From Candidatus Saganbacteria bacterium (GTDB taxonomy: Bacteria; Margulisbacteria; WOR-1; O2-12-FULL-45-9; XYB2-FULL-48-7): a stretch of 37,722 nt of DNA. The stretch lies in contig JAFGHC010000014.1 in the NCBI GenBank assembly GCA_016939335.1, positions 1-37,722 of the forward strand, written 5' to 3'. Of the stretch, positions 1 through 37,722 are shown in pieces; within the stretch, counting starts at the first letter, position 1; each line of letters opens with the position of its first letter. The notes under the pieces are model-generated. The model was not told the DNA's origin and searched no databases. It saw only the letters and a program-made list of their open reading frames with translations. The translations under genes were made by a program, and so were the position numbers.

Positions 1-82
1 GCTCACATCCAATCCTATGTACTTCATTTCCCTTCACCTCCAGAGCTAATCCTATCAGAGGTGAGAGATTTTTTTCATGATA

Positions 83-721
83 TCACTGATCTTTGAGAAA
101 TTCATACAGCCCCTTATCTAGCCTCTGAAGTTCCGCCAGGATCGGCTCCCGGTCGACGGCGCGCGCCTTTAGGACCGTCCGGCCCCAGGCGAGCGCTGCC
201 GGCCCATAACCGTACTCGCGAACATTAAACAAGTAGGTGCTAACAATGGCATGCGCGAGGTCCATGCGGAGCGGCTCTTTGGGGATCAGACTAAGTGCCC
301 AGGCCGCGTCCTCGATTGTCGTATGCCGGTTGGCGGCGGCGCTGATGAAGATCGGCTGGTACTCTCCCTTTTTTTCGTTGCCGCATAAACACGACAGAAC
401 CTCTGGGTCGCTGCTGGTGTCGGCTAATTTCCCCAGTTTCTCGTTCAGTTGTTTCCGGTCGGTGAAGTCGGCGAGGGTCAATTCCAGGCTGACTCTCTCC
501 CCGATTCGGGCGGCGAGTGCGGCGGGGAGATAGGGCAGGTCGGCTATGTCACCGCCCAGGAACCGCTGACAAATCTCCCAAAAGGCCGCCCGTGCAACCT
601 CCGGTTTCGGGTGCCTCCACAACCGGTAAAGGTCGGGGTCGCTGGCGTAGCGGCTCTCCGCCACTTTTGCCGGCGAGCGGAGGCGGTTTACCGGGCCCCA
701 GAAGAGTCGTGTGGTCTGCAT
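83..721 (-). CDS. hypothetical protein, predicted alpha-helical
   Basis: 212-aa ORF; sigma-28-like promoter motif directly upstream; no family recognised. Confidence 0.6.
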   Translation of the reverse strand: MQTTRLFWGPVNRLRSPAKVAESRYASDPDLYRLWRHPKPEVARAAFWEICQRFLGGDIADLPYLPAALAARIGERVSLELTLADFTDRKQLNEKLGKLADTSSDPEVLSCLCGNEKKGEYQPIFISAAANRHTTIEDAAWALSLIPKEPLRMDLAHAIVSTYLFNVREYGYGPAALAWGRTVLKARAVDREPILAELQRLDKGLYEFLKDQ

Positions 722-727
722 GACCTA

Positions 728-755
728 GTTTCGGCGCTTTTGCCGTGTGATTTCA
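728..755 (-). promoter_or_regulatory. sigma-28-like promoter candidate TGAAATCA-N12-GCCGAAAC
   Basis: Resembles TAAAGTTT-N11-GCCGATAA; same 12-nt spacing as two other sites in the window. Confidence 0.35.
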
Positions 756-801
756 TTCTTTTTCCCTTTTTCCGCCAATTTTTCTTTCATTTTAACTATG
801 C

Positions 802-807
802 TATAAT
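802..807 (+). promoter_or_regulatory. -10 box TATAAT, 6 nt before holB ATG (leaderless candidate)
   Basis: ctataattaacatATG; predicted +1 coincides with the A of ATG. Confidence 0.5.
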
Positions 808-813
808 TAACAT

Positions 814-1530
814 ATGCATCGCGTCCTTGAGGGGATCGTCAGGAATAAGCGCGTCGCTTCGGCCTATCTGTTCGTGGGGCCGCCGGCTGCCGGCAAGCTC
901 GAGGATGCGCTGGCGTTCGCGGAACAGCTCGGCTGCCGGAAACTCGACCTGCTGCGGGTCGCCCCGTCGGGCGCTTCGCTCAAGATCGACCAGGTGCGCG
1001 AGGTCCAGCGCTCCATCCGTTACGGCCCGTCGGCCGGCGACCGCCTCTGCGTGATCGTGGAGCGGGCGGACGAGATGACCGCCGAAGCGGCCGGCGCCTT
1101 TCTCAAAACGCTGGAAGAGCCGCCGGCCAAAGTGGTCTTTATCCTGCTGGTCGAGCGCGAAGACCGGATCTTTCCGACGATCGCTTCGCGCTGTCAGAAA
1201 ATTATTTTCGGCGAAACGGTCCGTCCCTGGCAGGCCAGACCGGAATTTGCCGGGTTTTACGACGAGCTGAAGCAGGCCGGGCGCAAAAGCGTGGTCGAGC
1301 TTTTCGGCCTCTCCGCCCGCCTGGAGAAAGAAAAAGAGCGGCTCGAGGAATTGCTCTATGACCTGGCGTTCTTTGCCCGGGAAGAGCTCGGCAGCTCTGC
1401 CGCCGCCGGGGTGCTGCTGGCCGCGGTGAAAAACCTGAAAAAGAAGGCGAACCTGAAACTGACGCTCGACGTCATGTGCCTGGAACTGGGAGAAGCATGG
1501 GCGGGGATAATTTTGGAAACCCCACACTGA
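814..1530 (+). CDS. holB: DNA polymerase III delta' subunit
   Basis: AAA+ clamp-loader features (AYLFVGPPAAGK, ADEMTAEAAGAFLKTLEEPP, SRCQ); followed by ricT as in many bacteria. Confidence 0.85.
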   Translation: MHRVLEGIVRNKRVASAYLFVGPPAAGKLEDALAFAEQLGCRKLDLLRVAPSGASLKIDQVREVQRSIRYGPSAGDRLCVIVERADEMTAEAAGAFLKTLEEPPAKVVFILLVEREDRIFPTIASRCQKIIFGETVRPWQARPEFAGFYDELKQAGRKSVVELFGLSARLEKEKERLEELLYDLAFFAREELGSSAAAGVLLAAVKNLKKKANLKLTLDVMCLELGEAWAGIILETPH

Positions 1531-1581
1531 AGTGTGGGGAATATTATTCGGAGCAATAATTCCCCATACTTTAGTATGGGG
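1520..1581. repeat. REPIN-like double hairpin
   Basis: CCCCACACT-ga-AGTGTGGGG (1520-1539) and CCCCATACT-tt-AGTATGGGG (1562-1581); together with the flanking A/T tracts they form an imperfect inverted repeat around cggagc. Confidence 0.8.
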
Positions 1582-1625
1582 ATTCAAGATTGAAAAAATT
1601 AGGGGAATTCGGGATCAAAAATATT

Positions 1626-2282
1626 ATGGGCGAAAGCTTAAAATTAGGGATCAAACTGCGCAAGTTCAACCGGGTCTGCCCGATCACCGGCTACCGCGAG
1701 GAATCGATCAAGGTCGGCTCGCCGGTCATCGTCCAGACCGACCGGGGGATCGAGTACGGAGAGATCGTCTCTTTCCTGCGCGGCTACCCCAAAACGCTGT
1801 CGCGCGACGTCCAGCTCAAGAAGGTGGTGCGCTACGCGACCGCCGAGGACGCGGCCAAGGAGAGATCGATCGAGGTGATGGAACTCGATTCCTACGCCAA
1901 AGCGGTGCAGAAAGCGGCCGAGTACGAACTGCCGATCAGGATCATTAACATCGAGTACCTGTTTGACACCAGCCGGGCGGTCGTCTATTACCGGGTCGGC
2001 GAGAACAAGAAGGTGGCGAACCTGCGCGATTTTTCGCGCGATCTCTCGGCGCTCTTTTCGGCCCGGGTCGACCTGCGCCAGATCTCGCCGCGCGATGAGG
2101 CGCGGCTGTTCGGCGGGCTGGGACCGTGCGGCCGCGGCCTCTGCTGCTCGGTCTGGCTGGAAAAGCCGCGGCACGTGACGGTCAAGATGGCCAAGGAACA
2201 GGGGCTGTCGATCTCGCCGACCAAGACCGCCGGCGTCTGCGGCCGGCTGATGTGCTGTCTCGAGTACGAACATGGGAAATGA
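1626..2282 (+). CDS. ricT: PSP1-domain protein RicT/YaaT
   Basis: PSP1 sequence with GPCGRGLCC and GVCGRLMCCLEYE cysteine motifs; the ORF track extends to a TTG at 1590. Confidence 0.88.
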   Translation: MGESLKLGIKLRKFNRVCPITGYREESIKVGSPVIVQTDRGIEYGEIVSFLRGYPKTLSRDVQLKKVVRYATAEDAAKERSIEVMELDSYAKAVQKAAEYELPIRIINIEYLFDTSRAVVYYRVGENKKVANLRDFSRDLSALFSARVDLRQISPRDEARLFGGLGPCGRGLCCSVWLEKPRHVTVKMAKEQGLSISPTKTAGVCGRLMCCLEYEHGK

Positions 2283-2382
2283 CTAATGACGAATTCCTAA
2301 TGACTAATTAAGGAGCTGTCTGATCAGGATTTTAAATAGAAAAATCATTAATTAGTCATTCGTCATTAGAAATTAGTCATTT
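2278..2382. repeat. inverted pair of heptamer arrays (TAATGAC/GAATGAC type)
   Basis: aatgactaatgacgaattcctaatgactaatta ... attaattagtcattcgtcattagaaattagtcatt. Confidence 0.75.
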
Positions 2383-2404
2383 TTGCTGAGAGGAGGTAAG
2401 TCAC

Positions 2405-2599
2405 ATGCCCAAGATCGAGATCAGAAAGGGAGAGGACCTGGAAAAGGCGCTCCGCAAATTCAAGACCAAACTGCGCCACGAGGGGATCATGGACGAGATG
2501 AAAAAACGCGAGTTTTATGAAAAACCCTCGCAGCGGCGGCGCAAGGAGATCGAACAGGCCAAACGCCGCGAAGTGAGACGAAGAAAAGAAGCGGAATGA
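2405..2599 (+). CDS. rpsU: 30S ribosomal protein S21
   Basis: Short basic protein, EDLEKALRKFKTKLRHEGIMDEMKKREFYEKPSQRRRKE; SD GAGGAGG upstream. Confidence 0.9.
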   Translation: MPKIEIRKGEDLEKALRKFKTKLRHEGIMDEMKKREFYEKPSQRRRKEIEQAKRREVRRRKEAE

Positions 2600-3672
2600 A
2601 AACGCTGGACCGGTACGTCCTGCTGGAAATGCTCGGTCCGTTCGTGGTGGGGGTTATCGGTTTCATCCTGGTCCTGACCGTTGACCTTCTCTTCACCATG
2701 GCCGACCTGATCATCAACAAGGGGGTGCCGGTCTGGGCGGTGCTTAAGCTGCTGCTGTACAAATTCCCGTCGCTTCTGGTGATGACCTTCCCGGTTTCCA
2801 CGCTTTTCGGCACGGCGATGGCCCTCGGCCGCCTCTCCAAGGACAACGAGCTGGCGGCGCTGCGCACCTCCGGCGTCTCGCTCCTGCGCCTGACCCGCCC
2901 GATCCTCCTGCTCGGCCTCTTCGTCAGCCTGCTCTCGTTCGCCACCAACGAGTGGGTCGTGCCGCGCGCCAATTACGTTTCCAATGAGATCATCCGCGAG
3001 ATCGTTTACCGGCAGCCGCTGCCCGACGTCAAAGACAACGTCTTTTTCCGCGACCAGCAGAACCGCTACTACTACGTCCGGCACGTTGACATGAAGCGGA
3101 AAGAGATGCAAAATATCATGGTCTATGAGCTGCTCGCCGAGCGCTATCCCAGGGTGATCACGGCCGATTCGGCTTCGTTCCAGGGGCGGTTCTGGCAGCT
3201 GGCGCACGGGGTCGTCCACAAGTACGACGAGAAAGGCTATCTCAATTATGAGGCGGCGTTCGACCGGCTGGAGCTCAACGTGGCGGAGGACATTTTGAAC
3301 TTTTCCCGGCAGAAAGACGTGATGGACATGGACCGGCGCGAGCTCGGCGAACTGATCAGCGCGCTGGGCAAGGGCGGCGCCAACACCCGGGCGCTCCTGA
3401 CCGAGTATTATTTGCGTTTTTCCATCCCGCTGACCTGTTTTGTCTTTGCCCTGGTCGGGATCCCCTTTTCCCTTTCTTCGCCGCGCTCGGGACAGACCTG
3501 GGGGATCGTCGTCACCATCGTGTTCATGTTCACCTTTTACGTCTTCGCTTCGATCTTCCGTTCGCTGGGGCGCGGCGGCCTGCTGCCGCCCGAAGCGGCC
3601 GCTTTCACGCCGCAGCTTTCCTTCGCCCTGATCGGTCTGGCCCTGCTCTGGCGGGAAAGCAGGTCCCATTGA
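2596..3672 (+). CDS. LptF/LptG family permease (YjgP/YjgQ)
   Basis: MKTLDRYVLLEMLGPF..., KFPSLLVMTFPVSTLFGTAMALGRLSKDNELAALRTSGVS motif. Confidence 0.88.
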   Translation: MKTLDRYVLLEMLGPFVVGVIGFILVLTVDLLFTMADLIINKGVPVWAVLKLLLYKFPSLLVMTFPVSTLFGTAMALGRLSKDNELAALRTSGVSLLRLTRPILLLGLFVSLLSFATNEWVVPRANYVSNEIIREIVYRQPLPDVKDNVFFRDQQNRYYYVRHVDMKRKEMQNIMVYELLAERYPRVITADSASFQGRFWQLAHGVVHKYDEKGYLNYEAAFDRLELNVAEDILNFSRQKDVMDMDRRELGELISALGKGGANTRALLTEYYLRFSIPLTCFVFALVGIPFSLSSPRSGQTWGIVVTIVFMFTFYVFASIFRSLGRGGLLPPEAAAFTPQLSFALIGLALLWRESRSH

Positions 3673-6044
3673 CCACGGACATCGCCGAGATCAGAAAGCG
3701 GCTGAACGAGAACGCGGGCGATCCGGCGGCGCTGCGCGGCGCCGCCCAGTATTACCTCGGGGAGGCGAACTACAAGCAGGCGCAGACGACCTATCTCTCG
3801 GCATTTGAGGCCGCGCCGCGGCTCCTCCCGGCGATCCTGCTCGATTACGAGGCCAAGATCGGCGCCGACCCGGCCCGCCTCGGCCCGCGCCTCTCCCTGG
3901 CCGGGCTGCTCCTCTCGCTCGGCGAGACCGATGCCGCCTGCCTGGAGCTCGAGGAGCTGATCGACGAGAACCCGCAGAACGTCGAGGGTTATAATGTCCT
4001 CGGCCGCCTTTACGCCAGGCAGAACCGCGGCGGCGACGCCATCGCCCTGCTCGAGCGCTCGATCGCGGCCGGCGTGCGCGACGTCAACCTGACCGAGGCG
4101 CTGGCGGCCGCTTACCTGGGCAAGGGGCGCAGCGGCGACGCGATCAAGTTCTATGAGGAGATCCTGGCCCAGAAGCCGGGCGACAAGCAGACCCTGCGGA
4201 TCCTGGGCGAGCTCTACACGCGGGTCGAGGATTACAACCGGGCCGCCCGCAGCTACGCGGCCATGTTCTCCGACGATCCGGAGGTGGTGCGCGAAGTGAT
4301 CCAGCGGCTGGAAGAGCTGCTCAAACGCGTCGAAGGGAACATCGGGATCCGCGAGCTGCTGGCCGATATTTATATGAAAGTGCTCGATCCCGAGGCCGCG
4401 GTCGAAAAACTGCGCCAGATCCTGCGGCTCGAGTCAGGCAAGCTGGGCGAGACGATCGTCAAGCTCAAAGGGGTCCTGAAAAATTATCCCAACCATCCGG
4501 CCGCCAGCCTGGCGCTGGCCGAAGCGCTCTACCGCCAGGGCTCCTACAGCGAAGCGGTCGAGCTCTACCAGCAGCTGCTCAAGGTCAAGCCGGAGCTGGT
4601 CGATGAATTGATCGCCGGCTACCGCGCCGTTCTGGCGCTCTGCCCCGAACAGGTGCTGGCCCGCGCTTACCTGGGGGAGGCGCTGCTGGTCAAGAACCAG
4701 CTGCTGGAGGCGCTGGAGGAATTTGGCCAGATGGTCGAGGACGACCCGAGCGTGGCCGACCTGGTGATCAAAAAGTGCCGCGAGCTACTGCGCGGCCAGC
4801 CGCAGCTCTTGCAGGCGCATGTCATTCTCGGCCGGGCTTACCTGGCCAAGGGCGATTACCAGCGGGCGGCGATCGAGGGGGAAGGGGCGCTCGCCGTCGA
4901 CAAAAACCTGACCGCGGCTTACCTCTTGCTGGGCGAGGCTTACACCCGCCTCAACCTGCAGCGCAAGGCGGCGCAGACGCTGCACACGGCGTTGCTGCTT
5001 GACCCTTACAACCCGCAGGCCCACGAACGCTACCGGGCGGTCAAACTCAAGGAACTCGAACAGGAGAGCGCCGCGCTCAAGCAGCGCCTGCAGGAGGACC
5101 AGTGGCAGCTTTCGCTCCATCTTGACCTGGCCAGGCTTTACTTTGATCAGGGCGACCGCGAGGCGGCGGTGCGCGAACTGCAGCTGGCGCAGCGGGACCA
5201 GGCCAGGGCGCCGGCGGCTTTCTTGCTGCTCGGCGACGTTTACCGGAGCGAGGGGCGCTTTGACCTGGCGGCGGCGCAGTACAATCGCGCGCTGGAAGCG
5301 GCGGTCAGCCCCGAACAGACCCGGCTGCTCCGTTTCAACCTCGGCACCACTTACGAGGCGCAGGGGGACGTCCGCAAGGCGGTCAAGATCTACGAAACGA
5401 TTATTCAGGAAGACATCGATTTCGGCGGGCTGAAAAAACGGATCGCCCAATTGAAGACGACCAGTCTTTTGAGCATCCGCAACCGGACGCTGGCGGCGGT
5501 GATCGTCGAGTTCGGCAAAAAAGAGCTTGTCGCCGTCTGGGGGCGCGATCTGCGCCTGGCCGGCCGGGCGCGGCGGGAAGAGATGAACGTTTCGTTCGGC
5601 CAGGAGCACAACCAGGAGGGTTTCAACTACTTTATGAAAGGGATGTGGCCGGCGGCGGAAGAGGAGTTTACGCTGGCGGTCGGCCTCGACCGCCAATTCG
5701 GCAGCGCCCTCAACAACCTCGGCGTGACGCTGGCCAGGCAGGGGAGGCTGGAGGAGGCGCGGGGCCGCCTCCAGGAAGCGGTCCAGGTCGATCCCGCCTC
5801 GGCAGTTTTTTATAACAATCTGGGCGTCGTCTATTTATTGCTGGGGCGCGGCGACCTGGCTTTCACGGCGCTGGAAAAAAGCGCGGCGCTCGATCCCGAA
5901 GCCGCCCATCTCTGCCTTAATCTCGGTGATCTCTATTACGCCAGGAAAGAGGCGCGGAAAGCGATCGAACAATACCGCCGCGTCGGCGATTACGACACGC
6001 TGGCCGACCTGGCCCGGCGCCGCCTTTTTTGCAAAGTCCCCTGA
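3669..6044 (+). CDS. tetratricopeptide repeat protein
   Basis: Many TPR signatures (e.g. ALNNLGVTLARQGRLEEARGRLQEAVQVDP); TTG start overlapping the upstream stop. Confidence 0.88.
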   Translation: MTTDIAEIRKRLNENAGDPAALRGAAQYYLGEANYKQAQTTYLSAFEAAPRLLPAILLDYEAKIGADPARLGPRLSLAGLLLSLGETDAACLELEELIDENPQNVEGYNVLGRLYARQNRGGDAIALLERSIAAGVRDVNLTEALAAAYLGKGRSGDAIKFYEEILAQKPGDKQTLRILGELYTRVEDYNRAARSYAAMFSDDPEVVREVIQRLEELLKRVEGNIGIRELLADIYMKVLDPEAAVEKLRQILRLESGKLGETIVKLKGVLKNYPNHPAASLALAEALYRQGSYSEAVELYQQLLKVKPELVDELIAGYRAVLALCPEQVLARAYLGEALLVKNQLLEALEEFGQMVEDDPSVADLVIKKCRELLRGQPQLLQAHVILGRAYLAKGDYQRAAIEGEGALAVDKNLTAAYLLLGEAYTRLNLQRKAAQTLHTALLLDPYNPQAHERYRAVKLKELEQESAALKQRLQEDQWQLSLHLDLARLYFDQGDREAAVRELQLAQRDQARAPAAFLLLGDVYRSEGRFDLAAAQYNRALEAAVSPEQTRLLRFNLGTTYEAQGDVRKAVKIYETIIQEDIDFGGLKKRIAQLKTTSLLSIRNRTLAAVIVEFGKKELVAVWGRDLRLAGRARREEMNVSFGQEHNQEGFNYFMKGMWPAAEEEFTLAVGLDRQFGSALNNLGVTLARQGRLEEARGRLQEAVQVDPASAVFYNNLGVVYLLLGRGDLAFTALEKSAALDPEAAHLCLNLGDLYYARKEARKAIEQYRRVGDYDTLADLARRRLFCKVP

Positions 6045-8326
6045 TGCCGCCGCGCGCACTGCTGGTCGGCTGCCTGCTGGTTGTTTTCTGCGCCCCGCTT
6101 CTGGCCGACGAGCCGTCGATCACCGTCGAAGTCAAGGCGGAGAGCCTGAAATACCATGAAAGCGGATTGCTGGAAGCCGCCGGCTCGGTCGAGGTCGAAC
6201 TCAAAGGGCTGACGATCCGCTCCGACCGCCTGCTGATGGACCCGGCCACCAATATCGCGACCGCCGAGGGGCACGTCATGGTGGCCGGCCGCGACGGCAA
6301 CGCCGCCGCCTCTGAGTTGATCTATGACGCCGATAAGGAAAGCTCGCGGTTTGCCGGTTATCGTGCCAGGCTGGTCCCCGGCGGCGAGTTCAAGGGGCCG
6401 CTCTTTCTCGAGGCGCGGAGCGTCGAGGCGCAGGAGAACAAACTCTCGGGCCGGGCGGCCGAAATGACGACCTGCGGCCGGCCGGCCTCCCACTACGTAT
6501 TACTGGCCGACCGGTTCAGCTATTTCCCGGATGACCATATGGAAGCGCACAACCTGACGCTGGTGGTCGGCGAGCTGCCTGTTTGCTGGCTGCCCTATTA
6601 TTACTACGACCTGCACGATCAGCGGCAGAGGAACTGGACATTCGGCCGCAACGACGTGGAAGGCAATTATTTGAAGACCGCCTGGTCCTACTCCCCCGGC
6701 ACGCTGCTGCTCGATTTTATGGAGAAGAAGGGGACCGGTTACGGCACAGCGACCAACTACACCCTGGGGGCGCTGGGCCTTGGCAGCCTCTATCTTTATC
6801 ACCTGGACGAGCGCGATACCGGCCTCTCCGACTGGGTCGCCAGGATCAGCCAGGAGAAAAAGCTTGACCAGGAAACTACGCTTAAGCTCGACTCGGGCTA
6901 CGCCTCGATCTACCAGCTGCCGGGCGGCCGCCTCGACCAGACGACGTTCGGCCTCGGGCTGAACCACAGCGGGGCGGCCAGCTGGGGCGGCAAGTTCGAT
7001 CTGCTTGACGACCGGGCCGCGGCTTACGGCCGCTACACCATGCAGCTTAACTACTCGGCGGGGCGGCTGGCGGCGAATTACAGCAATAATTATGAATTCG
7101 CCAGGAACGATCCGCGCTGGCTGCGCGACGCCCAGCGCATCGGTCTCAACGCCGGGCTGACCAGCTCGGTCAATTTCAGCGCGGCCGCCGATTACTACCA
7201 CAGCAGCCCCGCCGCCGGCGATCCCGGCCGGGAGAAGGTCGAGCCGGTGATCGAGCTGACCGGGCGCGAACCGAACTATTCCTGGCGCTGCACCGAGAAC
7301 TGGTTCATCGACCTGCGCCAGGGGCTTTACCCGGGGCTGGCCAGCTACGAGTATGTGGAGCGGCAGCCGGAGATCGAGCTGACGCCGCAGGCGCTTGATC
7401 TCAAGCTGTTCACCCTGCAGCCGGTTTTGGGCTACGGCTATTACCGCGAGGTCAAGAACGTTCCTGCCCTGGGCGGCAGCGGCTACCGCGTTTTCAGCGC
7501 CCAGCGGACGCGGGCGACGCTGAACGCTTCCAGAAGCATCAACGTGGGCCTCGGCTCGGTGCTGCTGCTCGGCGCCGGGCTTGACCAATTCCTCTACAGC
7601 CCGGGCGACCAGCTCTACGCCCTGCGCGAGAGCGCCGGATTGCAGACCGACCTCAACTCCTGCTTCCGCAACGAGCTTGCTGTCCGCCAGGCCTATACCG
7701 ACGGGAACACGCCGTTCTTTTTCGACCGGCTCGGCACCGTCTATCATGACATCACGGAGAAAGCGACTTTATATCATCAGAACAAGTTCAGCTGGTCGGT
7801 CAACGGCGGCCACAACTGGCAGACGAACAAATATTACGACGTGATGACCGACCTGAAGCTGGCGCCGGACCCGCGCTGGCAGCTCAACCTGACGACCGGC
7901 TGGGACCTCGAGAACCGGCTTTACAAGAATTTAGTGACCGGCGTGCGCTGCGCGCCGAACGGCGCTTATGCCGCCGACCTCTCGCTTAACCAGGACCTCA
8001 ACGGCGCCGGCCTGCAGACCGCCAGCGTGCTCCACGACCTTTATCTGCTGCAGGGGGAGGACAACGAGCTTCATTTCCGCTTCAGCCAGGTCTTTGACGC
8101 GGCGACCAAAGAGTTCAAGGTGCGTGATATAATGCTGGTGAAGCAGCTGCACTGCTGGGAGTTGACTTTTTCCTATTCCGATTACACCAGGGACTTCAGC
8201 TTTGTCTTCTCGCTCAAGGCGCTGCCCGGCCAGCCGGCCGGTTTCTCCAGCGGGCGCGGCTTCTATTTCCAGGGCTTCGACCAGGGCTTGCAGCAGCTAA
8301 ATTCGGGGGATATCAGGAGATATTAA
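6044..8326 (+). CDS. lptD: LPS-assembly protein LptD/OstA-like
   Basis: Signal peptide MPPRALLVGCLLVVFCAPLLADE, OstA-like beta domain (ITVEVKAESLKYHESGLLEAAGSVEVELKG), TTCGRPASHYVLLADRFSYFPDDHMEAHN, then beta-barrel-like region; ATG overlaps the upstream TGA. Confidence 0.8.
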   Translation: MPPRALLVGCLLVVFCAPLLADEPSITVEVKAESLKYHESGLLEAAGSVEVELKGLTIRSDRLLMDPATNIATAEGHVMVAGRDGNAAASELIYDADKESSRFAGYRARLVPGGEFKGPLFLEARSVEAQENKLSGRAAEMTTCGRPASHYVLLADRFSYFPDDHMEAHNLTLVVGELPVCWLPYYYYDLHDQRQRNWTFGRNDVEGNYLKTAWSYSPGTLLLDFMEKKGTGYGTATNYTLGALGLGSLYLYHLDERDTGLSDWVARISQEKKLDQETTLKLDSGYASIYQLPGGRLDQTTFGLGLNHSGAASWGGKFDLLDDRAAAYGRYTMQLNYSAGRLAANYSNNYEFARNDPRWLRDAQRIGLNAGLTSSVNFSAAADYYHSSPAAGDPGREKVEPVIELTGREPNYSWRCTENWFIDLRQGLYPGLASYEYVERQPEIELTPQALDLKLFTLQPVLGYGYYREVKNVPALGGSGYRVFSAQRTRATLNASRSINVGLGSVLLLGAGLDQFLYSPGDQLYALRESAGLQTDLNSCFRNELAVRQAYTDGNTPFFFDRLGTVYHDITEKATLYHQNKFSWSVNGGHNWQTNKYYDVMTDLKLAPDPRWQLNLTTGWDLENRLYKNLVTGVRCAPNGAYAADLSLNQDLNGAGLQTASVLHDLYLLQGEDNELHFRFSQVFDAATKEFKVRDIMLVKQLHCWELTFSYSDYTRDFSFVFSLKALPGQPAGFSSGRGFYFQGFDQGLQQLNSGDIRRY

Positions 8327-8991
8327 TGGCAAGATCTCTGATAGTCGTTAGTTGTTTGTTGTTAGTTGTTAGTTTAGTCGGCTGCGCCAAGACCGTCACG
8401 AACGTCAACTTCGGCTCAACGCTGACGGTGACCGTAACGCTGCGCGGCAGCGCCGACGTGACGAACAACCGCTACTTCCTGGTCTTGAGCTCCAGCCCCA
8501 CTTTTAAGGTGCCGCTGCCGCCGCCCAACAATTATGTCGGCGGCATCACCTATGAATTCCTTGAGCCGGACGGCACGCTTCCTAAAGACGGAATTACTTC
8601 GCTTGAGGCCTATTACACCAATTATTTTTCCACCTGGTCGGGTTATGTCGTGCTTAAAAGCGGCGGTTACTTTATCACTCCCGGGCCTTTCAGCCAGGGG
8701 GTGGCGATCAGCCAGCCCTTGCTCTCGCTTTACACTCCGGGCAGCAATAAGTTGAGCTTTAATTTCTCCTTGAGCCAGCTGTTCGCCTCGGGCGTGCCGG
8801 CGACCGCTTACTTTGATCTTGTCGCGGTCCCCTGGCCGGCGGCCGGCTACAAATACGCGGCCGATCATCTTGAGTCGACCAATGCTTATGTTTCGACTTT
8901 GAGCGGTTCGCTGCAGACGGTGACCGACCCGGCCGATACGTCGGTCGACCCGGCGTGCGATATCCTGACCTGTGAGGTGACAGTGCAGTAG
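8326..8991 (+). CDS. predicted lipoprotein, unknown function
   Basis: N-terminus MARSLIVVSCLLLVVSLVGC with lipobox LVGC. Confidence 0.75.
   Translation: MARSLIVVSCLLLVVSLVGCAKTVTNVNFGSTLTVTVTLRGSADVTNNRYFLVLSSSPTFKVPLPPPNNYVGGITYEFLEPDGTLPKDGITSLEAYYTNYFSTWSGYVVLKSGGYFITPGPFSQGVAISQPLLSLYTPGSNKLSFNFSLSQLFASGVPATAYFDLVAVPWPAAGYKYAADHLESTNAYVSTLSGSLQTVTDPADTSVDPACDILTCEVTVQ
8347..8374 (+). repeat. GTTAGTT heptamer array (4 units) coding a signal-peptide core
   Basis: GTTAGTT GTTTGTT GTTAGTT GTTAGTT, in frame. Confidence 0.85.
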
Positions 8992-9010
8992 GCGGGGTGT
9001 AAGGGGGCCC

Positions 9011-9153
9011 TTAAATAACAAATAACAAGCATCAAACAACAAACAAATTCTAAATCACAATGGCCAAAGGGGATAGGCTTTGCCGGTTTTGAACATTAGG
9101 ATTTCGGTAATTCGGTATTGTTTGCTATTTGTAATTTGTTATTTGTGATTTTA
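9011..9153. repeat. inverted A+T-rich repeat (AATAACA/AAACAAC words)
   Basis: taaataacaaataacaagcatcaaacaacaaacaaattctaaatcacaa ... attgtttgctatttgtaatttgttatttgtgatttt. Confidence 0.65.
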
Positions 9154-9194
9154 ATGTAAAATATATTCTGGTAATCTGAAATCTGGCAATAAGT

Positions 9195-10595
9195 ATGAAT
9201 ATTATACTATCGATAATTTCAGGCATACTGCTGGCCCTGTCTTTCCCCAAATTCTCGCTCTGGCCGCTGGCCTGGGTGGCACTGGTGCCGTTTTTTTACG
9301 CTCTTAATAGAACTGAAACGGGCAAGCAGGCCCTGCTCTGCGGCCTCTGGTTCGGCCTCGTCTTTTTCGGGATAAACCTTTTCTGGGTGACTTCACTTTC
9401 CCGGTTCGCCGGCTGGTGGGCGGTGACGGGGTGGGCGAGTTTGGCCATTTTTCAAACGTTGTTCGTCCTTATTCTTGTCCTGATTTTTAGAGTTATCAGT
9501 TATAAGTTATCAGTTATCAGTTACCGCCCGCTTATCTTTTCTTTGCTCTGGATAGCGGTAGAATGGCTGCGCGCGTCCGGGCCGTTCGGCGTGACGGGGG
9601 GCGGCGTCGGCTACTCGCAGGCCCATTTCCTCCCGCTGGTCCAGATCGCTTCTTTTGCCCAGGTTTACGGCGTCAGCTTCATTGTCGTTTTCTTCAACGC
9701 GTCGCTGGCTGAAGTAGCGGCGACCTTCAGGTCGCCATTTCGGAATGGCGGTCTAAAGACCGCCGCTACATCTTTGTTTTGCGCCGTATTATTAATTGTT
9801 TTAGCGATAGCTTACGGGACTACCACAATTCGTCATTCGTCATTCGTCATTCGGAATTTCCCCAAGCTTGCTCTCATCCAGCCCAACGTCGACCAGTTCG
9901 ACCGAATGAATCCGCGGCTGATCGTTCAGGTTTACGGCCTGCATGAGGGGATGACCCGGCAGGCCGCCGCGGCGGGCAAGCCGGAGATCATCGTCTGGCC
10001 GGAAACGGCGGTTTTCACTTATTTACTTCATGACGCGGCTTTTTTGCCGCGCGTACAAAAGCTGGCCCGGGAGGTGAATGCCTGGCTGCTCATCGGCACG
10101 CCCGATTTCGACGGGCGGGGCGGGGCGTTCAATTCTCTGGTCTCGCTGTCGCCCTCCGGCGAGATCGTTTCCCTGTACAATAAAGAACGGCTGGTGCCGT
10201 TCGGCGAATACCTCCCCTTCAGATCGATCTTGTACCCGTTGCTCAAGGGGACCGGTTATTTCGGTTCGGTCTTCAGTCCCGACCCGCGGCCCGGAATGAT
10301 CCTGGCCGGGCGCAGCAGGATCGCCGCGGCGATCTGCTTTGAATCGACTTTTCCCGATCTGGTCAGGCAGCGCGCCGGCCAGGGGGCCGACTTTATCCTG
10401 ACGGTCACCAACGACGCCTGGTTCGCTGATTCAGCCGCACCCTATCAGCATTTCGAGGCGGGGATCTTCCGGGCGGTGGAGAACCGCAAATATTTCGTGC
10501 AGGTCGGCAACACCGGCTTTTCGGGCGTGATCGATCCGTACGGGCGGATACTGCGCAAAAGTGAATTGAACAGGCGCGAAACCGTCTATTTTTGA
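9195..10595 (+). CDS. lnt: apolipoprotein N-acyltransferase
   Basis: Multiple TM segments plus C-terminal nitrilase domain (LALIQPNVDQF, VWPETAV, NKERLVPFGEYLPF, AAICFESTFPDLVR, TNDAWFADSAAPYQHFEAGIFRAVENRKYFVQVGNTGFSGVIDPYGR). Confidence 0.92.
   Translation: MNIILSIISGILLALSFPKFSLWPLAWVALVPFFYALNRTETGKQALLCGLWFGLVFFGINLFWVTSLSRFAGWWAVTGWASLAIFQTLFVLILVLIFRVISYKLSVISYRPLIFSLLWIAVEWLRASGPFGVTGGGVGYSQAHFLPLVQIASFAQVYGVSFIVVFFNASLAEVAATFRSPFRNGGLKTAATSLFCAVLLIVLAIAYGTTTIRHSSFVIRNFPKLALIQPNVDQFDRMNPRLIVQVYGLHEGMTRQAAAAGKPEIIVWPETAVFTYLLHDAAFLPRVQKLAREVNAWLLIGTPDFDGRGGAFNSLVSLSPSGEIVSLYNKERLVPFGEYLPFRSILYPLLKGTGYFGSVFSPDPRPGMILAGRSRIAAAICFESTFPDLVRQRAGQGADFILTVTNDAWFADSAAPYQHFEAGIFRAVENRKYFVQVGNTGFSGVIDPYGRILRKSELNRRETVYF
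9492..9526 (+). repeat. GTTATCA heptamer array (5 units) inside lnt
   Basis: GTTATCA GTTATAA GTTATCA GTTATCA GTTACCG; encodes VISYKLSVISYR. Confidence 0.85.
9714..9777. repeat. GTAGCGGCG...CGCCGCTAC palindromic element inside lnt
   Basis: Outer stem gtagcggcg/cgccgctac with inner hairpins gcgacc-ttca-ggtcgc, gccatt-tcgg-aatggc, ggcggtc-taaa-gaccgcc. Confidence 0.85.
9828..9855 (+). repeat. ATTCGTC heptamer array (4 units) inside lnt
   Basis: ATTCGTC x3 + ATTCGGA; encodes IRHSSFVIR. Confidence 0.85.
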
Positions 10596-11454
10596 AATTC
10601 CAATTGCTTAAGTATCGTGGCGATCGGCTCCGCCTGGTTCATGACGAAGAAGTGAAGCCCGGGGACGCCGGCGGCCAGCAGCTGGCGGGCCTGGCAGACG
10701 GCTTGTTCGGTCCCGATCTGTTTGATCGCCTTAAGATCATCTTTGTGGCTTTCCAGTTCTTTTAATAAAATCTCCGGTATTTTGGCGCTGCAGACCTCGG
10801 TCATCCTTTTGATCTGATGATAACCGGTGATCGGCATCAGGCCGGGGATGATCGGCGCTTTGATGCCGGCTTTTTCGCAGCGCCCGACAAAATCGAAGTA
10901 ATGACGGTTGTCGAAAAAGAGCTGGGTGATAACGTATTCAGCGCCGGCCGCCATTTTTTGCTTTAAATATTCGACGTCGGCCGCCGGGCCGGGTGCGTTG
11001 GGATGGCCTTCGGGAAAACCGGCGGCGCCGACGCAGAACCGGGGCTTCTTCTCTTTGATGAAAGCGATCAGTTCCTTGGCCAGCCGGAAGCCGTTCCGGG
11101 GCGGGGTGAAATCGGCGGCGCCTTCGGGCGGGTCGCCGCGCAGGGCAAGAATGTTCTCGACGCCGAGCTTTTCCAATTCAGCGATCTGTTGGGCAATGTC
11201 ATCCCTGGTCGCGGCCACGCAGGTCAGGTGGGCGACCGGCTCGAGCCCGAACCTGTTTTTTATCTCTTTGACCCAGAAGAAAGTTTTCTCCCGCGTCTTG
11301 CCCATCGCGCCATAGGTGACCGACACGAAGTCCGGCCGGAAGGCGTTCAGTTTGCCGATCACTTCGAACAGATGTTTTTCCTGTTCCGGGGTTTTGGGCG
11401 GAAAGAACTCGAAGGAGAGGGCGGGGGACTTTTTATTGAAAGCTTCAGTCACCT

Positions 11455-11458
<4 letters not shown>
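10586..11458 (-). CDS. metF: 5,10-methylenetetrahydrofolate reductase
   Basis: ALSFEFFPPKTPEQEKHLFEVIGKLNAFRPDFVSVTYGAMG, LALRGDPPEG, ITQLFFDNRHYFDFV. Confidence 0.92.
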
Positions 11459-12972
<1,514 letters not shown>

Positions 12973-12978
12973 GCTTAA

Positions 12979-13006
12979 CTTATAACCTATAACCGATAAC
13001 TTATAA
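12979..13006. repeat. CTTATAA heptamer array (4 units)
   Basis: CTTATAA CCTATAA CCGATAA CTTATAA between lysS and coaX. Confidence 0.75.
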
Positions 13007-13011
13007 CTTTT

Positions 13012-13749
13012 TTACTTACGCAACTCCGAAATCAATCGCAGGCCCTTAAGCGTTAGCTTATCGTCTATTATATCAACAATGCTGGTGTACTTACAAATTA
13101 GCTTGGCCAGCCCGCCCGTAGCGATTACCTTCACTTTTGACTTTTGACTTTTGACTTTTGACTTTATTCTTCCGATCATTCCCTCAACCAACGCGACATA
13201 GCCGAAGACCAGCCCGCTGCGCATCGCCTCGACCGTATCTTTGCCGATGACACTGGGGGGGGCTTTGACCTCGATCCTCGGCAGCTTGGCGGTCCGCTCG
13301 TGCAGCGCGTCGCGCGCCAGCAGCAGTCCCGGGGAGATCGCGCCGCCCAGGTACTCGCCGCGCGCGGTGACGACGTCAAACGTGGTAGCGGTGCCAAAGT
13401 CGACGATGATCGCCGGCCCGCCGTAGAGCTTGTGAGCGGCCAGCGCGTCGACCAGCCGGTCGGCGCCGACCTCGCCCGGCCTCTTGAGTTTGACCGCGAT
13501 CACCGGGATATTCCTCCAGTCGACAAAATGAGGTTTAAGGCCGAAGCGCCGATGGGCTTCCCCTGCCAGGCGGCGGTTGAGGCCGGGAACGACGCTCGAA
13601 ATGATCACCTGATCGACCCGGCCGTTGAGCGGCGGGAATTTGAAGCCAGCGGTCGGGACCCGGAGTTCCCTGATCAGCTTCTTCTTTTCGAAAAGCCCGA
13701 AACTTACGGCGGTATTGCCCGCGTCAATGGTTAGCGTTCTGGCGGCCAT
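13012..13749 (-). CDS. coaX: type III pantothenate kinase
   Basis: LTIDAGNTAVSFGLF, GADRLVDALAAHKLYGGPAIIVDFGTATTFDVV, GGAISPGLLLARDAL. Confidence 0.93.
   Translation of the reverse strand: MAARTLTIDAGNTAVSFGLFEKKKLIRELRVPTAGFKFPPLNGRVDQVIISSVVPGLNRRLAGEAHRRFGLKPHFVDWRNIPVIAVKLKRPGEVGADRLVDALAAHKLYGGPAIIVDFGTATTFDVVTARGEYLGGAISPGLLLARDALHERTAKLPRIEVKAPPSVIGKDTVEAMRSGLVFGYVALVEGMIGRIKSKVKSQKSKVKVIATGGLAKLICKYTSIVDIIDDKLTLKGLRLISELRK
13133..13166 (-). repeat. ACTTTTG heptamer array (4 units + partial) inside coaX
   Basis: acttttgacttttgacttttgacttttgacttta; encodes IKSKVKSQKSKVK on the minus strand. Confidence 0.88.
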
Positions 13750-13756
13750 TGGCAGA

Positions 13757-13762
13757 ATTATA
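13757..13762 (-). promoter_or_regulatory. -10 box TATAAT, 7 nt before coaX ATG
   Basis: Minus strand: gaTATAATtctgccaATG. Confidence 0.45.
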
Positions 13763-13803
13763 TCATGCCGTTGGCGGCAGATATTTGCTTTGCGGGGCGC
13801 GGC

Positions 13804-13833
13804 TTGACGCCGCAGCTTGCCGGTTTGTATAAT
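13804..13833 (+). promoter_or_regulatory. sigma-70-like promoter TTGACG-N18-TATAAT
   Basis: cTTGACGccgcagcttgccggtttgTATAATatgg, upstream of the histidine kinase. Confidence 0.6.
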
Positions 13834-13853
13834 ATGGGGCCGCTAAACACGCC

Positions 13854-14822
13854 TTGCGGCAGGGGGTGGGTTCCCTGGGTTTGGTCCTTGTTATTTCGGT
13901 CGTTTTTTTGGCCTTGGCGATAATCATGTCCCTTAGCCTGACTCGCTACCGGGGCTTGCGGGTCGCGGGCTATTTGTTCGCTTTTGCCTTTGCCGCGATG
14001 GCCGTAGTCCGGCTCGCCGCCCTCCTGCAATTCCCGCCGCATATCGAGATCGAACCTGACATTAACGTTCAGCTGACAACCGCCCTGACGCTGGCGCTGC
14101 TCGTCATCAGTTTGCTGTTCTTAAAAAGGGAGCATGAACAGGTCGTTGAGCTGCAGTTGTTGCGGGACGACATGCAGAGAACGATCATCCATGATCTGAA
14201 GAACCCGCTGGCCACGGTCGCTTTGGCCGTTGATCTGCTGCAAAGCGGGACATTAGGTAACCTGAGCGCAGAACAGAGGACCTCGGTAAATGATGCCTGG
14301 CTGTCCGCGAAAAGACTGGCCGTCCTGGTGAACAACCTCAATGACATTAACACGATCGAAGATGCCGGGTTCAAGCTCCGCCGGTCGTCTTTTCCGGCCG
14401 GGGAGCTCATGAAGGAACTAAGCTGGATGTACGATTACGCGAAAAGGAACGGCAAAGCCCTGAGGATCACGGGCGAAACGGTCACGGTCGTTGCCGACCG
14501 TGGACTGCTGGCCCGGGTGCTTGAGAACCTGGTCTCGAACGCCATCAAGTACGCCCAGAGGGAGAGTGAGATAATTTTGAGCGTCTCGTCCGCGGCCGGC
14601 GGCGCGCGGTTTGAAGTTGCCGACCGGGGGCCGGGGATCTCGAGGGAGAATCGCGCGCGGCTGTTCAAAAAATATTCCCGGCTGGAGAACACCGGCAGCC
14701 GGCCGGGAGCCGGCCTGGGGCTCTATTTCTGCAAACTGGCTGTCGAGCTGCACGGCGGCCGGATCGGCGTCGAATCGAAGCCGGGGCACGGCGCCAGGTT
14801 CTTTTTCACTCTCCCCGCTTGA
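13854..14822 (+). CDS. membrane sensor histidine kinase
   Basis: TM segments, H-box IIHDLKNPLATVA, N-box ENLVSNAIKYA, G-boxes ADRGPGIS and GAGLGLYFCKLAVELHGGRIGVES; exact start uncertain. Confidence 0.88.
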   Translation: MRQGVGSLGLVLVISVVFLALAIIMSLSLTRYRGLRVAGYLFAFAFAAMAVVRLAALLQFPPHIEIEPDINVQLTTALTLALLVISLLFLKREHEQVVELQLLRDDMQRTIIHDLKNPLATVALAVDLLQSGTLGNLSAEQRTSVNDAWLSAKRLAVLVNNLNDINTIEDAGFKLRRSSFPAGELMKELSWMYDYAKRNGKALRITGETVTVVADRGLLARVLENLVSNAIKYAQRESEIILSVSSAAGGARFEVADRGPGISRENRARLFKKYSRLENTGSRPGAGLGLYFCKLAVELHGGRIGVESKPGHGARFFFTLPA

Positions 14823-14833
14823 AGTAGCGACCT

Positions 14834-15895
14834 TTAATCCTGTTCCCCCTGCAGTTTGACCGTTCGCACCGGGAAGGGGATCTCGATCTTTTCCTCGCGG
14901 TAGCGTTCGTGGAGCGCCTTGATGAATTCGTGGCTGACGAGGTAGCGGTCGGTGTACTCCCTGACGCGCAGGATGACGGTAAAACCGACACTGAAATCGC
15001 CGAAAGTGTGATAACGGATGAACGGGGTAAAGCCCGGCACGCCGCCGGCGGTCTTCTCCAGCACCACTTTGGCCACCTCTACGGTCACCCGCTCGACCCT
15101 GGCCAGATCGCTTCCATAGCCGACCCCGACCTCCACCAGGCACGCCTGCTCCGACTCCGGCAGGTGGTAATTGGTGATCACGGTCTGTGCCAGCTTGCTG
15201 TTGGGAACGATGACGATGTTGTTCGGTAATGTGCGGACCCGCGTCTCCCGCCAGCTGATCTTCTCCACGAACCCCTTGAGGCCGTTATCAAGCTCGATGA
15301 AATCGCCCAGCCTGACCGACTGGCTGACCAGCAGGTAGACGCCGGCAAAGAAATTCCCCAGCGTGTCCTGCAGCGCCAGGCCGACGGCCAGGCCGGCGAT
15401 CCCCAGCGAGGCGAGGACCGGCGTGACCGAGACGCCGAAAAGGTCGAGGAGCATCACCAGGCCGGTCCCCCAGGCGGCGAGCCGGGCGAGATTGGCAAGC
15501 GACGGATAGACGTTGCGCAGGCCGGCGTTGTTCTCGGCCGCCACCCGGGCGAGATTGATCAGGAGCCGGATCGCGAGGTAGAGCGCCGCGAAAGCGACCG
15601 TCAGCGCCGCCCCGCGGTCGATCCGGACGCCGATGAAACGCGGGAGCTCAAAGTAGCGCGCGACAGCGAAGAGGCCGATAACGACCATCAGCAGCCAAAG
15701 CGGGAACCGCGCTTCTTCCAGCAAGAGGTCGTCAAGCTTGGTGGCGGTCTTCCTCACCAGCCGCCGGGCGATCCGGTCGAAGTTGGCGATCACCAGCCAG
15801 CCGAGGCCGAGCCAGAGCAGGTAAGCTGTCCCCGCGGCGAGCACCGAACGGTTGGCGAGCAGATGGAAAAAACTGTCAAATCTGGCCACGGACAA
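14834..15895 (-). CDS. MscS-family mechanosensitive ion channel
   Basis: TM3/beta domain ASLGIAGLAVGLALQDTLGNFFAGVYLLVSQSVRLGDFIEL; start may be the GTG at 15889. Confidence 0.9.
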   Translation of the reverse strand: MSVARFDSFFHLLANRSVLAAGTAYLLWLGLGWLVIANFDRIARRLVRKTATKLDDLLLEEARFPLWLLMVVIGLFAVARYFELPRFIGVRIDRGAALTVAFAALYLAIRLLINLARVAAENNAGLRNVYPSLANLARLAAWGTGLVMLLDLFGVSVTPVLASLGIAGLAVGLALQDTLGNFFAGVYLLVSQSVRLGDFIELDNGLKGFVEKISWRETRVRTLPNNIVIVPNSKLAQTVITNYHLPESEQACLVEVGVGYGSDLARVERVTVEVAKVVLEKTAGGVPGFTPFIRYHTFGDFSVGFTVILRVREYTDRYLVSHEFIKALHERYREEKIEIPFPVRTVKLQGEQD

Positions 15896-15971
15896 ATCTT
15901 ATACCACCGTCAGTTTTTCCGTCAAGCGGGTATTTTTCCGCTTGCCGCCCCCCCCCAGTTCGCGTCCGGCC

Positions 15972-15999
15972 TTGCAGCGGCGAATAAATAGTTTATAAT
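15972..15999 (+). promoter_or_regulatory. promoter TTGCAG-N16-TATAAT upstream of the GT20 fusion
   Basis: cTTGCAGcggcgaataaatagttTATAATtaaac; about 60 nt upstream of ATG 16062. Confidence 0.45.
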
Positions 16000-16061
16000 T
16001 AAACAGAAAAGAGCCCGAAGAGGATACTGCCGCTCCGTTATTGCGTATGCAAGGAGGGCCG

Positions 16062-18296
16062 ATGAGAAGAACGATCACCTTTGCCCTGCCGTTGATAGTC
16101 ATCGTTTCGCTGGTCATTATAGTTTTCGGCCTCGTCCAGGTCAGGTTCGAGGAAGAGCGGCTGATGGAAGACCTGAAGCGGAAGGCCGAAACGGTCACCG
16201 AAAGCGTCAGCCTGGCGGCCGCCAATGTCCTGCAGCACAAGGACCTGGCCGGCGCCCGGCGCCTCGTCACCCGCTTCCAGAACAAGAAGAACATCCAGGG
16301 GTGCGCCCTCTACGACAAAGAGGGGCGGCTGGTCGCCATTACCGAGCGGTTCAAGGGGTGGCGCGACGGCGACCAGCAATATTACCGGGGCGTCCTTGCC
16401 AGCGGCCAGCCGAAAGACAAGCTCGGCAAATTCCGCAAGAGCTACGTTTACAGCCGGATCATCCCGGTCGAGGACAGCCGGGGCCGCCCGCTCGGCATGG
16501 CGGAGATGATCTATGACACCTCTTACGTCTTTGCCCGCCTGGCCGATTTCTGGCGCAATATTATCATCACTCTGGTCCTGCTCAACCTGGCCCTGCTGGC
16601 GCTGGCCGCCCTCATCCTGCGCTGGCTGTTCCTGCCGATCGAGAAGCTGACCCTCTGGTTCAAACATTTCCAGCGGGGGGAAACAGGCAAGCCGCACGGG
16701 ATCAAGGGCGGGGGAGAGATCGGCGCGCTGGCCAGCGAGGTCGAGCAGGCCGCCCTCAGTCTCCAGGTCGCCCGCAAGACCGTGGCGGAAGAAGCGGCGG
16801 CCAAACTGGAGAAGGAAGATATCTGGATTGAGAGCCGCCTGCGCGACCTGGTGCGCGCCCGGCTCGGCAGCGGCGATAGTTCGATCATCGTCGCCTCGAA
16901 CCGCGAGCCGTTCATCCACATGCTTGATGAAACGACCGGGCAGGTCCGCTGGGCCCAGCCGGCCAGCGGGCTGGTGGCGGCGATCGACCCGATCATGCGC
17001 GCCTGCGGCGGCACCTGGGTCGCCCACGGCAGCGGCAGCGGCGACCGGCAGACGGTCAACGCCAAGGACAAGCTCGGGGTGCCGCCCGACGACCCCCGTT
17101 ACATCCTCAAACGCGTCTGGCTGGCGCCCGAGGAGGCGGACGGCTTCTACCTCGGTTTCTCCAACGAGGGGCTCTGGCCGCTCTGCCACATCACCTACAC
17201 CCGGCCGATCTTCCGGGAGGCCGACTGGCGGATGTACAAGGCGGTCAACCAGAAATTTGCTGACAGCATCCTGGAAGAACTGCCGGCCGAGAACGCCTTT
17301 GTCTTCATCCAGGATTACCACTTCACCTTGCTTGGCCGGATGATAAAAGAGAAACGGCCTGACGCCACCGTGGCGCTCTTCTGGCATATACCGTGGCCGA
17401 ACCATGAGGTCTTCTCCATCTGCCCCTACCAGGTCGAGATCCTTGACGGCATGCTCGGCTGCGACCTGATCGGCTTTCACGTGCAGTATCACTGCAACAA
17501 TTTCCTGGAGACGGCCAACCGCCTGCTCGAGTGCCGCATCGACACCGAGAAGAACAGCGTCATCCGCTCGAGCAAGGAAACACTGGTCCGCCCGTTCCCG
17601 ATCAGCATCGCCGGCGTCAGCGGGCCGCTGACCGCCCGGGAGAGCGCGGAGACTGAAAGGGTCAGGCAGCAGTACGGCCTGGCCGGCAAGATCGTCGCCG
17701 TCGGGGCGGACCGGATCGATTACACCAAGGGGATAGCCGAGCGGATCCTGGCCGTCGACCGCTTCCTGGAGAAATATCCGGAATATCTCGGGAAATTCGT
17801 CTACGTCCAGCTGGCCGTTCCCAGCCGCGCCAAGATCAAGCGCTACAGCGAACTGCTGGACGAGATCGACCAGCTGGTGGAAAAGAAGAACGCCAAGTAC
17901 GCAACGGACAACTGGCGGCCGATCATCTATCTCAAAAAGTACTTCACCCCCGATGACCTCAAGCCCTTCTACCGCGCCGGCGACCTCTGTCTGGTCAGCT
18001 CGCTCCACGACGGCATGAACCTGGTGGCCAAGGAGTATGTGGCGGCGCGGAGCGACCTCGCGGGCGCCCTGATCCTGTCGAAGTTCACCGGCGCCGCCCG
18101 GGAGCTGAACGACGCGGTGCAGATCAATCCCTATTCCATAGAGGAGTTCGCCGACGCGATCAAGTATGCCTGCGAACTGCCGCCCGAAGAAAAGAGGAAA
18201 CGGATGGAGAACCTGCGCCGGCAGATCGAACGCAATAATGTGTATAAATGGGCCGGCAGCATCATTAACGACCTGGCCGGATTGAAAAAAGAGTGA
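16062..18296 (+). CDS. otsA: membrane-anchored sensor/HAMP - trehalose-6-phosphate synthase (GT20) fusion
   Basis: N-terminal TM + about 130-aa extracytoplasmic region + TM + HAMP-like linker; GT20 motifs FWHIPWPNHEVF, DRIDYTKGI, SSLHDGMNLVAKEYVAAR; SD AAGGAGG before the ATG. Confidence 0.88.
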   Translation: MRRTITFALPLIVIVSLVIIVFGLVQVRFEEERLMEDLKRKAETVTESVSLAAANVLQHKDLAGARRLVTRFQNKKNIQGCALYDKEGRLVAITERFKGWRDGDQQYYRGVLASGQPKDKLGKFRKSYVYSRIIPVEDSRGRPLGMAEMIYDTSYVFARLADFWRNIIITLVLLNLALLALAALILRWLFLPIEKLTLWFKHFQRGETGKPHGIKGGGEIGALASEVEQAALSLQVARKTVAEEAAAKLEKEDIWIESRLRDLVRARLGSGDSSIIVASNREPFIHMLDETTGQVRWAQPASGLVAAIDPIMRACGGTWVAHGSGSGDRQTVNAKDKLGVPPDDPRYILKRVWLAPEEADGFYLGFSNEGLWPLCHITYTRPIFREADWRMYKAVNQKFADSILEELPAENAFVFIQDYHFTLLGRMIKEKRPDATVALFWHIPWPNHEVFSICPYQVEILDGMLGCDLIGFHVQYHCNNFLETANRLLECRIDTEKNSVIRSSKETLVRPFPISIAGVSGPLTARESAETERVRQQYGLAGKIVAVGADRIDYTKGIAERILAVDRFLEKYPEYLGKFVYVQLAVPSRAKIKRYSELLDEIDQLVEKKNAKYATDNWRPIIYLKKYFTPDDLKPFYRAGDLCLVSSLHDGMNLVAKEYVAARSDLAGALILSKFTGAARELNDAVQINPYSIEEFADAIKYACELPPEEKRKRMENLRRQIERNNVYKWAGSIINDLAGLKKE

Positions 18297-19021
18297 GGAA
18301 GATCTTATTGCTCCTCGATTTCGACGGCACGCTGGCGCCGCTCGCCCGGCGGCCGGCGCTGGCCAAACTTTCCCCGGCCCGGCGGAAGATGCTGGCGGGC
18401 TTGACGCGCCGCCCCGGGCTGAAGCTGGCGGTCATTTCCGGCCGCAAACTTTCCGTTGTCCGGCGCCTGGTCGGCCTGGAGCGCGCCATTTACCTCGGCA
18501 ACCACGGCTTCGAGGCCCTGGCCGGCGGCCGGTACTGGGTCCTGCCGGCGGCCAGGCGGTACGTTAAACTGTTGCGGCGGATCAGGTCGTCTCTCAAAAC
18601 TTCCCTGCGCTATCCGGGCCTGCTGGTCGAGGACAAGGAACTGACCTTGAGCGTCCATTTCCGCGCCCTGCCGCCGGCGCGCCTGGCCGCGTTCAAAAAA
18701 GATTTCACCCGCGCGCTCGCTCCCTGGCGGAACGCGGTCAAAGTCACGACCGGCAAAAAGGTCTTTGAGGTCCGCCCGCCGCTTGCCTGGAACAAAGGGA
18801 AAGCGGTGCGCTGGCTGATCAAGCGGCTGGGCCCCGGCGAATATTACCCGGTCTATATCGGCGACGACCGGACCGACGAGGACGCTTTCCGGGCGCTGCG
18901 GGGGCGGGGGCTGACCTACCGGGTCGGCCGGCCGGCCGCCACGGCGGCCCGTTATCATTTGAAAAATGTCGCGGCGGTCTACGGTTTGTTGAAACGATTG
19001 GAGGAACTGCCGTGCTGCTGA
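18293..19021 (+). CDS. otsB: trehalose-6-phosphate phosphatase (HAD)
   Basis: LLLDFDGTLAPLARRPALA, KLAVISGRKL, LGNHGFEAL, YIGDDRTDEDAFRAL. Confidence 0.92.
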   Translation: MRKILLLLDFDGTLAPLARRPALAKLSPARRKMLAGLTRRPGLKLAVISGRKLSVVRRLVGLERAIYLGNHGFEALAGGRYWVLPAARRYVKLLRRIRSSLKTSLRYPGLLVEDKELTLSVHFRALPPARLAAFKKDFTRALAPWRNAVKVTTGKKVFEVRPPLAWNKGKAVRWLIKRLGPGEYYPVYIGDDRTDEDAFRALRGRGLTYRVGRPAATAARYHLKNVAAVYGLLKRLEELPCC

Positions 19022-19968
19022 TCAATGCCCTGGTCTTTTTTGCCGCGGCCGCGCTGATCGTCCAGGCCACCTCCCTCTTCCTGAACGGGGCGGTCTCGGT
19101 GGCGGAAGCGCTCCGCTTCAAGAAGATATTCATTGCCGCCACCATCGTCAGTCTGGTCACGACCCTTCCGGAACTGGTCGTTTCCGTCACGGCCAGCTAT
19201 CTCGGCCAGGAGGGGCTGGCGGTCGGCAACGTCATCGGCTCCTGCATCTGTAATCTTGGCCTGATCCTTGCCGTCGGCGCGATCATCGAGCCGGTCGATC
19301 TCGAGCCAAAGGACTTCCGCCGGCGGACGTTTTTGCTCCTGGGTTCCCTTCTGCTGGTCCTGTTATTCTCTCTTGACGGGAGCGTCAGCCGGCCGGAAGC
19401 GGTCTGCCTCCTTGCCCTGCTGACGGTTTACCTCTATTTTTACTACCGGGCCGCCCGGCGGCACCGCGCGGAAGTCGAAGCCGAACTGCCGCCGGAGGCG
19501 AGAAACCGGAGCCTGCCGTGGGGGCTGGGGATGCTCTTCGGCGGCGGGGTCCTGACGGTTTTCCTGGCCCGTTACGGATTGATCGAGACCGGCCTGAACC
19601 TGGCGCAGGCGCTCGGGCTGCCGCAGATCGTCATCGGCCTTTCGCTGACGGCCGTCGGGACCTCCCTGCCGGAACTGTTCACATCGGTTATTTCCAGCCG
19701 CCGCCGCCACGGGGAGATCGTGCTGGGGAACGTGATCGGTGCCAATATTCTTAATCTGCTCTTGGTGCTGGGGCTGGCGGCGCTGGTCAGGCCGCTGGTC
19801 ATTGAACGGCAAGCCGTGCTTTTCCACTTGCCGTTCGCGCTCTTCCTGACCGTGATCATGCTCTGGGCCGGCTGGCGGGGCCGCTCGCTCGGCCGGCGCG
19901 CGGGCTGGAGCCTGCTCGGTTTCTACGTCATCTATATTGCAAGTTTATATATTTCGGCGTATAAATAG
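19012..19968 (+). CDS. CaCA-family calcium/sodium antiporter
   Basis: Two alpha repeats: TTLPELVVSVTAS...GNVIGSCICNLGLIL and GTSLPELFTSVISSRRRHGEIVLGNVIGANILNLLLVLG. Confidence 0.9.
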   Translation: MLLINALVFFAAAALIVQATSLFLNGAVSVAEALRFKKIFIAATIVSLVTTLPELVVSVTASYLGQEGLAVGNVIGSCICNLGLILAVGAIIEPVDLEPKDFRRRTFLLLGSLLLVLLFSLDGSVSRPEAVCLLALLTVYLYFYYRAARRHRAEVEAELPPEARNRSLPWGLGMLFGGGVLTVFLARYGLIETGLNLAQALGLPQIVIGLSLTAVGTSLPELFTSVISSRRRHGEIVLGNVIGANILNLLLVLGLAALVRPLVIERQAVLFHLPFALFLTVIMLWAGWRGRSLGRRAGWSLLGFYVIYIASLYISAYK

Positions 19969-19989
19969 TCCGGCCGGTGACAAGCAGCC

Positions 19990-20673
19990 ATGAAAGCTAA
20001 AACGCCGTTCGAATTTTACACCTCGTCCCAGCTGGTGGAGATCACCGGGCAAAAGGCCGGCGACCTCAAGGAATTCCTGGAGAGCGTCAAGGGGCTGGAC
20101 GATTCCTCGATCTTTTATCACGTCCATCACGCCTTCCGCGAGCACCAGTTCGCCCCCGGCGCCTACACCAACGATTTCGCCCACTGGGTGGAAACGGAGG
20201 TCGGCGAGCACGCGCTGGCGGAGCGCCTGGCCAACATCAACATCAAGGACTATACCGAACTGGCGGCGGTGCGCAGCCGGATCGTCGAGATACTCGAGGC
20301 CCATCTCTCCCGCAACACCGCCGCGGCGGCCAAGCACGGTTTTTACTTCTGCCGCAATATCGGCATCATTATGAAGACCGGACATCTGACCTGGGACTAC
20401 GAAAGCTTTTGCACGGCCCTGAAGCGCGTCGGGCTGCGCTCGCTCTTTTTCCATTTCTTCGAGGCCCGGCTCCGGCTGGGCAAAAAAAGCAACGACTTCT
20501 CCAGCTGGATCAAGGATAATTTCGGCAACGAGGAACTGGCGCGGCAGATCGAGGCGCTCGACCCTTACATTTACACGATGGACCAGCTGCGCGACGAGAT
20601 CATCGCGCTGGTGCGGCGCGCGAGCCGGCAGGACCGGATCGGCGGCATACTGAAATGGCTAAAAATACGATAG
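19990..20673 (+). CDS. DUF5752-like protein of unknown function
   Basis: FYTSSQLVEITGQKAGDLKEFLESVKGLDDSSIFYHVHHAFREHQF; adjacent to a TreT-like glycosyltransferase. Confidence 0.6.
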   Translation: MKAKTPFEFYTSSQLVEITGQKAGDLKEFLESVKGLDDSSIFYHVHHAFREHQFAPGAYTNDFAHWVETEVGEHALAERLANINIKDYTELAAVRSRIVEILEAHLSRNTAAAAKHGFYFCRNIGIIMKTGHLTWDYESFCTALKRVGLRSLFFHFFEARLRLGKKSNDFSSWIKDNFGNEELARQIEALDPYIYTMDQLRDEIIALVRRASRQDRIGGILKWLKIR

Positions 20674-21884
20674 CGGAATACGCGAAATTCATCCGGCCGC
20701 AGAACTTCGACGAGCTGATGCTGCTGGCCGGCAAAGTGGCCGGCAGGAGCCTGCGCATGGTCAACTCAACCGCGGTCGGCGGCGGCGTGGCGGAGATGCT
20801 GACCCGCGTCGTGCCGCTCTATAACGAGCTGGGCATCAAGGCGAAATGGGACGTCATCAAGGGGAATAACCCGTTCTTCGGCGTGACCAAGACCTTCCAC
20901 AACGCCCTGCACGGGCTCGAGTCCGAAGTGACCGACGCGATGCTCAAGATCTACGAAGAGGCGACCGCGGCCAACCTGGCCGAGCTTTCTTTTGACGAAG
21001 ACGTGGTCATCATCCACGATCCCCAGCCGGCGGGGCTGATCGCCGCGCGGGAAAAAACGAAAGCGAAGTGGGTCTGGCGCTGCCACATCGACACCTCCCA
21101 TCCCCAGCCGGCCGTCTGGGACTTCCTCAAGAAGTACATCGGCAGATATGACGCCGCGGTCTTTTCCACCCCCTGGTTCGCGCGCGAGCTGCCGGAGCCG
21201 AAGTATTTCATTTATCCCGCCATCGACCCGCTGGCCGAGAAGAACCGCGAGCTGGCGGAGGGGGAGATCGACGCCGTCCTGCGCCGCTACCAGCTTGACC
21301 GATCGCGCCCGCTCCTTGTCCAGATCTCGCGTTTCGACCGACTCAAAGACCCGCTTGGCGTCATCGAGACTTACCGGCTGGTGAAGAAGCATGCCGACTG
21401 TCAGCTGGTGCTGGCCGGCGGCGGCGCGGTTGACGATCCGGAAGGGGTGGAAGTCCTCAACCAGGTGCGGGAGGCCGCCAAGGACGATCCCGACATTCAT
21501 GTCTTATTGTTGCCGCCGGCCGCTGACCTCGAGATCAACGCCCTGCAGCGGGCGGCCACCGTCGTTATCCAGAAATCGCTGCGCGAGGGCTTTGGCCTGA
21601 CGGTCACCGAGGCGCTCTGGAAAGCGAAGCCGGTCGTTGCGTCCGCCGTCGGCGGCATCCCCCTGCAGGTGATCCATAATTTCACCGGCCTGCTCGTCCA
21701 TTCGGTCGAAGGGGCGGCTTACCAGATCCGCTATTTGATCAATAATCCCGAGGCGGCCAGGAAAATGGGCGAATACGGGCGCGAGCACGTCAGGGAAAAA
21801 TTCCTGATCACCCGCAAATTGAGGAATTATATGGTCCTGCTGATCGCGCTCGACCATCCCGGGCGGGACGTCATCCAGCTGTAG
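20655..21884 (+). CDS. GT4 glycosyltransferase, trehalose synthase TreT-like
   Basis: VNSTAVGGGVAEML, VVIIHDPQPAGLI, WRCHIDTSHPQPAVWDFL, SRFDRLKDPLGVIETY, KSLREGFGLTVTEALWKAKPVVASAVGGIPLQV. Confidence 0.88.
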   Translation: MAKNTIAEYAKFIRPQNFDELMLLAGKVAGRSLRMVNSTAVGGGVAEMLTRVVPLYNELGIKAKWDVIKGNNPFFGVTKTFHNALHGLESEVTDAMLKIYEEATAANLAELSFDEDVVIIHDPQPAGLIAAREKTKAKWVWRCHIDTSHPQPAVWDFLKKYIGRYDAAVFSTPWFARELPEPKYFIYPAIDPLAEKNRELAEGEIDAVLRRYQLDRSRPLLVQISRFDRLKDPLGVIETYRLVKKHADCQLVLAGGGAVDDPEGVEVLNQVREAAKDDPDIHVLLLPPAADLEINALQRAATVVIQKSLREGFGLTVTEALWKAKPVVASAVGGIPLQVIHNFTGLLVHSVEGAAYQIRYLINNPEAARKMGEYGREHVREKFLITRKLRNYMVLLIALDHPGRDVIQL

Positions 21885-21904
21885 GGCGGGCCGCCGCGAT
21901 AAGA

Positions 21905-22325
21905 TGGTGGAGCCGAGGGGAGTCGAACCCCTGTCCGGAAAGGCAGTCGCGAGAGCCGCTACGAGCGTAGCTTCAATTAAAGGTTCGCCCGGGGCTTGAC
22001 CTGAAACGGGGTGTCTCCCGGACTATCCGATGTCTTTTACTTTGCGCCCGGCCAACCGGAAAAGACCGAACGCGCAGCCGAAATTATATCGTCTTGCTTG
22101 AGCTTTTCGGCAAACCCAAGGGACGGGCAGCTTATATTATTAAGCTGCAGCCGCGACGGGCGCGGATACTGGAGAAGTTATCCCTCCCCAGACCCACTGC
22201 ACGTCACGCAAAGCTGTTTTTACGTCTGCATTTAGGACGTTGGCTGCCGTGTTTTACGAGGCTTGCAGCACCCTCGGCTCGCAACTCGCGCCACCACAAC
22301 TCCCCGTCAAAACCCTTACGGCCCC
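21905..22325 (-). ncRNA. ssrA: tmRNA
   Basis: Minus strand 5' GGGGCCGUAAGGGUUUUGACGGGGAGUUG ... GGACAGGGGUUCGACUCCCCUCGGCUCCACCA 3'; acceptor stem GGGGCCG/CGGCUCC; tag frame ending in UAAUAA within a hairpin. Confidence 0.95.
22143..22229 (-). other. predicted tmRNA tag reading frame ADVKTALRDVQWVWGGITSPVSAPVAAAA
   Basis: Opens at GCA after ...CCUAAAU and ends APVAAAA-UAA-UAA inside GCAGCUUA-AUAAUA-UAAGCUGC. Confidence 0.6.
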
Positions 22326-22328
22326 GTG

Positions 22329-22345
22329 CCACAACTTCGTTGTGG
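22329..22345. repeat. perfect 7-bp hairpin directly upstream of tmRNA
   Basis: ccacaac-ttc-gttgtgg. Confidence 0.7.
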
Positions 22346-22474
22346 AAATCCAAACTTCCAACATCCAACCTCAAAACAAAAGACAAATATCAATTTGCAA
22401 GAACCAAATATTATTGGGTTTTGTTATTTGTTTATTGCCATTTGTTTGGATGTTGGAGGTTTGAGGTTGGGATT
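22346..22474. repeat. inverted CCAACCT/CAAACTT-type repeat between ssrA and the smpB cluster
   Basis: ccaaacttccaacatccaacctcaaaacaaaagacaaata ... ttatttgtttattgccatttgtttggatgttggaggtttgaggttggga. Confidence 0.75.
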
Positions 22475-22939
22475 TCAGAAAGCCCGTATGGTCTCTTTGA
22501 GCAGCCCCAGGAAGCTCTCGGCCTGCTCCTGGTTCATCCCCAGCAACATCTTCTCCAGCATCCGCCACCCCTCGGCCTCGTCCATCAACTCCTTGTTCTC
22601 CTTGATCTTGACGATCTCTTCTTCGATCTCGCGCTGGACCTTCCGGTTGGCTTCTTCCAGCGCCCCCTGCGGGTTGGTCATGCCGGTCTCTTCGATCACC
22701 CGGTCGATGATGTCCTCGAACTTCAGCTCCTTCTCCTTGGCTTCGGCCGCCAGGAGCGCCAGCCGCGTGGCGATGGCGTGGGTGTCGAGTTCCGGCCCGC
22801 GGCCGATCCCCGGCTGAACGGGCGCCTTGACCGCCTGCTGCGGGTTCAGCCGCTCTTCCGCCCCCCGTTCCGGCTTGATCTCCTTGGGGGTGATCTGGGG
22901 GACGAACGGCTTGTCCGACGGGCTGCCAATCGGGCTCAT
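22475..22939 (-). CDS. hypothetical protein
   Basis: 154-aa ORF; ATGA overlap with the upstream gene. Confidence 0.6.
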   Translation of the reverse strand: MSPIGSPSDKPFVPQITPKEIKPERGAEERLNPQQAVKAPVQPGIGRGPELDTHAIATRLALLAAEAKEKELKFEDIIDRVIEETGMTNPQGALEEANRKVQREIEEEIVKIKENKELMDEAEGWRMLEKMLLGMNQEQAESFLGLLKETIRAF

Positions 22940-23124
22940 GCGAGCTTCATTTCCTTCAGCACGGTCTTCGAAATGAACCTGGCCAGCGCCTCGGCTTTCG
23001 CGCTTTCCTCCGCGTTCAGCGGCCGGTGCTTTTTCAGCGCGGACAGCTCGTCCTTGACCATTTTGCTGGCGGCCGCGAAAACATCGGCGCCGGTGTATTT
23101 TCTAGTTGTCGTTCTTGCGAGCAT
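22936..23124 (-). CDS. hypothetical small protein
   Basis: MLARTTTRKYTGADVFAAASKMVKDELSALKKHRPLNAEESAKAEALARFISKTVLKEMKLA; the internal ATG avoids most of the smpB overlap. Confidence 0.55.
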   Translation of the reverse strand: MLARTTTRKYTGADVFAAASKMVKDELSALKKHRPLNAEESAKAEALARFISKTVLKEMKLA

Positions 23125-23587
23125 TAGTTTTTCCTTTAAAAGCTCTTTCAATCTCTCTTTCAGCTGTTTGACGTCTAAGCTTGTCACGTTTTTCGTATTT
23201 TTTCTTGGCTTTGGCGAGGCCCAGTTCGACCTTGGCCCAGTTGCCCTCAAAGTATACCCTAAGAGGCACTAGTGTCAATCCTTTTTCGTTAACTTTACCG
23301 ATTAATTTCACCAGCTCCCGCTTTTCCAGGAGGACTTTGCGGCGGCGGACCGGATCGATCTTCCTCTGGTCGGCGGAAGAGTAGGGGCTGACGTGCATGC
23401 CGTAGATCCAGAGCTCGCCCCGCTCGGCCCGGGCGAAGCTGTCCCGCAGGTTGACCCGGCCGAGGCGAAATGATTTAACTTCATTGCCGGTCAGGACCAG
23501 CCCGGCCTGGCAGGTCTCGAGGATCGCGTAATCGAAGCGGGCCTTGCGGTTTTCGGCCACGATTTTGAAATACTTGGCCATGGGCAT
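23102..23587 (-). CDS. smpB: SsrA-binding protein SmpB
   Basis: ARFDYAILETCQAGLVLTGNEVKSFRLGRVNLRDSFA, LLEKRELVKLIGKVNEKGLTLVPLRVYF, KAKKKYEKRD; start probably MAKYF at 23581. Confidence 0.95.
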   Translation of the reverse strand: MPMAKYFKIVAENRKARFDYAILETCQAGLVLTGNEVKSFRLGRVNLRDSFARAERGELWIYGMHVSPYSSADQRKIDPVRRRKVLLEKRELVKLIGKVNEKGLTLVPLRVYFEGNWAKVELGLAKAKKKYEKRDKLRRQTAEREIERAFKGKTNARKNDN

Positions 23588-23589
23588 TA

Positions 23590-23595
23590 ATTATA
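23590..23595 (-). promoter_or_regulatory. -10 box TATAAT just upstream of smpB
   Basis: Minus strand: gTATAATtaatgcccATGGCC. Confidence 0.35.
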
Positions 23596-23692
23596 CTACC
23601 TTTCGCAGGCCCGGAGATGACGAAATTTCGTCGTTTTGTGCCGACTTGAGCGTGGCAATAAAGTTGCTGCTTTTTGTCTGGGAGGGAAACTC

Positions 23693-24139
23693 ATGGAGGA
23701 GCGTAATGCGGCAGGCGGTCGCGATGCGCGTTTCGTAGTGCGGGCGGCGAAGGGCGTGATAAAAAGCTATGAAGACCTGGATGTCTATATTAATAGCTAT
23801 AAGGCCATGTTAATGGTCTTTAGGAATATACTGCCTTTACTGCCGAAAGAAGAAAAATACGACCTGGTGGACCAACTGAGGCGGTCGAGCAAAGCAATTC
23901 CCAGATTAATTGCCGAAGGTTATTCAAAAAGACATCAAGTTAGAGGTTTCCAGAAATATCTCGATGACGCTCATGCTGAATCGAATGAAACGTTGGTTTC
24001 GCTTAAACAAGCTGGAGACTTGTATTTATATGGTTGTAAGCCAGATGGTTTTACGGAACTATTGGACCTTTACGATAAAATAAGCCGACAGTTGTTTAAT
24101 TTGGCCGAGGCTTGGACTAATAGGAGCAAGCACGCATGA
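23693..24139 (+). CDS. four helix bundle protein (23S rRNA IVP/S23 family)
   Basis: IKSYEDLDVYINSYKAMLMVF...LPKEEKYDLVDQLRRSSKAIPRLIAEGYSKR pattern; the family core could start at GTG 23756. Confidence 0.85.
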   Translation: MEERNAAGGRDARFVVRAAKGVIKSYEDLDVYINSYKAMLMVFRNILPLLPKEEKYDLVDQLRRSSKAIPRLIAEGYSKRHQVRGFQKYLDDAHAESNETLVSLKQAGDLYLYGCKPDGFTELLDLYDKISRQLFNLAEAWTNRSKHA

Positions 24140-24168
24140 CGCATTTCGCATAACGAAACGCGCATCGC
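23721..24168. repeat. 22-nt inverted repeat pair flanking the four-helix-bundle core
   Basis: gcgatgcgcgtttcgtagtgcg (23721-23742) vs cgcataacgaaacgcgcatcgc (24147-24168): 20/22 identical as inverted repeats. Confidence 0.75.
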
Positions 24169-24227
24169 TGCCGTATACCGCTCGTTGCAGCTTCACGCCC
24201 CCCTTCCCGATTTTTACGACAAAATGA

Positions 24228-24233
24228 TATAAT
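24228..24233 (+). promoter_or_regulatory. -10 box TATAAT, 7 nt before the ABC ATPase ATG
   Basis: atgaTATAATccccaccATG. Confidence 0.45.
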
Positions 24234-24240
24234 CCCCACC

Positions 24241-24990
24241 ATGCCGTCGATAGTAACAGCGCGAAATTTGGTAAAAAAATTCGGTGATTTTACCGCGGTC
24301 GACGGGATCTCGTTCGAGATTAGGACGGGCGAATGTTTCGGCTTCCTCGGGCCGAACGGCGCCGGCAAAACCACGACCATCCGCATGATCCACTGCGTTT
24401 CGCCCCGCTCGGGCGGCGAGCTGACCGTGCTGGGGCGGCCGGCCAGCGTCGACAACCGGGAGATCAAGCGGCTGATCGGCGTCGTCCCGCAGGAGATCAA
24501 CCTTGACGCCGACCTGACGGTGCGGGAAAACCTCTCCCTCTACGCCGAATTCTATGACCTTAAGCGGCGGCCGGCGGCCGCGCGGATCGCGGAACTCCTC
24601 GACTTCGTCGAACTTAAAGGGAAAATTAACAACCAGATCGCCGAGCTCTCGACCGGCATGAAGCGGCGATTGCAGATCGCCCGCGCCCTCGTCAACCAGC
24701 CGCAGTTGATCATCGCCGACGAGCCGACCACCGGTCTCGACCCCCAGGCGCGCCGCCTGATCTGGCAGCGGCTCCGCGAACTGAAGGGGAGGGGAGCGAC
24801 GATCATCCTGACCACCCAGTACATGGAAGAGGCGGAACAGCTCTGCGACCGGCTCGTCGTCATGAGCCGCGGCAAGATCATCGACTTCGGCTCGCCGGAC
24901 GAGCTGAAGAAGAAACATGACCGGCCTAACCTGGAAGAAGTTTATCTCAAGCTGACCGGGCACGGCCTGCAGGAAGAGGCGGCGGAATGA
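24241..24990 (+). CDS. ABC transporter ATP-binding protein (DrrA/NodI-like)
   Basis: Walker A GPNGAGKTTT, signature LSTGMKRRLQIARALVNQPQLIIADEPTTGLDPQARR. Confidence 0.93.
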   Translation: MPSIVTARNLVKKFGDFTAVDGISFEIRTGECFGFLGPNGAGKTTTIRMIHCVSPRSGGELTVLGRPASVDNREIKRLIGVVPQEINLDADLTVRENLSLYAEFYDLKRRPAAARIAELLDFVELKGKINNQIAELSTGMKRRLQIARALVNQPQLIIADEPTTGLDPQARRLIWQRLRELKGRGATIILTTQYMEEAEQLCDRLVVMSRGKIIDFGSPDELKKKHDRPNLEEVYLKLTGHGLQEEAAE

Positions 24991-25757
24991 ACCTTTCTTA
25001 CCGCGCGTATTACGTCTGGAAGCGGAACCTGACCGCTTACAAGCGGTTCCTGCTGCCGACACTGCTGGTCAGCCTGGGGGAGCCGTTCTTCTACCTGCTG
25101 GCGCTCGGCCTCGGGCTGGGAGCTTACATGGGGAACCTGTTCGGCGGCGCCGCCTATGTCAACTTCCTGGCTTCGGGGCTGGTCGCCTCTTCCTGCATGA
25201 TGACGGCGACGTTCGAGTGCCTCTATGATTCGTTCGTCCGGATGGTCCACGAAAAGATCTACGGTTCGCTGATCGTCACGCCGATCTCGGCCGAGGACGT
25301 GGTGGCCGGCGACATCGCCTGGGGGGCGTTCCGGGGGATCATCAGCGGCTTCCTGATGTACGGCGTGGCGGTCTTGATCGGCGCCCTGCCGCTCTCGCTG
25401 CCGGTGATCTTCGGCTTGCTGGGGGTGATGGCACTGACCGGACTGCTGTTCGGCTCGCTCTCGATGATCGTTACCTCGTTCGCGCCGAACTTCGACTTTT
25501 TCAATTACTACACCCAGCTGATCATCTCGCCGCTCTTTTTCTTCTCGGGGGTCTTTTTTCCGCTGGACAAATTCCCCGGCTGGCTGCGGCTGATCGCTAA
25601 ATTCTCGCCCCTCACCCACGCGGTCTCGGTCTCCCGCCAGCTCTTCGCCGGCCGGTTCTCCGGCCACCTTTACCTGAACCTGCTGGCGATTATCCTGCCG
25701 ATGCTGGCCGCGTTCTGCCTGGCTCTATTCTTCATGAAAAGAAGGCTTATTAAGTAG
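24987..25757 (+). CDS. ABC-2 type permease (NodJ/DrrB-like)
   Basis: Six-TM-like profile, FLASGLVASSCMMTATFECLYDSFVRM, FFFSGVFFPLDKFPGWLRLIAKFSPLTHAV. Confidence 0.9.
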   Translation: MNLSYRAYYVWKRNLTAYKRFLLPTLLVSLGEPFFYLLALGLGLGAYMGNLFGGAAYVNFLASGLVASSCMMTATFECLYDSFVRMVHEKIYGSLIVTPISAEDVVAGDIAWGAFRGIISGFLMYGVAVLIGALPLSLPVIFGLLGVMALTGLLFGSLSMIVTSFAPNFDFFNYYTQLIISPLFFFSGVFFPLDKFPGWLRLIAKFSPLTHAVSVSRQLFAGRFSGHLYLNLLAIILPMLAAFCLALFFMKRRLIK

Positions 25758-25767
25758 CGGAGTTAAA

Positions 25768-25894
25768 GCCCTCACCCGCTGGCGCAGAAGCTGCCTCCCT
25801 CTCCCGGAGGGAGAGGGTAATACGCACGGCTGATCTGCAAATCTCCTTCTCCCTTTGGGAGAAGGAGGCGAGTTAAACGACAGCGGATGAGGGC
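25768..25894. repeat. compound palindromic element between convergent genes
   Basis: Outer gccctcacccgct / agcggatgagggc; inner ctccctctcccggagggagag and ctccttctccc-ttt-gggagaaggag. Confidence 0.8.
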
Positions 25895-25904
25895 AGGGGA
25901 AACC

Positions 25905-26570
25905 TTACAGCAGGTGTTCGAGCCCGTGCACCAACCCGTTAGCCTTCCCGATCTTCCGTATCGCCATGATCACGCCCGGCATGAAAGACTCGCGCGAGAG
26001 CGAGTCGTGGCGGATCGTCAGCGTCTGTCCCAGGCCGCCGAAAATGACCTCCTGGTGGGCGACGAGGCCCGGCAGGCGGACCGAGTGGATCGGCACCTCT
26101 TTGCCCATCAGGTGGGCGGTCCGCTGCGCGGTGCCGGATGGTTTATCGAGCTTGGCCTCATGATGGAACTCGATGATCTCGGCGCTGGGCATATGTCTGA
26201 TCGCTTCCTGGGCGAACCGCATCATCAGGACGGCGCCGATGGCGAAGTTGGGGGCGATCAGGCAGTTGACTTTGTTTTTCTCGGCCAGGGCTTTGACCTC
26301 GCGCAGATTATCCTCGGTCAGGCCGGTCGTGCCGATGACGCCGTGAGCGCCGTTCTCCAGAATTATTTTGATGTTGCCCATCACGCTCTGCGGCGTGGTG
26401 AAATCGACGACCACTTCGGCGCCGGTCGTTTTGATGGCCGCCGCCAGGTCGTCGCCCAGGTCGGTCTGCCCGACCAGCTTCAGGCCGGTCTCTTTCTGCA
26501 CCGCTTTGACCGTTTCCTGCCCCATCTTCCCTTTCGCGCCGTTGACGAGAACTTTAATCGTATTAGCCAT
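25905..26570 (-). CDS. dapB: 4-hydroxy-tetrahydrodipicolinate reductase
   Basis: KVLVNGAKGKMGQETVKAV, VVDFTTPQSV, IGTTGLTEDNL, APNFAIGAVLM, IEFHHEAKLDKPSGTA. Confidence 0.93.
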   Translation of the reverse strand: MANTIKVLVNGAKGKMGQETVKAVQKETGLKLVGQTDLGDDLAAAIKTTGAEVVVDFTTPQSVMGNIKIILENGAHGVIGTTGLTEDNLREVKALAEKNKVNCLIAPNFAIGAVLMMRFAQEAIRHMPSAEIIEFHHEAKLDKPSGTAQRTAHLMGKEVPIHSVRLPGLVAHQEVIFGGLGQTLTIRHDSLSRESFMPGVIMAIRKIGKANGLVHGLEHLL

Positions 26571-26581
26571 TTTCTCACCTC

Positions 26582-26686
26582 TAATTAACAATTACTCAAT
26601 GAACAATGAACAACTTGGTGTCGCTTCGCGACTTAAATAATTATATTCCTTGTTGTTCATTGATGTCATTGTTAATTGTTAATTTT
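26582..26686. repeat. inverted AACAATG-type repeat between dapB and dut
   Basis: attaacaattactcaatgaacaatgaacaacttgg ... ccttgttgttcattgatgtcattgttaattgttaat. Confidence 0.75.
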
Positions 26687-27125
26687 TCCCCGTATGTCCA
26701 AACCCGCCCGAGCCTCGTCCAGACTCGGGAAGCTCCTCGACCTCTTCAAACTCGATCCGCTCGATCTTGTTAATTATCATCTGGGCGATCCGGTCGCCGC
26801 GCTTGACGACCAGGCCGGTTTTGCTGTGGTTCATCAATATTACGCCAACTTCTCCCCTATAATCGGCATCCACGGTACCGGGCGTATTAAGCACGGAAAC
26901 GCCCTGTTTTAGGGCTAGACCCGACCGGGGCCTGACCTGGGCCTCGTAGCCCTCGGGGATGGCCATGGAGAGGCCTGTGGGGACGAGTTTCCACTCCCCA
27001 GAAGGGATTGTAAAGTCGGCCTTGACCGCTGCGTAAAGGTCCATCCCGGCCGCGTGGCCGCTCATATATTTCGGCAGGGGCATTCCCTCGCCGTGGGGCA
27101 AGACCTTGACCTGGACTTTGAGCAT
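26679..27125 (-). CDS. dut: dUTP diphosphatase
   Basis: SGHAAGMDLYAA, RPRSGLALK, GTVDADYRGEVGVILMNH, RIAQMII, RGSGGFGHTG. Confidence 0.95.
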   Translation of the reverse strand: MLKVQVKVLPHGEGMPLPKYMSGHAAGMDLYAAVKADFTIPSGEWKLVPTGLSMAIPEGYEAQVRPRSGLALKQGVSVLNTPGTVDADYRGEVGVILMNHSKTGLVVKRGDRIAQMIINKIERIEFEEVEELPESGRGSGGFGHTGKN

Positions 27126-27131
27126 GGAAAG

Positions 27132-27137
27132 ATTATA
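27132..27137 (-). promoter_or_regulatory. -10 box TATAAT, 6 nt before dut ATG
   Basis: Minus strand: tgcTATAATctttccATG. Confidence 0.5.
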
Positions 27138-27146
27138 GCAGAATTA

Positions 27147-27181
27147 GAAAGTAGATAGTAGAAAGTGGAACATAGAACGCA
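27147..27181. repeat. GAAAGTA/GATAGTA heptamer array (5 units)
   Basis: GAAAGTA GATAGTA GAAAGTG GAACATA GAACGCA. Confidence 0.65.
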
Positions 27182-27278
27182 GGAAGGGAAAATCGGGAAA
27201 ATTCTTAATATCCGCTATCTAGCAAAGAGAGCCCGAACAGGCCCGGGCGCTCTTTATCAATACTCAATTGTAAATATA

Positions 27279-27899
27279 TTATCGCGCTTCCGCCTCGGGC
27301 AGGAAATCAACGGCTTGCCGATCGAAGGCCGACTCGGCGATCTGCCGGCCTTTGCTCTGATCTTTCATCAGCCGAAAAACGTCTCTCAAATATGTGCGAT
27401 TGCAGCTTTCGTATTCGCCGGTCTCATAGATGCGGCTGGCGATATGGGCGGCGACGGCAACGGGCAATCGCGGTTCATCGAAAAACGCGGCAAAGGAGCG
27501 ACTTTCCGCGTGAGCAGAATGGGCGGTCCCGCTGTGCCGGCCGAGGATGGTCACCGCGGAACGGTCCATGTCCGGGTGGGAGACGAGGGCGGCCAGCCAG
27601 GCGGTCTGACGTCTCTCAATGAACATTTCAAAAAGATCGGTCAAAGCCAGAGAGCCGTTATGGTTGGCGAAGAACCTGACAGCTTTTTCCGGCCGCAGCT
27701 TCTCAAGGGTCGCGACCCGGGCCGCGTTGTCGAGCCGGGCGAGCAGTTCAACGCCGACCGTAGCCGGCATATTGGGCCGGGAAAGGGCCCTGACCCTCTT
27801 CGGGATATCGGCGGCCCTAAAGCCGTTTGCGTTCAAGCCACCGGTGTATTTTGCGGGCACAGACAGCGACAAAGACGACCTGAGAAAAGATCCTGACAT
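27279..27899 (-). CDS. hypothetical protein, predicted alpha-helical
   Basis: 206-aa ORF with SD AAGGAGG and a sigma-28-like promoter upstream. Confidence 0.65.
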   Translation of the reverse strand: MSGSFLRSSLSLSVPAKYTGGLNANGFRAADIPKRVRALSRPNMPATVGVELLARLDNAARVATLEKLRPEKAVRFFANHNGSLALTDLFEMFIERRQTAWLAALVSHPDMDRSAVTILGRHSGTAHSAHAESRSFAAFFDEPRLPVAVAAHIASRIYETGEYESCNRTYLRDVFRLMKDQSKGRQIAESAFDRQAVDFLPEAEAR

Positions 27900-27940
27900 A
27901 ATTTTCCTCCTTAAGGTGATCGTTTGATCCCTACAATATA

Positions 27941-27968
27941 TTATCGGCGGATTTGCGAGGAAATTTCA
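27941..27968 (-). promoter_or_regulatory. sigma-28-like promoter TGAAATTT-N12-GCCGATAA
   Basis: Exact GCCGATAA -10 element; -35 6/8 to TAAAGTTT. Confidence 0.5.
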
Positions 27969-28065
27969 GGGTATTTTATTTACGGAGGGAAAGAACGCCA
28001 GTTATCGGGATCAGGTTATAAGTGCCGATCGCTGAATTTTTATTCCTGAGGGCCAAACTTAACGC

Positions 28066-29328
28066 CTAGCAGCGCAGTTCTTTGATCGGCAGCTCGTCCA
28101 TGTCCCCGATGACCGCGAGTGTCAGGTACTGGTCGATAAAATACTGATTGGCCAGGCGAACAATGTCGTCGTTGGTGACTTTATCGATCTTCTCGAACGT
28201 TTCATCGATCGTGACGACCCGGTCGTAATAGAATTCCGACCTCATGAGATACGACATGCGCGCGGCGGTCGATTCGAGGCCCAGCACCGTCGTCCCCTTC
28301 ATGTATTCCTTGGCCCGCGCCAGCTCCGCGGATGATAAGCCTTCTTTTTTCATCCGGGAAAATTCTTTGAGGATCAGGTCAACGACCTGCGTCAGGTTCT
28401 CCTTGCTGGCCCCCGCGTAGGTGTAGGCGATCCCGAAATCGCGGAAGGGGGAAGCGGTCGAATAGATGGCGTAAGCCAACCCGCGTTTTTCCCTGACCTC
28501 CTGGAAGAGGTGCGAGCTCATGCTGCCGCCCATGATGTTGTCGAGCAGGGCGAAGGCGAACCGGTCGTCGTCAAGCTGCGACGGCCCTTTGGTCCCGAGG
28601 CAGAGATGGGTCTGCTCGGTCTTTTTCCGCTTCAGGCTGATGCCCCCCTTAATGTCGGGGTGGGGGTGCTGGCAAGCGGTCTTTGGCCCGGCCAGTTTCT
28701 CCCAGTACGGCTTGAGCAGGTCGGCAACGTTCGGCGGCAGGTCGCCGGCCAGCGAAATTATCATGTTGCCGGGCGAATAGAAGCGGTTGATGTAGTCCAT
28801 AATATTCTCGCGCCGCAAGGCTTTGACCGAGCCGGCGTGGCCGATCGTCGGCGCGCCGAGCGGGTGGCCGTGGAGTATTTGCCCGGCGAAATAATCGTGG
28901 ATCAGTTCGTCGGGCGTGTCCTCGTACATCTTGATCTCTTCGAGGATCACATCTTTTTCGACCGCCATCTCCCCGGGGTCGAAAAGGGAATTGAGGAGCA
29001 TGTCGCTCAAGACGTCGATCTCGATGTCGAGATGTTTGTCGAGAACGACGGCGTAATAGACGGTCGTTTCCTTGCTGGTGTAGGCGTTCATTTTGCCGCC
29101 GACCGCGTCGAGCGCGTGGGCGATCTCGTAGGCGGAGCGTTTTTTCGTCCCCTTGAACATCATGTGCTCGATATAGTGGGAGAGGCCGGCTTCGCTCTCC
29201 GTTTCGTTGCCCGAACCGGCCCCGGCCAGGATCCCCATTGCCACCGAGCGCATTGAAGGGATCTCCTCCGTGACGATCCGCAGGCCGTTGGGCAGAGTCA
29301 CTTTTTTAGCGTTAGGTAGAGTGCTCAT
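28066..29328 (-). CDS. M16 family zinc peptidase
   Basis: HXXEH motif LSHYIEHMMFKGTKKR, VEKDVILEEIKMYEDTP, REKRGLAYAIYS. Confidence 0.93.
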   Translation of the reverse strand: MSTLPNAKKVTLPNGLRIVTEEIPSMRSVAMGILAGAGSGNETESEAGLSHYIEHMMFKGTKKRSAYEIAHALDAVGGKMNAYTSKETTVYYAVVLDKHLDIEIDVLSDMLLNSLFDPGEMAVEKDVILEEIKMYEDTPDELIHDYFAGQILHGHPLGAPTIGHAGSVKALRRENIMDYINRFYSPGNMIISLAGDLPPNVADLLKPYWEKLAGPKTACQHPHPDIKGGISLKRKKTEQTHLCLGTKGPSQLDDDRFAFALLDNIMGGSMSSHLFQEVREKRGLAYAIYSTASPFRDFGIAYTYAGASKENLTQVVDLILKEFSRMKKEGLSSAELARAKEYMKGTTVLGLESTAARMSYLMRSEFYYDRVVTIDETFEKIDKVTNDDIVRLANQYFIDQYLTLAVIGDMDELPIKELRC

Positions 29329-29333
29329 TTTTA

Positions 29334-29470
29334 ACTTCCAACCTCAAACCTCAAAATCACAAACAAAAGGCAATACATAAATATTAAATCACAATAAGAT
29401 CACAAAATCTTGGATTTTCTGATCTGGTTATTGCCATTTGTTTGGAAGTTTGAAGTTGGAAGTTTGAGTT
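29334..29470. repeat. inverted CCAACCT/CAAACTT-type repeat between the M16 gene and nadD
   Basis: acttccaacctcaaacctcaaaatcacaaacaaaaggcaata ... ttattgccatttgtttggaagtttgaagttggaagtttgag. Confidence 0.78.
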
Positions 29471-30076
29471 TCATTTGTAGAATTTATTCCTACGAATGTA
29501 ATTCCCCACCGTCTTCGGCACCAGCGCTGACACACTCCTGCCGGCTTTCAGCCGCTGCCTGATCGCCGAGGCGGAGACGTCCTCCTTCAGTTCCATCAGG
29601 TGGATCTTGTCGACCTCTTTCCGCAGGGGGGGGAACTTGACCAGCCGGCGGAATGTCCTGAGCTTGGTCCCCGGCCGCGTCCCGACGATGAATTCGCAGA
29701 GCTTGAAGAGCTCGAGCGGCTTTTTCCAGTCGAGGATCTCGTTCACCGAATCGAGCCCCATGATGTAGAAAAGCTTGGCGCGCGCGCCGAATTTCCTGCG
29801 CAGGGCGCGGAAAGTGTCGACGGCGTAGGAGTAGCCGGGGCGGTCCATCTCGAGGCGGGAGGCGGTCCAGGTCTTGCCTCCCCTGATCGCCAGGCGGACC
29901 ATCGCCAGGCGCGCTTCCTTGTCGATCACTTCTTTAGCGGCTTTGTGGGGCGGGTTGCCCGAGGGGATAAAGATCACCCGGTCGAGCGCAAACTCTTTCT
30001 GGGCCGCTTTAGCCAGAGCTAAATGCCCTTTGTGCACGGGATTGAACGTCCCGCCCATTATCCCAATTCTTTTCAT
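29471..30076 (-). CDS. nadD: nicotinate-nucleotide adenylyltransferase
   Basis: IGIMGGTFNPVHKGHLALAKAA, FIPSGNPPHK, YIMGLDSV, DVSASAIRQRL. Confidence 0.94.
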   Translation of the reverse strand: MKRIGIMGGTFNPVHKGHLALAKAAQKEFALDRVIFIPSGNPPHKAAKEVIDKEARLAMVRLAIRGGKTWTASRLEMDRPGYSYAVDTFRALRRKFGARAKLFYIMGLDSVNEILDWKKPLELFKLCEFIVGTRPGTKLRTFRRLVKFPPLRKEVDKIHLMELKEDVSASAIRQRLKAGRSVSALVPKTVGNYIRRNKFYK

Positions 30077-30171
30077 TTTTCCCTTTGCGTCCTTTGTGCC
30101 TTTGCGTCTTTGTGGTAAATTTCGGAAGGGGATTTTACCACTAAGGCGCTAAGACGCTAAGGGCACTAAGT
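30077..30171. repeat. inverted CCTTTGCGT / ACGCTAAGG repeat
   Basis: ccctttgcgtcctttgtgcctttgcgtctttgtggtaaa ... ttttaccactaaggcgctaagacgctaagggcactaag. Confidence 0.75.
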
Positions 30172-31419
30172 CCTTACCTGGCCCGAGCCATGAATAATAT
30201 ACTTATAAGAAGTCAATTCCGGTAACCCCAGCGGCCCGCGGGCGTGGAGCTTCTGCGTCGAGATGCCGATCTCGGCGCCGAAGCCGAACTCGAAGCCGTC
30301 GGTAAAGCGGGTCGAGGCGTTGACATAGACTGCCGCCGCGTCGACCTCATCGGTGAACTTCTTGGCCGCTTTGTCGTCTTTGGTAATGATCGTTTCCGAA
30401 TGCTTGGTCCCGTATTTATTGATGTGAGCGATCGCGTCATCGGTATCCCTGACGACCTTGACCGCCAGGATCAGCGCCAGGAACTCGGTCGACCAATCCT
30501 CGTCGGTAGCGGCTTTTACTGCCGGGTCTATTTTCCTGGTTTCCGCGTCGCCGCGCAGTTCGACGCCGGCCTCGCGCAGTTTTTTAAACAATGGCGGTAT
30601 AAATACCGCCGCTACATCTTTGTCGATCAACAGCGTCTCGATCGCGTTGCAGACCGACGGGCGGGAAACTTTGGCATTGTAAACGATCTCAACCGCCATT
30701 TTCAGGTCGGCGGTCATCTCAACATAAGCGTGGCAGTTGCCTTCGCCGGTCTCAATTACGGGAATGGTCGATTTCTGCACTACCGTCTGGATCAGGCTGC
30801 GCCCGCCGCGCGGGACCAGGACGTCGACAAATTCGCGGGCGGCCATCAGCTCTTCCGCCGTCTCCCGCCGCGTATCGGCGATCAATTGAATTGAGTTGGC
30901 CGGCAGGCCGGCCTGAAAGCCGGCTTCGGCGATAGTTTTGGCGATCTCGATGTTCGACTGCACGGCGTCGGAGCCGCCGCGCAGGATCACCGCATTGCCC
31001 GCTTTAACGCAGAGCGCGGCCGAGTCGACCGTGACGTTTGGCCGGGCTTCGTAAATGATGCCGATGACGCCGAGCGGCACGCGGACCTTCTTGATCTTGA
31101 GGCCGTTCGGTCTTTCCCATTCAGCTAACACTTCGCCGATCGGGTCGGGGAGCGCTTTGACGGCGTTCAGCCCTTCGATCATCTCTTTGAGCCGTTTGCC
31201 GTCGAGGGCGAGGCGGTCGAGGAAGGCGCGGGAGAGCTCTTTCTTTTCGCCGGCCTCGAGGTCAACGGCGTTGGCGGCCAGGATCGCTCTGGCGTTCTTG
31301 TCGAGAGCGTCGGCCATCAGCTCGAGGGCGTGGTTTTTGACCGCGGTCGAGGTGAGGCCAAGCTTGAACGCGGCTGCTTTGGCCAGACGGCCTTTCTCGG
31401 CGACTTCGGAATTGCCCAT
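30166..31419 (-). CDS. proA: gamma-glutamyl phosphate reductase
   Basis: VPLGVIGIIYEARPNVTVDSAALCVKAGNAVILRGGSDAVQSN, VLVPRGGRSLIQ, NASTRFTDGFEFGFGAEIGISTQKLHARGPLGLPELTSYKYI. Confidence 0.95.
   Translation of the reverse strand: MGNSEVAEKGRLAKAAAFKLGLTSTAVKNHALELMADALDKNARAILAANAVDLEAGEKKELSRAFLDRLALDGKRLKEMIEGLNAVKALPDPIGEVLAEWERPNGLKIKKVRVPLGVIGIIYEARPNVTVDSAALCVKAGNAVILRGGSDAVQSNIEIAKTIAEAGFQAGLPANSIQLIADTRRETAEELMAAREFVDVLVPRGGRSLIQTVVQKSTIPVIETGEGNCHAYVEMTADLKMAVEIVYNAKVSRPSVCNAIETLLIDKDVAAVFIPPLFKKLREAGVELRGDAETRKIDPAVKAATDEDWSTEFLALILAVKVVRDTDDAIAHINKYGTKHSETIITKDDKAAKKFTDEVDAAAVYVNASTRFTDGFEFGFGAEIGISTQKLHARGPLGLPELTSYKYIIHGSGQVRT
30590..30623. repeat. second copy of the GTAGCGGCGGT palindromic element, inside proA
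   Basis: aatggcggt-ataaat-accgccgctacatctttgt vs lnt aatggcggt-ctaaag-accgccgctacatctttgt. Confidence 0.85.
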
Positions 31420-31427
31420 AATGGGTA

Positions 31428-31433
31428 ATTATA
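31428..31433 (-). promoter_or_regulatory. -10 box TATAAT, 8 nt before proA ATG
   Basis: Minus strand: gaTATAATtacccattATG. Confidence 0.4.
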
Positions 31434-31464
31434 TCATCAGGAATTATGTAATGGCCGCGCGATT

Positions 31465-34400
31465 TTAAAAACTGCAGCCGCAGCCGTGGGCGCGGGGTTT
31501 GGGCTGGTCCGGAACGATTGGCGCCGCCGGAACCGCCGCCACGACGTCAGACCAATCACTTTCGTGGGCCGGGCTCATTGTGTCATAGGCTTTGACTTTA
31601 CATATATAGATATGCCCGTTAGTTAATCCTGTCACCAGATACGAAGTCCGATCACCAACCTCTTTTTCCACCCAATTGCCGCCGATCGTCGAATCCTGGC
31701 AGGCGGTTTTATAACCGCCGAGGTCGTTGAACGGGGAGCCGTCAGCGTGAATGGCCGGGGCCTGCCAGCTAAGCGGGATCTGCCCGTTCTGCCCGCTGAC
31801 CGCTTTGAGCTTGGAGGGGGCGGACGGTTTAACGCTGATATCCGAAGGGGAGGCAGCGGCGAGCTCCGACCAATCACCGACGTTGACGGGATCGGCATTG
31901 TCAAAGGCCTGTACCTTGAATTCGTAAACGCGGCCATTGAGCAGGCCGGGGATAGTTATTGCGGTCGTCGCGCCGGAGACAAATTCCGTCCAGCCGCCGC
32001 CGGCGGTCGCGTCGCGGTAGGCGACATTATAACCGGCCAGGCCGGAGAGCGGCCCGTTATCAGCGTCGGCGGCCGGCGCGGTCCATGATAATGAGACCTG
32101 CCGGTCCTGATCGTTAAGCGCCGTCAGATTGGCCGGGCTGGCCGGGGCAATGTCGTCGCTGACGGGAATTGAAAAAAACGAACCGGGGGCGCTGGCCGGA
32201 AGAAAGGTGACGTTGCCGCTGCTATCGCTCCCCTCCAGGTAATATTCCACTCCGGCTAAAGTGACCGCGGCTGCCGGGACCGCTCCGGAATATATGTTGC
32301 CGGAGCGGGACGCGGTAAGGTCGGCCGTCGCCCACTGGGGAGAGCCTTTGATCCGGTAGTGGAGGGCAACATTCTTAATAGCGACGTTGTCCGTCGCAGT
32401 AAGAACGATCGGGAGATCTTTTCTTAGATAGGCGCCGGTGAGCGGGCTGTGGCCGATTGCCGGAGGGACATTGTCGCTGACCGACACATTGTAAACACTG
32501 GTCGGCGCGCCGGCCGGCGCGGCCGCAACATTGCTGCTCCGGTCATTGGCCTGAATGTAATACTGGACCCCGGCCATGGTCACGGAGCCGCCCGGGATAG
32601 TTGCCGTGTAAGTCCCGTTATTATTGGTCAGGGGGATGACTTGCCAGGGGCCGGCGCCGGTCGTCCGGAAATAAAGCGTGGCGGCCGGGCTCTCGCCGGA
32701 ATTGTCGGTGATCCGAGCGGTTATGTTAAAAGCTTGTCCTTCATTGACAGAAACAACAGGAGCATGAATTATGGCAGGCGCGACGTTATCTGTTATAGAA
32801 AGGTTGAAAGCTTTGCCTGGTGAACCGAGGGGAAGAACAGCGGGATTGAGGCTTGAATCGTGCGCGACCAGGTAATAATTTATATTGCCGCCCGCGGGGG
32901 CTGAAGCAGGGATCGACCCTTGCCAAATCTTGCCGCCGGAATTGTTCAGCTGGCTGAACTGGAACGTGCTGGCGCCGGCGTTTTTATAAAACAGGCTGAC
33001 CAGGAGCACGGCAGAATTATCGGCGACTTCGGCGGCGATCGGGATCGGGCTTCCCGGATCAGCGGCGGCCACCGGCGCGTGGGAAATGACCGGCGGGGTC
33101 ACATCTGTATGATAATTTCCGGTATGACGGGCGTCATGCTGGAACTGCGGCCATTCAGCTTTGGTGCCGGCCGCACCCAGATTCCAGATATAGATCTTAT
33201 CGCTGGTGGCAGCGATCAACTCCAGTTTCCCGTCCCGGTCGATATCAACTGCGGAGAGCGAATGAGAATTGGCGTCTGGCAGGAATTTCGGGAACCCTGA
33301 TAATACGTCTGTTCTGGCGCTCCAGGCCCAAACATTGCCGTCCCCCGCATCTAAAATATCCGGCAGTCCGTCGCCATTGGCGTCAACGATGACCGGGGGC
33401 GGCCACGTGTTATTCAGCTTGATCTCTTGGAGCGGGACCGGCCAGTTGGCCGGCGCCGTCCCGTCGTGATGAAAGCCGTACAGTTTGTCGATGTTTGAAT
33501 GGGAAAAAATCTCCAGGTCACCGTCATTGTCCAGATCGCCGATCGCGGGGGGTGAGACCGCGTAGTCAGTCGCCTGCTGGGGCCAGCGGGGAAGAGAGAC
33601 GCCGTTTTTATCCCAGATATGCATGACCGCGTTGACGCAGTTCGCGATTATTTCGTGATTACCGTCGTTGTTGACGTCGGCAATCGCGGTCTGGACTAAT
33701 TTAAGCCCGGCGCCGTTGTAAGGTATCGGCTGCGGCCAAGGCGGCAAGAGGCTGCCGTTATCTTTTACCGCAGCGACCTGACCGTTGTTAAAACCGACGA
33801 CGATCTCTTCTTTTCCGTCGTTGTCAAGATCGCCAACCGAAGGGGTAGCGGCAGACTCCGCTGTCACCAGCGGCTTTGGCCAGGGCGGCAATAATTGGCC
33901 GTTAGAGCCCCAAATATATATATTCGGGGCAGCGGGATCATGATAGTCTTTGATGGTAGAAGCGATAATCTCCAAATAACCATCGCGGTTAATATCGCTT
34001 ATCACCGGAGATGAGAGACAGTGAGTGCCCGTATTGGCCGACCAGACCGGAGCGCCTTTATGATCCAGAGCGTAAAGGTAATTGTCTTCCTCCCAATGAT
34101 AAGAACCGACCAGGATCTCCAGGAAGCCGTCGCGGTTAATGTCCGCCAAAGAAGGAGTGGTGGCGATCCTTTTGGCGATATTTTTGTGCCACGACCGGGT
34201 GCCGTCGGCCTTATAAACGGAAAGATTGCCGCTGAAATCGCCGACCACGATCTCATCCTGACCATCGTTATCGATATCGCCGATGACCGGGCCGACCGAG
34301 TTTTCGGAGTAGAGCTTGCCCGGCGGCGTGACCGGCCAGCCGGGGCGATAGTCCTTTTCGAGCACGATCAGCACTTCTTCGGCGATGCTCTCATTAACTG

Positions 34401-36048
34401 TAATTCTAAGTTTATATTGCCCGCCCGGCAGGCCGGAGATCAGTGACTGGTCCAGGGTCGCCAGGGCCCCGTTACTGACCGGGGCGGCTGAATCTTTAAT
34501 GGTTGTCCAGCTTGACGGGTAAGTCCCAAGGCCATATTCAACTTTGTATTTTTGGAAGCCATCGCCGCCGGCAGTCCCGGTGACGGAGAAAGCGCCGGTC
34601 ACGATCTCCCCGCTTTTGGGAAAAGTTATCTCCAGATCAGGCACCCGGTCGATCGTCAGGGCCTTGAGCGCGTTTATCCGGCCGCTGCCGAGATATTGCT
34701 GGCCTGGCAGGACGAAGACCGGGTCGGCTGAAGAACGAATAATATGATAAACGGCGCTGTTCGTCAGCGCAGGATTATGGGAGACAATTAGCCCGGCCAG
34801 TCCGGCAACATAAGGGGCGGCGGAAGAGGTCCCGTCACTTGGGCCGTAGCTGTCTCCGAGAATGGTCGTGTAGAGATTTTTCCCGGGAGCGGCGACCGCG
34901 ATCTTGGCGCCGGAATTCGAAGAGGCTTCAGGCCCCCAGACGGCCTTCTTATCGTTCTCGTCGGTCGCGGCGACCGCCAGCACATTTTCATAAGCGGCGG
35001 GATAAAGGACAAAATTTTTGCCGTCATTTCCCGCGCTGGCGATCAGGAGGCAGCCGCGGCGATAAGCATAATTTAAAGCGTCCTCGAGCAGGGCCGAGGG
35101 AACGTAGCTGCCCCAGCTCATATTTATGACGCGGGCGCCGTTATCGGCCGCGTACTTGATCGCGTCCGCGTTGTCGGAATCAAGGAAAGAAGCTCCGTCT
35201 GGCGTCGAGAAACCCGTTCTTAACGGCATGATTTTGTTATGCCAGCTAATTCCGGATATGCCCTGATTATTGTTTGGCACTCCGGCGATGAGGCCGGCAA
35301 CCGTGGTGCCGTGGTTGGCAAAATCCATCGGGTCGTTATCTCTTGGCCCGGGATCCTCTCCGGGCGTGACCTGGGCGGGGTCCGCGCTGACAAAATCCCA
35401 GCCGCGCACATCATCTGGATAGCCATTATTATCGTCATCCACGCCGTTATTGGCGATCTCGTCAGGATTGGTCCAGATATTGGCGGCCAGGTCGGGGTGA
35501 TTGTAATAGACACCGGTATCAAGCACGGCGGCCACAATGTCAGGGTCGCCCAGCTCGATCTCCCACGCCGCCGGCGCCTGGACCTTGGCCAGCGCCCACT
35601 GCTGGGAGAAGAGGGGATCATTGGGCGCGGCCGCGGCAGCGTGGCGGATATAATTCGGCTCCGCATATTCGATGTTCGGATCGCTCTTGAATTCTTTGAT
35701 AACTGCTTGCGGATCAGCGCCCGGGGGCAGCTTGAGCTTATAAATATTATCGAGGTTGGGGAGCGGGCCCCGCTGTTTTCTCCGGTCATTTTTGATCTCT
35801 TTCGGCGCTCCCCGGAAAAGCCGCGCCATTTCGGGGATGCGGTGACGGGTAAAAAGCGCGTTGACCGTGCCGGCGGAGGTGTTCAGTTGCGCGGCTTGGA
35901 CGCTGACCGGTGATTTGAACTTGACGATGAGCTCGTCCGCTGCGCAGTCCTGGTCCGGCGGTTTTTTGCCGGAGTTATTCCCCCGGCCCGGCGAACCGGC
36001 CGCGGAGTAAAAACTGCCGCTGGAGCCGCAGATCAGATCGTCGCTCAT
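31465..36048 (-). CDS. S8 subtilisin-like protease with FG-GAP/VCBS propeller and FN3-like repeats
   Basis: Catalytic triad VAAVLDTGVYYNHPDLA, NHGTTVAGLIAG, GTSSAAPYVAGLAG; multiple DxDxDG blades (DIDNDGQDEIVVGDFSGNL etc.); FN3-like ANLTALNDQDRQVSLSWTAP. Confidence 0.93.
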   Translation of the reverse strand: MSDDLICGSSGSFYSAAGSPGRGNNSGKKPPDQDCAADELIVKFKSPVSVQAAQLNTSAGTVNALFTRHRIPEMARLFRGAPKEIKNDRRKQRGPLPNLDNIYKLKLPPGADPQAVIKEFKSDPNIEYAEPNYIRHAAAAAPNDPLFSQQWALAKVQAPAAWEIELGDPDIVAAVLDTGVYYNHPDLAANIWTNPDEIANNGVDDDNNGYPDDVRGWDFVSADPAQVTPGEDPGPRDNDPMDFANHGTTVAGLIAGVPNNNQGISGISWHNKIMPLRTGFSTPDGASFLDSDNADAIKYAADNGARVINMSWGSYVPSALLEDALNYAYRRGCLLIASAGNDGKNFVLYPAAYENVLAVAATDENDKKAVWGPEASSNSGAKIAVAAPGKNLYTTILGDSYGPSDGTSSAAPYVAGLAGLIVSHNPALTNSAVYHIIRSSADPVFVLPGQQYLGSGRINALKALTIDRVPDLEITFPKSGEIVTGAFSVTGTAGGDGFQKYKVEYGLGTYPSSWTTIKDSAAPVSNGALATLDQSLISGLPGGQYKLRITVNESIAEEVLIVLEKDYRPGWPVTPPGKLYSENSVGPVIGDIDNDGQDEIVVGDFSGNLSVYKADGTRSWHKNIAKRIATTPSLADINRDGFLEILVGSYHWEEDNYLYALDHKGAPVWSANTGTHCLSSPVISDINRDGYLEIIASTIKDYHDPAAPNIYIWGSNGQLLPPWPKPLVTAESAATPSVGDLDNDGKEEIVVGFNNGQVAAVKDNGSLLPPWPQPIPYNGAGLKLVQTAIADVNNDGNHEIIANCVNAVMHIWDKNGVSLPRWPQQATDYAVSPPAIGDLDNDGDLEIFSHSNIDKLYGFHHDGTAPANWPVPLQEIKLNNTWPPPVIVDANGDGLPDILDAGDGNVWAWSARTDVLSGFPKFLPDANSHSLSAVDIDRDGKLELIAATSDKIYIWNLGAAGTKAEWPQFQHDARHTGNYHTDVTPPVISHAPVAAADPGSPIPIAAEVADNSAVLLVSLFYKNAGASTFQFSQLNNSGGKIWQGSIPASAPAGGNINYYLVAHDSSLNPAVLPLGSPGKAFNLSITDNVAPAIIHAPVVSVNEGQAFNITARITDNSGESPAATLYFRTTGAGPWQVIPLTNNNGTYTATIPGGSVTMAGVQYYIQANDRSSNVAAAPAGAPTSVYNVSVSDNVPPAIGHSPLTGAYLRKDLPIVLTATDNVAIKNVALHYRIKGSPQWATADLTASRSGNIYSGAVPAAAVTLAGVEYYLEGSDSSGNVTFLPASAPGSFFSIPVSDDIAPASPANLTALNDQDRQVSLSWTAPAADADNGPLSGLAGYNVAYRDATAGGGWTEFVSGATTAITIPGLLNGRVYEFKVQAFDNADPVNVGDWSELAAASPSDISVKPSAPSKLKAVSGQNGQIPLSWQAPAIHADGSPFNDLGGYKTACQDSTIGGNWVEKEVGDRTSYLVTGLTNGHIYICKVKAYDTMSPAHESDWSDVVAAVPAAPIVPDQPKPRAHGCGCSF

Positions 36049-36057
36049 CTCAATTAT

Positions 36058-36085
36058 TTGTCGTCAATAAACGGCAGAAATTTCA
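36058..36085 (-). promoter_or_regulatory. sigma-28-like promoter TGAAATTT-N12-GACGACAA upstream of the subtilase
   Basis: Same -35 octamer and spacing as 27941-27968; -10 6/8 to GCCGATAA. Confidence 0.4.
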
Positions 36086-36097
36086 GGGCATTTATCT

Positions 36098-36128
36098 AAA
36101 AAAACGCCCCGGGGTTAGCCGGGGCGTT
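36098..36128 (-). terminator. intrinsic terminator for the 36152 gene
   Basis: Minus strand AACGCCCCGG-ctaacc-CCGGGGCGTTTTTTTAG. Confidence 0.88.
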
Positions 36129-36151
36129 AACAGGCCCAAAAGAAAATAAGC

Positions 36152-37722
36152 TTATTTTTCCGTCTGAAGAGGCGACGTTTTGATCGGCCCAAAGATCAGC
36201 GGGACCAGATCAAGGGCGGCAACGCCGTTAAATCCTGTTTGTTTGCCGAACTCGTAGAGCTGGGCTTTAAGGGTCAGCCCGCTCGCCTGGCGCAATTTTT
36301 CTGGCAGGGTATAGGCCAGAGTGCCCATCTTGAAACCGCCGCCATAATAGAGCGCGGGGTTGTCGCCAAGATCGCCCCTCAATTCCACCGTTCCGATATC
36401 CGGGCGCTTGACGCCGGCGCCGGCAAAATAGCGCGATAAAGTGCCCCAGTTGTACCCGTCCTGGGAGAGGCGCTGGAGGCCGCCGTAGAAATAGAAGGGG
36501 AGCTTGGGGAATTTCTTGAAGTCAACGCGGGCGGCCGCTTCCACGCCCGAAAGTTCCTCGTAGGCGAAGTCGGCCATCGCGTCGGGGACAGCGGTCTTGC
36601 CGGAAACGAGCCAGGCCGCTTTGAGATAGATCTTCGGCGCCCATTGGTTTTTCTTCAGGTCAACGTTGCCGAGCAGCCCCAGCTGCCATTTTTCGGTATG
36701 GCCGCTGAAGCCGCCGGGAAAAGAATTGTTGTCCCAGTTGAAAGCGGTGTATTGCCGCTCCGCGAAAACGCCGCCGAACTCGCTGTCGAGAGTGAGCCGG
36801 AGGTTCAGGTTCTTGTCGGTGCCGTTATAGAAGAACTTGTTGGGGGCGCTGTTGGCGTTGCCGTTGACGCTCCCTTCGGCGTAAACGCCGGCCGAGAGCA
36901 GCCGCAATTGCGGCGTGGTCCAGATGTTCCCCCGCACTCCCAGCCCCAGCGCACCGGAAAGCTGGTAGGTGTCGGGCCCGTTATGAACGGCATCCCGGGT
37001 GCCGGTCTGCACGTTGCCGAGCAGCTCGGCGTGCTCCGAGACAGGGACGATCGCTTTGCCGCGGCCGACGATCGAGACCGGATCGTCGATCGAGCCGAGC
37101 CGCAGGTCCGCTTTCAGGTTCGGCATCTCCCGGTCGCCGAGCGAGCGGAGGTTGTAGGGGACGTCCTGGCTTTGCCAGGGATATTTGGAGAGCCCGACGG
37201 CCAGCTCGCCTTTGGCTTTTAAGGTATTGGCGGCGTAATCGCCCGCTTTTTCGAGGCTGGTCCGGGTGTCGGTGGCGACGACCTTGACCTTGAATGAAGT
37301 GACTTTTTTATCAGCATTGTCCCCGCCCTTGAGCGTGAATTCGTATTCTCCCGGCTTGACGCCGTACGGGACGCTGACTTTTTGGAATTTGAGCCGCTTT
37401 CCGTCCGGGCTGATCTCGGGGACGTTGAACTTTAAATTACCGTCCGGGCCGATCTCGGACTGGACCAGGTCGGGAAAGCCGGTCGGTGAATCGACGCCGG
37501 TCACCAGGTTAAGGCCCTCGCCGGTCAGGGCGAACTCGACCTCATCGCCCGGCTTGACGTTGTAGGGCGTGACGCCGGAGACCGAAACCTTACCTGGCTT
37601 TAGGGGTGGGGGCGGGGTCACAGGACAGGCAAACTGCATTTTTCTTGCTTCGATCAATTTATAAAGGCTGTTTTTACTGTGGAGCATGGCGTCCCAGAGC
37701 TTATCTGCGCGTTCTTTGGAGA
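36152..37722 (-). CDS. predicted outer-membrane/beta-rich protein with Ig-like N-terminal region (partial at window edge)
   Basis: Reading frame stays open upstream of the reported ATG (37687) to the window edge (SKERADKLWDAMLHSKNSLYKL...); alternating beta-strand pattern in the C-terminal 350 aa. Confidence 0.7.
   Translation of the reverse strand, partial: SKERADKLWDAMLHSKNSLYKLIEARKMQFACPVTPPPPLKPGKVSVSGVTPYNVKPGDEVEFALTGEGLNLVTGVDSPTGFPDLVQSEIGPDGNLKFNVPEISPDGKRLKFQKVSVPYGVKPGEYEFTLKGGDNADKKVTSFKVKVVATDTRTSLEKAGDYAANTLKAKGELAVGLSKYPWQSQDVPYNLRSLGDREMPNLKADLRLGSIDDPVSIVGRGKAIVPVSEHAELLGNVQTGTRDAVHNGPDTYQLSGALGLGVRGNIWTTPQLRLLSAGVYAEGSVNGNANSAPNKFFYNGTDKNLNLRLTLDSEFGGVFAERQYTAFNWDNNSFPGGFSGHTEKWQLGLLGNVDLKKNQWAPKIYLKAAWLVSGKTAVPDAMADFAYEELSGVEAAARVDFKKFPKLPFYFYGGLQRLSQDGYNWGTLSRYFAGAGVKRPDIGTVELRGDLGDNPALYYGGGFKMGTLAYTLPEKLRQASGLTLKAQLYEFGKQTGFNGVAALDLVPLIFGPIKTSPLQTEK

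Follow-up and report, generated by a model that had tools for sequence, protein, structure and literature searches.

Dispersed heptamer arrays in a Margulisbacteria genome as a probable source of signal-peptide cores

A predicted lipoprotein of Candidatus Saganbacteria carries a signal peptide whose hydrophobic core is encoded by tandem 7-bp units. This array is quite probably one copy of a dispersed population of heptamer repeats, in which stop-free, T-rich arrays supply or replace signal-peptide cores. Arrays of this population lie in frame within genes, occupy conserved protein sites with units that differ between lineages, are enriched in signal peptides and recurrently avoid stop codons. 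The analysis covers a window, meaning the whole stretch of 37,722 nucleotides in which the lipoprotein lies, and the window's own genome (G000, Margulisbacteria, 1.53 Mb), of which about 1.5 Mb was analysed as stretches, together with its relatives. Genes in G000 were called by a simple home-made hexamer-score script, which leaves start codons uncertain, and signal peptides by hydropathy rules rather than SignalP; all are computational predictions.

The start of the lipoprotein frame overlaps the stop of the ORF upstream (TAATG). That upstream ORF (6029-8326), which gave no match in a Pfam search, may be LptD-like, judging by its context and motifs. The signal peptide is laid out as MARS-LIVVSCLLLVVS-LVGC, a positive n-region followed by a hydrophobic core and a lipobox with its Cys, and G19 and C20 are invariant among 26 aligned orthologues. 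Structure prediction gives a beta-sandwich with an N-terminal helix spanning residues 2-17 (pLDDT 91), and a fold search returned nothing at E<=0.001, the hits being weak C2-like beta-sandwiches. The array that the earlier note had described at 8347-8374 is confirmed within the 221-aa frame: four clean units, GTTAGTT GTTTGTT GTTAGTT GTTAGTT, fill these 28 bp. So is the single T at 8357, said there to remove a stop codon, which makes this one of 17 such arrays in G000. The tract terminates just 5' of 8377-8379, which would be the next in-frame TAG if the array continued. Only a T-rich arm is present here, and its A-rich partner arm is absent. Six 14-mer matches with at most two mismatches were found, against 0.05 expected from dinucleotide shuffles, and 4 of the 6 belong to the lipoprotein array itself. 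Table 1 collects the coordinates.

Table 1. Features of the window, numbered from its first nucleotide (TRF, Tandem Repeats Finder).
Feature	Position	Strand	Evidence or remark
Lipoprotein ORF, 221 aa	8326..8991	+	begins MARSLIVVSCLLLVVSLVGC; no Pfam match
Predicted lipoprotein signal peptide, MARSLIVVSCLLLVVSLVGC	8326..8385	+	lipobox LVGC; Cys20 = 8383-8385
Heptamer array coding for the hydrophobic core	8342..8374	+	TRF period 7, 4.7 copies, 88% match
T replacing A	8357..8357	+	codon 8356-8358 reads TTG (Leu), not TAG
Intergenic hairpin element: A-rich heptamer arm, loop, T-rich heptamer arm	9013..9155	.	
lnt, apolipoprotein N-acyltransferase	9195..10595	+	Pfam LNT_N 5e-32, CN_hydrolase 8e-29
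AGTTATC array, in frame in lnt (RVISYKLSVISY)	9491..9523	+	TRF
ATTCGTC array, in frame in lnt (IRHSSFVIR)	9828..9853	+	TRF
AAAAGTC array, in frame in coaX (KSKVKSQKSKVK)	13133..13165	-	TRF
23S-rRNA-IVP family gene	23771..24094	+	PF05635 5.4e-17; no array <=300 bp
Second hairpin heptamer element	26597..26684	.	TRF and arm pairing

In a surface-protein gene, each 7-bp copy gained or lost near the 5' end would shift the frame, and changes in copy number could in principle toggle the lipoprotein on and off. Such a phase-variable contingency locus is scarcely conceivable here, however, and was rejected as a candidate: in place of a long pure tract there are about 4.7 copies at 88% match with a variant mid-array unit, the matched frames of the orthologues contain no stops, and coding arrays remain near 31 bp.

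Many further period-7 arrays were found in the window by Tandem Repeats Finder, and RNA folding of the intergenic hairpin element beside lnt gives -33.2 kcal/mol (z -2.1). Two long frames also drew attention in their own right: a 1527-aa ORF on the minus strand (31465-36048) reads like a subtilisin-type secreted protease bearing repeat domains, and a 751-aa ORF on the plus strand (16041-18296) resembles a trehalose-6-phosphate synthase that has a membrane sensor part at its N-terminus.

Across G000, period-7 arrays dominate the tandem repeats, with 427 TRF rows in 127 unit families. Coding DNA has 95.7 lag-7 segments per Mb and intergenic DNA 556; the corresponding densities for lags 5, 8, 10 and 11 are 2-6 and 0-104 per Mb. 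About 94 AT-rich arrays lie in frame inside genes, and the coding arrays yield recurrent peptides such as KSKVKSQ (from AAAAGTC), FVIRHSS (ATTCGTC) and KFEIRNS (AAATTCG). The unit families are lineage-specific and multicopy. The 14-mer AAAAGTCAAAAGTC, for instance, has 25 copies in G000, 9 in G004 (another genus of the same family) and 14 in G005, and none in most other relatives.

This distribution bears on whether the arrays have merely grown in place by polymerase slippage that favours heptamers, at sites that happen to tolerate them. Heptamers are over-represented in many bacterial genomes, for which a polymerase explanation has been proposed (PMC4692102, PMC4679880), and permissive sites do recur. 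Local growth alone is nonetheless unlikely, since it leaves shared words unexplained: one 14-mer at many unlinked sites makes independent slippage hard to accept, and the paired arms described below match one another. The arrays thus appear to have spread by copying rather than by arising locally each time.

Heptamer repeats have settled inside essential enzymes as well as export tags. A comparison of G000 with G004 over 348 reciprocal-best pairs places many in-gene arrays at the matching protein site in both genomes, often with different units and at similar length. The clearest such site is a loop of the pantothenate kinase CoaX, between helix EGMI.RIK and strand VIATGG, which is occupied by heptamers in roughly 13 of 30 genomes and by ordinary sequence in the remainder. 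The units mostly differ (AAAAGTC, AAATTCG, CCGTTAC, CACAGCT, AAACTTC, AAATCCC and others), and the tracts are clear or moderate, the weakest (G003, G005, G023) scoring 7-9. At the lnt sites, heptamers are present in G000, G004, G003 and partly G005, with units in G004 and G003 that differ from those of G000; most other genomes have none there. Two single cases may be recorded beside these. The gene at C19:51468 in G000 and its G004 orthologue (C1:310872-311903) share an identical 31-bp signal-peptide array, unlike most sites, and in G010 and G017 the alignments of phosphoglycerate mutase relatives break close to the array site, which is a hint only.

Such replacement at fixed sites also bears on a function at the DNA or RNA level, in which the arrays would be binding sites, for example in the translation control suggested for TAACTGA repeats, and the peptide secondary. 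Many arrays lie near gene starts, one signal-peptide array is nearly identical as DNA in G000 and G004, and RNA binding has been proposed for repeats upstream of starts in another system (MacGregor, PMC4679880). Yet units are replaced wholesale at fixed sites, arrays sit deep inside coaX and lnt, and within arrays synonymous identity exceeds the background by no more than a modest margin (0.669 vs 0.570, n=151), all of which makes this reading very unlikely.

Signal peptides are a preferred location of the arrays. In G000, a lag-7 score of at least 9 was reached by 12 of 214 N-terminal hydrophobic segments (taken from proteins with few TM segments), compared with 1 of 600 internal TM segments (p 9e-7) and 4 of 600 soluble segments (p 5e-5). 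Among the AT-rich coding arrays, 25 of 94 start within the first 30 codons, where about 8 would be expected. Roughly a dozen unrelated predicted secreted proteins of G000 have heptamer-built signal peptides, and several of them show a plausible cleavage site directly after the array; ordinary signal peptides form the majority in this genome. G004 gives a similar picture, with scores of at least 10 in 7 of 83 signal-peptide genes versus 4 of 403 internal segments.

The orthologues of the lipoprotein, present in 54 of 95 relatives searched, extend this pattern. Over the 57 nt up to the lipobox Cys, 29 of them taken together show a lag-7 excess over a synonymous-codon null that preserves both the protein sequence and the base composition (Fisher 2.5e-12, or 1.3e-10 when the window copy is left out), although combined values of this kind are optimistic because the orthologues are related and not independent. 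Lag 14, a multiple of 7, shows an excess as well (5.6e-8), the signal at lags 4 and 8 is marginal, and lags 5, 10, 11, 13, 16 and 17, like the mature windows, are null. The unrelated gene FlgI behaves likewise across 30 orthologues (lag 7, Fisher 3.1e-8, equally optimistic; lags 8 and 10 null), and within the window's family its signal peptide is heptamer-built in G000 and ordinary in G004, G003 and G008.

Could T-rich codons such as GTT, TTG and TTA make hydrophobic cores look repetitive by chance? Signal-peptide DNA is indeed T-rich, and several lipoprotein orthologues individually lack a lag-7 excess. Composition of this kind is nevertheless extremely unlikely to account for the arrays: the synonymous nulls are still beaten at lag 7, lags 5, 10, 11 and 13 are null, and equally hydrophobic internal TM segments show almost no lag-7 arrays. 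With either codon model, none of 1000 synonymous recodings reached the lag-7 score of the lipoprotein array, which is 17. Chance and codon composition were set aside on the synonymous nulls and control lags.

The earlier note had asked whether the array is lineage-specific among orthologues. The units in the signal-peptide arrays vary among lineages and the lag-7 excess is evident, but the G004 orthologue retains the peptide VVSCLLLVVSL at weaker periodicity (p 0.02-0.06), which places the peptide as it now stands under constraint at the protein level, however it arose. Other repeats also occur at these N-termini. The signal peptides of the G008 and G003 lipoprotein orthologues (L008, L009) are built on a period-8 word, GTTTGTTG, rather than on a heptamer. 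FlgI of G009 (L270) and the G000 genes at C6:14115 and C42:37262 carry a different palindromic repeat of the type CCCTCTCCC...GGGAGAGGG, reading PSPRGRG, in frame near the N-terminus and 5' of a T-rich heptamer signal peptide.

Stop codons are avoided repeatedly. The unit contains no stop in the sense reading in 76 of the 94 AT-rich arrays within genes, versus 41 if read antisense; 17 of the remaining 18, the lipoprotein array included, lose the stop by substitution, much of which is survivorship because an open frame cannot hold a stop. The stop-removing change is the sole deviation in 7 of these 17. Mismatches within would-be stop codons number 24 against 10.1 expected, a count inflated by two of the 17 arrays (C25:5006, C13:35892) that are composite with poor consensus.

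Relatives within the class show how widely the T variant has been used. Among the matches examined, which are not every match, GTTAGTT arrays with the T are sense-coding in 9 of 16 cases and A-only arrays in 1 of 20 (p 9e-4), and 8 of the 9 sense-coding arrays lie at N-termini, most of them encoding VVSCLLLV or a near match. Signal peptides of unrelated loci in several genera (G013, G014, G017, G018, G023, G029) repeat this peptide, each time from a GTTAGTT-type array in a different protein. The earlier note counted the same T variant outside genes against its reading. In G000 the two non-coding GTTAGTTGTTAGTT arrays have A only; in relatives, 4 of 20 intergenic arrays examined carry T, so a repeat with the T already present may have been captured. 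The T8357 codon is common to G004, which argues against a recent private change.

A mechanism can be proposed from these patterns. Because 7 is coprime with 3, every frame of one strand reads the identical cyclic heptapeptide. A stop-free T-rich unit gives a Val/Leu/Phe/Ile/Cys stretch in any phase, and signal peptides tolerate such sequence. A T-rich array in the 5' end of a gene, in its stop-free variant, could then supply or replace the hydrophobic core of a Sec or lipoprotein signal peptide. From its sequence, the array peptide of the lipoprotein probably works as an export signal. The protein would be exported through Sec, lipidated at Cys20 by Lgt, cut by LspA and acylated by Lnt, the final enzyme in lipoprotein maturation; Lgt (C30:24269) and LspA (C30:23845) are encoded in G000 and Lnt in the window. 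The suggestion that a simple-sequence repeat was co-opted as an export signal is thus supported at the level of prediction, and it generalises to the orthologues, to FlgI and to about a dozen secreted proteins.

The hairpin pattern, established in G000 alone, adds a further dimension. All 27 of 27 neighbouring array pairs (<=150 bp apart) run A-rich then T-rich, distant pairs are mixed, and paired arms share longer inverted words than mismatched arms do; in G004, with two pairs only, one runs AT and one TA. In about ten secreted proteins the signal peptide resembles such an element, the A-rich arm encoding an n-region that is polar and charged and the T-rich arm encoding the core. Inverted-repeat scores of at least 13 occur in 10 of 289 signal-peptide genes versus 1 of 300 cytoplasmic N-termini (p 0.005), one or two of the 10 being unconvincing as heptamer elements. 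Certain synonymous recodings of single cases approach their scores, and the same hairpin test on FlgI signal peptides was non-significant (Fisher 0.10).

Genes of the 23S rRNA IVP family (PF05635) are a weak lead to how the arrays spread. G000 has 14 copies, of which 7 have an array within 300 bp, compared with 21.5% of genes (p 0.017), and the arrays beside them are A-rich upstream and T-rich downstream in 13 of 14 (p 9e-4), though neither p-value is strict because several thresholds were tried informally. Five of the 14 genes (C4:11555, C36:14403, C33:145, C8:3361, C28:13379) are flanked on both sides, by A-rich heptamers upstream and T-rich heptamers downstream. Among relatives the association is weaker: an array accompanies 14 of 29 IVP genes, and polarity is mixed. 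It is possible, if doubtful, that hairpin elements are ready-made signal peptides that spread as small derivatives of IVP elements, with unit families displacing one another genome-wide. Being inverted repeats, they would read A-rich arm then T-rich arm in either insertion orientation. The A-rich arm would give an n-region rich in Lys, Asn, Gln and Ser and the T-rich arm a core rich in Phe, Val, Ile, Leu and Cys, while parent elements would carry the IVP four-helix-bundle gene in the loop. Displacement among unit families would let protein sites persist while the repeat word changes.

If the main reading is true, non-coding satellite DNA has repeatedly given rise to export signals within a bacterial class, with the repeat word still legible. 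The system would be a natural experiment on the origin and turnover of signal peptides, on which insertions can be accommodated by essential enzymes, and on the spread and mutual replacement of short repeats within a genome. Annotators would be warned that such N-termini and loops are repeat-derived.

Several known repeats invite comparison. The short tandemly repeated repetitive (STRR) heptamers of cyanobacteria are tandem 7-bp units with many unlinked copies and several unit families. G000 resembles them in all of these respects; here, by contrast, many arrays lie in frame within signal peptides and conserved genes, one unit gives way to another between genera at an unchanged protein site, and the arms in G000 are often hairpin-paired. 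Rickettsia palindromic elements are inserted in frame in protein genes and tolerated at permissive sites. They and MITEs share inverted-repeat arms with the G000 hairpins (27/27 pairs), but the Rickettsia elements are not heptamer-built and, to our knowledge, are not known as a source of signal peptides.

Heptamer repeats as such are already known from Cyanobacteria, Xanthomonas and Beggiatoaceae (PMC4692102, PMC4679880), and our searches of the open-licence literature returned no account of signal peptides built from heptamers or of one unit replacing another at a fixed protein site. TAACTGA direct repeats are dispersed heptamers of Beggiatoaceae, Cyanobacteria and Bacteroidetes; inside ORFs they tend toward protein ends, and their stop-containing reading limits the positions tolerated (MacGregor 2015, PMC4679880). 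Unlike the arrays here, they belong to a single unit family and lie mainly between genes or in hypothetical proteins, and the sections consulted describe neither a signal-peptide role nor unit switching (PMC4679880). The GGGNATC heptamers of Xanthomonas and Nostoc are genome-wide with about four units preferred, but they are G-rich, over-represented in non-coding DNA and discussed as G-quadruplexes (PMC4692102). PARCEL elements, palindromic tandem coding repeats that are dispersed and linked to membrane-targeted proteins, differ in forming 25-residue repeat domains rather than short signal-peptide or loop tracts (PMC2996958). Finally, the 23S rRNA intervening sequence with its S23/IVP ORF is a selfish element encoding a four-helix bundle (for example PMC4990558). 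The G000 copies lie outside rRNA and their arms are heptamer arrays that pair in only 5 of 14 cases, yet some IVP genes of G000 likewise stand between complementary arms.
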